A stretch of DNA of 64,000 bases from Sedimentimonas flavescens (lineage in GTDB: Bacteria > Pseudomonadota > Alphaproteobacteria > Rhodobacterales > Rhodobacteraceae): assembly GCF_019264375.1 (NCBI RefSeq), contig NZ_JAHVAI010000002.1:62001-126000 (forward strand), given 5' to 3'. How positions within the stretch are numbered: the stretch's first letter is position 1; each line of letters begins with the position of its first letter. Under the pieces are notes generated by a model. That model made no database searches. It was not told the DNA's origin and saw nothing but the letters and a program-made list of their open reading frames with translations. Below are positions 1 through 64,000 of this stretch, one piece after another. A program made the translations under genes and the position numbers.

Positions 1-402
1 CAGCACGCCATTCTCGGCGCCCGCCTGCCCGCCCGAGACCGGAGCATCCACAAACCCCAGCCCGGCGTCTGCCGCAGCCGCCGACAGCTCGCGCGTGACG
101 GCCGCCGAAACCGTCGTGTGATCGACAAAGATCGCGCCCTTCTTCATGCCTGCAAAGGCGCCGTTCTCACCCAGACAGACCGCACGCAGATCGTCGTCAT
201 TGCCCACGCAAGCCATCACGAAATCGCAATCGCGCGCCGCATCGGCGGGCGTGGCCGCCCATTCGCCCTTGTGATGGCGCACCCAGGCCTCGGCCTTGGC
301 GGCGGTGCGGTTGTAAACCGTCACCTCATGCCCCTTTGCCGCAAGGTGACCAGCCATCGGGAAACCCATCACCCCGAGCCCAAGAAACGCAATTTTCGCC
401 AC
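1..402 (-). CDS. 3-hydroxyisobutyrate dehydrogenase family NAD-binding oxidoreductase (5' part only)
   Basis: This is the first 134 codons of a beta-hydroxyacid dehydrogenase; the rest lies beyond base 1. The start is a GTG at 400-402 preceded by GGAGG at a good distance; no ATG fits. The protein opens with the dinucleotide-binding pattern FLGLGVMGFPMAGHLA, and near the cut end shows the family's substrate-binding signature DAPVSGGQAGAENG. These enzymes oxidise 3-hydroxyisobutyrate or reduce tartronate semialdehyde (GarR/GlxR-like) in the cytoplasm; the substrate cannot be chosen from the N-terminal half. It is transcribed away from the penicillin-acylase gene, with a 117 bp shared upstream region. 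Confidence 0.85.
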   Translation of the reverse strand, partial: MAKIAFLGLGVMGFPMAGHLAAKGHEVTVYNRTAAKAEAWVRHHKGEWAATPADAARDCDFVMACVGNDDDLRAVCLGENGAFAGMKKGAIFVDHTTVSAAVTRELSAAAADAGLGFVDAPVSGGQAGAENGVL

Positions 403-519
403 AGTCACCCCTCCGTTATCCGCGTTGAACATTCGCTTAGCCTGACTTAGTAACGCTGGTGCCTGCGCCGTCAACTGCGGTGACCGGTCTGCCCGATAGC
501 TCTTGCCCCGGAACGCGCC

Positions 520-2988
520 ATGTTCACCCTGTTCAGATGGATGGTCCGCATCGTCTCGACCGCGCTGCTTTCGGTCATGCTCGGGGGCTTTTTCATCTGG
601 TATTTCGCCTCGCGCTCGCTGCCCGATTACAATGCGGCCTACGCGGTTGAGGGCATCTCGGCACCGGTCGAGATCGTGCGCTCGACCGAGGATGTGCCGC
701 ATATCTTCGGCGCCTCCGACCACGATGTCTTCTTCGCGCTCGGCCTTGCCCATGCCGAGGACCGTCTGTGGCAGATGACCGTGATGCGCCGCACCGTGCA
801 GGGCCGCCTGTCAGAGGTTTTCGGCGCCGACACGCTGAAGACGGACGAGTTGATGCGCCGCCTCGATCTCTATGGTGCCGCGATCGAGTCCGTTTCAGCG
901 CAGGATGCGGATACGCTGGCCGCGCTGGAGGCCTATTCGGCGGGCGTCAATCAATGGATCGAGCTGGTCAACGAGGGCGCGCGCGGCCGTGGCGCGCCCG
1001 AATTCTTCCTCTTCGATGCCCCGATTGCCTATTGGACCCCGGCGGATTCGCTTGCGATCCTGAAGCTGCTCTCGGTGCAACTTGAATCCCAGTTCAACGA
1101 AGAGGTGCTGCGCGCCCGCGTCTCGATGCTGGGTCAGGACTGGACCCGCGACATCATGCCCGACATGCCGGGGCAAGGTGTGGCCGCGCTGCCCGACTAT
1201 GCCGCGCTCTTCCCGACCGTACCGCGCAATGTCCAGACCGCTCTGGCCGCGCCCGACGCTATGTCGCCCTTCCCCCCACGCCATTTCGCCGGGGCATCGA
1301 ACGCCTTTGCCGCCGCGCCTGAGCGTTCGGCAGCCGGTGGATCCCTGCTGGCCAACGATCCGCACCTTGGGCTGACCGCGCCTTCGGTCTGGTATCTCGC
1401 GCGGGTCGAGCTTGCCTCGGGCGGGGTCATCGGCGGCACAATCCCGGGCATTCCGCTGGTGCTGACGGGGCGCAATGCCGAGCTTGGTTGGGGCATCACC
1501 TCTGCCTATGCCGACACGCTTGACCTTTACATCGAAGAGCTGAACCCCGCCGACCCCGAGCGGTACCGCACCCCGGCAGGATGGGAGGCATTCGCGACCC
1601 GCCGAGCGATCATTCAGGTCAAGGACGCCGATCCGGTCACCTTGACCCTGCGCTGGACGACGAACGGCCCCGTGCTGCCCGGCGGCCATTTCAACCTGGC
1701 CAGCGTTACCCCGCCCGGCCATGTCGTCTCGCTCAATTGGACGGCGCTGTCGCGTCAGGACAGCTCGATGAGCGCGGGGCTTGCGCTAATGCGCGCGCGC
1801 TCGGTCACCGAGGCTGCAACGGCGGGCGAGCGTTACATCGCGCCCGCGCAGAACCTGATCCTTGCCGACCAGACCAGCGTCGGCATGGTTACGATCGGGC
1901 GCCTACCCGCGCGCGATCCGGGCCACGCAACGCAGGGTCGGATGCCCTCGCCCGGCTGGGAAGCCGCGAACCGCTGGACCGGCTTCCTGCCCTATGACGA
2001 CAATCCGAAGTTCCTGAACCCCGAGGGCGGGATCGTCATCAACACCAACAACAAGACGGTTGACCGTCCGTTCCCCCGCCATGTCTCCTATGATTGGGGC
2101 GACAGCCAGCGCGTGTTGCGCCTGACCCGCCTGATGGGCGAGCGCGAGGTCCATTCGCGCGAAAGCTTCATCGCCGCACAGCTCGATACCGTCTCGCCCG
2201 CCGCGCGCGGCCTGCTGCCGCTGGTCGGGGCCGATCTGTGGTTCACCGGTGCCCCCGCCCCCGACGGCACCCCCGAGCGGATGCGCCAGCGCGCACTGGA
2301 ACTGCTTGCCGCCTGGGACGGTGAGATGAACGAGCACCTGCCCGAGCCGCTGATCTATGCGGCCTGGATGCGCGCGCTGCAAAACCGCCTGATCCGCGAC
2401 GAACTGGGGCCGCTCGCCACCGAGTTCACGCAGCTTGAGCCGCTTTTTGTCGAGCGCGTCTTCCGCAACACCGACGGCGCAGGTCGCTGGTGCGATGTCA
2501 TGCAATCGGCCCCGGTCGAGACCTGCACCGATATCGCCCGCATGGCGCTGGACGACGCGCTGCTGGAACTGCGCGCGAAATTCGGCACCAAGGTCGAAAG
2601 CTGGCGTTGGGGCGATGCGCACGAGGCTTTGCAAGACCATCAGGTTCTGGGCCGCGCGCCGCTGCTTGGCTGGGTGACGAATATCCGCCAATCGACCTCG
2701 GGCGGCGATTTCACCCTGATGCGCGGCATGACCAAGGGGACGGAACCGAATCCCTTCGCCAACGTCCATGCGGCGGGCTTCCGTGGCGTCTATGACTTCG
2801 CCGACCCCGACAGTTCGGTCTTCGTGATCGCAACGGGGCAATCGGGTCATCCGCTCAGCCGCCATTATGACGATCTGTCGGTCCTGTGGCGCCGGGGCGA
2901 GTATATCCCGATGTCGCTTGACCCCGAACTCGCGCGCGCAGCCGCCGCCGGCATCACCCGGCTTGAACCCGCAGCACCGGCCGAATGA
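520..2988 (+). CDS. Penicillin acylase family protein (Ntn-hydrolase), membrane anchored
   Basis: An 822-residue precursor of the penicillin/acyl-homoserine-lactone acylase family (PF01804). Residues 8-30 form a hydrophobic N-terminal anchor or uncleaved signal, so the enzyme should act in the periplasm. An alpha-chain motif (ALGLAHAEDRLWQM, about residues 73-86) is followed by the GASNAF motif at 258-263. Ser260 would become the N-terminal nucleophile of the beta chain after autocleavage, and GGSLLANDPHLGL follows as expected. Family members cleave amide-linked acyl chains; substrates include beta-lactams and AHL signals, and the true substrate here is unknown. The Shine-Dalgarno before ATG 520 is weak. 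Its stop abuts the stop of convergent hflX. Confidence 0.88.
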   Translation: MFTLFRWMVRIVSTALLSVMLGGFFIWYFASRSLPDYNAAYAVEGISAPVEIVRSTEDVPHIFGASDHDVFFALGLAHAEDRLWQMTVMRRTVQGRLSEVFGADTLKTDELMRRLDLYGAAIESVSAQDADTLAALEAYSAGVNQWIELVNEGARGRGAPEFFLFDAPIAYWTPADSLAILKLLSVQLESQFNEEVLRARVSMLGQDWTRDIMPDMPGQGVAALPDYAALFPTVPRNVQTALAAPDAMSPFPPRHFAGASNAFAAAPERSAAGGSLLANDPHLGLTAPSVWYLARVELASGGVIGGTIPGIPLVLTGRNAELGWGITSAYADTLDLYIEELNPADPERYRTPAGWEAFATRRAIIQVKDADPVTLTLRWTTNGPVLPGGHFNLASVTPPGHVVSLNWTALSRQDSSMSAGLALMRARSVTEAATAGERYIAPAQNLILADQTSVGMVTIGRLPARDPGHATQGRMPSPGWEAANRWTGFLPYDDNPKFLNPEGGIVINTNNKTVDRPFPRHVSYDWGDSQRVLRLTRLMGEREVHSRESFIAAQLDTVSPAARGLLPLVGADLWFTGAPAPDGTPERMRQRALELLAAWDGEMNEHLPEPLIYAAWMRALQNRLIRDELGPLATEFTQLEPLFVERVFRNTDGAGRWCDVMQSAPVETCTDIARMALDDALLELRAKFGTKVESWRWGDAHEALQDHQVLGRAPLLGWVTNIRQSTSGGDFTLMRGMTKGTEPNPFANVHAAGFRGVYDFADPDSSVFVIATGQSGHPLSRHYDDLSVLWRRGEYIPMSLDPELARAAAAGITRLEPAAPAE

Positions 2989-4224
2989 TCAGAGCGATTT
3001 GAAGCGATGGCGTTGGCTTGAGGACCAGTTCACCTCAAGCTGCCAACCGTCTTCGGTCTCGGTCTCGGCGCGCACCACGTTTTGTTCATGCAGCCAGGCG
3101 CGGGCACGTCCGCGCTCGAAGGGCAGCTTCAGCGACTCGTCGTAGCGTTCCTCGCCCAAGCGGGTTTCGATGGCCGAGAGCAGGGCGTCCAGCCCCTCGC
3201 CCGTAATCGCCGAAACCGCTTGAATATCGTTGCGCCTCGCATCCTGCACCAGAAGCGCGTCGCGCATCTGCGGCGAGAGCGCGTCGATCTTGTTCCAGAC
3301 CTCAAGCAGCGGAACATCCTCATCCACGCCAAGGGATTCGAGGATCTCACCCACGTCGGCGGCCTGCTCTTCGGTCTCGGGGTGGGCGATGTCGCGCACG
3401 TGCAGGATGAGGTCGGCCTCCAGCACCTCTTCCAGCGTCGCGCGGAAGGCCGCAACCAATTCATGCGGCAGGTCCGAGATGAAGCCCACCGTATCCGACA
3501 GGATCACCTTGCGCCCCGATGGCAGGGTGATGCCCCGCATCGTCGGGTCGAGCGTGGCAAAAAGCATGTCCTTGGCCATCACGTCGGCGCCGGTCATCCG
3601 GTTGAAAAGCGTAGATTTTCCGGCGTTCGTGTAGCCCACCAGAGCGACGATGGGGAACGGCACCTTGCGGCGCGCGGCACGGTGCAACTCGCGCGTTTTC
3701 ACGACTTTCGAGAGCTGGCGCTTGATGCGGATCACCTGATCGTCAATGGCGCGACGGTCGGCCTCGATCTGGGTTTCACCGGGGCCGCCGACGAAGCCGA
3801 GGCCACCACGCTGACGCTCCAGGTGGGTCCAGGCGCGCACGAGGCGCGTGCGCTGATAGCTGAGCGCCGCAAGCTCGACCTGCAACACGCCTTCCCGCGT
3901 GCGCGCGCGATCCGCGAAAATCTCAAGGATCAGGCCGGTGCGGTCGAGCAGTTTGACGCTCCATTCCTTTTCCAGGTTGCGCTGCTGCACCGGGCTGACA
4001 GGGCCATCGACCAGAACCAGATCGACCTCGCCCTCATCCAGGCGCTCTTTCAGTTCGGCCAGCTTGCCGGTGCCGAACAGATGCCCGGCATGGGGCTTGG
4101 GCAGGCGCACCACTTCCGAACCCGCGACCTCGATATTGGGAAGCGCGGCCGCAAGCGATACCGCCTCGGCCAGGCGATGCTCGGGCATGCGTCTTGCATC
4201 CGCAGCCTTGAGGTCCGGATGCAA
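2989..4224 (-). CDS. hflX: Ribosome-associated GTPase HflX
   Basis: HflX is a ribosome-binding GTPase that splits stalled 70S particles. The protein has the HflX N-terminal domain, the family's conserved R-G-G-L-GF-GPGE-Q linker at about residues 138-155, then the G domain with the P-loop GYTNAGKST, the DTVGFISDLP G3 region and the NKID G4 motif. The start is uncertain. The coordinate given is a TTG (first residues LHPDLK), but the upstream codons RAYI in the same frame match the usual HflX start region. The frame stays open to a CTG at 4270-4272 that overlaps the hfq stop. The gene follows hfq directly, the usual hfq-hflX arrangement. Confidence 0.93.
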   Translation of the reverse strand: MHPDLKAADARRMPEHRLAEAVSLAAALPNIEVAGSEVVRLPKPHAGHLFGTGKLAELKERLDEGEVDLVLVDGPVSPVQQRNLEKEWSVKLLDRTGLILEIFADRARTREGVLQVELAALSYQRTRLVRAWTHLERQRGGLGFVGGPGETQIEADRRAIDDQVIRIKRQLSKVVKTRELHRAARRKVPFPIVALVGYTNAGKSTLFNRMTGADVMAKDMLFATLDPTMRGITLPSGRKVILSDTVGFISDLPHELVAAFRATLEEVLEADLILHVRDIAHPETEEQAADVGEILESLGVDEDVPLLEVWNKIDALSPQMRDALLVQDARRNDIQAVSAITGEGLDALLSAIETRLGEERYDESLKLPFERGRARAWLHEQNVVRAETETEDGWQLEVNWSSSQRHRFKSL

Positions 4225-4268
4225 GATATAGGCCCGTGTGGGCCGTTCACGCTGGAAGATCGGGTCGC

Positions 4269-4502
4269 TCAGTCTTCGCCCTCGTAGAGGGAGATCGGCT
4301 GACCCGGCATGATCGTCGAAATCGCGTGCTTGTAGACAAGCTGGCTCTGGCCATCGCGGCGCAGGAGCACGCAGAAATTGTCAAACCAGGTAATCACACC
4401 CTGAAGTTTGACCCCGTTAATGAGGAAAATCGTTACCGGAACCTTGGTTTTGCGAACGTGATTGAGGAAAGCGTCCTGCAGGTTCTGTTTATCGGCTGCC
4501 AT
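4269..4502 (-). CDS. hfq: RNA chaperone Hfq
   Basis: A 77-residue Hfq, the hexameric Sm-like chaperone that pairs small RNAs with mRNAs. The Sm1 region ([26 protein letters not shown]) and the Sm2 signature (YKHAISTI) are both intact. A longer open frame exists upstream, but ATG 4500-4502 gives the canonical [10 protein letters not shown] start, so that start was chosen. The ribosome binding site is weak (AAGG about 10 nt upstream). The tail after Sm2 is short and acidic (YEGED), as in other alphaproteobacteria. Downstream hflX probably overlaps or immediately follows the stop. Confidence 0.96.
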
Positions 4503-4589
4503 TCTTATTATGCCTTTGTTCTGTCGCGCGTCTGGATGCTTAGCACTCCGTTTGCTCAGTATGCGAAAGAAATGGATAGATTCCACCCC

Positions 4590-4612
4590 TAAAAACAGTC
4601 CGTTACGGACCT
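4590..4612 (-). terminator. Probable intrinsic terminator downstream of trkH
   Basis: On the minus strand GTCCG-TAA-CGGAC is followed by TGTTTTT, about 40 nt after the trkH stop. The stem is only 5 bp plus flanking weak pairs, so it is a moderate terminator. It would separate trkAH transcription from hfq. Confidence 0.5.
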
Positions 4613-4650
4613 ATCCGCAGCGTTTGCAGTGTAGTGAGGGCTCGTTTGCG

Positions 4651-6186
4651 CTATCCGCGCCAAAGCTCGGGGTTGAAGAGTGCGATGATGGCGAGGGTTT
4701 CAAGCCTGCCCAGCACCATCGCCAAGGCGAGAATCAGGCGTGTGGAATCGCTCAGATCGGCCCAGTAGAGAGGCGTATCGGCCGCCACCCCCGCCAGCGG
4801 GCCTGTATTCGACAGTGCTGCGATCGACAGGATCGTGGCGGGCTCAAAGGTCAGCCCGGTCAGCGACACCGCCATCATCACCACCGCGATGGACATGGCG
4901 AACAGCATGAAGAAGATCCAGGCGATATAGGCACCCTCGCGCCGCAGTCGCCGCGCAATATCGCCGCCGCCCGCGATAGAGGCCGGATGCACCAGCTTGT
5001 CCAACTCACGCTCGCCATGGCGCAGAAGTGCGTAGACCCGCAGCAGGCGCACGCCACCCGCCGTGGTGGCCACGCCGCCGCCGGTAATCACCAGCCCCGC
5101 CAGGATCAGGCCGGGCGTCCCTAGGCCCGACCAGGCGCGGGCGTCATCCCACACCGCGCTGTCAAAGCCCGTCGTCGTCAGAAACGACAGCGAGGTGAAC
5201 AACCCGCCCCAGATCGACTTCAGGATCGGCCCAAGCGTCGCGGCGGGCGTTGCCACATCCAGCGCCGCGATCCAATGGCGCAGGAAAAGCACCGAGGGCA
5301 CCAGCACCACGAGGCCCGCAGCCAGGCGCAGCTCCGGGTCGTCGCGCAGCCTCTCGGTCGCGCGCAGCTCGCCCCCGCCAGGCCAGAAGCGCCGCGACAG
5401 CGCCGGAATGAGGAACACGAAGATCAAAAACTCGCCCACAAGACCCGAGGGCGCGGCCCCTACCCCTCCGATCGGCGAAATCCCCGAGGTCGAGAGTGTG
5501 GACATTGCATGGCAGAGCGCCACCAGCGGTTCATCCCCCGCCATCAGAAGCGAGAGCCACAGCATCATTGTCAGGCCCAGATAGGCCGGAAACAGGCGCA
5601 GCGTGTAGTAGATGATCCGCTCACCCGCATCCGCGCTGTCATCGTGCGCCGAGGCCGTCGGCATCGGACCGCCGCTCGCCCCGCCGGAAAAGAACACCTC
5701 GAACCCGCCAAGCCGCATTGGCGCGAGCACCGCGATCGCCATCACCAGCATGAAGAACCCGCCAAGCCAGCCTACCTCGGCGCGCCACAGGTGGACCGAG
5801 GGGGCAAGACGCTCGGGCATGTAAAGCGTGGCGCCGGTGGTGGTCAGGGAAGACACCATCTCCCACCAGGCATTGTACAAACCGGTGTCGGCAACGGATT
5901 CGTTGAACGGAACGGCAAGCTGGATCGGCAAGATCGTGAATGCCGCAAGCATCGCCAGAAGATGGCTGCGCCCCTGCGGGCCGCGCGGGTTCGCGCCCGA
6001 GGCAAGCCCAAGCAGGCCCGCGAGCACCAGAAAGAGCACGGCCGAGTAGAAGAACGTGCGCGAGGTATGATAGTCGCGCACGATATAGCCATGTACCGCG
6101 GGCAACAGCATCGCCAGCGCGCTGATCCCCATCAGAATGATGATCAGCGGCAGATCCTTAAACTGGCGCAGCGCGCGGTCCAGCAT
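4651..6186 (-). CDS. trkH: TrkH family potassium transporter membrane subunit
   Basis: A 511-residue polytopic inner-membrane protein of the TrkH/KtrB superfamily, the K+-conducting subunit of the Trk system. Many hydrophobic segments alternate with filter-loop sequences such as SSLTTTGATLYMP (about residues 113-125), STLSTSGISP and TSLSFLTTTGFDSA. These are the four-fold repeated P-loops, each with a conserved glycine. It lies 8 bp after trkA on the same strand, so the channel and its regulatory subunit are co-expressed. The link to ntrYX upstream is the usual Rhodobacterales gene order. Confidence 0.94.
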   Translation of the reverse strand: MLDRALRQFKDLPLIIILMGISALAMLLPAVHGYIVRDYHTSRTFFYSAVLFLVLAGLLGLASGANPRGPQGRSHLLAMLAAFTILPIQLAVPFNESVADTGLYNAWWEMVSSLTTTGATLYMPERLAPSVHLWRAEVGWLGGFFMLVMAIAVLAPMRLGGFEVFFSGGASGGPMPTASAHDDSADAGERIIYYTLRLFPAYLGLTMMLWLSLLMAGDEPLVALCHAMSTLSTSGISPIGGVGAAPSGLVGEFLIFVFLIPALSRRFWPGGGELRATERLRDDPELRLAAGLVVLVPSVLFLRHWIAALDVATPAATLGPILKSIWGGLFTSLSFLTTTGFDSAVWDDARAWSGLGTPGLILAGLVITGGGVATTAGGVRLLRVYALLRHGERELDKLVHPASIAGGGDIARRLRREGAYIAWIFFMLFAMSIAVVMMAVSLTGLTFEPATILSIAALSNTGPLAGVAADTPLYWADLSDSTRLILALAMVLGRLETLAIIALFNPELWRG

Positions 6187-6194
6187 GGCCGACC

Positions 6195-7571
6195 TCAGAA
6201 GAAGTCGATGGAGACTTGCAGCAGGCGCTCCACCTCGGGGATATCGGCGGCCAGCGCGAAGAGAACGATGACATCTCCCTCTTCGATCTTGGTGTCGCCC
6301 GAGGGCTTGATGACCTTCTCGCCCTTCATGACCGCACCCAGAAGAACCCCCTCGGGGAACTCGATGTCGCGCACCATGCGCCCGGCCAGCGGCGAGGTTC
6401 CCATGACCTGCGCCTCGATCACCTCGGCCTCAGCATCGCCGATCGAGTAGATCGCGCGCACCCGGCCCAGACGGATATGCCGCAGGATCGAGGAGACAGT
6501 CGTTGCGCGCGGGTTGATGTAGGCGTCGATGTCGAGCGGCGCCATCAGCGGCACCAGCGTTGGGTCGTTCACAAGACTGATCGCCATCTTGCAGCCCGCC
6601 TGCTTGGCGCGCACGGCAACCAGGATGTTGGTCTTGTCGTCGTCGGTCACCGCCAGAACCGCGTCGGCGCGCTCGATATTGGCTTCCTCAAGAAGCTCCG
6701 CACTCATCCCGTCGCCGTTCAGAACGATGGTGCGTTCCAGCGCATCGGCGGCCTTTTCGGCCTGCACGCGGCTGCGCTCGATCACCTTAGCGCGGATACG
6801 GTCGGTGCGGGCCTCAAGCGCGCGTGCAACGCCCATGCCGACGTTGCCGCCGCCGATGATCACAACCCGTTCTTGCTTCTTCGAGCCCTTGCCGAAGATC
6901 TCGAGCGTGCGCGAGACATCCTCGTTATGCGAGAAAACATAGATCTGGTCATTGGCAAACAGCTGATCACCCGGTTCGGGCGCGAACAGGCGCCCCTCGC
7001 GACGCACCCCGACAACCAGCGCGCGCAGGGTCGAGAACAGCTCGGTCAACTGCCGCAGCGCGGTGTTCAGGACCGGGCAATCTTCATCGAGCACAATCCC
7101 GAGCAGTTGGATCCGCCCGCCCATGAAGCTTTCGGTGTCAAAGGTCGTCGGCGCGGCGAGGCGCTGCAGCGCCGCTTCGGCGACCTCGCGCTCGGGGCTG
7201 ATGATCACGTCAATCGGCAGGTGATCGCGCCGGTAAAGGTCAGAATACTGCGGGGCAAGATAGGCCTGCGCGCGGATGCGGGCGATCTTGCGGGTAATGC
7301 CAAAGACCGATTGCGCGACCTGACAGGTGACCATGTTCACCTCGTCGGAATGGGTCGCGGCGATCAGCAGGTCACAGTCGCGGGCGCCCGCGCGTTCGAG
7401 CACATCGGGATGCGATGCAAATCCCACAACGCCTTGAACATCAAGCGTATCCGAGGCGCGCCGGACCAGTTCGGGGTTCGAGTCGACGATAGTCACATCG
7501 TTGCGCTCGCCCGCCAGATGCCGCGCGATCTGCCAGCCAACCTGACCCGCGCCGCAAATGATAACCTTCAT
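6195..7571 (-). CDS. trkA: Trk system potassium uptake regulatory protein TrkA
   Basis: A 458-residue cytoplasmic NAD(H)-binding gating subunit. It has two RCK/KTN modules. The first opens with MKVIICGAGQVGWQIA and ends its strand with VDSN. The second Rossmann fold begins near residue 232 with VVIIGGGNVGMGVA. Each is followed by a TrkA-C domain. Length and two-repeat organisation match full-length E. coli-type TrkA. It is followed by trkH after 8 bp and lies 75 bp downstream of ntrX. Confidence 0.95.
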   Translation of the reverse strand: MKVIICGAGQVGWQIARHLAGERNDVTIVDSNPELVRRASDTLDVQGVVGFASHPDVLERAGARDCDLLIAATHSDEVNMVTCQVAQSVFGITRKIARIRAQAYLAPQYSDLYRRDHLPIDVIISPEREVAEAALQRLAAPTTFDTESFMGGRIQLLGIVLDEDCPVLNTALRQLTELFSTLRALVVGVRREGRLFAPEPGDQLFANDQIYVFSHNEDVSRTLEIFGKGSKKQERVVIIGGGNVGMGVARALEARTDRIRAKVIERSRVQAEKAADALERTIVLNGDGMSAELLEEANIERADAVLAVTDDDKTNILVAVRAKQAGCKMAISLVNDPTLVPLMAPLDIDAYINPRATTVSSILRHIRLGRVRAIYSIGDAEAEVIEAQVMGTSPLAGRMVRDIEFPEGVLLGAVMKGEKVIKPSGDTKIEEGDVIVLFALAADIPEVERLLQVSIDFF

Positions 7572-7646
7572 GGCACTTCTCCGCGCTGCCCCGGTTCGTT
7601 CTATGCTCCCGGCTCGGGACGGTCAATCGCGCCGCCCCGGCGCGGA

Positions 7647-9053
7647 TCAGAAGTCGTCCTCGGTCCCGTCGAGCGTTGCGACGCGCGCGCCCGCCTTGGT
7701 CTGCGTGACCACCCCAAGCGACTTGAGCTTGCGGTGCAGGGCCGAGCGTTCCATGCCGACGAAATTCGCGGTGCGCGAGATATTGCCGCCAAAGCGGTTG
7801 ATCTGGGTCAGCAGGTATTCGCGCTCGAACAGCTCGCGCGCCTCGCGCAGCGGCAGTGTCGCCAGCTGGCCGCCAAGGACAATGCGCCCCTCCTCGGCCG
7901 GGGCACTATCGCCCGGCAGTTCGCGCGCCTCGATCGGGCCGGTCCCCTCGCCCAGGATCAGAACGCGCTCGATCACATTGCGCAGTTGGCGGATGTTGCC
8001 CGGCCATTCCATCGTCTGCATCATCGCCATCGCATCTTCCGACAACTCGCGCAGCGGCAGACCCTGGGTGCGGTTGAACGCCTCGATGAAATGCTCGGAC
8101 AGAAGCGGCACATCCTCGCGCCTCTCGGCCAGCGAAGGCACCGGGATCGGCACGACGTTCAGCCGATCATAAAGCTCCTGCCGGAAGCGCCCGGCGGCAA
8201 TCTCGGCGCCAAGGTCGCGGGTGGTCGAACTGACGACGCGCAGATCGACGCGCACCTTGTCCGAGCCGCCGACGCGCAGGAACTGCTGATCGGTCAGCAC
8301 GCGCAGGATCTTGGACTGAGTTCCCAGGGGCATCTCGGCCACTTCGTCGAAATAGATCACGCCGCCATGGGCCTGTTCGAGCAGCCCCTTTTCGATCCCG
8401 CGCTCTGAAGTTTCGCGGCCAAACAGCACCTCTTCCATCCGTTCGGGCGCGATCGAGGCGGAATTGACCGTCACGAAGGGCGCCGCGGCGCGGTTCGAAT
8501 GCTGGTGGATATAGCGCGCGGCGGTTTCCTTGCCCGATCCCGGCTCGCCTGTCAGCATGATCCGCCCGTTCGACTTGGTGACCTTGTCGAGTTGATCCTT
8601 GAGCTTGCGAAACGCCACCGAGTTCCCGAGCATCTCGCCCGAGTGCAGATCGCGCCGGCGCAGGCTGGAGTTTTCGCGCCGCAGGCGCGAGGTCTCCATC
8701 GCGCGCGAGATCACCACCATCAACTGGTCGATATTGAAGGGCTTCTCGATGAAGTCATAGGCGCCCTGCTTGATCGCGGCGACGGCGATCTCGATATTGC
8801 CATGCCCCGAGATGATGATGATCGGGATATCGGGATTATCACGCTTGACCGTCTTGAGAATGTCGATCCCGTCCATCCGGCTGTCCTTCAGCCAGATGTC
8901 GAGGATCATCAGCGCGGGGGCCTCGGAATTGATCGCCTCCATGCAGTCGTCGGAATTCGCCGCCATGCGAGTGGCGAAGCCTTCGTCTTTCAGGATGTCC
9001 GCGATCAATTCGCGAATGTCTTTTTCGTCATCAACAATCAGAATGTCAGTCAT
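7647..9053 (-). CDS. ntrX: Nitrogen assimilation response regulator NtrX
   Basis: A 468-residue NtrC-family regulator and cognate partner of NtrY. The receiver domain (1-120) carries DDE near residue 9, phospho-acceptor Asp52 and Lys104. The AAA+ domain has Walker A GEPGSGKE (169-176) and the Walker B region VIYFDEVAEM. The C-terminal Fis-type helix-turn-helix includes GGNISRTANFVGMERSALHR. The GAFTGA loop that contacts sigma-54 is missing: after LFGRE the sequence goes straight to TSERGIEKGLLEQAHGG, as is usual for alphaproteobacterial NtrX. ntrY ends 1 bp upstream of its start, so the pair is co-translated. Confidence 0.94.
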   Translation of the reverse strand: MTDILIVDDEKDIRELIADILKDEGFATRMAANSDDCMEAINSEAPALMILDIWLKDSRMDGIDILKTVKRDNPDIPIIIISGHGNIEIAVAAIKQGAYDFIEKPFNIDQLMVVISRAMETSRLRRENSSLRRRDLHSGEMLGNSVAFRKLKDQLDKVTKSNGRIMLTGEPGSGKETAARYIHQHSNRAAAPFVTVNSASIAPERMEEVLFGRETSERGIEKGLLEQAHGGVIYFDEVAEMPLGTQSKILRVLTDQQFLRVGGSDKVRVDLRVVSSTTRDLGAEIAAGRFRQELYDRLNVVPIPVPSLAERREDVPLLSEHFIEAFNRTQGLPLRELSEDAMAMMQTMEWPGNIRQLRNVIERVLILGEGTGPIEARELPGDSAPAEEGRIVLGGQLATLPLREARELFEREYLLTQINRFGGNISRTANFVGMERSALHRKLKSLGVVTQTKAGARVATLDGTEDDF

Positions 9054-9054
9054 C

Positions 9055-11382
9055 TCAATTCACCGGGGGCTCGATTCCCCGCTCCTTGATGGATCTATTG
9101 GCCGCACGGGCGCGCGGCAGTCTTATTTCGGCAAGTGCGCCGGGATGAGCACCCTCTGAAAACGCGGGCGCATCGGTCAGGACAAGCGTCCCGCCGTGTT
9201 CTTCAATGATCTTCTTCACGATGGAAAGCCCCAACCCGGTGCCTTTCGCCCGCGTCGTTACGTAGGGCTCGAACAGGCGCGTCCGCTCGGGCGGCAGGCC
9301 AATGCCGTTATCGGCGATGCGGATGGTGACCTGCGCGGGCGTGGCCTCCATGCTCACGCGTACCTCCGGATCATAACCCTCTGGCGCACCTTTTTCATAC
9401 AGGCTTTCGATGGCTTCACCCGCATTCTTGATCAGGTTGGTTACGGCCTGCGAGATCATCGTGGCGTCGAGCTCCACAATCACCGGCTCTTGCGGCAGGT
9501 CGGCCACCAGCCGCGCGCCGTACAACGCCCCGTCTTGCAGCAGCACCGCGTCACGCATCAGATGCGCCAGATCATGGTCGCGCCGGTCGGGTTCGGGCAT
9601 CCGCGCGAAGCGCGAGAATTCATCAACAATGCGCCGCAAGTCATTGGTTTGGCGAATGATAACGCCGGTCAACTGATCAAGAGCCTCTGCATCCTCTCCC
9701 TCGGTCAGGCGTCCGAATTTACGCTTGATGCGCTCGGCCGACAGTTGGATCGGCGTCAGCGGGTTCTTGATCTCGTGCGCGATGCGCCGCGCGACATCCC
9801 CCCAGGCAGCCATGCGCTGCGCCGAGACCAGCTCGGTCACATCATCAAACGCCACCACGTAGCCTTCGGGCGCGCCATCGTCGCCGCGCCGAACCGCGAC
9901 ACGAACCAACAGGCTTTCAAGCCGGCCACCGCGAGAGACCCGTACCTCCTCCTGCACAACCTCTTGAATTCCTTCGCGCAAGCGGTTGAAAAGATGCGAG
10001 AACTCTGGAACGGCTTCGGTCAGCGTTCGGTCATGATCCTCGGATTGCGACATCTCCAGCAGGCGCAGAGCCGAGCGGTTGATGAAATCCACCCGTCCTT
10101 CGGCATCGAGTCCGATGACCCCGGAGGTAACCGAAGACAGAACCGAGTCGAACAGGCGACGGCTTTCCTCGGTCGCACGGTGGTTCTCGACCAGTGCCGT
10201 GCGCTGCCCCTTGAGCTGCCGGGTCATGCGGTTGAAAGCAGAGCCGAGCGTCGCGATCTCATCGTCGCCCTCTGCCTCGATCACCTGCGCGTCCAGATCA
10301 CCCGCGCCGACACGTTCGGCCGCCGCCGCAAGGCGCCCGATCGGGCGCGAGAGGCGCTCGGCGAACCACAACCCCAACCAGACCGCGGCGAGGATCAGGA
10401 TCAGAGCGAAGCCGATATAGACAAGGCCGAACTCGAACAGCACCCGCCCGCGCGTGGCCTCTAGCTGTTGGTAAAGCCGCACCGTTTCGCGCGTGTTGTC
10501 GAGTAGCGAGAGGATATCGCCATCCACCGTGCGCGACACGTATAGGTAGCGGTCGACGAAGGCGCTCAGCTGGATCAGCGCGCGAAACTCGCTGTTGTCC
10601 CAGTCTTCGATCAGCACGACGGCGTTCTTTTGCGACTCGACAAGACGTTCCGGTGCGGGTTCCTCGTAGTCGAACAGGTAGCTGCGCTCGCCGCGCGCGA
10701 CAATCTCGCCCGCGCCATCGATGATATAGGCTTCCTTCAGGCCGCGCTGGATCGCGCTTTGGCCTGCTACGAGAAACTCGCGCAGATCGCCGTCCGACAT
10801 GAAGGTTGCGGCCTGTCGGCGCTGGTTGAGGAAGATGGCCAGCGCTTCGGCGTCCTGCACCAGATCACCGCGGTGCTCCTCCTGATAGGCCTCAGCGGCC
10901 GTTAGCGAGGTGCCGACCACCTCGCGCACCCGGTCGGAGAACCAGCCCTCAAGGCCGATATTCACCGTCAGGCCCGCAAACAGTGCAACCAGCACGGTCG
11001 GGACCAGTGCGATCCCGGCGAACACCCCCGTCAAGCGCAGCGTCAGCCGCGAGCCGGAGGCCCGCGCCCGCCGCGCCGCCAGCATCTGCACCAATCGCAT
11101 CACGATCAGCCCGGCCAGCAGCAGGAAGTAGATGAAGTCCGCCAGAAGGATCAGCCGCAGTGCGGTCGAATCCGCGCCCTGCCCCATCGGGCCCATGACG
11201 AAGAAGGTCGCCAGCGCCAACACCGGCCCGAGCACGACCAACCCAAGCGTCACCGCGTTCTGAAAACGCCGTTGACGCCTGAGGCGCACAAGTTGATCCC
11301 ATGCGGTACGATGCGCGACGGTTCGCAAGACTTCCCCCGGTCCATGGATTTGCGTCGAATCCGGCAGGCGGAATTGCCACAA
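9055..11382 (-). CDS. ntrY: Sensor histidine kinase NtrY
   Basis: A 775-residue membrane kinase. Hydrophobic segments at about 44-65, 77-103 and 124-150 precede an extracytoplasmic region. Another membrane segment (GFALILILAAVWLGLWFA) follows, then HAMP, PAS, HisKA (RIAHEIKNPLTPIQLSAERI) and HATPase (IADNGIGLPPE, GTGLGLSIVKKI) domains. The gene follows ntrC after 15 bp. A stop codon sits in frame just upstream, so the start must be the TTG at 11380-11382 or a later TTG or GTG; no ATG is available near the N terminus. The kinase probably responds to nitrogen or redox/envelope cues. Confidence 0.93.
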   Translation of the reverse strand: MWQFRLPDSTQIHGPGEVLRTVAHRTAWDQLVRLRRQRRFQNAVTLGLVVLGPVLALATFFVMGPMGQGADSTALRLILLADFIYFLLLAGLIVMRLVQMLAARRARASGSRLTLRLTGVFAGIALVPTVLVALFAGLTVNIGLEGWFSDRVREVVGTSLTAAEAYQEEHRGDLVQDAEALAIFLNQRRQAATFMSDGDLREFLVAGQSAIQRGLKEAYIIDGAGEIVARGERSYLFDYEEPAPERLVESQKNAVVLIEDWDNSEFRALIQLSAFVDRYLYVSRTVDGDILSLLDNTRETVRLYQQLEATRGRVLFEFGLVYIGFALILILAAVWLGLWFAERLSRPIGRLAAAAERVGAGDLDAQVIEAEGDDEIATLGSAFNRMTRQLKGQRTALVENHRATEESRRLFDSVLSSVTSGVIGLDAEGRVDFINRSALRLLEMSQSEDHDRTLTEAVPEFSHLFNRLREGIQEVVQEEVRVSRGGRLESLLVRVAVRRGDDGAPEGYVVAFDDVTELVSAQRMAAWGDVARRIAHEIKNPLTPIQLSAERIKRKFGRLTEGEDAEALDQLTGVIIRQTNDLRRIVDEFSRFARMPEPDRRDHDLAHLMRDAVLLQDGALYGARLVADLPQEPVIVELDATMISQAVTNLIKNAGEAIESLYEKGAPEGYDPEVRVSMEATPAQVTIRIADNGIGLPPERTRLFEPYVTTRAKGTGLGLSIVKKIIEEHGGTLVLTDAPAFSEGAHPGALAEIRLPRARAANRSIKERGIEPPVN

Positions 11383-11397
11383 ATCCCTGTTGCAGGT

Positions 11398-12768
11398 TTA
11401 CATCAGCTTGCGGCGGCGTGTCACCTGAATATCCAGATCCGTGATCTTCTTGCGCAAAGTATTGCGGTTGATGCCGAGAAGATCGGCACATCTGGCCTGA
11501 TTTCCACCCGTCGCATCCAGCGCGATTTCGATCAGAGGGGCCTCCATTTCCCGCAAGATCCGGTCATAAAGCCCCGGCGCCGGAAGGTTGCCGCCATGCA
11601 GATCGAAGTAGCGCCGCAAGTGCCGCGCGATAGAGGCCGAGAGTTTCTCCCCCTCGCCGATCTGGCGCAGAGGCTCGATCGCGGGCTGGTTGCCCAGCAC
11701 GAACTCGACCTCGGAGCGGGTGATCTCTTCTTCGGACGAGGTCACCACCAGTCGGCGAATGGTGTTTTCCAGCTGACGCACGTTGCCCGGCCAGGCATAG
11801 GCGCGCACGAGCGCCATCGCCTCGGACGAAAAGCGCCGCACGCCAAGCCCGTCGCGTTCGGCACGGGCAAGGAAATGCTCTGCCAGCAGCGGGATATCCT
11901 CGACCCGCTCGCGCAGGCTGGGAACCGCAAGTGTTACACCGCCGATGCGATAGAACAGGTCTTGCCGGAACTTGCCGGCCTCCATCAGCGCGCCCAGATC
12001 GACCTGTGTCGTCGCCATGATGCGCGGTGCCGAGTCAGGAAGTGCATCGAGCATGCGCACGATGCGGCCCTGCGTCTCTTCGTCGTAATCGCCGACCTCA
12101 TCGAACACGAGGCTGCCGCCCTTGGCTTTCGCCAGCAGCGTCGAGGGGCCATCGGCGCCCTGAAGATCGGCCGCTTGCGCAACCACGAAGGGCAGCGTGC
12201 GCCTGTCGGAAAAGTCATGGATGGCGCGGGCGATCAGCGATTTACCCGTGCCGCTTTCGCCAAGGATCAGAACCGGCAGATCGGCATTCATCACCCGCGC
12301 GACAAGGCGATAAAGCGCCTGCATCCCGGCGGTGCGACCCACCAGCGGCAGATCTCCGCCTTCGGCGCGCGGCTCGGCGGTCTTGCTCACGACCTGCGCC
12401 TTACGCTTCTGGTCCAGCGCACGGGCTGCGCGTTTCATCAGATCGGGCAGATCGAAGGGCTTGGGCAGATAGTCATAGGCGTCAGCCTCGGCCGCCTGGA
12501 TCGCCGTCATAATCGTGTTCTGCGCCGAGATCACGATCACCGGCAGGCCCGGACGTTCCTGTGCAATGCGCGGCAGGGCCTCCAGCCCGTTTCCGTCAGG
12601 CATCATGACATCCGAGATGACCAGATCGCCCTTCCCCTCCTCGACCCAACGCATCAGCGTGACAAGCGAGGCGGTGGCATGAACCTTGCAGCCTGCGCGG
12701 GTCAGGGCCTGCGTAAGCACGGTGCGGATCGTGCGGTCGTCATCAGCAACAAGAACGGTGCCGTCCAT
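11398..12768 (-). CDS. ntrC: Nitrogen regulator NtrC, Rhodobacter (sigma-70) type
   Basis: A 456-residue response regulator activating nitrogen-assimilation genes. It has a receiver domain with Asp53, an AAA+ domain with Walker A GESGTGKS (170-177) and Walker [10 protein letters not shown] (219-227), and a C-terminal Fis-type helix-turn-helix ([20 protein letters not shown]). Between Walker A and Walker B the stretch [18 protein letters not shown] replaces the usual ELFGHEKGAFTGA segment. That absence is the hallmark of R. capsulatus NtrC, which works with the housekeeping sigma-70 polymerase. The gene lies 3 bp after ntrB. Confidence 0.95.
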
Positions 12769-12771
12769 CGG

Positions 12772-13839
12772 TCAGGTCTCCTTCGGCGCGACAGGCAGTG
12801 AAACGCGGAACACGGTGCGACCGGGCACGGAATCCAGGCTGATCCAGCCGTCGTGCTCGGAAATGATCTTTGAAACAAGCGCGAGTCCAAGCCCCGTGCC
12901 GTTTTCACGACCCGATACGAAGGGCTCGAAGATCGAGTTCGCGATATCGGGCGGAATGCCGGGGCCGTCGTCCATGATCTCGACCTGCAACGGCACCGAC
13001 TGACCGCCCCCATCGGCGCGGCGCAGACGCAAGGAATAGTCGTAGAAGGTGTGAATGCGTATCGTCCCGGCACCTTTGGAGGCCTCGGCCGCGTTCTTGA
13101 GCAGGTTCAGGAAGACCTGCGTCAGCTGGTCGGCATCGCCAAGCGTTGAGGGCAGCGAGGGGTCGTAATCCTCGGTGATCGTCATATGCGCACCAAAGCC
13201 CACGGCAGCCGACTTGCGCGCACGGTCGAGGATATCGTGGATATTGACCGACTTCTTCTCCGGCGGGCGGACGTTGCCGAATTGCTCGACCTGCTCAAGC
13301 AGCTTCACGATCCGCCGCGTCTCGTCCACGATCAGGTCGGTCAGTTCGAGGTCTTCGCCAGACAGGCCCATGCTAAGCAGCTGTGCCGCGCCCGCGATAC
13401 CGGCAAGCGGGTTCTTGATCTCATGCGCCAGCATCTCGGCCATGCCGATGGCCGAGCGCGCCGCCGATTTCACCATGCTCGCCCGGCCCAAGCGGTCGGC
13501 GATCTCGCGCGGGGTGATCAGCATCAGGATCGAGTTCGGGTCTTCCCCGATAGGCGCGACCTGAAGGTTGCACTGCACCGGGGCCTTCTCGCCCGTGGTC
13601 ACGTCCACATCGTTGACGAAAAGCGAGGCGCGGTTGTTGCGCACCCGTGCAAAGATCTCCTCGAGCGGAGCGGCAATCGCGAGGCGTTCCAGAACAGACT
13701 GGCCGCGCAGCGACCGCGCCGAGAGGTTCAGGAAGAGCTCGGCCGCCGGGTTCACCTCGGCCACGCGATCGGTCTCGTCGATCAGCAGCGCCGGAATGGG
13801 CAGCGAGTTCCAGATGATACCGGGAGGAGGCAGGTTCAT
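12772..13839 (-). CDS. ntrB: Nitrogen regulation sensor histidine kinase NtrB
   Basis: A 355-residue soluble kinase/phosphatase that phosphorylates NtrC. A PAS domain occupies about residues 10-110. The H-box EMLAHEIKNPLAGIAGAAQ places the phospho-accepting histidine at 139, and the ATP-binding domain shows MDDGPGIPPD and GTGLGLALVSKI. No membrane segment is visible. Its ATG overlaps the dusB (nifR3) stop in an ATGA arrangement, giving the nifR3-ntrB-ntrC operon known from Rhodobacter. PII-type input proteins are not encoded in this window. Confidence 0.95.
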   Translation of the reverse strand: MNLPPPGIIWNSLPIPALLIDETDRVAEVNPAAELFLNLSARSLRGQSVLERLAIAAPLEEIFARVRNNRASLFVNDVDVTTGEKAPVQCNLQVAPIGEDPNSILMLITPREIADRLGRASMVKSAARSAIGMAEMLAHEIKNPLAGIAGAAQLLSMGLSGEDLELTDLIVDETRRIVKLLEQVEQFGNVRPPEKKSVNIHDILDRARKSAAVGFGAHMTITEDYDPSLPSTLGDADQLTQVFLNLLKNAAEASKGAGTIRIHTFYDYSLRLRRADGGGQSVPLQVEIMDDGPGIPPDIANSIFEPFVSGRENGTGLGLALVSKIISEHDGWISLDSVPGRTVFRVSLPVAPKET

Positions 13840-14810
13840 GCCGCGTACCTTTCGCCGAAAGCCAAGCGGATCAGCGCAAGCGTCGCCTCGGGGCTTTGCG
13901 ACACCATCATCTCGGCGCGCAGCGGCGCCTCGGCCTGATCGGCGTACCAGCCCAGATGCTTGCGCGCGAGGCGCAGCCCGATATCTCGGCCGTAAAAGGC
14001 CAATATGGCCTCGTAATGCTCGGAAATGAGATCGACGAGATCACTGCCCATCGGGATCGTCGGTGCCGCCGTGCCGTGAATATCATGCGCAATCTGCGCC
14101 AGCCGCCACGGCGCCCCCTGCGCACCGCGCCCGACCATGACGCCCGCAGCGCCGCTTTGCGCAAGGGCCATGCGCGCGCTGGCGGTATCGACGATATCGC
14201 CATTGGCGATCACCGGCACCTTCACCGCCTCGACCACCTCGCTGATCGCGCGCCAGTCGGCCTCGCCACGGTAAAACTGCATCCGGGTGCGGCCATGGAT
14301 GACGATCATCCGCACGCCCGCGTTTTCTGCGCGTCGCGCAATGTCGGCAGCGTTGCGGGTCTCGTCATCCCAGCCAAGCCGCATCTTGAGCGTGACCGGC
14401 ACCTCGACCGCCCCGGCGACCGCGTCAATCAAGCGCAGCGCGTGATCGGGGTCGCGCATCAGGGCCGCGCCCGAGGCCCCACCCGTCACTTTCTTCGCCG
14501 GGCAGCCCATGTTGATGTCGATGATTCTCGCGCCCATGTCGGCCACGATGCGCGCAGCCTCTGCCATCGGCTCGGCCTCGCGCCCCGCAAGTTGCACCGA
14601 ACAGGGCAAGTCCAGCCCCAACTCGCTACGCGCCTTGGCCCGGACCGAGGGCTTGGCCGTCAGCATCTCGCCCGAGGCGACCATCTCGGAGACGACAAGC
14701 CCCGCGCCGAAACGCGCCACCATGCGGCGAAACGGCAAATCGGTGATACCCGCCATCGGCGCCAGCAGAACCGGCGGATCGAGGCGGCATTGATCAATGG
14801 CGATGCTCAC
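13836..14810 (-). CDS. dusB: tRNA dihydrouridine synthase DusB (NifR3)
   Basis: A 324-residue flavoenzyme that reduces uridines in the tRNA D-loop. Near the N terminus it has LAPMAGITDLPFR, followed by the DusB signature INMGCPAKKVTGGASGAAL with the catalytic Cys, and phosphate-binding VIANGDI and GAAGVMVGRGAQG segments. The GTG at 14808-14810 was chosen because GGAAG lies 5 nt upstream and homology begins there; upstream codons of the longer frame look non-coding. It is the first gene of the ntrBC operon and diverges from ispDF. Confidence 0.93.
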   Translation of the reverse strand: MSIAIDQCRLDPPVLLAPMAGITDLPFRRMVARFGAGLVVSEMVASGEMLTAKPSVRAKARSELGLDLPCSVQLAGREAEPMAEAARIVADMGARIIDINMGCPAKKVTGGASGAALMRDPDHALRLIDAVAGAVEVPVTLKMRLGWDDETRNAADIARRAENAGVRMIVIHGRTRMQFYRGEADWRAISEVVEAVKVPVIANGDIVDTASARMALAQSGAAGVMVGRGAQGAPWRLAQIAHDIHGTAAPTIPMGSDLVDLISEHYEAILAFYGRDIGLRLARKHLGWYADQAEAPLRAEMMVSQSPEATLALIRLAFGERYAA

Positions 14811-14841
14811 AAGCGCTTCCTGTCGTCTGGAATAGCTTCGA

Positions 14842-14868
14842 ACTATAGGCTCCGCCGGGGAATCACAA
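14842..14868 (-). promoter_or_regulatory. Possible sigma-70-like promoter of dusB-ntrBC
   Basis: On the minus strand TTGTGA (14863-14868) and TATAGT (14842-14847) are separated by 15 bp, about 32 bp upstream of the dusB GTG. The spacing is short, so this is a candidate only. Confidence 0.35.
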
Positions 14869-15032
14869 TTCTGACCGAGCCCAAAAGGCGTCAAAAATAC
14901 GCACACGCTTAATTATTGTGCAAAACCCCCTCTGTTTTTGTCACAAAGCTGCCATGCAAGGCGCGGATTGCACCAGGCGCGCGCATGACCTAAGCCTGAG
15001 GCAGAAATTCCGGACCGCACCGAGGAGGCACG

Positions 15033-16172
15033 ATGTCGGTTGCAGTGATCATCGTGGCGGCGGGCCGCGGCACCCGCGCCGGGGGCGACGAGCCCAAACA
15101 ATGGCGCGACCTGCGCGGCCGCCCCGTCCTGTCGCATACCGTCGCGGCCTTTGCGGGCGTCGGGCGTATCCTCGTGGTGCTGCATCCCGATGACATGGCG
15201 CGCGGCGTTGCGCTCTTTGGGGGCGGTGTCACTCTGGTTGCGGGTGGCGCCAGCCGGGCCGAAAGCGTGCGCAATGCGCTTGAGGCGCTTAATGGCAGCG
15301 GGATAAGCAAGGTTCTGATCCACGACGGCGCACGCCCCCTGATCTCCGCCGAGGTTATCGACCGTGTGCTTGTCGCACTGGATGCTGGCCCCGCCGCCGC
15401 CCCCGCGCTGCCGGTCTCGGACGCGCTCTGGCGTGGGGTTGACGGCGAAGTCGCGGGCACCCAATCGCGTGAAGGGCTGTGGCGCGCGCAAACCCCGCAG
15501 GGCTTCCGCTTTGGCGATATTCTGGCCGCGCACCGCGCCTATGGCGGCGATGCCGCCGATGATGTCGAGGTCGCGCGCGCGGCGGGCCTGCCGGTGCAGA
15601 TCGTTGCGGGCTCGGACGACAATCTCAAGATCACCTACCCCGAAGATTTCACCCGCGCTGCGGCGGTTCTTCGGTCACGAAAGGAGCGCGCCATGGATGT
15701 CCGTCTGGGCAATGGCTACGATGTCCACGCCTTTTGCGAGGGCGACCATGTTATTCTCTGCGGGGTCAAGGTACCCCATTCCAAGGGCCTGCTGGGCCAT
15801 TCCGACGCCGACGTCGGGATGCACGCGCTGACCGACGCGATTTACGGCGCGCTGGCCGAGGGCGATATCGGGCGACACTTCCCGCCCTCGGACCCGCAAT
15901 GGAAAGGAGCGGCCTCGTGGATCTTCCTTGATCACGCGGTGAAGCTCGCGGCCTCCAAGGGCTACCGGATTTCGAACGCCGACGTTACGCTCATCTGCGA
16001 GCGGCCCAAGATCGGCCCGCATGCGCTGGCCATGGCGGCTGAACTTGCACGGATCATGGGCCTGCCACCCGATCGGATCTCCGTCAAGGCCACCACCTCC
16101 GAGCGGCTCGGGTTCACCGGCCGCGAAGAAGGCATCGCCGCCATCGCCACCGCGACCCTGATCGGAGACTGA
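15033..16172 (+). CDS. ispDF: Bifunctional MEP-pathway enzyme IspD/IspF
   Basis: A 379-residue fusion for two steps of isoprenoid precursor synthesis. The N-terminal half (to about 220) is 2-C-methyl-D-erythritol-4-phosphate cytidylyltransferase, with [16 protein letters not shown] at the CTP site and [10 protein letters not shown]. The C-terminal half, beginning [14 protein letters not shown], is 2,4-cyclodiphosphate synthase, with the metal-binding D-x-H (DVH) and [18 protein letters not shown]. Both are full length. ATG 15033 is preceded by GAGGAGG. IspE, which acts between the two reactions, is not here; such fusions are common in alphaproteobacteria. pgpA follows after 1 bp. Confidence 0.96.
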
Positions 16173-16173
16173 G

Positions 16174-16656
16174 ATGCTGCGCCTCATCAACACCTTCTTC
16201 TACACCGGGCTGCTGCGCCCTGCGCCGGGCACCTGGGGGTCGCTGGCGGCGCTGGCCGTGGGCTGGGGGATCGAGCGATACCTAGGCTTCATCCCGCTGG
16301 TGGTCGCGACCATCGCGGTGACGGCGCTTGGATTCTATACCGTGGGCGAAGAGCTGCGCGACCGGCCCGGCGAGGACCCCTCGGAAATCGTGATCGACGA
16401 GGTCGCAGGCCAGTGGCTTGCCCTGCTCTTCCCGGCGGCGGGGTTCTGGATGCGCGACATGCCAATGGTCTGGCCCGGCGCCGTGGCGGCCTTTGTGCTG
16501 TTTCGCCTGTTCGACATCACCAAGCCCTGGCTGGTCGGGCGAGCTGACCGGCGTGGCGATGCGGCGGGCGTGATGCTTGACGACCTCTGGGCGGGCCTCT
16601 TCGCGGGCCTCGTGACGCTGGTGCTTGCGGGACTCTATCACGGGGTGATGCTGTGA
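16174..16656 (+). CDS. pgpA: Phosphatidylglycerophosphatase A
   Basis: A 160-residue membrane phosphatase that dephosphorylates phosphatidylglycerol phosphate. Family landmarks are GLLRPAPGTWGSLAAL near the N terminus, IVIDEVAGQW (about residues 70-79), and FRLFDITKPW followed by DRRGDAAGVMLDDLWAG, the acidic catalytic segment. At least three hydrophobic segments are present. It starts 1 bp after ispDF and its stop overlaps the pncC start, so the three genes form one operon. Confidence 0.94.
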   Translation: MLRLINTFFYTGLLRPAPGTWGSLAALAVGWGIERYLGFIPLVVATIAVTALGFYTVGEELRDRPGEDPSEIVIDEVAGQWLALLFPAAGFWMRDMPMVWPGAVAAFVLFRLFDITKPWLVGRADRRGDAAGVMLDDLWAGLFAGLVTLVLAGLYHGVML

Positions 16657-17132
16657 TGAGTCCCGAGGAGATCCTTGCCGCGGCGCGCGCCAAGGGCCTG
16701 CGCATCGCCACCGCCGAAAGCTGCACCGGAGGCATGGTGGCCGCGGCACTGACCGACATTCCCGGCTCTTCCGACGTGTTCGAGCGCGGCTTTGTCACCT
16801 ATTCGAACCTCGCCAAGCAAGAGATGCTGGGCGTGACCGAGACCAGCCTGTGTGCCCATGGCGCCGTCTCCGAGGAGGTCGCGCGTGAGATGGCCGAGGG
16901 CGTGCTTGCCCATTCGCAAGCCGATCTGGGTGTGTCGATCACCGGCATTGCCGGCCCCGGCGGGTCCGAGTTCAAACCCGAGGGCCGGGTTTGCTTTGGG
17001 CTTGCGCAGCGCGGCCTTCAAACACGCGTCGAGACGATCGAGTTCGGCGCGATCGGCCGTGCGAATGTGCGTCTTGGCGCAAGAAATCACGCGCTTGGAC
17101 TGCTTGCCGCTGCGCTGACGCAGGGTTCGTGA
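16656..17132 (+). CDS. pncC: Nicotinamide-nucleotide amidohydrolase PncC (CinA C-terminal domain)
   Basis: A single-domain protein of 158 residues equal to the C-terminal half of CinA. Such proteins deamidate NMN in pyridine-nucleotide recycling. Diagnostic sequences are TAESCTGGMVAAALTDIPGSS at the N terminus with the catalytic Ser, GAVSEEVAREMA, and SITGIAGPGG. The start used is ATG 16656, which overlaps the pgpA stop (TGATG); a GTG one codon upstream (16653) is also possible. There is no CinA N-terminal MoaB-like domain. Confidence 0.92.
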   Translation: MSPEEILAAARAKGLRIATAESCTGGMVAAALTDIPGSSDVFERGFVTYSNLAKQEMLGVTETSLCAHGAVSEEVAREMAEGVLAHSQADLGVSITGIAGPGGSEFKPEGRVCFGLAQRGLQTRVETIEFGAIGRANVRLGARNHALGLLAAALTQGS

Positions 17133-17157
17133 ACTGCCTATCGTTTGCCACCAGGCC

Positions 17158-17181
17158 GCCCAAAGCGCCTAATCCTTGGGC
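17158..17181. repeat. Inverted repeat GCCCAA-N12-TTGGGC after pncC
   Basis: A perfect 6 bp inverted repeat with a 12 bp spacer, 26 bp past the pncC stop and 110 bp before amtB. It could be a weak hairpin ending the ispDF operon or an operator for amtB. There is no T-run. Confidence 0.35.
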
Positions 17182-17291
17182 GTTCTGGTGATCGCATCAA
17201 TTTTGAGCGCCTCGCGACGGGCATTGCCTCTTTTCTGACCCCAGCCGCCATGCTCCAGCCCGTTCAGGGACGAACGAAGGAGGATTCGCGG

Positions 17292-18470
17292 ATGAATGGG
17301 GCTGATACCGCCTGGATCATGGTTGCGACGGCGCTGGTGCTGCTGATGACGCTGCCGGGGCTGGCGCTGTTCTATGGGGGGCTGGTGCGCGCGCGCAACG
17401 TGCTCTCGATCTTCATGCAGTGCTTCGGGCTGGCCGCGCTGATGAGTGTGCTGTGGCTGCTTGGCGGCTACTCCATCGCGTTTGGCGAGGCGAATGCCTG
17501 GTGGGGCGGGCTTGCGCGCTTCGGGATGCTGGGTGTCGGTCCGGACACACTCAAGGGCACCCTGCCCGAGATCCTGTTCTTCGCCTTCCAGATGACCTTC
17601 GCGATCATCACCCCCGCGCTCATCATCGGCGCCTTTGTCGAGCGTGTGAACTTCGCCTTCGTCATGCTGTTCTCGGCCCTGTGGATGTTCCTTGTCTATG
17701 CGCCGGTGACCCACTGGATCTGGGGTGGCGGCATCATGTCGGATGGCGGCATCTGGGGTGAGGTCGGCACGCGCGACTTCGCAGGCGGCATCGTCGTGCA
17801 CGAGACCGCCGCTCTGGCCGCGCTGCTGCTGGCCATCATGATCGGCCCGCGCCGTCACCGCACCACCCCGCCGCATAACCCCGGCATGGTCTCCATGGGC
17901 GCGGGGCTGCTCTGGGTCGGCTGGTTCGGCTTCAACGGCGGCTCGCAGCTTGCCGCCGATGGCGGTGCAGCGATGGCGATCACCGTGACGCATATCTCGG
18001 CGGCGGCGGCTTCGCTCAGTTGGGCCGCGTGGGAGCGCATCAAGTTCGGCCGCTCGTCGCTGGTGGGTATCGTGACCGGCACCATCGCGGGCCTTGCCTC
18101 GATCACGCCGGCCTCGGGCTTCGTTGGCCCGCTGGAGGCGCTGGTTATCGGCACCGTCGCGGGCATCCTGTGTCAGGAAGCCGTCGTCCTGATCCGCGAG
18201 CGCATCCGCATCGACGATACGCTTGACGTCTTCGCCGTGCATGGCGTGGGCGGCATCTTCGGCACCATCATGGTCGCCGTGTTCGGCCATGGCAGCTATG
18301 TTGCGCAACTGGGCGCGCTGGTGATGGTTGGCGTCTATACGCTGGCGCTGACCTGGGTCATTGCCAAGGGCGTCGCGCTGATCTTCCCGATGCGCGTGGA
18401 CAAGGAAGCCGAGACAAACGGCCTCGACCTTTCGACCCATGGCGAGCGCGCCTACGATATGAACTCGTGA
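17292..18470 (+). CDS. amtB: Ammonium transporter (Amt/MEP/Rh family)
   Basis: A 392-residue, roughly 11-helix inner-membrane ammonium channel. It starts [19 protein letters not shown] and carries [12 protein letters not shown], the signature region [12 protein letters not shown], and the pore-region histidine stretch [13 protein letters not shown] near the C terminus. ATG 17292 was chosen because AAGGAGG lies 8 nt upstream and the mature N terminus begins there; the open frame runs further upstream without coding character. A glnK gene, often paired with amtB, is not adjacent. Regulation by the GAFTGA-less NtrC is plausible, but no site was recognised. Confidence 0.93.
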
Positions 18471-18482
18471 ACAGAAACGAAG

Positions 18483-18508
18483 AAGGCTGCCCACTGGGCG
18501 GCCTTTTT
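18483..18508 (+). terminator. Rho-independent terminator of amtB
   Basis: AAGGCTGCCC-ACT-GGGCGGCCTT forms a 10 bp stem with one T-G pair and a 3 nt loop, ending in TTTTT. It lies 12 bp after the amtB stop and just before the convergent gene ends. Confidence 0.88.
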
Positions 18509-18520
18509 CTGGCGCGGGGA

Positions 18521-18982
18521 TCAGGCGCCCTTGCCATACAGCGATATGGCGCGCTCTTCGAAGGCCCGCACGATGCGGCGCATCGCCTCGTCGAAGACCA
18601 CGCCGATGACCTTTTGCAAGATCGCGTTGCGGAATTCGAAATCCACGAAAAACTCGACATTGCAGCCGCCCTCGGGGCGGTCGGCAAATTGCCACCAGCT
18701 CTTGAGATACTTAAACGGCCCGTCGAGATACTCGACCTCGACGCGGTTTTCCTCGGGGTGCAGCGTCGCGCGCGAGCCGAAGCGTTCGCGGAACACCTTG
18801 AACGAGATCACCAGGTCGGCCTCGATCACCTCCGACCCCGGCTCGGGCCCCGGCTTGCGCGAGCGCACGCGCGCCGCCGAGTTCCACGGCAGGAACTCCG
18901 GGTAGCGAGCCACATCCGAAACCAGATCATACATCTGGCGCGCCGAATAAGGCATGACGCGCTTTTCGGAATGTGTCGGCAT
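18521..18982 (-). CDS. RatA/COQ10-type coenzyme Q-binding (START-like) protein
   Basis: A 153-residue SRPBCC/START-fold protein of the COQ10/RatA family. The characteristic start is [32 protein letters not shown], followed by beta strands and an amphipathic C-terminal helix ([15 protein letters not shown]). In mitochondria COQ10 binds ubiquinone and supports respiration; in E. coli RatA was described as a ribosome-association toxin. In alphaproteobacteria the ubiquinone role is the likelier guess. ATG 18980-18982 has AAGGAG 5-6 nt upstream; a longer open frame upstream overlaps hpt and is rejected. Confidence 0.88.
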
Positions 18983-19066
18983 GACGCTCCTTCCCAAGGT
19001 TCCCTTTCGCCCCTTGTTGCGATAAAGCGGGCAAGTGTTCAAGGCCCCGATCCGAGGAGTTATCGG

Positions 19067-19618
19067 ATGTCGCAACGCCCCTATGTGATTGATCAGATGA
19101 TCTCCGCCAAGCGTATCGCCGCGCGCGTCGAGGCGCTGGCCGAGGAAATCACGCAAAGCTTCAAGGGAACCGACCGTCTTGTTGTTGTGGGCCTGCTGCG
19201 CGGCTCCTTCGTGTTCATCGCCGACCTCATCCGCGAGATCGACCTGCCCTGCGAGGTCGATTTCCTCGAAGCCTCAAGCTATGGCAACGAGACGACCTCA
19301 TCGCGCGAGGTGCGCATCCTGAAAGACCTGCGCGGCAATATCGGCGGGCGCGATGTGCTGGTGGTCGAGGATATCGTCGATACCGGCCACACGATCTCGA
19401 AGGTGATGGAACTGCTGCGCGACCGCGGCCCGCGCCGGATCGAGTGCTGCGCCATGCTCGACAAGCCCTCGCGGCGCGAGGTCGAGGTGCGCGCCACCTG
19501 GACCGGCTTTGAAATCCCCGATGAGTTCGTCGTGGGCTACGGCCTTGATTTCGCGCAGGGCCACCGCAATCTGCCCTTCATCGGCAAGGTCACCTTTACC
19601 GAAGAAACCAAGGCATGA
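19067..19618 (+). CDS. hpt: Hypoxanthine phosphoribosyltransferase
   Basis: A 183-residue purine salvage enzyme. The PRPP-binding signature [14 protein letters not shown] lies at about residues 103-116, and the flexible-loop region [11 protein letters not shown] and the C-terminal [21 protein letters not shown] are typical. ATG 19067 is preceded by GAGGAG. It converts hypoxanthine and guanine with PRPP to IMP and GMP. Its stop overlaps the start of a 58-codon membrane gene by 4 bp. The two promoters of hpt and the RatA-like gene share 84 bp. Confidence 0.94.
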
Positions 19619-19791
19619 ACCTGATCTGGTTGGTGCGGATGTCGAACTGGGTTCGGCATCCGCCCTCCAAGCGCAGGCTCCGGATCGTTCTTGCGGTCGC
19701 GCTGATCGTGATCGCGATCGTCGGGCTGGAATGGGCCGGGCTCTGGCCTGACTGGGCACAGATGGAGCGCCCGTCCCGCCGCCTGCCCTGA
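19615..19791 (+). CDS. Small membrane protein downstream of hpt
   Basis: A 58-codon gene whose ATG overlaps the hpt stop (ATGA), so it is translationally coupled. The protein is basic at the N terminus ([13 protein letters not shown]), has one clear membrane segment ([21 protein letters not shown], about residues 24-44) and a short polar tail. It ends 2 bp before the convergent ccmG stop, filling the available space exactly. No function is recognised. Coupling, coding-like codon use and an exact fit suggest a real gene. Confidence 0.65.
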
Positions 19792-19793
19792 CT

Positions 19794-20324
19794 TTACTCG
19801 CCCTCACCCGCCAGAAGCGGTGCGAGACGCTCGTCGATCACGCGCTGCGTGACGGGGCCCGCAAAGCGGAAGATCACCTTGCCCTCGCCATCGACCACGA
19901 AGGTCTCCGGCACGCCGTAGACGCCCCAGTCGAGCGCCATGCGGCCCGCGCGATCCGCGCCGATGCGGGCGTAAGGGTTGCCGAGCTCTTCCAGGAAGCC
20001 CAGGGCATTGTCGGGCTCATCCTTGTAGTTCACGCCCAGAACCGTCACGCCATCCTTCGACAGCGCCTCAAGGTTCGGATGCTCGACCCGGCAGGGCGCG
20101 CACCACGACGCCCAGAAGTTCACAAGCTTGATCTCGCCATCGCGCAGGTCAGCATCGGTGAAGGGCTCAAAACCCGCCATCGGCGTCAACTGTACGGGCG
20201 GCGCGTCCTTGCCCGCCAGTGCAGAAGGAAGCTGCTTGGGATCTTCGCGGCTCATCCCCCAGACGAACATGCCCGCGAGAGCTGCAAAGATCACCGGCGG
20301 CAGAAACATCAATGGCTTAGCCAT
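19794..20324 (-). CDS. ccmG: Cytochrome c biogenesis thioredoxin CcmG/DsbE
   Basis: A 176-residue membrane-tethered periplasmic thiol-disulfide oxidoreductase that keeps apocytochrome c haem-binding cysteines reduced. A hydrophobic anchor spans residues 5-24. The thioredoxin-like domain contains the active site NFWASWCAPCRVEHP (WCAPC) and the cis-proline segment VYGVPETFVVD. The ATG overlaps the end of ccmD by 8 bp. It closes the ccmABCDG run; ccmE, ccmF and ccmH are not in this window. Confidence 0.95.
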   Translation of the reverse strand: MAKPLMFLPPVIFAALAGMFVWGMSREDPKQLPSALAGKDAPPVQLTPMAGFEPFTDADLRDGEIKLVNFWASWCAPCRVEHPNLEALSKDGVTVLGVNYKDEPDNALGFLEELGNPYARIGADRAGRMALDWGVYGVPETFVVDGEGKVIFRFAGPVTQRVIDERLAPLLAGEGE

Positions 20325-20475
20325 TTTTCTTCATCCGTTCTTCCTGGCGCTTGAGCGCCTGTTTGACTTTGCTGCCCCGCCAAAGGGTCAGTGCCACCAG
20401 AACCGCCATCGGCAGGATCGTCCCGACGTAGGAAAAGATCACCGTGGCCGCATATTTTCCCAGATCAGGTATCAT
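20317..20475 (-). CDS. ccmD: Haem exporter protein CcmD
   Basis: A 52-residue single-span protein, MIPDLGKYAATVIFSYVGTI at the start, followed by a hydrophobic stretch to about residue 32 and a basic cytoplasmic tail (RGSKVKQALKRQEERMKKN). Size, topology and the position between ccmC and ccmG identify CcmD, which helps release holo-CcmE from the CcmABC complex. It overlaps ccmC by 4 bp and ccmG by 8 bp. Confidence 0.92.
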   Translation of the reverse strand: MIPDLGKYAATVIFSYVGTILPMAVLVALTLWRGSKVKQALKRQEERMKKNG

Positions 20476-21200
20476 GCCATGCGCTCCCTCTGCTCAAGCG
20501 CCTTCAGACGGCGCGCGCGGATCTCGGTACGGGTGCGCAGCAGTAGTAGCGCGACAAAGAACAGCACGAACCCCGCAATACACAGCAGAAGCGGGAACCA
20601 GTAGACATCCGAGATATTCTCTTCCTTGTCGAGCGAGAGCGTCGCGCCCTGATGCAGGCCTTGGTTCCAGAAGTTCACGGCATAGCGGCTGAGGATCGCG
20701 AAGACCGAACCAACAAGACACAGAACGCCGGTCAGATCGGCTGCGGTGTCGGGGTTGTCGATGGCTTCCCACAGCGCGATATAGCCCAGGTAGAACAGGA
20801 ACAGGATCAGGAACGAGGTCAGGCGCGGATCCCACTCCCACCAGGTGCCCCACATCGGCTGGCCCCAGATCGCACCGGTCACCAGCGCGATGAAGGTCAT
20901 CACAAGGCCGATGGGCGCCGCGGCCTTGGCCGCCAGCGCCGAGACGTGGTGGCGCCGGATCAGCCAGATCAGCGAGGTCACCAGCATCATCACCCAGATG
21001 TTGATCGCCATCATCGCCGAGGGCACGTGGACGTAGATCACCTTGACGGATTGCTTGAAATTCTCGGCCTCGGGCGTCAGGAAGAAGCCCCAGTAGAGCC
21101 CCACGACAAGACAGACCGCAGCAAGCCCCGTCACCCACGGCAGAACGAGGGACGAGGTCTTCATGAATTTGACGGGGTTGGCGTATTCCCAGATCGACAT
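20472..21200 (-). CDS. ccmC: Haem exporter/handling protein CcmC
   Basis: A 242-residue polytopic membrane protein with six hydrophobic segments. The periplasmic tryptophan-rich WWD-type motif reads WGTWWEWDPRLTS (about residues 117-129). Conserved histidines occur at VIYVHVPSAMMA and in the loop near NQGLHQGATLS. CcmC loads haem onto CcmE. The gene is 88 bp downstream of ccmB, the only sizeable gap in the ccm run, and overlaps ccmD. Confidence 0.95.
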   Translation of the reverse strand: MSIWEYANPVKFMKTSSLVLPWVTGLAAVCLVVGLYWGFFLTPEAENFKQSVKVIYVHVPSAMMAINIWVMMLVTSLIWLIRRHHVSALAAKAAAPIGLVMTFIALVTGAIWGQPMWGTWWEWDPRLTSFLILFLFYLGYIALWEAIDNPDTAADLTGVLCLVGSVFAILSRYAVNFWNQGLHQGATLSLDKEENISDVYWFPLLLCIAGFVLFFVALLLLRTRTEIRARRLKALEQRERMA

Positions 21201-21288
21201 TGGGTCTTGCTACTTTCCTGTTCGTTCGCGCTCAAGTCACTATTGCGTTTGCCACGAAATGCAACGCGGCAGATTGACGAGGGTCAAG

Positions 21289-21945
21289 CTAGCGAAGATT
21301 CACCCGGATCGCCGCAGCCGAGGCAAAAGGCACCACCGCAATGGTCGCGGCCGTGATCCCCGCCAGCATCAAGAGCGGCATCTGCGTATCCATCCCCGAG
21401 GCGCCGCGCTTGACCAGCTCGGCGCCGAAAATCAGCGTGGGCACATAAAGCGGCAGCACCAGCAGCGACAGCAAGAGCCCCCCGCGCTTGAGGCCCACCG
21501 TCAGCGCCGCACCGAAAGCCCCCAGCACCGACAGCGCAGGCGTGCCAAGGAGCAGTGATACTACAAGCCAGAAATAGGCGGGCCCCGGCAGGTGCAGCAG
21601 CACGCCAAAGACCGGCGCCGCAAGAACCAGAGGCAGGCCCGTCGTGATCCAATGGGCGAGCGCCTTGATCGTCACAACACCCTCCAGCGGAACCGGAGCC
21701 GTGGCCAGCAGGTCGAGCGAGCCATCCTCGAAATCCAGCGCGAAGATCCGGTCGAGCGAGAGCAGGCAGGCCAACAAGGCGCCAAGCCAGAGCACGCCCG
21801 TCGCGATGCGCGCCAGCACGTTGCCTTCGGGGCCGACGCCAAAGGGCACCAGCGTCACCACGATCAGAAAGAACGCGAGGCCGAGGCCAAAGCCGCCCCC
21901 TGCCCGCACCGCAAGCCGCAAATCCCGAAGCAACAGCGCGATCAT
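21289..21945 (-). CDS. ccmB: Haem exporter permease CcmB
   Basis: A 218-residue six-helix permease subunit of the CcmAB ABC transporter, which supplies energy for release of holo-CcmE. Typical sequences are [18 protein letters not shown] at the start and the conserved cytoplasmic segment [16 protein letters not shown] (about residues 64-79). The start overlaps the ccmA stop by 4 bp. Confidence 0.94.
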
Positions 21946-22574
21946 GTGAAAGCCTCGTCGAACGAACCCTTGTAGCCGCCCTCCTCAGGAGGGAGCGCCT
22001 TGAAGGGGGTAAGATCGAGCACGGCGGCCTCATGCAACCCAAGATCGATATGCGTCGCCATCAGTGCAGCCCCGCCCTTGGCAAGATGATCGCGCACCGC
22101 ATCGGCAAAAAGCGCAACCGAGGCCGCGTCAAGCGACACGGTCGGCTCATCGAGAACCCAGACCGGGCGCCCGGTCACCAGCAGCCGCGCAAGGCCCAGA
22201 CGGCGCTTTTGCCCGGCAGACAGGCTCATCGCCGGGCGTTCGGCCAACTGGCGCAGGTTCATCCGGTCAAGCGCATGGTCGATCGGGCCGGTGCCATAGA
22301 CCGACGCCCAGAAGCGCAGGTTCTCGGTCACGCTGAGCGTGGATTTCAGCCCGTCGGCATGGGCCGCATAGGCCATCGTCTCGGGCGGGATAGAGATCGA
22401 GCCCGTCAACGCCGGTTGCAGTCCGGCAAGGGTGCGCAGCAGCGTCGTCTTGCCGATCCCATTGGGGCCGCGCAGAACCAGCGCATGGCCTGCCGCAAGC
22501 GTGAATCCAAGCCCCTCAAGCACAGGCAGCCCGCCGCGCGTCACGGTCAGGTTCTCGACAGCCAGCAGGGTCAT
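21942..22574 (-). CDS. ccmA: Haem exporter ATP-binding protein CcmA
   Basis: A 210-residue ABC ATPase. The Walker A motif [13 protein letters not shown] lies at about 34-46, the signature [15 protein letters not shown] follows, then Walker [14 protein letters not shown] and the H-loop region [11 protein letters not shown]. This domain order and short length fit CcmA. It overlaps both neighbours by 4 bp. Confidence 0.95.
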
Positions 22575-22942
22575 CCGGCGCCGCCTTCGGGCATCGCGAT
22601 AAGCGCTGCGGCCACCCGGCGGCCCTCAGACAGAAGCACATTATAGGTGCGTGCGGCCGAGGGGGTTGCCATCGGCTCGCACATCACGCCCACGGCCTCA
22701 AGCTCGCGCACGAAGTCTTTGGGCAGAAAGGCGATCTCTGGGCCGGTGCCGACGAACAGCACATCGACCTTGCCCGACAGGGCCAGGAGCGGCACGCGCT
22801 CGTCATATCCGGCCCAGGGCGTGACGCTGCCCGCCTCGACGACGATCCCACCCCAATACACCTGCCCCGCGACCCGGAAGAACCCCGGCCCGTAGCCATC
22901 CACCGGCAGTGAGGCGCCGTATTCGGCCTCAGTTATCGGCAT
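22571..22942 (-). CDS. Mth938-like domain protein (DUF498)
   Basis: A 123-residue protein of the Mth938/NDUFAF3-like family: [10 protein letters not shown] start, [12 protein letters not shown], then [19 protein letters not shown] and a C-terminal strand-helix. The mitochondrial homologue NDUFAF3 takes part in complex I assembly; the bacterial role is not settled. The ATG lies inside the last codons of secF (14 bp overlap) and the stop overlaps ccmA by 4 bp. It therefore bridges the Sec and cytochrome c maturation genes in one transcript. Confidence 0.85.
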
Positions 22943-23912
22943 CAGCAGTCCCCTCGGTGAAGAACTTGGCAGACGGATCGGCGGGCTTCTTGTCCCGATC
23001 AATCCCTAGGAACAGAACGATGTTCTTGGCGACATAGACCGACGAATAGGTGCCGATGATTACGCCCCAGGTCATCGCGAAGACAAAGCCACGGATCACG
23101 TCGCCGCCGAGAACCAGAAGCGCGATCAGCGCAAGCAGCGTGGTGCCCGCCGTCAACACGGTGCGCGACAGGGTCTCGTTGACCGAGACGTTCATCACCT
23201 CGCGCAGCGGCATGGTCTTGTACTTGATCAGGTTTTCGCGCAGGCGGTCAAACACGACGACCGTGTCGTTGATCGAATAGCCCAGGATCGTCAGAAGCGC
23301 GGCGATGATCGTCAGGTCGAACTTGATCTGGAAAAGCGCGAAGATCCCGACGGTCACGGTCACGTCATGCACAAGTGCGGCGACGGCCCCGACAGCGAAC
23401 TGCCATTCGAACCGTAACCAGACATAGATCAGGATCGCGGCCGTCGCGCCCAGAACAGACCAGATAGCCGTCCAGATCAACTCACCCGAGACCTTGGGGC
23501 CCACGGATTCGGTCGAGATGAACTTGACCTCGGGGTCAACGGTTTTCAGTGCGGCTTCGATCTGGCCGATGACCTCGGGGGTGATAGCCTCATCACCCTC
23601 CTGCGCCTGAACGCGGATCGAGGCGACGTGCTGATCGTCTCGGAAGTTCGGATCGAAGACCTCGGTGATGGCCACATCGCCAAGGTTCAGGGGCTGCAGC
23701 ACATCGCGATATGCCCCGGTGTCCAGCGGCTGAATCGACTCGGTGCGGATCGTGGTGCCACCTTTGAAGTCGATGCCGAAGTTGAGCCCCATCACCAGCG
23801 TGATGATCAGCGACGCGACGACCAGAAACACCGAGAAACCGAAGGTCGCCCACTGGTACTTGAAGAAGTCGAAATTGGTGTGATCGGGAACGAGTTTGAG
23901 CCGGAATGCCAT
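22929..23912 (-). CDS. secF: Protein translocase subunit SecF
   Basis: A 327-residue RND-type membrane protein that, with SecD and YajC, uses proton motive force to help preprotein translocation. It shows the family start region with VMGLNFGIDFKGGTTI, the AALVHDVTVTVGIFAL segment, GYSINDTVVVFDRLREN, and six membrane spans. It begins 12 bp after secD. Confidence 0.96.
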   Translation of the reverse strand: MAFRLKLVPDHTNFDFFKYQWATFGFSVFLVVASLIITLVMGLNFGIDFKGGTTIRTESIQPLDTGAYRDVLQPLNLGDVAITEVFDPNFRDDQHVASIRVQAQEGDEAITPEVIGQIEAALKTVDPEVKFISTESVGPKVSGELIWTAIWSVLGATAAILIYVWLRFEWQFAVGAVAALVHDVTVTVGIFALFQIKFDLTIIAALLTILGYSINDTVVVFDRLRENLIKYKTMPLREVMNVSVNETLSRTVLTAGTTLLALIALLVLGGDVIRGFVFAMTWGVIIGTYSSVYVAKNIVLFLGIDRDKKPADPSAKFFTEGTADADN

Positions 23913-23924
23913 GACGCGCTCTCC

Positions 23925-25589
23925 TTACAGAACCAGTTGTTTCGGACGACGCCGGGCGAACCACAGCGTGACCATGAGACGCGTCACCCAGATCGCGGTG
24001 AAGACCGAGGTCACGATGCCGATCAGAAGCGTCACGGCAAAGCCGCGCACCGGACCCGCACCCAGCACGAACAGGATCAGACCGGTGATGAAGGTGGTCA
24101 CGTTCGCGTCCACGATCGCCGACATGGCCTTTTCATAGCCAAGCTCGATGGCGCGCGCAGGGCCCTTGGCGCTGCGCATCTCCTCGCGGATACGCTCGAA
24201 GACCAGCACGTTGGCATCGACTGCGGTGCCCATGGTCAACACGATGCCCGCGATACCGGGAAGCGTCAGCGTGGCGCTGATCATCGACATGAAACCAAAG
24301 ATCAGTGCGATGTTGATCAAGAGCGCAATCGACGCAAAGACGCCGAACAGCCCGTAAGACGCGACCATGAACCCCACGACGGCCACAAGCCCAACCATCG
24401 CGGCCACACGGCCCGCGTCGATCGAGTCCTGCCCAAGCTCTGGGCCGACGGTGCGTTCTTCAAGGAAGGTCATGCCCGCCGGCAGCGCACCCGCACGCAG
24501 CAGCAGCGCAAGATCGGTTGCCTCCTGCACGCTGAAGCGCCCGGTGATGATGCCCGAGCCGCCCGCGATATGCGCCTGGATCGTGGGCGCCGAGATCACC
24601 TTGCCGTCAAGGACGATGGCGAAGGGCTCGCCGATATGGTTGGCGGTGTAATCGCCGAAAGACCGCGCGCCGGTGGCGTTGAAGCGGAAGGCCACGGCGG
24701 GATAGCCGTTCTGGTCGGTGTCGGGGCGTGCGTCGGTCAGTTCATCCCCGGTCACGACCGGAACCTTGTCGAGCACGTAGTAGACGCCCTGCTCATCGGC
24801 GGCAGGCAGAATCTCGTTGCCCGAGCCGGGATTGGCGTCGGGGTTCGAGCCACGGCTGATCACCGGCTGGAAGGTCAGCTTGGCGGTGGTGCCGATCAGC
24901 GCCTTCAATTCGGCGGCCGAGCCGATACCGGGCACCTCGATCAGTATGCGGTCAGTGCCCTGACGCACGATGGTCGGTTCACGTGTACCGGCGGCGTCCA
25001 CGCGACGGCGCACGATTTCAAGCGACTGCTGCATGGTGCGATCGTCGGTCGCGACGCGCTCGACCTCGCTCAGACGGATGACGATAGTGTCGCCCTGCCC
25101 CGTCACTTCGATGTCGTTCTGACCGACCCCGGTCAGCGTCACCACCGGGCTTGCCAGCGTGCGCGCGATCTCGACCGCGCGGGCAATTTGCGACGGCTCG
25201 CCGATCTGGATGCGCAACTCGTCATCGGGCGAGGGCGCACGGCGCACAGCGCCGATGGTGGCGCGCTCGGCTGCAAGCGCCTTGCGCGCCTCGGGCCAGA
25301 GCGAATCCATGCGCGCCTTGTAGACCTCTTCGACCTTCACTTCGGCCAGAAGATGCGCGCCGCCGCGCAGATCGAGGCCGAGATTGACCAGCCCCGAAGG
25401 CAGCCAATCCGGCCAGCCAGCCCTGGCCGCAGCCTGCGCATCGGTCATGGCCCCGGAATCGGTGAAGGCCTTGACGGCATCGTTATGCGCCTCGACGCGC
25501 GGGTAGAACAGGTTCGGCGCCGCCATGGCCAGCCCCAGAAGGCAAAGACCAATGATGACAACGCGCTTCCAGAGCGGAATCTGTAGCAT
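23925..25589 (-). CDS. secD: Protein translocase subunit SecD
   Basis: A 554-residue membrane protein with one N-terminal span (residues 8-27), a large periplasmic domain beginning with the family motif LGLDLRGGAHLL (about 72-83), and five C-terminal spans containing MGTAVDANVLVFERIREE. It forms a complex with SecF and YajC, encoded immediately next to it. The start is 15 bp after yajC. Confidence 0.96.
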   Translation of the reverse strand: MLQIPLWKRVVIIGLCLLGLAMAAPNLFYPRVEAHNDAVKAFTDSGAMTDAQAAARAGWPDWLPSGLVNLGLDLRGGAHLLAEVKVEEVYKARMDSLWPEARKALAAERATIGAVRRAPSPDDELRIQIGEPSQIARAVEIARTLASPVVTLTGVGQNDIEVTGQGDTIVIRLSEVERVATDDRTMQQSLEIVRRRVDAAGTREPTIVRQGTDRILIEVPGIGSAAELKALIGTTAKLTFQPVISRGSNPDANPGSGNEILPAADEQGVYYVLDKVPVVTGDELTDARPDTDQNGYPAVAFRFNATGARSFGDYTANHIGEPFAIVLDGKVISAPTIQAHIAGGSGIITGRFSVQEATDLALLLRAGALPAGMTFLEERTVGPELGQDSIDAGRVAAMVGLVAVVGFMVASYGLFGVFASIALLINIALIFGFMSMISATLTLPGIAGIVLTMGTAVDANVLVFERIREEMRSAKGPARAIELGYEKAMSAIVDANVTTFITGLILFVLGAGPVRGFAVTLLIGIVTSVFTAIWVTRLMVTLWFARRRPKQLVL

Positions 25590-25604
25590 GGCGGCGAGCC
25601 TTGA

Positions 25605-25943
25605 TTAACCGGCGTTAGCAGCCGGTTCGGTTTTCGAAAGAACCTGCACGACGGTCGATTTGATCACGCGCACCTTGACGTTCGGCGCAATCTCGACCTC
25701 AAGCTCGCCGTCTTCGCGCACATGGGTCACCTTGCCGATGATGCCGCCCTGGGTGACGACCTGATCGCCACGGCGCAGCGCCTCGACCATCGCCTTGTGC
25801 TCTTTCGCGCGCTTCTGCTGCGGACGAATGAGCATGAAATACATGATCACGAAGATCAGGATCAGCGGCAGGAACTGGCTGAAAGCGGCAGCGCCACCGG
25901 CCGGAGCGCCTGCGGCCTGAGCAAAAGCGGGGGTTGCGAACAT
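25605..25943 (-). CDS. yajC: Preprotein translocase subunit YajC
   Basis: A 112-residue single-span protein. An alanine-rich N terminus precedes the membrane segment FLPLILIFVIMYFMLIRPQQKR (about 24-45) with the signature RPQQKRAKEH, then a soluble domain (GDQVVTQGGIIGKVTHV). It is the first gene of the yajC-secD-secF-ccm run, and a GAGGA ribosome binding site precedes the ATG. Confidence 0.95.
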   Translation of the reverse strand: MFATPAFAQAAGAPAGGAAAFSQFLPLILIFVIMYFMLIRPQQKRAKEHKAMVEALRRGDQVVTQGGIIGKVTHVREDGELEVEIAPNVKVRVIKSTVVQVLSKTEPAANAG

Positions 25944-26052
25944 CTTGTGGTCCTCTCGTTAGGGCCTGGGGGTCATGCCCCCGGTTTTCGGCGCGCACCC
26001 TAGCCGCCGCCCCCCGGCTTGGCAAGGCGCGACGGGGTCCATCACGCCGACG

Positions 26053-27216
26053 TCACGCGACCGGCAGCGCGCGCTCGACCAGACGCACGAAAAAGCTCGC
26101 TCCGACCGGCGCGATCTCGTCGTTGAAATCATAGGCAGGGTGGTGCAGCCCCGGCCCCGGCCCGGTGCCAAGGAAGAGGTAGGCGCCGGGGCGTGCCTCG
26201 AGCATGTAAGAGAAATCCTCGGCCCCCATTTCGCGCCCGGCGTCGTCCAGCACCGCGTCGGCCCCGGCGATCTCGCGCGCGACCTCGGCGGCGAAACGGG
26301 CTTTGGTGGCGTCGTTCACGGTCGGCGGGTAGCCCCGGTCATAATCAATCTCGACCGCAACACCATAGGCTGCGGCGTGGCCCTCGACGATTTCGCGGAA
26401 GCGCCGCTCGGCCAGATCTCGCACCTCGGGGTGGAACGAGCGGATCGTGGCGCAGAACCAGCCCTCTTCGGGGATGATGTTATTGGCGGTGCCGACGTGG
26501 ATCTGAGTCACCGAAATAACCAGCTCATCCATCGCGAAGGCGTTGCGGCTGACGATGGTTTGCAGCGCGCCGACCATGCCGGTGATCGCCACGATGGGAT
26601 CGACGCATTCATGCGGGGTCGCGCCATGGCCGCCCTTGCCGCGCACAGTCACCCATGCGGTGTCAACTGCCGCCATCAGCGGCCCCTGCGTCGTGTGGAA
26701 ATGGCCGAAGGGCACGTTGGGCGCATTGTGGATGCCGTAGACCTGCTCGATCCCGAAGCGATCCATCACGCCTTCCTTCACCATCACTTCACCGCCGCCG
26801 CCATCCTCTTCGGCGGGTTGGAACAGAAGCGCCACGGTACCCGCGAAATTCCGCGTCTCGGCCAGGTATTTCGCGGCCCCCAGAAGCATCGTCGTATGCC
26901 CGTCATGGCCGCAAGCATGCATCTTCCCGGGATTGAGCGAGGCGTGCTCGGCCCCCGTAACCTCATCAATGGGCAGCGCGTCCATATCGGCGCGCAGGCC
27001 GATCACCGGCCCCGGCGCGCGGCCCTTGATCAACGCCACGATCCCCGAGGTGGCGATCCCCTCGTGGATCTCGTCCACGCCGAATTCGCGCAGCCGATCG
27101 GCCACGAAGCCAGAGGTCACGGGCAGATCGAACTCAAGCTCGGGATGCTGGTGCAGGTAGCGACGCCACTCGGTCATCTCGGGGGCAAGGGCGGCAATGC
27201 GGTTGATCACGGGCAT
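26053..27216 (-). CDS. M20 family amidohydrolase (hippurate hydrolase-like)
   Basis: A 387-residue zinc-dependent aminoacylase/carboxypeptidase-type amidohydrolase. Metal-site sequences are MHACGHDGHTTML (about residues 97-109) and QPAEEDGGGG; a dimerisation domain starts near GKGGHGATPHECVDP, and the C-terminal MGAEDFSYM supplies the last ligand. Relatives hydrolyse N-acyl amino acids, hippurate or related amides; the substrate here is not determined. ATG 27214-27216 was chosen because the family start INRIAALAPEM follows; upstream frame overlaps mazG. It diverges from mazG with 64 bp between. Confidence 0.9.
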   Translation of the reverse strand: MPVINRIAALAPEMTEWRRYLHQHPELEFDLPVTSGFVADRLREFGVDEIHEGIATSGIVALIKGRAPGPVIGLRADMDALPIDEVTGAEHASLNPGKMHACGHDGHTTMLLGAAKYLAETRNFAGTVALLFQPAEEDGGGGEVMVKEGVMDRFGIEQVYGIHNAPNVPFGHFHTTQGPLMAAVDTAWVTVRGKGGHGATPHECVDPIVAITGMVGALQTIVSRNAFAMDELVISVTQIHVGTANNIIPEEGWFCATIRSFHPEVRDLAERRFREIVEGHAAAYGVAVEIDYDRGYPPTVNDATKARFAAEVAREIAGADAVLDDAGREMGAEDFSYMLEARPGAYLFLGTGPGPGLHHPAYDFNDEIAPVGASFFVRLVERALPVA

Positions 27217-27280
27217 GGTGGACTCTGCGGGTTGGGAAGCGATACTGACCGAAGAAGACTCCAACACGAAGGCGAGTGCA

Positions 27281-28114
27281 ATGCCCAAACCGACGGATTT
27301 GATCATATTCGACGAAACAGGCGATGTGCGGGACCAGTTTGCGCGGCTTGTGGCCATCATGGAGTGCCTGCGCGATCCGCAAACGGGCTGCCCCTGGGAT
27401 ATAGAGCAGGATTTCGACACGATCGCCCCCTACACGATCGAAGAGGCGCATGAGGTCGCCGACGCGATCGAGCGCCGCGCCTGGGGTGAGTTGCAGGGCG
27501 AGTTGGGCGATCTGGCCCTGCAGGTCGTCTATCACGCGCAGATGGCGGGCGAAGCCGGGCATTTCGACATTCTCGGTGTGCTGAAGTCGATCAACGACAA
27601 GATGGTCTCGCGCCACCCGCATGTTTTCGGCGCGGAAAGTCGCGACAAATCGGCCGAGCAGCAGACCGAGGACTGGGAAAAGATCAAGGCCGCCGAACGC
27701 GCGGGCAAGGATGAGCGCGGTGTGCTTGATGGCGTGGCCCTTGGCCTGCCCGCGCTGACCCGCGCGCTCAAGCTGCAAAGGCGCGCTGCGCGGGTGGGGT
27801 TTGACTGGCCCTCAACCGCTGAGGTGATCGACAAGATCGTCGAAGAGGCGCAGGAGCTGAACGAGGCACGCACGACCCTTGGCGCCGACGAGATCGCCGA
27901 GGAATATGGCGATCTGCTCTTCGTGATGGTGAACCTTGGCCGCCACCTCGGGATCGACCCCGAGGCCGCCCTGCGCGCGACCAACGGCAAGTTCACCCGC
28001 CGTTTCGCTCATATTGAAAGTGAGCTTCGTAAACTCGGCAAAGCCCCCGCCGACAGCGATCTGGCCGAGATGGACGCGCTGTGGAACGACGCGAAAGCGC
28101 GCGGCGTGAAGTGA
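27281..28114 (+). CDS. mazG: Nucleoside triphosphate pyrophosphohydrolase MazG
   Basis: A 277-residue all-alpha NTP pyrophosphatase with two tandem MazG domains. The first contains CPWDIEQDF and TIEEAHEVADAI followed by GELGDLALQVVYHA. The second contains KIVEEAQELNEA and EEYGDLLFVMVNL. These E-x-x-E...D patterns bind Mg2+. MazG hydrolyses (d)NTPs and in E. coli lowers ppGpp. ATG 27281 was chosen because the conserved sequence begins there and an AAGG sits upstream. Its stop is 1 bp from the convergent TauE-like gene. Confidence 0.93.
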   Translation: MPKPTDLIIFDETGDVRDQFARLVAIMECLRDPQTGCPWDIEQDFDTIAPYTIEEAHEVADAIERRAWGELQGELGDLALQVVYHAQMAGEAGHFDILGVLKSINDKMVSRHPHVFGAESRDKSAEQQTEDWEKIKAAERAGKDERGVLDGVALGLPALTRALKLQRRAARVGFDWPSTAEVIDKIVEEAQELNEARTTLGADEIAEEYGDLLFVMVNLGRHLGIDPEAALRATNGKFTRRFAHIESELRKLGKAPADSDLAEMDALWNDAKARGVK

Positions 28115-28115
28115 C

Positions 28116-28931
28116 CTAGAGCAGCGCCTTGCGCAGCATGTTCAGCGCCACAAGGATCAGGAAGGCGGCAAAGACCTGACGCAGGCGCTTGGGGTCCAGC
28201 CGGTGCGCCAGCGCGGCGCCCCAGGGGGCGGTGATCGTCGTCGTGGCGATGACCACGAGAAACGCCGGAATGTTCACCGCACCCACGCTGTAAGGCGGTG
28301 CGGTGGCCACGGGGGTCAGCAGGAAGGCGATAGCCGAAGGCAGCGCAATCGTGATCCCGAAGCCCGCCGAGGTCGCAACCGCGCGGTGGATCGGAACTCC
28401 GTGCAGCGTCAGCATCGGCGTGCCGATCGAGCCGCCGCCGATCCCAAGAAGCACAGAGATGAAGCCCATCAGAGGCCCGAACCAGACCCGAAACCCAAGC
28501 CCCGGCAGATGATCCGACAGCCGCCAGCTCGCCTTGCCGAGCATCATGTAAAGCGCGATCAGAACCAGCATCACGCCGAAGATGATTTGCAGTGTCTGCG
28601 TGCGCAATTGCGCCACCACGAGAACTCCGACAACGGCCCCGATGGCGATCGGCGGCGCCCATTGCTTGAGGATCGTCCAGTCCACCGCGCCCTTACGGTT
28701 ATGCGCCATGACCGAGCGCGCCGAGGTGACGATGATCGTTGCAAGCGACGTCGCGACGCAGACCTGCATCAACTGGTCCGAGCCATAGCCAAGCCCGCCG
28801 AACAGGTAAAAGAAGGCCGGAACCAGCACGATCCCGCCGCCCACGCCCAAAAGCCCCGCCAGAACACCCGCGAAGGCGCCCACCGCAATCAGGATCGCGA
28901 TCAGCGGCAGCAAAGTTTCCATATGGGTCAT
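28116..28931 (-). CDS. Sulfite exporter TauE/SafE family membrane protein
   Basis: A 271-residue membrane protein with about eight hydrophobic segments and the two TauE/SafE repeats: AGVLAGLLGVGGGIVLVPAFF near the N terminus and FISVLLGIGGGSIGTP in the second half. Members export sulfite, sulfoacetate or related organosulfonates; the cargo is not predictable here. ATG 28929-28931 is preceded by AGGAGG, so longer upstream reading is rejected. It follows dusA by 25 bp. Confidence 0.9.
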   Translation of the reverse strand: MTHMETLLPLIAILIAVGAFAGVLAGLLGVGGGIVLVPAFFYLFGGLGYGSDQLMQVCVATSLATIIVTSARSVMAHNRKGAVDWTILKQWAPPIAIGAVVGVLVVAQLRTQTLQIIFGVMLVLIALYMMLGKASWRLSDHLPGLGFRVWFGPLMGFISVLLGIGGGSIGTPMLTLHGVPIHRAVATSAGFGITIALPSAIAFLLTPVATAPPYSVGAVNIPAFLVVIATTTITAPWGAALAHRLDPKRLRQVFAAFLILVALNMLRKALL

Positions 28932-28956
28932 CCTGGGCCCTCCTGTCGGCGCAGCC

Positions 28957-29973
28957 TTACGCGACGCGCATGACCTCTGCCAAGGCCGTATCGTAAAGCC
29001 CAAGACCGGCGCCATCGCGCGTGGCCCCTTCTGACAGAACCCGCCGCCAGTTACGCGCACCGGGGCGACCATGGAACAGGCCAAGCATGTGGCGGGTGAT
29101 CTGGTGAAGACGCCCGCCGTTTTGCAAGTGGTTCGCGATATAGGGTTTCATCGCCTCGGCCACGGCGAACGGATCGGCTGGCGCGCCCTCGCCCCAGATC
29201 TCGGCATCAGCCGCGCCGAGGATGTTCATCGGCTCATGATAAGCCGCACGGCCGATCATCGCGCCATCAAGCCCCGCATCGATCTGCACACGCGCAGCCT
29301 CAAGCGTCGCGAGCCCACCGTTGATCGACAGGTGCAGATCGGGGAACTCGGCCTTCATCCGATGCACAAGCGGATAGTCGAGCGGCGGGATCTCACGGTT
29401 ATCCTTGGGGCTGAGGCCCTGAAGCCAGGCCTTGCGCGCATGGATCGTGAAGCGGCGCACACCCGCACCCGCTACGACCGACAGGAAACGCGGTAGAACC
29501 TCTTCCGGGTCCTGATCGTCCACGCCGATGCGGCATTTCACCGTCACCTCGACATCCGAGGCCGCGATCATCGCCGCGACGCAATCGGCCACAAGCTCGG
29601 GCGTTTTCATCAGGACGGCCCCGAAGGCACCCGATTGCACCCGGTCCGACGGGCAACCGCAGTTGAGGTTGACCTCGTCATAACCCCAGTCACGGGCGAT
29701 CCGCGTGGCCTCGGCAAGCTCGGCAGGATCGGAGCCGCCCAGTTGCAGGGCGACGGGGTGTTCCTCGGCATTGAAATCCAGCAGCCGCGCGCGCGGGCCG
29801 TGGATGATCGCGGGGGCGGTGACCATCTCGGTGTAAAGCAGCGCATTGCGCGAGATCAGCCGGTGGAAATAGCGGCAGTTGCGGTCTGTCCAGTCCATCA
29901 TCGGCGCAACCGAAAGGCGGGCCGAACGCCGGCAGGCGTCGAACCCTGTTGCGGAGCTGTCGTGCTGGGTCAT
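28957..29973 (-). CDS. dusA: tRNA dihydrouridine(20/20a) synthase DusA
   Basis: A 338-residue FMN enzyme reducing U20/U20a in tRNA. Near the N terminus is SVAPMMDWTDRNCRYF, then the active-site segment VNLNCGCPSDRVQSGAFGAVLM with the catalytic Cys, FTIHARKAWLQGLSPK, and LSINGG. This subfamily differs from DusB, also present at 13836-14810. Start: ATG 29971-29973, with a GTG two codons earlier (29979) as an alternative; GAGGA lies upstream of both. Confidence 0.93.
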   Translation of the reverse strand: MTQHDSSATGFDACRRSARLSVAPMMDWTDRNCRYFHRLISRNALLYTEMVTAPAIIHGPRARLLDFNAEEHPVALQLGGSDPAELAEATRIARDWGYDEVNLNCGCPSDRVQSGAFGAVLMKTPELVADCVAAMIAASDVEVTVKCRIGVDDQDPEEVLPRFLSVVAGAGVRRFTIHARKAWLQGLSPKDNREIPPLDYPLVHRMKAEFPDLHLSINGGLATLEAARVQIDAGLDGAMIGRAAYHEPMNILGAADAEIWGEGAPADPFAVAEAMKPYIANHLQNGGRLHQITRHMLGLFHGRPGARNWRRVLSEGATRDGAGLGLYDTALAEVMRVA

Positions 29974-30071
29974 CGACACCCTGTCCTCTTGCGTGCTGAC
30001 CGGTCCCCTGCGGGATTAGAGAGCCGCTCCTTAGTGCAATTCGGACAGGGCGTCCACCGGCTCGGCGCGGC

Positions 30072-32195
30072 TCAGCCGGGCGCGTATTCGGCGTAATAGC
30101 CCCGGTATCGCGACAGGCGGCGGTTCGAGCGGTCCATGCTGAGGACGGACAAGACCGGAAGCGCCCCATCGCCGGCCTCGGTCAACAGGCGCAGCGCCTC
30201 GCGCGTCTCGGCCTGCGCTGTGGCGGCGTGGCGCACCGCCATGATCGCGGCATCCGCATGCCCGGCAAGGTATTGCGTATCGACGACGGGCAAGAGCGGC
30301 GCTGTGTCCATCACGATGACATCGAAGGCCTCGCGCGCCGTATCGAGCACCTCGTCGAAGATCTCCGAGTGCAGAAGTTGATCGGTAGGTTGCTCGGGCC
30401 GCCCCTGCCCCAGAATAGCGACGACCGGCGATCGCGGGTCTTTACGGCACAGTTCTTCGCCGCCGGTCAGGGCCTGCGCGTTCTCGATATAGTCGAGCAG
30501 CCCGAGTTCCGGGGTAAGCCCCATGTGCCGCGCCAGCGTCGGCCGGCGCAGATCGGCGTCGATCAACAGGGTGCGCTTGCCGCCAAGCGCATAGCTGCGC
30601 GCAAGCGCGAGCGCGACCGCCGATTTCCCCTCGCCCGGCACAGCCGAGCAGACAAGGATCACCATGGCACCAGAGCGCCGATGCGGCACCTGCTCAAGCG
30701 ACAGGCGCAACCGCCGGAACGCCTCGGTATAGGCCGAGAAGGGAGCATCAAGCACCATATCGGCCACCGAACGCTGCCCGCTGCCCAGATCGACCCAGGG
30801 GATTGTCGCGGCCAGGGGCACGGGCAGAACTTCGGCCAGTTGCTGCGAGCTGTCGATCCCCGCCACGAAGTAGCTGCGCGCCAGCGCCGCCGCGAGGCCC
30901 ATCCCAAACCCAACGATCAGCGCCGCCGCGAGAACCAAAGGCACATTGGGCGCGACCGGATCTTGTGGCGTCAGCGCCTCCGAGACGATCCGGCTATCGG
31001 CCACCTGCACGACGGCCTGCGCCTCCAGATCGCGCATCCGGGCGAGCAACGCCGCATATTGGCGCTGTGCGATCTCGGCATCTTGCTGGAGGCCATAGAT
31101 CGCGCTGAGCGTCTCGGGCGAGAGGCCTGAGCGCAGCACCTCGCGCCGCAGCTCCTCACGCAGGTCGCGCGATTGCGCGGCGAGACGGGCGACCTGGGTT
31201 TGCAAATCGGTGACGGCGGAAGCCCCCTGCTGTGCCAGATGCCGATCCAGCGCAGCCAGTTCTTGTCGCAACACGACCGAGCCCTGATCGGCATCCGGCG
31301 CAGCCTCTAGGCGCGCCTGCACCGCCGCACGCTGTGCCGCAAGCGATGCCACCCCCTCGTCGCCGAGCTGCGCGGACAGCTGCGCCCAATCCTGCACCGA
31401 AGTGGCCGTATCGGCGCGCTGATAGGCCAACTCATGCGTGGCGCGCTGCGCCTCGGAGGCGGCAAGCCGGTCGGCCAGATCCATCAGCGCCATGTTCCCG
31501 GTCTCGGTCGCGATCTCGGCGATCTCGCGCTGAAGGTAGGCGTCGATCGCGGCCTCCGACCCGGCCAGCGCCTGCTGTGCGCGGTCAAGCTGCGCCTGAA
31601 GCAGATCCCGCGCCCCGAGGGCCCGCGCCACCTTCGCATCGAGTTGCAGCGCGATATAGGTTTGCGACAGGGTATTGGCGAGCCACGCAGCCTTTTCGGC
31701 CTGTTGCGACTCGGCCGAGACCTCAAGGATCAGGGTCTGCCCCCGGCGTTTTCCGGAAACCGCTTTCGTGAACCGCTCCAGCGTCTGCGCGGTCAGGGCA
31801 ACGGGGTCATCGACACCCTGCCCCTGCACCCCGAACGCGAGCCGCAGCTTTGCGATCAGGCTCAGGCGCGGGCCAAACTCCGGGTCGCTCATCAGCCCGG
31901 CCTCGCGGATCGTTGCCAGCAGAACCTTGTCCGAGTGCAGGATGGCGACCTCACTCTCAAGCCGCGCATAGTCCGAAGCTGAGTCACCCCGCGCCTCGGC
32001 GCCGTCGAGCAGGCTTTTCTGCCCGGGCTCCACCATCACCAGCGCGGTCGCCCGGTAGATCGGAGTCGCAAGCAGAAGATAGCCAACCCCAAGCCCGAAG
32101 ATCAGCGCCGTCACACCCGCGATCAGCCGTACCTGCCCAAGAAAGAGATCCACGAGCGCCCTCAGCTCGATCAGTTCGCCTCGCGATCCCGCCAT
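30072..32195 (-). CDS. Exopolysaccharide chain-length regulator / BY-kinase (Wzc-like)
   Basis: A 707-residue fusion of a Wzz polysaccharide co-polymerase domain and a bacterial tyrosine kinase. Membrane spans lie at about 24-43 and 418-438 and bracket a periplasmic coiled-coil region. The kinase half has Walker A PGEGKS (520-525), Walker A' LLIDAD (543-548) and Walker B VIVMD (626-630). The C terminus ends with a tyrosine cluster, SRYRGYYAEYAPG (Tyr697, 700, 701, 704), the expected autophosphorylation tail. It should control polymer length in Wzy-dependent export. A consensus promoter lies just upstream, and wzy-like, hypothetical and sugar-transferase genes lie nearby. Confidence 0.93.
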   Translation of the reverse strand: MAGSRGELIELRALVDLFLGQVRLIAGVTALIFGLGVGYLLLATPIYRATALVMVEPGQKSLLDGAEARGDSASDYARLESEVAILHSDKVLLATIREAGLMSDPEFGPRLSLIAKLRLAFGVQGQGVDDPVALTAQTLERFTKAVSGKRRGQTLILEVSAESQQAEKAAWLANTLSQTYIALQLDAKVARALGARDLLQAQLDRAQQALAGSEAAIDAYLQREIAEIATETGNMALMDLADRLAASEAQRATHELAYQRADTATSVQDWAQLSAQLGDEGVASLAAQRAAVQARLEAAPDADQGSVVLRQELAALDRHLAQQGASAVTDLQTQVARLAAQSRDLREELRREVLRSGLSPETLSAIYGLQQDAEIAQRQYAALLARMRDLEAQAVVQVADSRIVSEALTPQDPVAPNVPLVLAAALIVGFGMGLAAALARSYFVAGIDSSQQLAEVLPVPLAATIPWVDLGSGQRSVADMVLDAPFSAYTEAFRRLRLSLEQVPHRRSGAMVILVCSAVPGEGKSAVALALARSYALGGKRTLLIDADLRRPTLARHMGLTPELGLLDYIENAQALTGGEELCRKDPRSPVVAILGQGRPEQPTDQLLHSEIFDEVLDTAREAFDVIVMDTAPLLPVVDTQYLAGHADAAIMAVRHAATAQAETREALRLLTEAGDGALPVLSVLSMDRSNRRLSRYRGYYAEYAPG

Positions 32196-32236
32196 TCTGT
32201 CCCCCGGCCTGCATCCTGAGGGAGTATGGCACCGCG

Positions 32237-32265
32237 ATTATAGCAAATACAATCTAAACGTGTAA
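32237..32265 (-). promoter_or_regulatory. Strong sigma-70-type promoter of the BY-kinase gene
   Basis: On the minus strand TTACAC (32260-32265), a 17 bp spacer and a perfect TATAAT (32237-32242) end 42 bp before the BY-kinase ATG. The -35 box lies at the edge of the upstream reading frame's stop. Such a perfect -10 is unusual in this GC-rich window. Confidence 0.6.
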
Positions 32266-33558
32266 GCCTCGCGAAATCCGGTGACGCGCGTCATCGCGTG
32301 GGTAAGCTTCGGACGCCCCAATCGCGCCAATAAACAAAAGCAGCAGTAAATTTGCCTCGATCTCATAGGCAAAATCGAAAAGAGAATGCAGCGCGGCAAG
32401 GCTGATCGTCGATATCGCCACCACAACCGTTGCGCGATTACGAAACGAACTGCGCAGAAGCCGCGAGAATACCAAGATGCCCACAAGAAACGGCATCGTT
32501 CCAAAGAGCAGCCCCGCCTCGGCCCAGGATTCGAGATAGCTCGAATGGGCATCGGAAAAAACGAACGCATCATACTGCGCGCGAGAGCGGGTCATCTCAT
32601 GGGCCTGGGCAAAACCGTCAAGCCCGAAGCCGCTCAGCGGTCGCTCTGCGATCAGCCGTAGCGTATCGGCGTAGAGACCCCACCGAACCGCGATGTCACC
32701 ACGCCAGGCGAAGCCGCGCTCCAGCAGCGGCGCGCCAAACGCTGTAAGGCCAAGCAGCGCGAGCACCGCAAGCACGCCAACCATAGACCGCGGCGCACCC
32801 ATCAGCAGGGCCGCAAGAGCCGCCGCCGCCATGCCCAAACCAACGCCCAACCGGGAATGCGTGGAGATGAGCGCGGCCATGATCACTACCATCCCAAGCA
32901 GGTAGCCAAGACGCACCAAGCCTTTACCGCGCCAGACATCGGCCAGCAGAACGGTCCCCAGCACCAACCCCATGCCAAGATAGGCAGCATAGGCGTTGCG
33001 ACCCACAAAAGCCCCTGTCGCGTCGCCCAGATAAGCAAGTTTCTCGCCCCAAAGCGCGGCATCCCCGAGGTATCGCAGGGCGACGAGCCCCCAGAGCGCA
33101 TGGGCACAGACCCCGATGAACAGCAGTGGCATTATCCGCCGACCCAGTCCGGGGCGCGAGAAGGCCTCAAGCGCCAGCATGAAAAACCCGACATTGGCCA
33201 TCATGCGAACCACGGCCAACAGGGTTGCGCCGGGGTCGATCGAGACGGGCTGCGAAAGCCCCAGGGTCTGCGCCACCCCCCATATCGGTTGCGCCATCGC
33301 GATTGCGATAACCGCGTACCAACCCCGCAGCCCGCGTCCGATCAGCACACCACGCCGCGAGAACCAGATGACACCCAGAAGGCCGAGTCCGCCGCCAAGC
33401 ATCAGCCAGATGACGGGCCGGTTGAAACCCGCCGGAAGCGGCGCCGTCAGGACCAGCAGCAGCAAGATCCACGCCAGGATCTCACGTCCATCGCGTCGGA
33501 CCGCCATTGCGCCCTGGGTGCTGCCGGTGATTGCCAGATCGGAGATGGCCATCGTCAT
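32254..33558 (-). CDS. O-antigen ligase / Wzy-like polysaccharide polymerase
   Basis: A 434-residue protein with about 11-12 hydrophobic segments, fitting the RfaL/Wzy family (PF04932). The C-terminal half holds the family region with a periplasmic loop: LYADTLRLIAERPLSGFGLD and SDAHSSYLESWAEAGLLFG, containing the conserved histidine. The start ATG 33556-33558 overlaps the stop of the upstream 228-aa gene (ATGA). It probably polymerises or ligates the exopolysaccharide whose chain length the neighbouring BY-kinase controls. Ligase and polymerase cannot be told apart by sequence. Confidence 0.85.
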   Translation of the reverse strand: MTMAISDLAITGSTQGAMAVRRDGREILAWILLLLVLTAPLPAGFNRPVIWLMLGGGLGLLGVIWFSRRGVLIGRGLRGWYAVIAIAMAQPIWGVAQTLGLSQPVSIDPGATLLAVVRMMANVGFFMLALEAFSRPGLGRRIMPLLFIGVCAHALWGLVALRYLGDAALWGEKLAYLGDATGAFVGRNAYAAYLGMGLVLGTVLLADVWRGKGLVRLGYLLGMVVIMAALISTHSRLGVGLGMAAAALAALLMGAPRSMVGVLAVLALLGLTAFGAPLLERGFAWRGDIAVRWGLYADTLRLIAERPLSGFGLDGFAQAHEMTRSRAQYDAFVFSDAHSSYLESWAEAGLLFGTMPFLVGILVFSRLLRSSFRNRATVVVAISTISLAALHSLFDFAYEIEANLLLLLFIGAIGASEAYPRDDARHRISRGLHV

Positions 33559-34241
33559 TCCCCTCGCGCCATGGCGGCGTCGAGCCGTCGGATCTCGATA
33601 ATCAGGCGCTCTGCGTCGGAGGCGGGAATCGTGGCGGCACTCTGGCTGATCGCGGCGCGCATCGCCGGATCGCGCGTATATCCTCGCGCCAGCCACAGCC
33701 GCGTTTCGGGTGTGCTTGCCAGGCGCACGAGCGCCCGATCAAAAAGCTGCCGCCCCGTCTCGGGCGTCGGCTGAAGGCGCGCCAACAAAACCACCCTGCG
33801 CTGATCCAGCCATGCGGTGTTCGGCGCCAAGACTTCGCTCGACAGCAAGGCGTCGAGTGCTTGCGCAACCTGCCCCTGCGCCATCATCGCCTCGGCGCGC
33901 AACTGATGCACCGCCGCGTGGCTCGGCACCCGCTCAAGACGCCGCGCCGCCAGCGCATCGCATCCCGACAAGAGCACCCGGCGCGCTTCCATCGTGAACA
34001 GCGGCCCCGCCGCTTGATCGAGCGCGGCAAAACACCCCGCGATCTGGCGCCTGACCGTATGCTGCCCGCGACCGGGTTGAACCGGGATTCCGGACAGAAG
34101 GCCCGAGATCAGCCTGGTTTCATCCGAGCGACGCAGCGCGGTGGCCTCTGCGGGAAGCAGAACGCTCGCCGTCACGAGAAGGGCCGCGAAGCCGCCGATC
34201 AGTACCGCGCGTATTCCCCAGCCAAGCCCCTGCCCCGACAT
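33555..34241 (-). CDS. Hypothetical membrane-anchored helical-repeat protein of the EPS locus
   Basis: A 228-residue protein with one N-terminal span (about 11-30) and an alanine- and arginine-rich helical remainder. The stretch VHQLRAEAMMAQGQVAQALD followed by further helix pairs resembles TPR-like repeats. It is translationally coupled to the Wzy-like gene (4 bp overlap). The two may interact, as TPR proteins often do in polysaccharide assembly, but this is inference. No named family is recognised. Confidence 0.75.
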   Translation of the reverse strand: MSGQGLGWGIRAVLIGGFAALLVTASVLLPAEATALRRSDETRLISGLLSGIPVQPGRGQHTVRRQIAGCFAALDQAAGPLFTMEARRVLLSGCDALAARRLERVPSHAAVHQLRAEAMMAQGQVAQALDALLSSEVLAPNTAWLDQRRVVLLARLQPTPETGRQLFDRALVRLASTPETRLWLARGYTRDPAMRAAISQSAATIPASDAERLIIEIRRLDAAMARGE

Positions 34242-34314
34242 CGCCGCACCTTTCTCTTGCCCGGTTGGATCTGCGTGCTATCGTTACTCTACCTTAGGTA
34301 GTGTTCGGTTGACC

Positions 34315-34755
34315 ATGCGCTTTCTTGCTTCGATGATTCTGGCCTGTGTCGCCTCGGTCGGGAGTAGTGCGGCCTCGACGGCGTTTGACGTTCGCTCGGT
34401 CGCAAACGCCTGCCACTCAGCGGACTGCCCCGCAGTGGTCGCAGACAGCCTGGCCGCGCTGAGCAGGTCTGGCGCCGATCAGGTCCGGATCGACGAATTT
34501 GTCGCCGCGATGGCTGGCGAACTCCTGACGCTTGCCCAGACCAACCCCGAACTGAGCGCGCCCATCTCTACCGCGCTTGATCTGGCCGCCAGCCGTGCAA
34601 CGCCGGGTTCCGCCCTCGCGCGCGATTTAGCCTTGCTCGCGCAGCTGATCGCCGATGGCCATGCCAACTCCCTCAGCCTGACAGCCTTCAACGGCACCGC
34701 GCAACCGTTGAGTACTACCGCCCCAACCGCAGGCAGAAACGGATCGGAGAGTTAG
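34315..34755 (+). CDS. Hypothetical secreted protein
   Basis: A 146-residue protein with a clear signal peptide (MRFLASMILACVASVGSSAA, cleavage near residue 20-21). The mature part has one CHSADC cysteine pair, is alanine-rich and helical, and ends with a Ser/Thr/Gly-rich tail. No family is recognised. ATG 34315 was chosen for the signal peptide; the frame is open upstream but shows no coding character. Its 3' end overlaps the convergent COG3904-like gene by 4 bp, and it diverges from the 228-aa EPS gene with 73 bp between. Confidence 0.65.
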   Translation: MRFLASMILACVASVGSSAASTAFDVRSVANACHSADCPAVVADSLAALSRSGADQVRIDEFVAAMAGELLTLAQTNPELSAPISTALDLAASRATPGSALARDLALLAQLIADGHANSLSLTAFNGTAQPLSTTAPTAGRNGSES

Positions 34756-35243
34756 TCGATCTGGTCGGGGCATTCCGCGACGCCAAGTCGGATAAGCTCT
34801 TCCCCCGTCACATATCTATACGTAAGCGTATGAAATCTCGCGCTTAGAAGAAACCATTCACGCAACGGTTCAGGATAGCGGCGGGCCATCAAAGCGCTGA
34901 GACGTTCGAACTCGGCCTGCGGCAACGCAATCGTCCCGAACTGCGTCGTTGGGCCGTGGAACCCGAAGATCGCCGCCTTTCCGACACAGGTCTCTTCAAG
35001 CCCAAGGTAGAGCGTGCAGGCCGAGAGGCAGCGCCCCTCGGGGATCGCAACGGCCCTTCCCTCCTGTCGCAAGGTCTCGACGCGGGCGAGCCGTGCCTCC
35101 AGCGGTCCTCCGCGATCCTCCCGGATCACCAGGTGCGGCGGCTGCGCAAGGGCTGGTACTGCGGCGAGCAGGCAGAACAGCAGAACCTCGCACATGGAAG
35201 ATTTGAAAGCGCGCAGCACGTTGAACACGGATCTTGACGGCAT
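34752..35243 (-). CDS. Periplasmic ClpP-like protein (COG3904 type)
   Basis: A 163-residue exported protein with a hydrophobic signal (CEVLLFCLLAAVPALA, cleavage near residue 33). The mature domain follows the COG3904 pattern: ARLARVETLRQEGRAVAIPEG, then RCLSACTLYLGL with a serine in the ClpP-nucleophile position, a second Cys in EETCVGKAAIF, and GFHGP with a candidate catalytic histidine. Such proteins are widespread in Rhodobacterales without a known role. GGGAGG precedes the first ATG at a long 11 nt. Codons overlap the convergent secreted-protein gene by 4 bp. Confidence 0.72.
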   Translation of the reverse strand: MPSRSVFNVLRAFKSSMCEVLLFCLLAAVPALAQPPHLVIREDRGGPLEARLARVETLRQEGRAVAIPEGRCLSACTLYLGLEETCVGKAAIFGFHGPTTQFGTIALPQAEFERLSALMARRYPEPLREWFLLSARFHTLTYRYVTGEELIRLGVAECPDQID

Positions 35244-35444
35244 CGCCTCTGTGCCTCCCGACTGGATCGTTTCAATCGGGGTAGCCCGCTTGCATTAATA
35301 TCGGCTTAGCGAGCGGCGCATCGCGCCGTTAACCTATTTTCCATTTACAACCTATGGGCGTTTTTGCTTACTCAACCTAGGCGCGAGTCGTGAAATCCAC
35401 TCTGCCAATGCCGGAACCCAGAAGAACAGGAAGGCCAATCGCCC

Positions 35445-36119
35445 ATGTCAGACCTGTTTCTGTCCGAGATCAGCCCGCCCCGCGCCGAGGCAACGCAGCG
35501 GCGCGGCCTATACCGGAACGGCGGCAAGCGGTGCTTCGACCTGGTCTTCTCCCTGCTGTTGCTTGCGCTTTGCGCGCCGCTCATCGTGCTGTGCTGGGGG
35601 CTTGCGCGGCGCGACGGCGGTCCGGGGTTCTTTCGCCAGCGCCGCATCGGGCGCAACGGGCGGGTCTTTGACTGCCTCAAGATCCGCACGATGGCACCGG
35701 ATGCCGAGGCGGCGCTGCAGAAGCTGCTGGCGAGTGACCCCGAGCTTGCACTGGAGTGGGCGCATTATCAGAAGCTTCGCCGCGATCCACGCGTGACACG
35801 CCTTGGCCGTTTGCTGCGCGCGACAAGCCTTGACGAGTTACCGCAACTTTTCAATGTCTTGCGAGGCGATATGAGCCTTGTCGGCCCACGCCCGTTCCTG
35901 CCCTCACAAGAGGCCGATTACCGTGCCGCAGGCGGGCGCAGCTATTACCGCCTGCGCCCCGGGATCACTGGCCCCTGGCAGCTTGAGGCGCGCGGAACAT
36001 CCGGTTTCGCGGCGCGCGTCCGCTTCGACGAGAGCTACCTGACAGACCAATCCCTGCTGCGCGATTTCGTGATGATTCTGCGCACGGCGCTCGTGCCGCT
36101 GCGCGCGAATGGTAGCTAG
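35445..36119 (+). CDS. Exopolysaccharide priming sugar transferase
   Basis: A 224-residue polyprenyl-phosphate hexose-1-phosphate transferase of the WcaJ/ExoY family. One hydrophobic segment lies at about 32-52. It is followed by [22 protein letters not shown], where the family's Arg/Lys cluster sits, then [28 protein letters not shown], the signature block, and [11 protein letters not shown]. It should attach the first sugar phosphate to undecaprenyl phosphate and start the repeat unit. It has its own 200 bp AT-richer upstream region and ends 18 bp before the tRNA-Leu 3' end. Confidence 0.94.
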
Positions 36120-36137
36120 ATTACAATCAGGAAAAGC

Positions 36138-36223
36138 TGGTGCCCGAGGCGAGACTCGAACTCGCACAGTATTACTACCGGAGGATTTTGAATCCCCTGC
36201 GTCTACCATTCCGCCACTCGGGC
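36138..36223 (-). tRNA. tRNA-Leu (anticodon CAA)
   Basis: On the minus strand the 86-nt sequence starts GCCCGAG and ends CTCGGGC-A-CCA, giving a 7 bp acceptor stem with encoded CCA. The anticodon arm GGGGA-TTCAAAA-TCCTC displays CAA, the extra-long variable arm is class II, and the T arm contains GTTCGAGTC. It reads UUG leucine codons. Confidence 0.96.
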
Positions 36224-36276
36224 CAGCGATCACGGTCTAACCGCCCGAAAGGCGCAAGACAAGGCCCTACGCGCGA

Positions 36277-37116
36277 TCAAAGATTGCGCGAAGCGAAGGT
36301 GTCGCAGGCCCGCAGATCGCCCTTGTCGAAGCCGGTCGCAAACCAGCGCTGGCGCTGCTCGGAGGTGCCATGGGTGAAGCTGTCGGGCATGGGTCGCCTG
36401 CCTGCGTTGCGTTGCAGCGTGTCGTCACCGATTTTCGCCGCCGCGTTCATCGCCTCGGCGATATCGCCCTTCTCGATCGAGCCGAATTGCTCGGCCGCCT
36501 GCCGCGCCCAGATCCCCGAGAAGCAATCGGCTTGAAGCTCGATCCGCACCGAAAGCGCGTTGCTTTGCGCCTCGCTTGAGCGCGCGCGAACGGCGTTGAC
36601 CTGATCGAGGATTCCTAACTTGTCCTGCACATAATGCGCGACCTCATGGGCCACCACATAGGCCGCCGCGAAATCGCCGCCCGCGCCCAGTTGGCTCGAC
36701 AAGGTGTTGAAGAAATCGGTGTCCAGATAGACCTTCTTGTCCACCGGGCAGTAGAACGGCCCGGTCGCCCCCGAGGCATTGCCACAGGCCGAGGGCGTCA
36801 CTCGGGAATAGAGCACCAGCGTTACCGGCTGATATTCGCGACCCAGATCGTTGGTGAAGATATTCGCCCAGACCTCTTCGGTGTCTGCCAGCGTGACAGA
36901 GACGAAATCGCCCATCGCGCGGTCCTGTGCCGTCAACTCGCCCGAGGTCTCGTAGGCCGGGCCCTGATCGAGCAGCGGCGTGACATCGACGCCAAGGAAA
37001 TATCCCAGAAGCAGGATCGCAACCGCGCCGAGGCCAGTTACGCGTCCGACGCCCCGCACCGTACTCCCGCGACGGTCTTCGATGTTGGCGCTGCCGCGCC
37101 GCCCCTGCCACTTCAT
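36277..37116 (-). CDS. Neutral zinc metallopeptidase (YpfJ family)
   Basis: A 279-residue protein of the putative neutral zinc metallopeptidase family (PF04228). It has the conserved start MKWQGRRGSANIEDRRG, a single membrane span at about 24-41, the zinc motif VVAHEVAHYVQ and the downstream ELQADCFSGIWA that completes the metal site. FYCPVDKKVYLD is also typical. ATG 37114-37116 has GGAGGA 7 nt upstream. The active domain should lie in the periplasm; substrates are unknown. It diverges from the YqaA-like gene. Confidence 0.9.
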   Translation of the reverse strand: MKWQGRRGSANIEDRRGSTVRGVGRVTGLGAVAILLLGYFLGVDVTPLLDQGPAYETSGELTAQDRAMGDFVSVTLADTEEVWANIFTNDLGREYQPVTLVLYSRVTPSACGNASGATGPFYCPVDKKVYLDTDFFNTLSSQLGAGGDFAAAYVVAHEVAHYVQDKLGILDQVNAVRARSSEAQSNALSVRIELQADCFSGIWARQAAEQFGSIEKGDIAEAMNAAAKIGDDTLQRNAGRRPMPDSFTHGTSEQRQRWFATGFDKGDLRACDTFASRNL

Positions 37117-37249
37117 CGCAAAATCCTCCACCGATCACGAAACAGAGATTACCCACTCGAGTTCCGGCGCGACAGAGGTTTTCGGCCGCTCGGCGCTTGA
37201 CGTTGCCGCCCTGCCAAGCGATGCGTGGGGCACGACAGCGAGGACAGAC

Positions 37250-37828
37250 ATGATCCGAGGCCTTTACGACTGGACGATGGGGCTGGCCAGCCACCGTCAC
37301 GCGATTTGGGCGCTGGCCGCCGTGGCCTTCATCGAAAGCTCGGTCTTCCCGATTCCGCCTGATGTCCTGCTGATCCCGATGGTGCTGGCAATGCCCTGGC
37401 GCGCGTTCCAGTTCGCGGCCGTGGCCACCGTTGCCTCGGTTCTGGGCGGGTGTCTGGGCTACTTGATCGGTTACGGCTTCATGGACGCGGTCGGCCATCC
37501 GATCCTTGAGTTCTACGGCAAGTCCGGCCAGTTCGACGAACTGGCGCAGCGCTTCAACGAGTATGGCGGTTGGGCGGTGCTGATCGCCGGGGTCACACCC
37601 TTCCCCTACAAGGTGATCACCATCTTCTCGGGCGCGACGCATCTGTCGCTTCCGCTATTCATCGGCGTGTCGATCCTTGCGCGCGCCTTGCGCTTCGTGA
37701 TCGTCGCCGCGCTCTTGTGGAAGTTCGGCGCACCGATCCGCGACTTTATCGAGCGCCGGCTTGGCCTCGTCTTTACCGTCTTCGTCGTCGGCCTGCTCGG
37801 CGGCTTCTATGTGCTGAGGTATCTGTGA
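37250..37828 (+). CDS. YqaA/DedA family inner membrane protein
   Basis: A 192-residue SNARE-associated (DedA-like) protein with four or five membrane segments. The conserved motifs are FIESSVFPIPPDVLLIPMVL and the GWAVLIAGVTPFPYKVITIFSG loop with its proline/lysine pair. DedA proteins support polyprenyl-phosphate or lipid flipping and membrane homeostasis; the YqaA branch is poorly known. The stop overlaps the dsbB ATG by one base (TGATG), so they are coupled. Confidence 0.88.
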   Translation: MIRGLYDWTMGLASHRHAIWALAAVAFIESSVFPIPPDVLLIPMVLAMPWRAFQFAAVATVASVLGGCLGYLIGYGFMDAVGHPILEFYGKSGQFDELAQRFNEYGGWAVLIAGVTPFPYKVITIFSGATHLSLPLFIGVSILARALRFVIVAALLWKFGAPIRDFIERRLGLVFTVFVVGLLGGFYVLRYL

Positions 37829-38331
37829 TGCATCTGCCCCTTTCGCCGCGAGAGATCCTCGCCTCGCCCCGCCTTCTGATCGGCCTTGCAGCCGCGGGAT
37901 CGGCGTCCGTGTTGATCGGCGCGCTGCTGTTTCAGGCCATAGGGTTCGCGCCCTGCGATCTGTGCATCCTGCAACGCTGGCCGCATCTGGTGGCGGCGGT
38001 TCTGGGCGGGATGATGCTGCTGTTAAACCTGCCCCTCGCGCTGGCGTTCTTCGGTGCGCTCGCCGCGCTGACGACCTCGGTTCTGGGCTTCTACCATTCT
38101 GGCGTCGAACGGGGCATCTTTGAGGGCCCCGATACCTGCACATCGAACGGCATCGCGGGGCTGTCGCCCGCAGATCTGCTGGCTCAGATCGAGGCCGCGC
38201 CGCTGATCCGCTGTGATGAGATCGTCTGGTCCTTCATGGGCATCACAATGCCCAACCTGAACGCGGTCTTCTCGCTCGTCTTCGCGGTGATGTGGGTCCT
38301 TGCCTATCGCGCGGCCAAGCGCGGCGCGTAA
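37828..38331 (+). CDS. dsbB: Disulfide bond formation protein DsbB
   Basis: A 167-residue four-helix membrane protein that reoxidises DsbA and passes electrons to quinone. The redox pair Cys43-x-x-Cys46 sits in FAPCDLCILQRWPH, with the quinone-linked Gln-Arg following. The second periplasmic pair is Cys104 (DTCTSNGI) and Cys129 (IRCDEI). Both pairs are complete. It is translated in coupling with the YqaA-like gene. Confidence 0.92.
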   Translation: MHLPLSPREILASPRLLIGLAAAGSASVLIGALLFQAIGFAPCDLCILQRWPHLVAAVLGGMMLLLNLPLALAFFGALAALTTSVLGFYHSGVERGIFEGPDTCTSNGIAGLSPADLLAQIEAAPLIRCDEIVWSFMGITMPNLNAVFSLVFAVMWVLAYRAAKRGA

Positions 38332-38381
38332 GCCCAGAGGGCAGCACGGCAGGCCGGGGCGCCCCGCGGGGCGGTTCTCGA

Positions 38382-38411
38382 TTGCACCCCAAGCCTTGAC
38401 TGCGCTATAAG
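38382..38411 (+). promoter_or_regulatory. Candidate sigma-70 promoter of gyrA
   Basis: TTGCAC (38382-38387), 18 bp spacer, TATAAG (38406-38411), 33 bp before the gyrA start. A second TTGACT (38396) has no good -10 partner. Just upstream (about 38355-38375) are GC palindromes that may help end dsbB transcription. Confidence 0.5.
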
Positions 38412-38444
38412 ACGAGCAACAAAATCTAGAAGAACGAGACGCGC

Positions 38445-41174
<2,730 letters not shown>

Positions 41175-41184
41175 AAAACGATAA

Positions 41185-41205
41185 CTCCGCGCATTCCGCG
41201 CGGAG
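41185..41205. terminator. Hairpin between gyrA and the barrel-protein gene
   Basis: CTCCGCGC-ATTCC-GCGCGGAG forms a perfect 8 bp stem 10 bp past the gyrA stop. There is no T-run on the plus strand; the A-run before it would give a T-run on the minus strand. It may attenuate or process the gyrA mRNA. Confidence 0.5.
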
Positions 41206-41225
41206 AAAGAACCTGAGGCAATACG

Positions 41226-41930
41226 ATGCAGAAACTCCTGCTCCTCTCGATCGGGGCAGCGCTTGCGCTGCCGCAAACCGGTCTGGCGACCGAAGTGACC
41301 GGCGCCGAGATCGGCCTGTCCTACTCGACGTTGGCGGACGGCAATGCCCGCGACGTCAACAAGACCACCCTCGGCGGCGCGATCGAGCTGGGCTTCGGCC
41401 CGCAGTTCTCGGTACAAGGCGATATCGCCACGCGCTACTTCGACGGGATCGACGAAACCGGCAAGAACGCGACCGCGCACGCGATCTACCACCTGCCGGG
41501 CGACATGGCGGTTGGTGCCTTCATCGGCAAGGACTGGCTCGATGGCCAGTCGGTCGAATACACCGGGCTTGAGACCGCGGGCGCCATGGGCCAGATCAGC
41601 TACGAGGCCGCCTTCACCCATATGGATGCGGACGGCACACATGGCAACCAGCTGGGCCTTCAGGCGAATTACGCGCTGAACCCGCAGCTTGACCTTGGCG
41701 GGCGCTTCGACACGCTGCACGCCGAAGGCGACGACATGAGCCGCCTGAGCGCGACGGCGGGATACCGCATCAACCCGGGCACCATGCTGACGGGCGAGCT
41801 TGGCTTCGTCGATGGCGACGGCATGGATGCCGAAAGCTTCGTCGGCATCGGCCTCAAGGCCACCTTCGGCGCAACCGGCGGCGTGACCTTCGGCGGCCGT
41901 GGCCTGCAAGAGTTCCTCCCAGGCCTCTGA
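41226..41930 (+). CDS. Putative outer membrane beta-barrel protein
   Basis: A 234-residue protein with a signal peptide (MQKLLLLSIGAALALPQTGLA, cleavage near residue 21). The mature part alternates polar and hydrophobic residues with Gly and aromatic positions in strand-turn-strand units (GAEIGLSYSTLADG, GDIATRYFDGIDETG, LGLQANYALNPQLDLGGRF). This is typical of an 8-12 strand barrel. It lacks the usual terminal aromatic residue, ending in PGL. No named family is recognised. It follows gyrA with a hairpin between and is followed by another hairpin before trmFO. Confidence 0.72.
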   Translation: MQKLLLLSIGAALALPQTGLATEVTGAEIGLSYSTLADGNARDVNKTTLGGAIELGFGPQFSVQGDIATRYFDGIDETGKNATAHAIYHLPGDMAVGAFIGKDWLDGQSVEYTGLETAGAMGQISYEAAFTHMDADGTHGNQLGLQANYALNPQLDLGGRFDTLHAEGDDMSRLSATAGYRINPGTMLTGELGFVDGDGMDAESFVGIGLKATFGATGGVTFGGRGLQEFLPGL

Positions 41931-41948
41931 GGCGGATTGCAACAATCC

Positions 41949-41972
41949 GGGCGCGGCGTTAAACCCGCGCCC
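41949..41972 (+). other. GC-rich hairpin immediately before trmFO
   Basis: GGGCGCGG-N7-CCGCGCCC, close to a perfect 8 bp stem, ends right at the trmFO ATG (41973). It may terminate the barrel-gene transcript or hinder trmFO translation, whose start has no obvious Shine-Dalgarno outside this stem. Confidence 0.45.
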
Positions 41973-43310
41973 ATGGAAACGCTACACATCATTGGCGGCG
42001 GCATGGCCGGATCCGAGGCTGCCTGGCAGGCGGCTGAGGCAGGCGTGCCCGTCGTGCTTCACGAAATGCGCCCCCACGTGGGCACCTTCGCGCACCGCAC
42101 CGGCGACTTCGCCGAGATGGTGTGCTCGAACTCGTTCCGTTCGGACGATCATGAGCGCAACGCCGTTGGCCTGCTGCATTGGGAAATGCGCGCGGCTGGT
42201 GGGCTGATCATGCAAATGGCCGAACAGCACCGTCTTCCGGCCGGTGGCGCGCTTGCCGTTGATCGCGATGCTTTCTCGGGCGCAGTGACTGCGGCATTGC
42301 GCGCGCATCCTCTGATTTCCTTTAGTGAACAGGAAGTTACAGAACTTCCTTCAACCGGCCACTGGATCGTGGCAACCGGGCCGCTGACCTCTGGGTCTCT
42401 GGCCGAAAGCATCCGCGCCGCGACCGGCGCCGAGAGCCTCGCCTTCTTCGACGCGATCGCTCCGATTGTCTATGCCGACACGATCGACATGGATGTGGCT
42501 TGGCGCCAGAGCCGCTATGACAAGGGCGAGACCGAGGAAGAGCAGAAGGCCTACATAAACTGCCCAATGAACCGCGAGCAGTATGAGGCCTTCATCGACG
42601 CGCTTCTGGCGGCAGAGAAAACCGAGTTCCACGAGGGTGAGACCGCCGGCTATTTCGACGGTTGCCTGCCGATCGAAGTGATGGCGGAGCGTGGCCGGGA
42701 AACCCTGCGCCACGGGCCGATGAAGCCTGTCGGGCTGACGAATTCGCATAAGCCCGAAGAAAAAGCCTACGCCGTAGTGCAGCTGCGCCGCGATAATGCA
42801 CTTGGAACACTTTACAACATCGTGGGCTTCCAGACCAAGATGAAATACGGCGCGCAAATTGCTGTTTTCAAGATGATTCCTGGCCTCGAACAAGCGAGCT
42901 TCGCGCGTCTTGGCGGAATCCATCGCAACACGTTCATCAACTCACCCACGCTGCTCGACACGCAAATGCGGATGAAGTCGCGTCCCAATATTCGGTTCGC
43001 GGGGCAGATTACCGGCGTGGAAGGCTATGTTGAAAGCGCCTCGATGGGTTTGCTGGCGGGCCGAATGGCGGCGGCGGAGATCAAGGGGGGGGCGTTGCGG
43101 CCCCCGGGCATCGAGACGGCCATGGGTAGCCTGGTCAATCACATCACCGGCGGTGCCGAGGCCAAGACCTTCCAGCCGATGAATGTGAACTTCGGGCTCT
43201 TCCCGCCGATTGACGCGAAAGGCGGGCGGCGGGGCCGCAAGGACCGCTACAAGGCCTATACAGATCGCGCGAAAGAGTCGTTTACTCAATGGCTTGCGGA
43301 TCATAGCTAA
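41973..43310 (+). CDS. trmFO: Folate-dependent tRNA m5U54 methyltransferase TrmFO
   Basis: A 445-residue flavoprotein that methylates U54 of tRNA using methylenetetrahydrofolate. It opens with the FAD site [21 protein letters not shown] and contains the family landmarks [13 protein letters not shown] with a conserved Cys, [14 protein letters not shown] and [20 protein letters not shown] 41973 begins just before the FAD motif and was chosen over an upstream start at 41937. gluQ follows after 1 bp, making a tRNA-modification pair. Confidence 0.95.
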
Positions 43311-43311
43311 G

Positions 43312-44148
43312 ATGATCACCCGGTTCGCGCCATCGCCCACCGGGCCGCTCCACCTTGGCCATGCCTATAGCGCGATCCTGGCGCATGATATGGCGCGCGC
43401 GGCGAGCGGACGCTTCCTGTTGCGCATTGAGGATATCGACCGGCAACGCTCCCGCCCGGAATGGGAGGCGCAGATCTACGATGACCTCGCCTGGCTTGGC
43501 CTGACTTGGGAAGAACCCGTCATGCGTCAGTCAGATCGCCTGAATATCTACCGCCAAACGCTTGCGAAGCTTTGGGAAAGTGATCTTCTCTATCGCTGCT
43601 CTTGCACCCGCCGCGATATCGAAGCAGCAACCTCCGCCCCGCAGGAAGGCGTCAGCCTTGGGCCGGATGGCCTCATTTATCCCGGCACCTGCCGCGAGTC
43701 GGGCGCGCGCACGGCGGGAGAGCCTCTGCCCGACGCAGTGCTGCGGCTTCATATGGATCGCGCGGCAGCCCATTGTTCATTCGATGAGATTGGCGAGGCA
43801 CACTGCGGAACGCACAGCATCACGCCCGAACAGATGATCCAGAACGTCGGCGATATCGTCCTTGCCCGGCGCGATATGGGAACCTCTTACCACCTGTCGG
43901 TGGTGCTAGACGACGCGGCGCAGGGCATCACGCATGTCGTGCGCGGCGAGGATCTGTTTGACGCCACTCAGATCCACGTCACGCTTCAGAAATTACTGAA
44001 GCTTTCAACGCCAACCTATTGCCATCACAATCTTATTCGAGACAAGAGTGGCAGGCGCCTTGCAAAACGCGATGACGCCCGTGCGATCGCGAAATACCGC
44101 ACCGAGGGCGCCACGCCCGCCGATATCCGTCGCCTCGTCGGGCTTTAA
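43312..44148 (+). CDS. gluQ: Glutamyl-Q tRNA(Asp) synthetase
   Basis: A 278-residue paralogue of the GluRS catalytic core lacking an anticodon-binding domain, which glutamylates queuosine on tRNA-Asp. It has the class I motif as HLGH in [20 protein letters not shown], zinc-ligand-like cysteines in [12 protein letters not shown] with a later TCRESG, and [10 protein letters not shown] in place of KMSKS. ATG 43312 follows the trmFO stop by 1 bp; the open frame runs further upstream into trmFO but homology begins at ITRFAPSP. Its stop overlaps the convergent hisI stop by 4 bp. Confidence 0.94.
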
Positions 44149-44507
44149 TCCGCCATCGGCACGAGGATCTCGACCTCTTCACCGCTCCGCACCGCCGTGT
44201 AGAAGCAGCTGCGGCGGTTGGTGTGACAGGCCGGACCGATCTGATCCACAAGCATCAACAGGCAGTCGCGGTCGCAATCAACGCGCAACTCAACCAGTTT
44301 CTGCACATGCCCCGAGCTTTCGCCCTTCGCCCAGAAGCTCTGGCGGGAGCGCGACCAGTAGGTGACCTGTCCAGTCTCAAGCGTACGCGAAAGGCTTTCG
44401 GCGTTCATCCAGGCCATCATCAGAACCTCGCCCGTCTTGTGATCCTGCGCGATCGCGGGGATCAGGCCGTTCGCGTCGTATTTGAGCGTACTGGGATCGA
44501 AGGTCAT
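44145..44507 (-). CDS. hisI: Phosphoribosyl-AMP cyclohydrolase HisI
   Basis: A 120-residue single-domain enzyme of histidine synthesis, opening the adenine ring of PR-AMP. Metal ligand sequences are [20 protein letters not shown] with its three cysteines, and the substrate region has [16 protein letters not shown]. The HisE domain is absent, so it is the stand-alone form. ATG 44505-44507 has AAGGAG upstream. It diverges from the NifU-like gene with 58 bp between. Confidence 0.94.
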
Positions 44508-44565
44508 GACTTTTCTCCTTGGGCGTAAGGCACTATCTATCGCGGGACGCCTGCGGGGGAAAGCC

Positions 44566-44994
44566 ATGAGCGATACCGACCTGTTCAAACTCTATTCGTC
44601 GCGCATCCTCGCGCTGGCGGCGGATATCCCGCATACCGAACCCCTGCCCGCGCCCACCCACAAGGCCAACCGCCGCGCGCCGCTTTGCGGCTCGACGGTC
44701 ACGGTGGAGCTGACTTTCGACGGCACCCGCATCACCGGATACAGCCAGCAGGTTCACGCCTGCGCGCTTGGGCAGGCCTCGGCCTCGATCTTTGGTGCCA
44801 ATGTCATCGGGCGCTCGCCGGCCGAGGTTGAGCGCCTGCGCGATGAGTTGGCAGCGATGCTCAAGGGTGGCCCGGTGCCCTCCGCCCCCTTCGCCGATTA
44901 CGAAGTTCTGCTTGCGGCGCGCGATTACTCCAATCGCCACGCGTCGATCCTGCTTGCTCCGCAGGCAACGCTCGACGCCCTGAACGCGGGTTAA
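44566..44994 (+). CDS. NifU/IscU-like iron-sulfur scaffold family protein
   Basis: A 142-residue protein with the NifU_N fold pattern: [19 protein letters not shown], then [15 protein letters not shown], the two conserved cysteines being in LCGS and ACAL. The usual third region is weak. Relatives are Fe-S cluster scaffolds, but this alphaproteobacterial branch is rarely studied. ATG 44566 was chosen as the start of the conserved part. The terminator that follows is oriented for the opposite strand. Confidence 0.8.
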
Positions 44995-45023
44995 AAAAAC
45001 GCCGCCATCCGGGGATGGCGGCG
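44993..45023 (-). terminator. Strong intrinsic terminator for the 40-aa gene
   Basis: On the minus strand CGCCGCCATCC-CC-GGATGGCGGCG, an 11 bp arm pair, is followed directly by TTTTTTT. It lies about 100 nt past the stop of the 40-codon gene and overlaps the stop of the opposite NifU-like gene. The plus strand has no T-run, so it serves the minus strand. Confidence 0.85.
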
Positions 45024-45124
45024 CGAGGAAGCGCTTTCCGGGCGAAATAGCCCGTATCGACAGGCAGGCCGCGTGTTTGGGGACAGGGCGGCAGCGAAAA
45101 GCGCGAGGCAGTAGCGGTTGGGCC

Positions 45125-45247
45125 TCAGAACAGACCCGGAATGAAGAGAACGCCAAGGAACGTGATGCAAAGCGACATCGCGCCCAGTGCATCATGCAGA
45201 AGGCCGTTCGAATGACGTTTGAAAATTGCTTGAACTTCGCGGCGCAT
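45125..45247 (-). CDS. 40-aa small membrane protein, probable SOS-regulated
   Basis: A short gene too small for usual cut-offs. It encodes 40 residues: a basic N terminus (MRREVQAIFKRHSN), then one hydrophobic segment (ALGAMSLCITFLGVLFIPGL, about 20-39) and a final Phe. The Shine-Dalgarno AAGGAGG sits 6 nt before ATG 45245-45247, one of the best in the window. A perfect GTTC-N7-GTTC repeat lies 59-73 nt upstream, and a strong terminator follows about 100 nt after the stop. The unit stands alone downstream of recG. Function unknown; the layout resembles SOS-induced single-span inhibitors. Confidence 0.72.
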   Translation of the reverse strand: MRREVQAIFKRHSNGLLHDALGAMSLCITFLGVLFIPGLF

Positions 45248-45305
45248 TCGGAACCTCCTTCTCCGTTGTTGCTATTTTGTTCTCATTTTTTCAGCGCGAA
45301 GTAAA

Positions 45306-45320
45306 GAACTTTTTAAGAAC
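45306..45320 (-). promoter_or_regulatory. LexA-type SOS box (GTTC-N7-GTTC)
   Basis: On the minus strand GTTCTTAAAAAGTTC is a perfect direct repeat with 7 bp spacing (GAAC-N7-GAAC on plus), the LexA recognition form known for Rhodobacter and other alphaproteobacteria. It lies between the recG stop and the 40-aa gene, pointing at the latter. The -10 box is not clear. Confidence 0.65.
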
Positions 45321-45326
45321 ATCTGT

Positions 45327-49612
<4,286 letters not shown>

Positions 49613-50326
49613 TCAGGCGCCCACCGCCAATCGCTGAGCCATGATCGCCGGTGCCGGATCACGCAGCACATAGCCGCGGCCCCAGACCGTCTCGATGTAA
49701 TTCTCGCCGCCCGTCACCTCAGCCAGTTTCTTACGCAGCTTGCAGATGAACACGTCGATGATCTTCAATTCCGGCTCATCCATGCCGCCGTAGAGATGGT
49801 TGAGGAACATCTCTTTCGTCAGGGTCGTGCCCTTGCGCAGGCTGAGCAGTTCGAGCATCTGATATTCCTTACCGGTCAGGTGGACGGGCTTGCCCTCCCC
49901 CTCGACCGTCTTCGCGTCAAGGTTCACCGCGATCTTGCCCGTACGGATGATCGACTGCGAATGCCCCTTGGAGCGGCGAATGATCGCATGGATTCGCGCG
50001 ATCAGTTCTTCGCGATGGAACGGCTTGGTCATGTAGTCATCTGCGCCGAAGCCAAAACCCTTGATCTTGCTGTCGGTGTCATCTGCCCCGCTCAGGATCA
50101 GGATTGGCGTATCCACGCGGGCCAAACGCAGCTGGCGCAACACCTCATGCCCGTTCATGTCGGGCAGATTGAGATCGAGCAGGATCAGGTCGTAATCATA
50201 GAGCTTCGCCAGATCGATCCCTTCTTCACCCAGGTCGGTGCAGTAGACGTTTAGATTGGCATGGGTCAGCATCAATTCGATACTACGCGAGGTTGTAGGA
50301 TCATCCTCGACCAACAAAATGCGCAT
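49613..50326 (-). CDS. ctrA: Cell-cycle master response regulator CtrA
   Basis: A 237-residue OmpR-type regulator. Its receiver domain has Asp51 in [16 protein letters not shown] and the C-terminal winged helix contains [31 protein letters not shown], nearly the Caulobacter CtrA sequence. In Caulobacter it controls cell-cycle genes and silences the origin; in Rhodobacterales it mainly controls motility and gene-transfer-agent genes and is often non-essential. The upstream 95 bp gap to sciP holds CtrA-box-like repeats, suggesting autoregulation. Confidence 0.97.
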
Positions 50327-50341
50327 CCTGGGTTCTCCGTA

Positions 50342-50356
50342 TTAAATCCCCGATAA
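50342..50356. promoter_or_regulatory. Weak CtrA-box-like repeat near the ctrA start
   Basis: TTAA-N7-ATAA, one half perfect and the other one base off. It lies 16 bp upstream of the ctrA ATG, in a position suited to repression. Confidence 0.35.
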
Positions 50357-50379
50357 TGTTCGAGGTTTGCACCGATTGG

Positions 50380-50394
50380 TTAACACCCAGTTAG
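50380..50394. promoter_or_regulatory. CtrA box upstream of ctrA
   Basis: TTAACACCCAGTTAG matches the CtrA consensus TTAA-N7-TTAA at seven of eight defined positions, 54-68 bp upstream of the ctrA ATG. Confidence 0.6.
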
Positions 50395-50421
50395 TCTGGC
50401 AATATTCTTAATGATTGCAAC

Positions 50422-50700
50422 CTAAAGTTGTTTCCATTTTTGGATCGCGGTCACTTTCAACCCGTCCACCCCGTGTTTCGACACCCCCTCGATCCACAGA
50501 TCCAGTTCTTCTTCCGACAAATCGTAGCGATCCAGCGCCTCGGCGCGCGGAATCAGCCCATGCGTCACGGCCTGCACCAGCGTCGCCTTGCGGCTGGCAA
50601 CCCATCGCGTCGTATCGGGCGGCGGCAGATCCGCCCGCGTCAGAATCGAGCCATCGGGCAAGGTCACCGAACGCGGCCCATCCACTTTCTTGAGATACAT
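50422..50700 (-). CDS. sciP: CtrA inhibitor SciP (DUF1153)
   Basis: A 92-residue DUF1153 protein, the orthologue of Caulobacter SciP, a small helix-turn-helix protein that binds CtrA and blocks its activation of target promoters. The conserved N terminus reads MYLKKVDGPRSVTLPDGS, then DLPPPDTTRWVASRKATLV and the helical YDLSEEELDLWIEG. The ribosome binding site is AAGGGGGAG. It lies 95 bp upstream of ctrA on the same strand and diverges from mnmA, sharing 125 bp. Confidence 0.93.
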   Translation of the reverse strand: MYLKKVDGPRSVTLPDGSILTRADLPPPDTTRWVASRKATLVQAVTHGLIPRAEALDRYDLSEEELDLWIEGVSKHGVDGLKVTAIQKWKQL

Positions 50701-50745
50701 CTGCTCCCCCTTCCGCTTTCCTGGCCTGAAAATGACCGCTTCGCC

Positions 50746-50760
50746 TTAACGACGGGTGAA
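50746..50760. promoter_or_regulatory. Possible CtrA half-site in the sciP/mnmA upstream region
   Basis: TTAA-N7-TGAA, one perfect half and one with a single mismatch, 46-60 bp before the sciP ATG. In Caulobacter sciP transcription depends on CtrA. Confidence 0.35.
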
Positions 50761-50768
50761 ACGCGGGG

Positions 50769-50796
50769 TTGAGACTAGTTCGCATTTTCCTATATT
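50769..50796 (+). promoter_or_regulatory. Sigma-70-type promoter of mnmA
   Basis: TTGAGA (50769-50774), 16 bp spacer, TATATT (50791-50796), 29 bp before the mnmA ATG. A good match for this GC-rich genome. Confidence 0.55.
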
Positions 50797-50825
50797 CCTG
50801 CGGGTCTGATCAAAGGACCCCTTTC

Positions 50826-51965
50826 ATGAGCAAGGATCTGCCCCTCAATTCGCTGGGACTGCCCAAGCCCCCGGCCGAAACCCGCGTTGTCGTCGCCATG
50901 TCTGGCGGCGTCGATAGCTCGGTCGTGGCCGCGCAACTGGCCGAGGAAGGCTATGATGTCGTGGGCGTGACCTTGCAGCTGTATGACCACGGCGCGGCGC
51001 TCGCCAAGAAGGGCGCCTGCTGCGCGGGTCAGGATATCCACGACGCGCGCCGCGTGGCCGAAACGATGGGCTTTCCGCATTACGTGCTCGACTACGAGAA
51101 CACGTTCCGCGAAGCCGTGATCGACGAATTCGCCGACGCCTATCTGGCGGGCGCGACGCCGGTGCCCTGCATTCGCTGCAATGAGCGGGTGAAGTTCAAG
51201 GACCTGCTGGAAACCGCCAAGGATCTCGACGCTGACTGCATGGCGACCGGGCATTACATCCAGCGCAAGATGGGTCCGCATGGCCCCGAGTTGCACAGCG
51301 CCGCCGATCCGAACCGCGACCAGAGCTATTTCCTGTTCTCGACCACGCCCGAGCAACTCTCCTACCTACGCTTTCCGCTTGGGCATTTGGCCTCGAAGGC
51401 CGAGACGCGGGCACTGGCGGCGAAATATGGGCTGCCGGTGGCCGACAAGCCCGACAGCCAGGACATCTGCTTTGTGCCGAACGGAAACTATGCCTCGGTC
51501 ATCGAAAAGCTGCGCCCCGGCGCGGCGGACCCCGGCGAGATCGTCGATATGGAGGGCAATGTCCTCGGCCAGCACAAGGGTGTCATCCATTACACGATCG
51601 GTCAGCGCCGCGGCCTTGGAATCGGCGGGCTCGGCGATCCGCTTTACGTCGTCCGGCTTGACCCCGACGCGCGGCGCGTGATCGTCGGCCCGAAAGAGGC
51701 GCTCTCGACCCGGATCATCCCGGTGCGCGAGATCAACTGGCTTGGGGATGAGCCCTTCACCGCCCGCCCCGAGTGGCACCTGAGCGTCAAGGTCCGCTCA
51801 ACCCGCCCGCCGCGTGAGGCCATTGTCCGCCCGATCAGCGCGACCGAGGCCGAGGTTGAGTTGCTGAACCCGGAAGAAGGTGTAAGCCCCGGACAGGCCT
51901 GCGTTTTCTACGAAACCGGCGGAACGCGGATCTATGGCGGCGGCTGGATCTGGCGCGGACGGTAG
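50826..51965 (+). CDS. mnmA: tRNA 2-thiouridylase MnmA
   Basis: A 379-residue enzyme placing sulfur on U34 of tRNA(Lys, Glu, Gln). It has the PP-loop [18 protein letters not shown], the catalytic cysteine in [14 protein letters not shown] and the persulfide-forming cysteine in [11 protein letters not shown], plus GHYIQRK. ATG 50826 begins the conserved N terminus. It is the third tRNA-modification type in this window besides Dus enzymes and TrmFO. A terminator follows at once. Confidence 0.95.
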
Positions 51966-51969
51966 ATGA

Positions 51970-51996
51970 AAAGGGCGCCTTTCGGCGCCCTTTCTT
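51970..51996. terminator. Bidirectional terminator between mnmA and phaC
   Basis: AAAGGGCGCC-TTTC-GGCGCCCTTT, a perfect 10 bp stem ending in TTTCTT on plus and TTTTC on minus. It lies 4 bp past the mnmA stop and touches the convergent phaC stop. Confidence 0.85.
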
Positions 51997-53929
51997 ATTG
52001 TTTCAGTACGTAGCGGCCGGGCGCGTTTTGCAGCGGCTTGTAGCCCGCATCCGCATTGCCCATAGGCGGCGGCGCCTGGTCCGGGCCGGCAACTGCACCC
52101 CCGGTCACGCGCAGCCAATCGGCCCAGGGCTCCCACCACGAGCCCTGCACTTTCGGCACACTCTTGGCCCAGTCCTCCGGCGCGGGATGGTTGTGGCCAG
52201 GCACATGCGTCATGATCCGGTGCTTGGCGCGCGCGCTGCCGGGCGGCGCCACGATGCCCGTGTTATGCCCGCCCGAGACCAGCGCGAAGGTCACATCGCC
52301 ATGCATCAGGTAGGTCAGCTTGAAGACCGAGTTCCACGGCGCGATGTGGTCATGCTCGGTCGCGACGGCGAAGACCGGCGCCTTGATGTCCTGCAGGTAG
52401 ATGTGGCCTTCCCCCGCGGTCATCCGGCCATCCGCCAGATCGTTGTTGAGGAACAGCTTGCGCAGATACTCCGAATGCATCTTGTAGGGCATCCGCGTCG
52501 CGTCATGGCTCCAGGCACCAAGCGACGAGGGCGCCTCGCGCTCGCCCAGCATGTATTCGCGCACCATCTTCGACCAGACGAGGTCTTGCGACTTGAGCAT
52601 CGAGAAGGTGCCCGCCATCGCCTCCTTGTCCAGATAGCCCTCTTCCCACATCATGTCTTCCAGCAGCGACAGCTGGCTTTCATTGGTGAAAAGCGAAAGC
52701 TCACCGGCTTCGGTGAAATCAACCTGCGCGGCCAGCATGGTCATCGAGGCAAGCCGCTCATCCCCGTCGCGCGCCATTGCAGCGGCGGTCACGGAGAGAA
52801 GTGTCCCTCCGAGACAATAGCCCAGACCGTGCACTTTCTCGGCCCCGGTGATCGCGCTGATCGCGTCGATCGCGGCCATCACGCCAAGCTCGCGGTAGTC
52901 ATCGAAGCCAAGCTCGCGGTCTTCCTCATCGGGGTTTTTCCAGCTGATGCAGAACACCGAAAAACCCTGATCGACCAGCCACTTGATCATCGACTGGGGC
53001 GGCGTCAGATCGAGGATGTAGTATTTCATGATCCAGGCCGGGACGATCAGCAACGGCACCGAATGCACCGTGGGCGTCGTCGGAGCGTATTGGATCAGTT
53101 CGATCAGGCGGTTGCGGAAAACGACCTTGCCCGGCGTTATCGCAACCTCATGACCCGGCGTGAACTCCGGCGGATCCTCAGGCTGACCGGTCATCCGTTT
53201 CATCATGTCTTCGTAGAAGAACTGTGCACCGCGCGTCAGATTGCGGCCACCCTCTTCGACGGTGCGCTGGATCAGATGCGGGTTGGTCAGCAGGAAGTTC
53301 GAAGGCGAGAACATGTCGAGGAACTGGCGCCCGTAGAACTCGACCACTTTCTCGTGCCTCTCCTCCACCCCGTGCACTTCGGAGGTGGCGTTATGCCACC
53401 ACTGCTGCGTCAGCAGGAAGCTTTGGGAATAGAGCGAGAAGGGAAACTTCAGCCATTCGGGCCCGGCGAATCGGCGGTCTTGCTTGAGCGGCTCGACGCA
53501 GACCTCGCCGTTGCCACCGGCCGCCTGACACAGGATCTCGGCCGCCAGACGCTGCGCCTTGCGCGCCGATTTCCAGACCAACTCAGCCCGCTTGCCGGGG
53601 CTGATTGCCAGATGCGCCGCCCAATCGCCCCAGGCGAGCGCAAGCGAAATCGGCGAGATGCTCGCCCCGAGCTTGCCGAACTGCGCATGGACCAAACGGT
53701 CGAGTCTGACGAATGCCTCTTCAGCGGCCAGCTTTTCGGGCGTGTCGGTCAACAGGACCTCGGCCAGCCGAGCCGGAAGATTTGGGACGGGCTCTGCCTT
53801 GTCTGCCTTGGGCGCAAGCGCTTCGGGCCTTTCGGCAACCACAGTCCCAGAGATAGCTTGGGCGGCCGATTCCACGGCCGCCTCAGCCTTGACGCGCGAC
53901 CGGCGCGCCTTCGGAGCAGATGTCGTCAT
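51995..53929 (-). CDS. phaC: Class I poly(3-hydroxyalkanoate) synthase
   Basis: A 644-residue PHA polymerase. The lipase-like box GLGYCLGGTLL gives catalytic Cys372; the Asp lies in VATEHDHIAPW and the His in SGGHNTGIVAPPG. The N-terminal PhaC domain includes PLKQDRRFAGPEW and SQSFLLTQQWW. Compared with about 600 residues for Rhodobacter PhaC, it has a longer Ala/Lys/Glu-rich N-terminal extension (1-50), probably disordered. It polymerises (R)-3-hydroxyacyl-CoA into storage granules. The phasin gene lies 44 bp upstream on the same strand. Confidence 0.95.
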   Translation of the reverse strand: MTTSAPKARRSRVKAEAAVESAAQAISGTVVAERPEALAPKADKAEPVPNLPARLAEVLLTDTPEKLAAEEAFVRLDRLVHAQFGKLGASISPISLALAWGDWAAHLAISPGKRAELVWKSARKAQRLAAEILCQAAGGNGEVCVEPLKQDRRFAGPEWLKFPFSLYSQSFLLTQQWWHNATSEVHGVEERHEKVVEFYGRQFLDMFSPSNFLLTNPHLIQRTVEEGGRNLTRGAQFFYEDMMKRMTGQPEDPPEFTPGHEVAITPGKVVFRNRLIELIQYAPTTPTVHSVPLLIVPAWIMKYYILDLTPPQSMIKWLVDQGFSVFCISWKNPDEEDRELGFDDYRELGVMAAIDAISAITGAEKVHGLGYCLGGTLLSVTAAAMARDGDERLASMTMLAAQVDFTEAGELSLFTNESQLSLLEDMMWEEGYLDKEAMAGTFSMLKSQDLVWSKMVREYMLGEREAPSSLGAWSHDATRMPYKMHSEYLRKLFLNNDLADGRMTAGEGHIYLQDIKAPVFAVATEHDHIAPWNSVFKLTYLMHGDVTFALVSGGHNTGIVAPPGSARAKHRIMTHVPGHNHPAPEDWAKSVPKVQGSWWEPWADWLRVTGGAVAGPDQAPPPMGNADAGYKPLQNAPGRYVLKQ

Positions 53930-53973
53930 CTCTCAACCTAGTTACGGCGGGCGGCCCATCCGCCCGTCCTTCG

Positions 53974-54345
53974 TCAGTCTTTTTTGCCCGTCGCCGAAAT
54001 GATGGCGTTGCCTTCCTCGGTCGCGGTACGCACCGCCTGCTCGGCGATTTCCGTCACCGACGCGGCAAGCTTGTTCGTTTCGGTCGAATAATCGCTCAGC
54101 ATCCGTTGCCAGAAGGTCGTCCAGAGCGCCATCGCTTCGTTCGGATCCTTCGCATCGGCCAGATCGGCCAGCATGCTGCGGTCCCGCTCAAAACGGGTTT
54201 TCAGGAAGTCCAGCGTCTCGATGTTCTGCTTGAGCAGCGCCTCGGCCATCCGGGCCTGCGGGCGCAGGAACATCGACATATCAACCGACGGGGTCGGCAT
54301 ACAACCGGCCATCGCGCCGAACGGGTTCTGTTTCTTACTTGCCAT
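53974..54345 (-). CDS. Phasin-like PHA granule protein
   Basis: A 123-residue, largely helical protein: MASKKQNPFGAMAGCMPTPS, then ARMAEALLKQNIETLDFLKTRFERDRSMLADLA and an amphipathic alanine/threonine-rich C-terminal helix (VTEIAEQAVRTATEEGNAII). Amphipathic helices and position before phaC fit a phasin coating PHA granules. Confidence is limited because phasins diverge strongly. GAAGGAGG precedes the ATG. It probably shares a transcript with phaC. Confidence 0.7.
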   Translation of the reverse strand: MASKKQNPFGAMAGCMPTPSVDMSMFLRPQARMAEALLKQNIETLDFLKTRFERDRSMLADLADAKDPNEAMALWTTFWQRMLSDYSTETNKLAASVTEIAEQAVRTATEEGNAIISATGKKD

Positions 54346-54504
54346 GTCTGTCCTCCTTCAGTCTCAGTCAAGCTCAAGGAGTCTATCACTCTTCGCACAC
54401 GCAGAAATTGATCTGCCGCAATACCTGCCAAGATTAACGCGCATTGTAAAAGTCACGTTAAATTATTAGCCGCAGATCTCTTTTTAGAACATTTTTCGGG
54501 CATT

Positions 54505-54516
54505 TTGCAGATGCAG
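54505..54516. promoter_or_regulatory. Possible PhaR operator upstream of the phasin gene
   Basis: TTGC-N4-GCAG resembles the CTGC-N3/4-GCAG sites bound by the PHA repressor PhaR in Rhodobacter. It lies 160 bp upstream of the phasin ATG, in an AT-rich stretch after bluB. One base differs from the ideal dyad. Confidence 0.3.
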
Positions 54517-54529
54517 CATAAAGCCCAGA

Positions 54530-55303
<774 letters not shown>

Positions 55304-55311
55304 CTATCCTG

Positions 55312-55462
55312 TCCGGCCGGTCTTCTGACTTCGGCTTCGCGCGGTACAGCGCCTTCCCGGCCTTGGCCAGTGGCTCCAGCTGCACCATCCACCTTACAGC
55401 GTTGGGCACGTCGCGGAGTTGCACCGCGTTCCCGATTATCCCGACCGCAGCCGGGCACCAGA
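55312..55462 (-). ncRNA. Cobalamin (AdoCbl) riboswitch upstream of bluB
   Basis: On the minus strand the conserved parts appear in order: GGGAACGCGGTGCAACTCCGC, GTGCCCAACGCTGTA, GCCACTGG, GGGAAGGCGC, and the B12 box AGCCGAAGTCAGAAGACC. Spacing fits Rfam-type cobalamin aptamers. Binding of the coenzyme should reduce bluB expression. After the aptamer, CCCCCT near 55297-55303 could pair with the bluB Shine-Dalgarno AGGGGA; no T-run terminator is seen, so translational control is likelier. Confidence 0.93.
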
Positions 55463-55552
55463 CCCGCGCAAGCTAGCCAAACAAGCCCGCCGCCGCAAGC
55501 CGCACAACCCCCATTGACAGCGCCCCCGCCCCTGCGTCATCTTCCGCCCCAC

Positions 55553-55652
55553 GTCAGGGGAGTCCCGCCTAGGGGACTGAGAGGCTGACAGGGGGAAACC
55601 CCGGTGAAGCGACCCTTTGAACCTGACCCAGTTGATACTGGCGTAGGAAGAC
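55553..55652 (+). ncRNA. TPP riboswitch upstream of thiC
   Basis: The THI-box elements are clear: GTCAGGGGAGTC, GGGACTGAGAGGCTGACA, then ACCCTTTGAACCTGACCCAG and GATACTGGCGTAGGAA. It should bind thiamin pyrophosphate and switch off the thi operon. The aptamer starts 90 bp from the cobalamin riboswitch, which is transcribed the other way. Confidence 0.95.
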
Positions 55653-55677
55653 CGAAGGGCGCCCTCCCGACATATGA

Positions 55678-58503
<2,826 letters not shown>

Positions 58504-58514
<11 letters not shown>

Positions 58515-58701
58515 TGTGAACGGCACCCCGCGCGAGGTTCAGGCCGAAACCCTCTCTGCGCTGCTCGATGAGTTGGGCTTCGAGGCCCCCTGCGTCGCGA
58601 CCGCCGTTGATGGCACATTCGTGCCGCGCACCCTGCGCGACGCCCACCCCCTTACCCCCGGCGCGCGGATCGAGATCCTCGCCCCCATGCAGGGAGGCTG
58701 A
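58504..58701 (+). CDS. thiS: Sulfur carrier protein ThiS
   Basis: A 65-residue ubiquitin-fold protein ending in the required Gly-Gly (PMQGG), which is adenylated by ThiF and thiocarboxylated to donate sulfur to Thi[21 protein letters not shown] is the family start. It overlaps the thiO end by 11 bp. Confidence 0.94.
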
Positions 58702-58702
58702 G

Positions 58703-59461
58703 ATGTTCTACGGAACGGAACTATCCTCGCGCCTCTTTCTCGGGACGGCGCAATACCCCTCGCCCGCGATCCTGGCTGAAGCGATCCGCGCCTCGGGCAC
58801 CGAGGTCATCACCGTCAGCCTGCGCCGCGAGGGGCCGGGCGGCGGCGGCTTCCGCGATCTGATCGCCGCGACCGGCTGCCGGGTGCTGCCCAACACCGCC
58901 GGATGCCACACCGCGCGCGAGGCGATCACCACCGCCCATATGGCGCGCGAGGTCTTCGGCACCAACTGGATCAAGCTTGAGGTCATCGGTCATGCCGACA
59001 CACTTCAGCCCGACCCTTTCGCGCTGCTCGAGGCCGCGCGGGTGCTGTGCGCCGAGGGCTTTGAGGTCTTCCCCTACACCACCGAAGACCTGATCCTCGG
59101 AGAAAAGCTGATCGAGGCCGGTTGCCGCGTGCTTATGCCATGGGGGGCGCCCATCGGCTCAGGCCAGGGCCTGCGCAATATCGAGGGGCTGCGCTCGATG
59201 CGCGCCCATTTCCCCGACACTCCCCTCGTCATCGACGCGGGTATCGGCGCGCCCTCGCAAGCAGCGGAAGCGATGGAGATGGGCTTCGACGCTGTGCTAT
59301 TGAACACCGCCGTTGCCAAGGCGCTGGCCCCGGTCGGCATGGCGCGCGCCTTCAGGCAGGCAGTCGAGGCGGGGCTGGCGGCGCATCGCGCGGGCCTGAT
59401 GCCCCGGCGCGATATGGCCTCGGCCTCCACCCCAATCTTTGGCATGGCGGCATTGGCATGA
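58703..59461 (+). CDS. thiG: Thiazole synthase ThiG
   Basis: A 252-residue TIM-barrel enzyme forming the thiazole phosphate from deoxyxylulose phosphate, dehydroglycine and ThiS thiocarboxylate. The catalytic lysine lies in [12 protein letters not shown], and [26 protein letters not shown] and [17 protein letters not shown] are typical. ATG 58703 is 1 bp after thiS, with GGGAGG upstream; a longer frame overlapping thiS is rejected. Confidence 0.95.
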
Positions 59462-60051
59462 TGGACCGGTTCTACCTGATCTCCGGCACCGCCGAACTGC
59501 TCGAACGCCTTGTCCCCCTTGGCGTAAAGCTGGTGCAGTTGCGCGCCAAGGACCTGCCGCCGGACCTGCTGCGCGCCGAGGCACTGCATGCACAGGCCGT
59601 TTGCGCGGCCCATGGGGCGCAGCTGATCCTGAACGATTACTGGGAACTGGCGCTCGAACTGGGCATCGACTTCGTCCACCTCGGGCAAGAAGACCTCGAC
59701 ACCGCCGATCTTGGGGCGCTGCGCCGCGCAGGGGTTCGCTTTGGCCTATCAACCCATGATGAAGCAGAACTTGAGCGCGCCCTTGCCTGCGATCCGGCCT
59801 ATGTCGCGCTTGGCCCGATCTTTCCGACTCTGCTCAAGCAGATGAAATGGGCGCCGCAGGGCCATGCCCGCATCCGCGCCTGGAAAGACTGCGCAGGCTC
59901 GGTGCCGCTGGTCGCCATCGGCGGGCTGACACCTGAACGCCTGCCCGAGGTCTTCGCGGCAGGCGCCGACTGTGCCGCCGTCGTGACCGACATTCAACAG
60001 GCCGCCGACCCCGTCGCCCGCACCCGCACCTGGATCGAGGCCACAAGATGA
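59458..60051 (+). CDS. thiE: Thiamin phosphate synthase ThiE
   Basis: A 197-residue TIM-barrel enzyme joining HMP-PP and thiazole phosphate. It has [33 protein letters not shown], the phosphate-loop [21 protein letters not shown] and VAIGGLTPE. The double ATG at 59458/59461 overlaps the thiG stop. It is on the short side of the family, with a compact N terminus. The upstream open frame into thiG is discounted. Confidence 0.93.
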
Positions 60052-61010
60052 GCCGCTACCTGCGCCAAACCGCCCTGCCCGAGATCGGCCCCGAAGGACA
60101 GGCCCGCCTTGCCCGCGCCCACGTCGCCATCATCGGCGCCGGGGGCCTAGGCTGCGGCGTTATCCCCGCGCTGGCCGGCGCAGGTGTTGGGCAACTCACT
60201 ATCCTCGACCCCGACCACGTAGAAGAAAGCAACCTGCACCGCCAGACGCTTTACCGGATGACCGACATCGGCCAGCCAAAAGCGCTCTGCGCCGCGCGCG
60301 AGGTCGTCGCCCTCAACCCCGGCATCCGCGCCGAGGGGCAGATTATGCGCCTTGTGCCGTCGAACATGGCCACCGTGCTTGAGGGCGCCGACCTGATCAT
60401 CGATGCAGCCGACAGTTTCGCCGTCAGCTACATGCTCTCGGATTACTGCCACCCACGTGGGCTCCCGCTGGTTTCGGCCGCGGTGCTGGCGCGGCAGGGC
60501 TATGTGGGCGCGTTCTGTGGCAGCGGGCCGAGCTATCGCGCCGTCTTCCCCGACGTTCCGGAGCATATGGCCAGCTGCAATGAGACCGGCGTCATGGGGC
60601 CGGTTGTGGCGGCCATCGCGGCACTTCAGGCGCAAATGACACTGTCGGTCCTGATCGGGCACCAGCCCTCGCCCATCGGCCAGTTGCTCCATCTGGACCT
60701 TGCGAACTGGCGCATTTCGGCGATGCGTTTCGATGGCGCGCCCGAGCCTGCCACCCGCTATCCTTTCATTTCGCTGACACAGATCGACCCTGCCGATCTG
60801 GTCATCGACCTGCGCCCCGAGGCCGAGGCGGCCGAGCCCGCCCACCCGTCCGCACGACGCGTCGCACCCGCCGAACTGAGCGCCCTTTCAGCGCCCGCCG
60901 AGCAACGGCTGGTTCTGTGCTGTCGCTCGGGCCTGCGCGCGATGCGCGCGGCGCGCAAACTCACCGACATGGGCCACCGGAGCATTGCGTTGCTGGCGGT
61001 TGGTCCATGA
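60048..61010 (+). CDS. thiF: ThiF adenylyltransferase fused to a rhodanese domain
   Basis: A 320-residue protein. Residues 1-230 are an E1-like HesA/MoeB/ThiF domain with the nucleotide loop VAIIGAGGLGCGVIPALAGAG and the MASCNETGVMGPVV segment aligning with the ThiF catalytic Cys184 region. The paired CxxC zinc motifs of MoeB/ThiF are missing (SYRAVFP replaces CYRC). Residues about 238-320 form a rhodanese-like domain with active-site loop CCRSGLRAMR. The fusion could adenylate ThiS and feed it persulfide sulfur. It overlaps thiE and thiD by 4 bp. Confidence 0.88.
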   Translation: MSRYLRQTALPEIGPEGQARLARAHVAIIGAGGLGCGVIPALAGAGVGQLTILDPDHVEESNLHRQTLYRMTDIGQPKALCAAREVVALNPGIRAEGQIMRLVPSNMATVLEGADLIIDAADSFAVSYMLSDYCHPRGLPLVSAAVLARQGYVGAFCGSGPSYRAVFPDVPEHMASCNETGVMGPVVAAIAALQAQMTLSVLIGHQPSPIGQLLHLDLANWRISAMRFDGAPEPATRYPFISLTQIDPADLVIDLRPEAEAAEPAHPSARRVAPAELSALSAPAEQRLVLCCRSGLRAMRAARKLTDMGHRSIALLAVGP

Positions 61011-61744
61011 GCGGTCAGCGGTCAAAAAGCGTGTTGCTGATCGGCGGGATGGATTCCAGTGGCGGCGCGGGTTTGCTGCGCGATGCTCGGGCGCTAGAGC
61101 AGGCAGGCTGCCACGCTCGGGTCGCCGTCACCGCGGTGACCGCCCAAACCGATCGCGGATTGCTCGCGAGTCAACCCATGGCGCCGGAAATGGTCGCAGC
61201 ACAGATCCGCGCGGCACTTGTCTGCGGACCCATCGGGGCGGTCAAGATCGGGATGCTCGGCACGGCAAGCATCGTCGCGGCCGTGACCGAAGAGCTACCC
61301 GATCTGCCCATCATCCTCGATCCGGTGATGGCGACCAGCTCGGGCGGTGCACTTCTCGATTACGCCGGGCTTTCCGCGATGATCGCCTTCTTACCGCGCG
61401 TCCTGCTGCTGACGCCGAACCTGCCCGAGCTTGCGGTGATCGCGGCTCATCTTGGCCCCGAAACCGGGACGACCGAGGCCAGCGCGCGCAAGCTTCTCGC
61501 CCACGGAGCGCAGCATGTCTTGGTCAAGGGCGGCCATGCCGAGGACATCGCGGCCACCGACTTTCTGTTCTCAGCCGATGCGCAGCCCGTGCCCTTCACC
61601 GCGCCGCGCATTCCCAAGTCGCTGCGCGGAACCGGCTGCTATCTCGCCAGCGCCATCGCCGCGCGCATCGCATTCGGCGAACCTATTGAGATCGCCTGCG
61701 CCGAAGCCAAGACGGCGCTGCATCGCCTTTTCACCGAAAGCTAG
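61007..61744 (+). CDS. thiD: HMP/HMP-P kinase ThiD
   Basis: A 245-residue ribokinase-fold kinase phosphorylating hydroxymethylpyrimidine and its phosphate. It starts with VLLIGGMDSSGGAGLLRDARAL, contains ILDPVMATSSGG, LVKGGHAED and the catalytic-base region KSLRGTGCYLASAIAA. The usual GTGC-T/S-L pattern is present as GTGCYL. It is the last gene of the operon, and its stop lies 3 bp from the convergent gene. Confidence 0.92.
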   Translation: MSGQRSKSVLLIGGMDSSGGAGLLRDARALEQAGCHARVAVTAVTAQTDRGLLASQPMAPEMVAAQIRAALVCGPIGAVKIGMLGTASIVAAVTEELPDLPIILDPVMATSSGGALLDYAGLSAMIAFLPRVLLLTPNLPELAVIAAHLGPETGTTEASARKLLAHGAQHVLVKGGHAEDIAATDFLFSADAQPVPFTAPRIPKSLRGTGCYLASAIAARIAFGEPIEIACAEAKTALHRLFTES

Positions 61745-61747
61745 CCG

Positions 61748-62518
61748 TCACCCGGCGCGGAACGCGCGCCACAGAAGGCCCGCACGACGTCCGAACTCAG
61801 ACCCGGCAAGCGCGCCTTGCGCGACCAGCGCGGGGTTCTGAATCGCGCGCTTCAACTGCCCCGCAGCCTGCCATCCCGGCAGGCAGGCGATGCGGGCCGC
61901 AGCGCCCTGGGCCTGCGCCTCGCCAGCTTTCAGCCGGGCAAGGCCCTTGGCCGCCAGCGCGCGGATCGCTTCGGGGCGGCCATCGACCAGCGGGTAACGC
62001 CCGCGCGCTTCCAGCGCCGGAACCGCAACCAACCAAGAGGCAAGGCCCGCGCCATAGGCAAAATCGCGAATCGCAGGCTCAGCAGCGGGATCCGCCCCCA
62101 AGGCACGTGCCGCAGCCCAACAGAGATTTCCCGCCGTGCCATCGAGATAGCTATCGAAAGCGGCCTCATCCTCGAAGGGCTCATGCCAGCAATCCCACCG
62201 ACGCGCCTCTGCGACTTCGCGCAGAAGCCCCGCCTGCCCCTGAAGCATCACGAGGGCCGGGCCGATCTCATGCGCGGGTTCGCGCCCGGTCTCGGCCAGA
62301 TCCTCCAGCGCATCGACCCACCATTGCAGGCGCATCTCGGCGACCATCGGTTCGGCCGAAGCCCAGGGCGCGCGGGCAATCTCGAGGTTGGCGGCATAAA
62401 GCGGCCAGAGCCGGTCGCGCAGATCAGCGCGGGTCGCCATCGTGGCAAGAAACCGATCCGGGTCGCCCGCCTCGACGCGCTCGGCCGCTGCGCGCAAACT
62501 GGCGCTCAGCGCGGTCAT
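61748..62518 (-). CDS. Squalene/phytoene synthase-like protein (NDUFAF6-like)
   Basis: A 256-residue all-helical protein of the trans-isoprenyl diphosphate synthase superfamily. The motif MVAEMRLQWWVDALEDLAETG and YGAGLASWLVAVPALEARGRYPL match the NDUFAF6/COG1562 branch. The first aspartate-rich DxxxD motif of true squalene and phytoene synthases is absent (YAANLEIARAPW there), so it is probably not a prenyl synthase. The mitochondrial relative NDUFAF6 assists complex I assembly. ATG 62516-62518 overlaps the cimA stop (ATGA). Confidence 0.8.
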   Translation of the reverse strand: MTALSASLRAAAERVEAGDPDRFLATMATRADLRDRLWPLYAANLEIARAPWASAEPMVAEMRLQWWVDALEDLAETGREPAHEIGPALVMLQGQAGLLREVAEARRWDCWHEPFEDEAAFDSYLDGTAGNLCWAAARALGADPAAEPAIRDFAYGAGLASWLVAVPALEARGRYPLVDGRPEAIRALAAKGLARLKAGEAQAQGAAARIACLPGWQAAGQLKRAIQNPALVAQGALAGSEFGRRAGLLWRAFRAG

Positions 62519-64000
62519 ACCGGCTGCGCCCCGTCGCGTAGAAGCTTCCACATGATCGCCTCAAGCAGCGCCTCGAACGAGGCATCGACTATGTTCGGCG
62601 AGACGCCAACCGTGGACCAACGCTGCCCCTGACCGTCCTCGCTATCGATGATGACGCGGGTGACCGCCTCGGTGCCGCCCTGCGTGATGCGCACGCGGAA
62701 ATCGACCAGCTTCATGTCGTCGATCATGCACTGATAAGGCCCAAGATCCTTCGCCAATGCCTTCGAGAGCGCGTTGACCGGGCCGCCATCGGTGCCATCC
62801 ACCACGATGCCTTCTGACACGCTCAGCGTCCGCTCGCCGCCGATGTTCACGACGACGACCGCTTCGGACAGATGTGCCATCTTGCCCCGCGCATCGCGCC
62901 GTCGCTCGACCGTCACCCGATAGCGCTCGACTTCGAAGAACTTCGGCAAGAGCCCAAGCGCCCGCCGCGCCACCAGCTCGAACGAGGCCTGCGCACCGTC
63001 ATAGGCATAGCCCTGATCCTCGCGCAGCTTGATCTCATCGAGGATCTGCACGAGGCGCGGATCTTTCGGGTCCACCTCGATCCCCATCGACACAAGCCGC
63101 GCGCGCAGGTTCGACTGCCCCGCCTGGTTCGACATCGGGATCAGGCGCGCGTTGCCCACCGTCGCCGGGTCCACATGCTCGTAGGTCGAGGGGTCCTTGA
63201 GGATCGCCGAGGCATGCAGCCCCGCCTTATGCGCGAAAGCCGAGGCCCCGACATAGGGCGCCGAGCGCAGTGGCACGCGATTCAGAATATCGTCAAGCTT
63301 GCGCGACAGCTTCGTCAGCCCGCGCAGCGCGTCGCGCGATACGCCGATATCGAACTGGCTGCGGAAAGGCTCCTTGAGCAGCAGCGTCGGGATCAGAGAG
63401 GTCAGGTTCGCGTTGCCGCACCGCTCGCCAAGCCCGTTCAGCGTGCCCTGGATTTGACGGCATCCCGCCAGAACGGCCGCCAGCGAGGCCGCCACCGCCT
63501 GCCCGGTGTCGTCATGGCAATGAATACCCAGCCGGTCGCCCGGGATGCCCGCATCGATCACCGCGCGGACGATCTCGCTGACCTCATGGGGCAGCGCGCC
63601 GCCGTTGGTGTCGCACAGCACGACCCACCGCGCCCCGGCCCGATAGGCTGCGAGCACGCAATCGAGCGCATAGGGCGCATTGGCCTTGTAGCCGTCAAAG
63701 AAATGTTCGGCGTCGAACAGCGCCTCGCGCCCCTCGGCGACCATATGCGCGACCGAGGCCGAGATATTTTCGAGGTTCTCGTCCAGCGTGATCCCAAGCG
63801 CCGTAGTGACATGGTAGTCATGCGTCTTGCCGACCAGACAGACCGCAGGCGTCGCGGCATTCATCACGCCCGCCAGCACCTCGTCATTCGCGGCCGAACG
63901 CCCTGCCCGCTTGGTCATCCCAAAAGCCGTGAACGTCGCGCGGGTCTGCGGACGCTCGGCGAAGAAATCGCTGTCGGTCGGGTTCGCACCGGGCCAGCCG
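62515..64000 (-). CDS. cimA: Citramalate synthase CimA (C-terminal part; gene runs off the end)
   Basis: The last 494 codons of an alpha-isopropylmalate/citramalate synthase; the N terminus is beyond base 64000. In frame to the end one reads GGWPGANPTDSDFFAE and ATFTAFGMTKRAG, typical of the CimA branch. HCHDDTGQAVAASLAAVL carries the metal-binding histidines, GTLNGLGERCGNANL follows, and a LeuA-type dimer regulatory domain occupies the C-terminal part. CimA makes citramalate from pyruvate and acetyl-CoA on the way to isoleucine. Coupled to the next gene by a 4 bp overlap. Confidence 0.93.
   Translation of the reverse strand, partial: GWPGANPTDSDFFAERPQTRATFTAFGMTKRAGRSAANDEVLAGVMNAATPAVCLVGKTHDYHVTTALGITLDENLENISASVAHMVAEGREALFDAEHFFDGYKANAPYALDCVLAAYRAGARWVVLCDTNGGALPHEVSEIVRAVIDAGIPGDRLGIHCHDDTGQAVAASLAAVLAGCRQIQGTLNGLGERCGNANLTSLIPTLLLKEPFRSQFDIGVSRDALRGLTKLSRKLDDILNRVPLRSAPYVGASAFAHKAGLHASAILKDPSTYEHVDPATVGNARLIPMSNQAGQSNLRARLVSMGIEVDPKDPRLVQILDEIKLREDQGYAYDGAQASFELVARRALGLLPKFFEVERYRVTVERRRDARGKMAHLSEAVVVVNIGGERTLSVSEGIVVDGTDGGPVNALSKALAKDLGPYQCMIDDMKLVDFRVRITQGGTEAVTRVIIDSEDGQGQRWSTVGVSPNIVDASFEALLEAIMWKLLRDGAQPV

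Follow-up and report, generated by a model that had tools for sequence, protein, structure and literature searches.

A conserved, probably LexA-controlled transcription unit of the Rhodobacteraceae combines a predicted 40-residue membrane protein with a structured 3′ RNA

A short unit located at 44993-45320 on the minus strand of the window (the whole 64-kb stretch of Sedimentimonas flavescens DNA that was analyzed) proved, by comparison of genomes, to be conserved as a whole, together with its promoter, its reading frame and the structure of the RNA encoded at its 3′ end. We consider it fairly probable that the unit is an SOS transcript of the Rhodobacteraceae under LexA control, giving rise to a small inner-membrane checkpoint protein and a probable regulatory RNA. 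The initial annotation had proposed a stand-alone SOS unit for a small membrane protein; comparison strongly supports this, and the unit also ends in a conserved structured RNA. This RNA, which lies between the stop codon and the terminator and is without a match in Rfam, is what is new here.

The unit follows ctrA, ligA and recG in a gene cluster on one strand. Its parts, in window coordinates, are the following:

45327..47441, minus strand: recG, the usual upstream neighbor (NCBIfam RecG)
45306..45320, minus strand: LexA box, perfect GTTC-N7-GTTC, GTTCTTAAAAAGTTC, 6 bp past the end of the recG ORF (from the sequence)
45300..45305, minus strand: -35-like hexamer TTTACT, abutting the right half-site (putative -35 element)
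45268..45282, minus strand: GAACAAAATAGCAAC, second inverted LexA-like site, 7 of 8 bases (putative LexA binding site)
45254..45260, minus strand: Shine-Dalgarno sequence AAGGAGG (from the sequence)
45125..45247, minus strand: ATG ORF for P0001, a predicted 40-aa single-span membrane protein, MRREVQAIFKRHSNGLLHDALGAMSLCITFLGVLFIPGLF (ORF list and translation)
45024..45112, minus strand: structured 3′ RNA domain in its genus-level form (model R3)
45096..45104, minus strand: closing stem, 5′ arm, GCGCTTTTC (present in all genus folds printed)
45079..45086, minus strand: CU-rich motif CTGTCCCC within hairpin 1 (folds and motif count)
45059..45067, minus strand: CU-rich motif CTGCCTGTC (folds and motif count)
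45031..45039, minus strand: closing stem, 3′ arm, GGAAAGCGC (genus folds and R3 match)
44993..45024, minus strand: intrinsic terminator, an 11-pair GC-rich hairpin followed by 7 T (sequence and terminator search)

The GAACAA of GAACAAAATAGCAAC begins 17 bp past the -35-like hexamer, which is the expected position of a -10 element. About 100 nt separate the stop codon from the terminator, and the RNA domain encoded there contains an unpaired ACUGCCUC, the closing stem, hairpins and CU-rich motifs. The stem of hairpin 1 pairs 45088-45092 with 45068-45072, and the CTG of CTGTCCCC is itself paired in the minimum-energy fold of the window's own RNA. The perfect repeat upstream of a 40-codon ORF, the Shine-Dalgarno sequence, the single hydrophobic span (Kyte-Doolittle mean of up to 2.09 over 19 residues) and the 7-T terminator pointed out in the initial annotation were all found at these positions. 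The T tract of the terminator also overlaps the end of a convergent SufU-like ORF.

We did not accept the box by itself as evidence. The pattern GTTC-N7-GTTC occurred once in the window, compared with 1.36 occurrences expected from shuffles, and 104 times in the whole genome, compared with 94 for the reversed control pattern. As these counts are at chance level, the case had to rest on comparison with other genomes.

We first establish how widely the ORF is found. A single-sequence search with the 40-aa protein matched 26 of 61 genomes: all 18 of the genus (the protein's own genome included), 8 of 19 from other genera of the family and none of the 24 from outside it. Profile A1, built from 18 sequences, had matches in 264 of 296 Rhodobacteraceae genomes, a sample with roughly a single genome for each genus; only five of the 264 were matched twice. 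With the wider profile A2 (47 rows), 116 of 121 genomes of an order-level draw were matched, all listed as members of one family, and across 387 genomes of the class the only strong matches were to six members of the family, with no credible homologue in the other families of the class. Three class-level matches at E values of 0.003-0.01 lay within frames 245-908 aa long and were put down to chance. A narrow-alignment search of named genomes yielded 9 loci; among the named relatives found in this way are Sinirhodobacter hankyongi, S. ferrireducens, Rhodobacter sp. TJ_12 and Defluviimonas nitratireducens.

We also looked at family genomes that A1 did not match, examining the 20 that were listed among the 32. 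Fifteen of these have recG. In 8 of them, recG is directly followed by a short and hydrophobic ORF, clearly diverged, in which a D/E-x-(L/I)-G motif can be seen; a further 2 have a looser version, 4 have no such ORF, and one is doubtful. A perfect box was present in 8 of the 15. Of the remaining five genomes, one had no match, and four matched only in frames of 1163-1180 aa, which were taken for Mfd.

For the finer comparison, we used 107 loci from different genomes, with six same-genome repeats dropped; they came from matches to ORF homologues and from further fetched stretches, and because all were picked for a good ORF score, they are not a random sample. Failure of the reading frame to hold among relatives had been named beforehand as an outcome that would refute the initial reading. 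The frame was conserved, with a length of 38-45 codons in 107/107 loci and of exactly 40 in 90. A D/E-x-x-G/S motif precedes the membrane span in 106/107 loci, a proline lies among the last six residues in 105/107, and a hydrophobic stretch scoring >1.6 is present in 106/107. The N-terminal segment is short, with a median charge of +1, and the strongly hydrophobic span lies towards the end of the protein, an arrangement that fits a cytoplasmic N terminus. Pooled pN/pS was 0.66 in the annotated frame versus 0.97 and 1.47 in the shifted frames (1049 non-independent pairs); it was 0.12-0.37 in the five closest pairs, with a median of 0.51 and values >1 in some divergent pairs. These comparisons strongly support the ORF as a real and widespread gene.

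The protein had no match in Pfam, NCBIfam, PHROGs or PADLOC, and the best hit in a search of the PDB had an E value of 0.59. When 47 members were compared with the family libraries, each library returned one stray match (E values of 0.003-0.005). The SulA profile (PF03846) was thus also unmatched, P0001 being without any Pfam match. A search for SulA in 41 genomes, of which 25 are Rhodobacteraceae, found none, while the E. coli control was positive.

Next, we looked into the promoter. A perfect box lies no more than 200 bp before the start codon in 106/107 loci, at a distance of 53-95 bp, and the single exception (L003) is one base off. Control patterns CTTG-N7-CTTG (the reversed box) and GTTC-N8-GTTC occurred in 0/107 loci, and GAAC-N7-GAAC occurred in 6/107. 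The pattern GTTC-N6-GTTC was present in 82/107, an excess that we read as a further half-site 10 bp upstream and not as a failed control: relative to the box, additional GTTC half-sites are found at -10 in 78 and at -20 in 26 of the 106 loci that could be aligned on it. Directly past the box, TTTACA or TTTACT is present in 79/106 aligned loci, and a 17-bp spacer separates the -35-like hexamer from a GAACA in 90/106. This GAACA opens GAAC-N7-CAAC, an inverted site one base off, in 91/106 loci; the C of this second site is itself conserved, so the site may serve something other than LexA. In the window, the box is joined by TTTACT, the spacer of 17 bp and the second site, but the half-site at -10 is missing. 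Shine-Dalgarno-like matches in the other loci are 3 to 8 bases long.

The initial annotation had proposed looking for the ORF and its upstream repeat downstream of recG in other Rhodobacterales. They are conserved there, and the end of recG lies 73-315 bp upstream in 101/107 loci. The exceptions are L003, L004, L104, L120 and L126, plus L081, where the gap is 623 bp. The composite pattern GTTCTTKAC-N10-20-GAACAAA has one occurrence in this genome. A consensus promoter scan of both strands of 44850-45500 gave no match, and it missed the unit's own promoter as well. Judged by these alignments, the box, its position and the ORF are jointly far beyond chance, and the promoter is conserved across the Rhodobacteraceae well beyond the box.

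The unit shares its box with lexA, recA, uvrA and pcrA/uvrD of this genome, each of which is preceded by a perfect copy (by two overlapping ones in the case of lexA). These genes were seen as partial proteins and identified from the best match in NCBIfam; at recA, the promoter contains two facing sites as well. The boxes were read in 20 chosen stretches, of which 19 surround matches selected largely for their spacer or position and the remaining one (L067) holds no box; most of the 19 boxes examined are not before an obvious SOS gene. With GTTC-N7-GTTC in its promoter, the unit has the mark expected of a member of the LexA regulon.

Another regulator, such as CtrA, might in principle use GTTC repeats. 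The CtrA half-site is TTAA, some of the loci, among them that of the window, have a box spacer that starts with TTAA, and ctrA belongs to the same gene cluster. The TTAA is not conserved (at one of its positions C has a frequency of 0.56 versus 0.39 for T), whereas all eight GTTC bases are kept, and the same box precedes lexA, recA, uvrA and pcrA/uvrD; moreover, GTTCN7GTTC is the reported LexA box of Caulobacter, according to the available portions of two papers (PMC4211646, PMC12700426). Since TTAA is not kept and the box is common to SOS genes, we rejected CtrA as its owner, and we regard control by any regulator other than LexA as extremely improbable. The term "recG" is absent from the main text of a paper on D. 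shibae LexA (PMC6473078), as far as that text was available. LexA control of the unit is strongly supported by evidence at the level of sequence.

We then turned to the stretch between the stop codon and the terminator, which is non-coding yet similar between genera. A run of at least 5 T is found downstream in 99/107 loci, and 96 of the 107 provided a 3′ region that could be used, i.e., one with a recognized T run and a length of 120-240 nt. Single-sequence folds from different genera showed, in many sequences, an unpaired CTGCCTG, a long closing stem, hairpins and the terminator. For a fold test, we took 95 of the 96 regions, cut to begin at the TGCC motif. Three hairpins within one closing stem made up the minimum-energy fold of 54/95 cores, compared with 204/1900 dinucleotide shuffles, and the fold-energy z-score had a median of -2.53 (range, -5.76 to 1.09; 95 cores).

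A whole-family alignment (MAFFT and RNAalifold) revealed no RNA structure besides the terminator, and for this reason, the seed of a covariance model was built from 8 similar sequences. This model, R1, was searched in 100 sources and matched 58 of them at E values of up to 0.1, seeds included; all 58 matches were in sense orientation and began 1-110 nt past the ORF. The R1 alignment had two-sided changes in 31 of 32 pairs, with 91.1% of cells paired versus 69.9% when shuffled, and a covariation score of 0.427 versus 0.137 for shuffles and 0.05-0.08 for slid alignments. A second-round model, R2, searched in another 100 sources, gave 83 matches at E values of up to 1, of which 81 were correctly placed and two, with E values of 0.43 and 0.54, were misplaced and are attributed to chance. 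The 83-row alignment, which takes in the two chance matches, was 90.4% paired versus 65.8% when shuffled, with a score of 0.457 versus 0.139. Alignments fitted to a model favor its structure, and the shuffles and slides serve as a guard against this. Of the 100 sources, 19 were without an R2 match. Nine of the 19 belong to the window's genus and either served to seed the genus-level model or are matched by it; the other ten (L049, L053, L080, L081, L084, L091, L095, L098, L126 and L128) had no RNA match in any of the searches, which also covered 27 left or extra sources.

When R2 was run under strict filters on 100 whole genomes of the family, 37 were matched at E values of up to 0.01, once each. 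Thirty-four of the 37 matches lie beside the ORF position, and for the other three, no ORF position was printed. A comparison of 10 loci with Rfam 15 gave 0 matches at the gathering score. Near-matches to ncS025 and anti-hemB were far under gathering and were rejected, the window region reaching at best 22 bits where 46 are called for.

The window's own RNA is a shorter form, to which the family model assigns 18.5 bits (E value of 0.22). A genus model (R3), built from 10 other genomes of the genus with the window excluded, matches 45024-45112 with 66.6 bits (E value of 1.9e-13). Two further R3 matches in the window (E values of 0.65-0.68) are chance. On the window's own whole genome, R3 had one match (E value of 6.7e-12). 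Across whole genomes, it matched 18/18 of the genus, 10 of which are seeds, with an extra weak match in one of the searched genomes (G004), and it gave two weak matches (E values of 0.05-0.07) in 23 other genomes. The covariation score at genus level was 0.081 versus 0.078 for shuffles, and as the stem hardly varies within the genus, covariation is uninformative there, but between the window and a sister genome (L002), hairpin 1 shows a paired exchange of C-G to U-A.

These results strongly support the stretch between the stop codon and the terminator as a conserved structured RNA, as seen in aligned sequences. The RNA is probably carried on the same transcript as the ORF: the unit has the structured 3′ end with a terminator that is expected of a source of 3′ UTR-derived RNA, which would apply if the two are cotranscribed, as seems likely. 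ORF and RNA also stay together in four loci (L003, L004, L104 and L120) where recG was not seen adjacent; in a fifth such locus (L126), neither recG adjacency nor the RNA was found. Their persistence together without recG in 4 of 5 loci argues that ORF and RNA work as one unit.

Given this structure, the RNA might be the functional product and the ORF a short leader. The strong support for the RNA structure speaks for such an arrangement, and the conservation of ORF length, frame and motif over many genera speaks against it. So do the 15 genomes with recG that A1 did not match: 8 of them keep the diverged ORF described above, and one clear RNA match was found there (L158, E value of 0.0005), all others having E values of 0.13 or weaker. 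We judge a functional RNA behind a mere leader to be very unlikely.

We next asked what the RNA retains besides its stems. The motif CUG(C/U)C(C/U), here CUGYCY, occurs 3.12 times per RNA versus 0.56 times in shuffles, and 71 of 93 RNAs have at least 3 copies; the count was made on 93 of the 95 cores, two of under 60 nt being dropped, and one of the copies in each RNA results from the way in which the cores were selected. The bases of the motif have an unpaired probability of 0.74 versus 0.39. Compensating stems together with constant, mostly single-stranded motifs suggest that the RNA pairs with other RNAs or binds a protein.

mRNAs are commonly stabilized by structured 3′ ends, and the SOS unit and its protein could be real while the 3′ structure does no more than protect or terminate its own mRNA or tune translation in cis. 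This agrees with the start of the RNA so soon after the stop codon, with the 34 of 37 whole-genome matches that lie beside the ORF and with the outcome of our target search. In that search, complementarity to the recA ribosome site was good in this genome, but the GGGAC concerned is present in only 7/30 (one start misplaced), and the ctrA leader showed no complementarity to the loops; since the former is not conserved and the latter has none, no RNA target is supported. A stabilizer, however, needs no conserved loops, whereas here the stems compensate while about three CUGYCY motifs per RNA are kept, and unpaired conserved motifs resemble those of RNAs that act by base pairing or by binding proteins. 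We place an action purely in cis on the unlikely side.

TisB is a LexA-controlled single-span peptide, and toxins usually show a patchy spread. The 40-aa protein could likewise be a membrane-depolarizing or dormancy peptide of the TisB/DinQ kind under LexA, with the RNA domain restraining its translation. Its sequence is that of a small hydrophobic peptide under a LexA box, as is typical of such type I toxins, and its N-terminal segment is slightly amphipathic, with a moment of 0.386 versus 0.252 when shuffled and a median P value of only 0.12. Unlike patchy toxins, it is present in 264/296 genomes, with two matches in just five. DinQ of E. coli resembles the unit in design, with LexA operators over the promoter and a short single-span peptide such as the one predicted here, but it is restrained by a separately made antisense RNA, according to the accessible part of the source (PMC3567139), whereas the conserved RNA here is probably part of the same transcript. 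We consider a toxin of this kind unlikely.

In the reading that we prefer, a checkpoint protein and a regulatory RNA from one LexA-controlled transcript, we infer the steps from LexA binding and induction, through translation and membrane topology, to division inhibition and action of the RNA in trans. Before damage, LexA would occupy the perfect box and probably also the second inverted site, so that both the -35 and the -10 region would be covered. RecA filaments would prompt LexA to cleave itself, releasing a transcript of about 275 nt that would run from a predicted start site just after recG to the unit's own terminator. The 5′ part would be translated into the 40-aa protein, whose N-terminal segment, short and mostly positive in charge, would lie in the cytoplasm; its single membrane helix would end in a PGLF-like tail that is conserved. 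This protein may act as a checkpoint inhibitor, holding back division or some other process of the envelope, like SidA, DidA, YneA and SosA; an inhibitor of division or of the envelope is a first guess because known SOS peptides of such build act in this way. The 3′ part would fold into a multihairpin RNA showing several CUGYCY motifs, mostly in loops, and this RNA may be a small RNA that derives from an mRNA and acts in trans, as DinR does in Klebsiella.

The initial annotation had likened the unit to SidA of Caulobacter, and the likeness is one of design (LexA box, very small size, one membrane span, all of which the sequence predicts here) and stops there; by this analogy, SidA-like inhibition of division by the 40-aa protein is a plausible guess. 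As far as the sources were available, SidA has 29 aa and interacts with FtsW, and DidA, with 71 aa, does so with FtsN (PMC4211646, PMC12700426), and loss of lexA in Caulobacter leads to filaments through sidA (PMC12700426). SidA (SOS induced) and DidA (damage induced) are both tiny membrane proteins in those texts, and the GTTC-N7-GTTC LexA box is common to Caulobacter and the unit. The window's protein, for its part, has 40 aa, a D-x-x-G motif and an LPGLF-like C terminus, and its gene is followed by the conserved 3′ RNA.

For the RNA, the closest parallel is DinR, which is cut from the LexA-controlled dinI mRNA of Klebsiella and represses ftsZ after damage (PMC10907235, from the part available). 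There, as may be the case here, the 3′ end of a LexA-controlled mRNA for a small protein yields a regulatory RNA. DinI, however, has 83 aa and acts on RecA filaments, whereas the window's product is a predicted membrane peptide; and DinR is described in the same text as specific to Klebsiella and as pairing via the stretch before the terminator, whereas here a multihairpin domain extends across much of a family. Two other alphaproteobacterial RNAs were considered and set aside because they come from different loci, judging from the accessible text on each. Pos19, which comes from a relative, Rhodobacter sphaeroides (PMC5036791), is a coding small RNA that contains a short ORF. EcpR1 of Sinorhizobium (PMC4414408) is stress induced and tied to cell cycle control; it is non-coding, lies downstream of divK-pleD and is conserved in the Rhizobiales, and "LexA" does not appear in the text that was available.

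A further-reaching form of our reading, which we advance tentatively and with somewhat less than even confidence, is that of a two-armed checkpoint, in which the 40-aa division inhibitor would be accompanied by a trans-acting RNA that silences division or repair mRNAs via about three CUGYCY loops. The unit would then be a dual-function SOS RNA of ancient origin, retained by nearly all of the family, an equivalent of the single-genus DinR at the level of a whole clade and the missing SOS division brake of the Rhodobacteraceae.

In the open-access literature, judged by titles and the openings of abstracts and with most subscription journals outside its scope, we recognized no description of this gene or RNA and no SOS division inhibitor of the Rhodobacteraceae. 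This family, which includes Rhodobacter, Dinoroseobacter and the marine roseobacters, provides model phototrophs and is abundant in the sea. Conserved, very small and unmatched in the protein family libraries that were searched, the unit is a precise candidate for the SOS division inhibitor of the Rhodobacteraceae. If the RNA acts in trans, one SOS promoter would yield both a protein arm and an RNA arm, and a single damage signal may thus release two regulators at once.

The putative LexA-controlled SOS unit, which encodes the 40-aa membrane protein, is the last member of a one-strand cluster that otherwise spans window positions 45327-50326 and comprises the following genes:

49613-50326, minus strand, ctrA
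47414-49543, minus strand, ligA
45327-47441, minus strand, recG

The unit adjoins repair genes and a cell-cycle master regulator. On its other side, the T tract of its terminator contains the end of a convergent SufU-like ORF (window 44990-44999).

At five loci from other genomes (L003, L004, L104, L120, and L126), no recG was seen adjoining the unit within the stretches examined, with the view at L004 limited by a nearby contig end. The perfect box, GTTC-N7-GTTC, was kept at all of these loci except L003, where it was one base off. Five of the 20 Rhodobacteraceae genomes examined that had no match to the ORF profile (G031, G067, G095, G129, and G180) gave no proper recG match either; four of them gave a long match only, which is probably Mfd, and one gave none. 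The unit and recG may be jointly missing from these five genomes, or they may be unassembled. The unit was also present in a metagenome bin titled Sphingomonadales (AU13.004, locus L146). A contig identical in length and range (G012) was assigned to the window's genus; this title is probably wrong.

We also looked at LexA-like sites elsewhere in the S. flavescens genome. The paired sites of the unit's promoter resemble those of the recA promoter (L072), where two LexA-like sites, GTTC-N7-GTGC and GAAC-N7-GAAC, face each other. The lexA promoter (L054) carries two overlapping boxes, formed by three GAAC half-sites in 11-bp steps a short way upstream of the lexA start. Furthermore, a perfect GTTC-N7-GTTC lies about 12 bp upstream of the listed start of a PA0069-family radical SAM gene (L055), which is possibly a further SOS gene.
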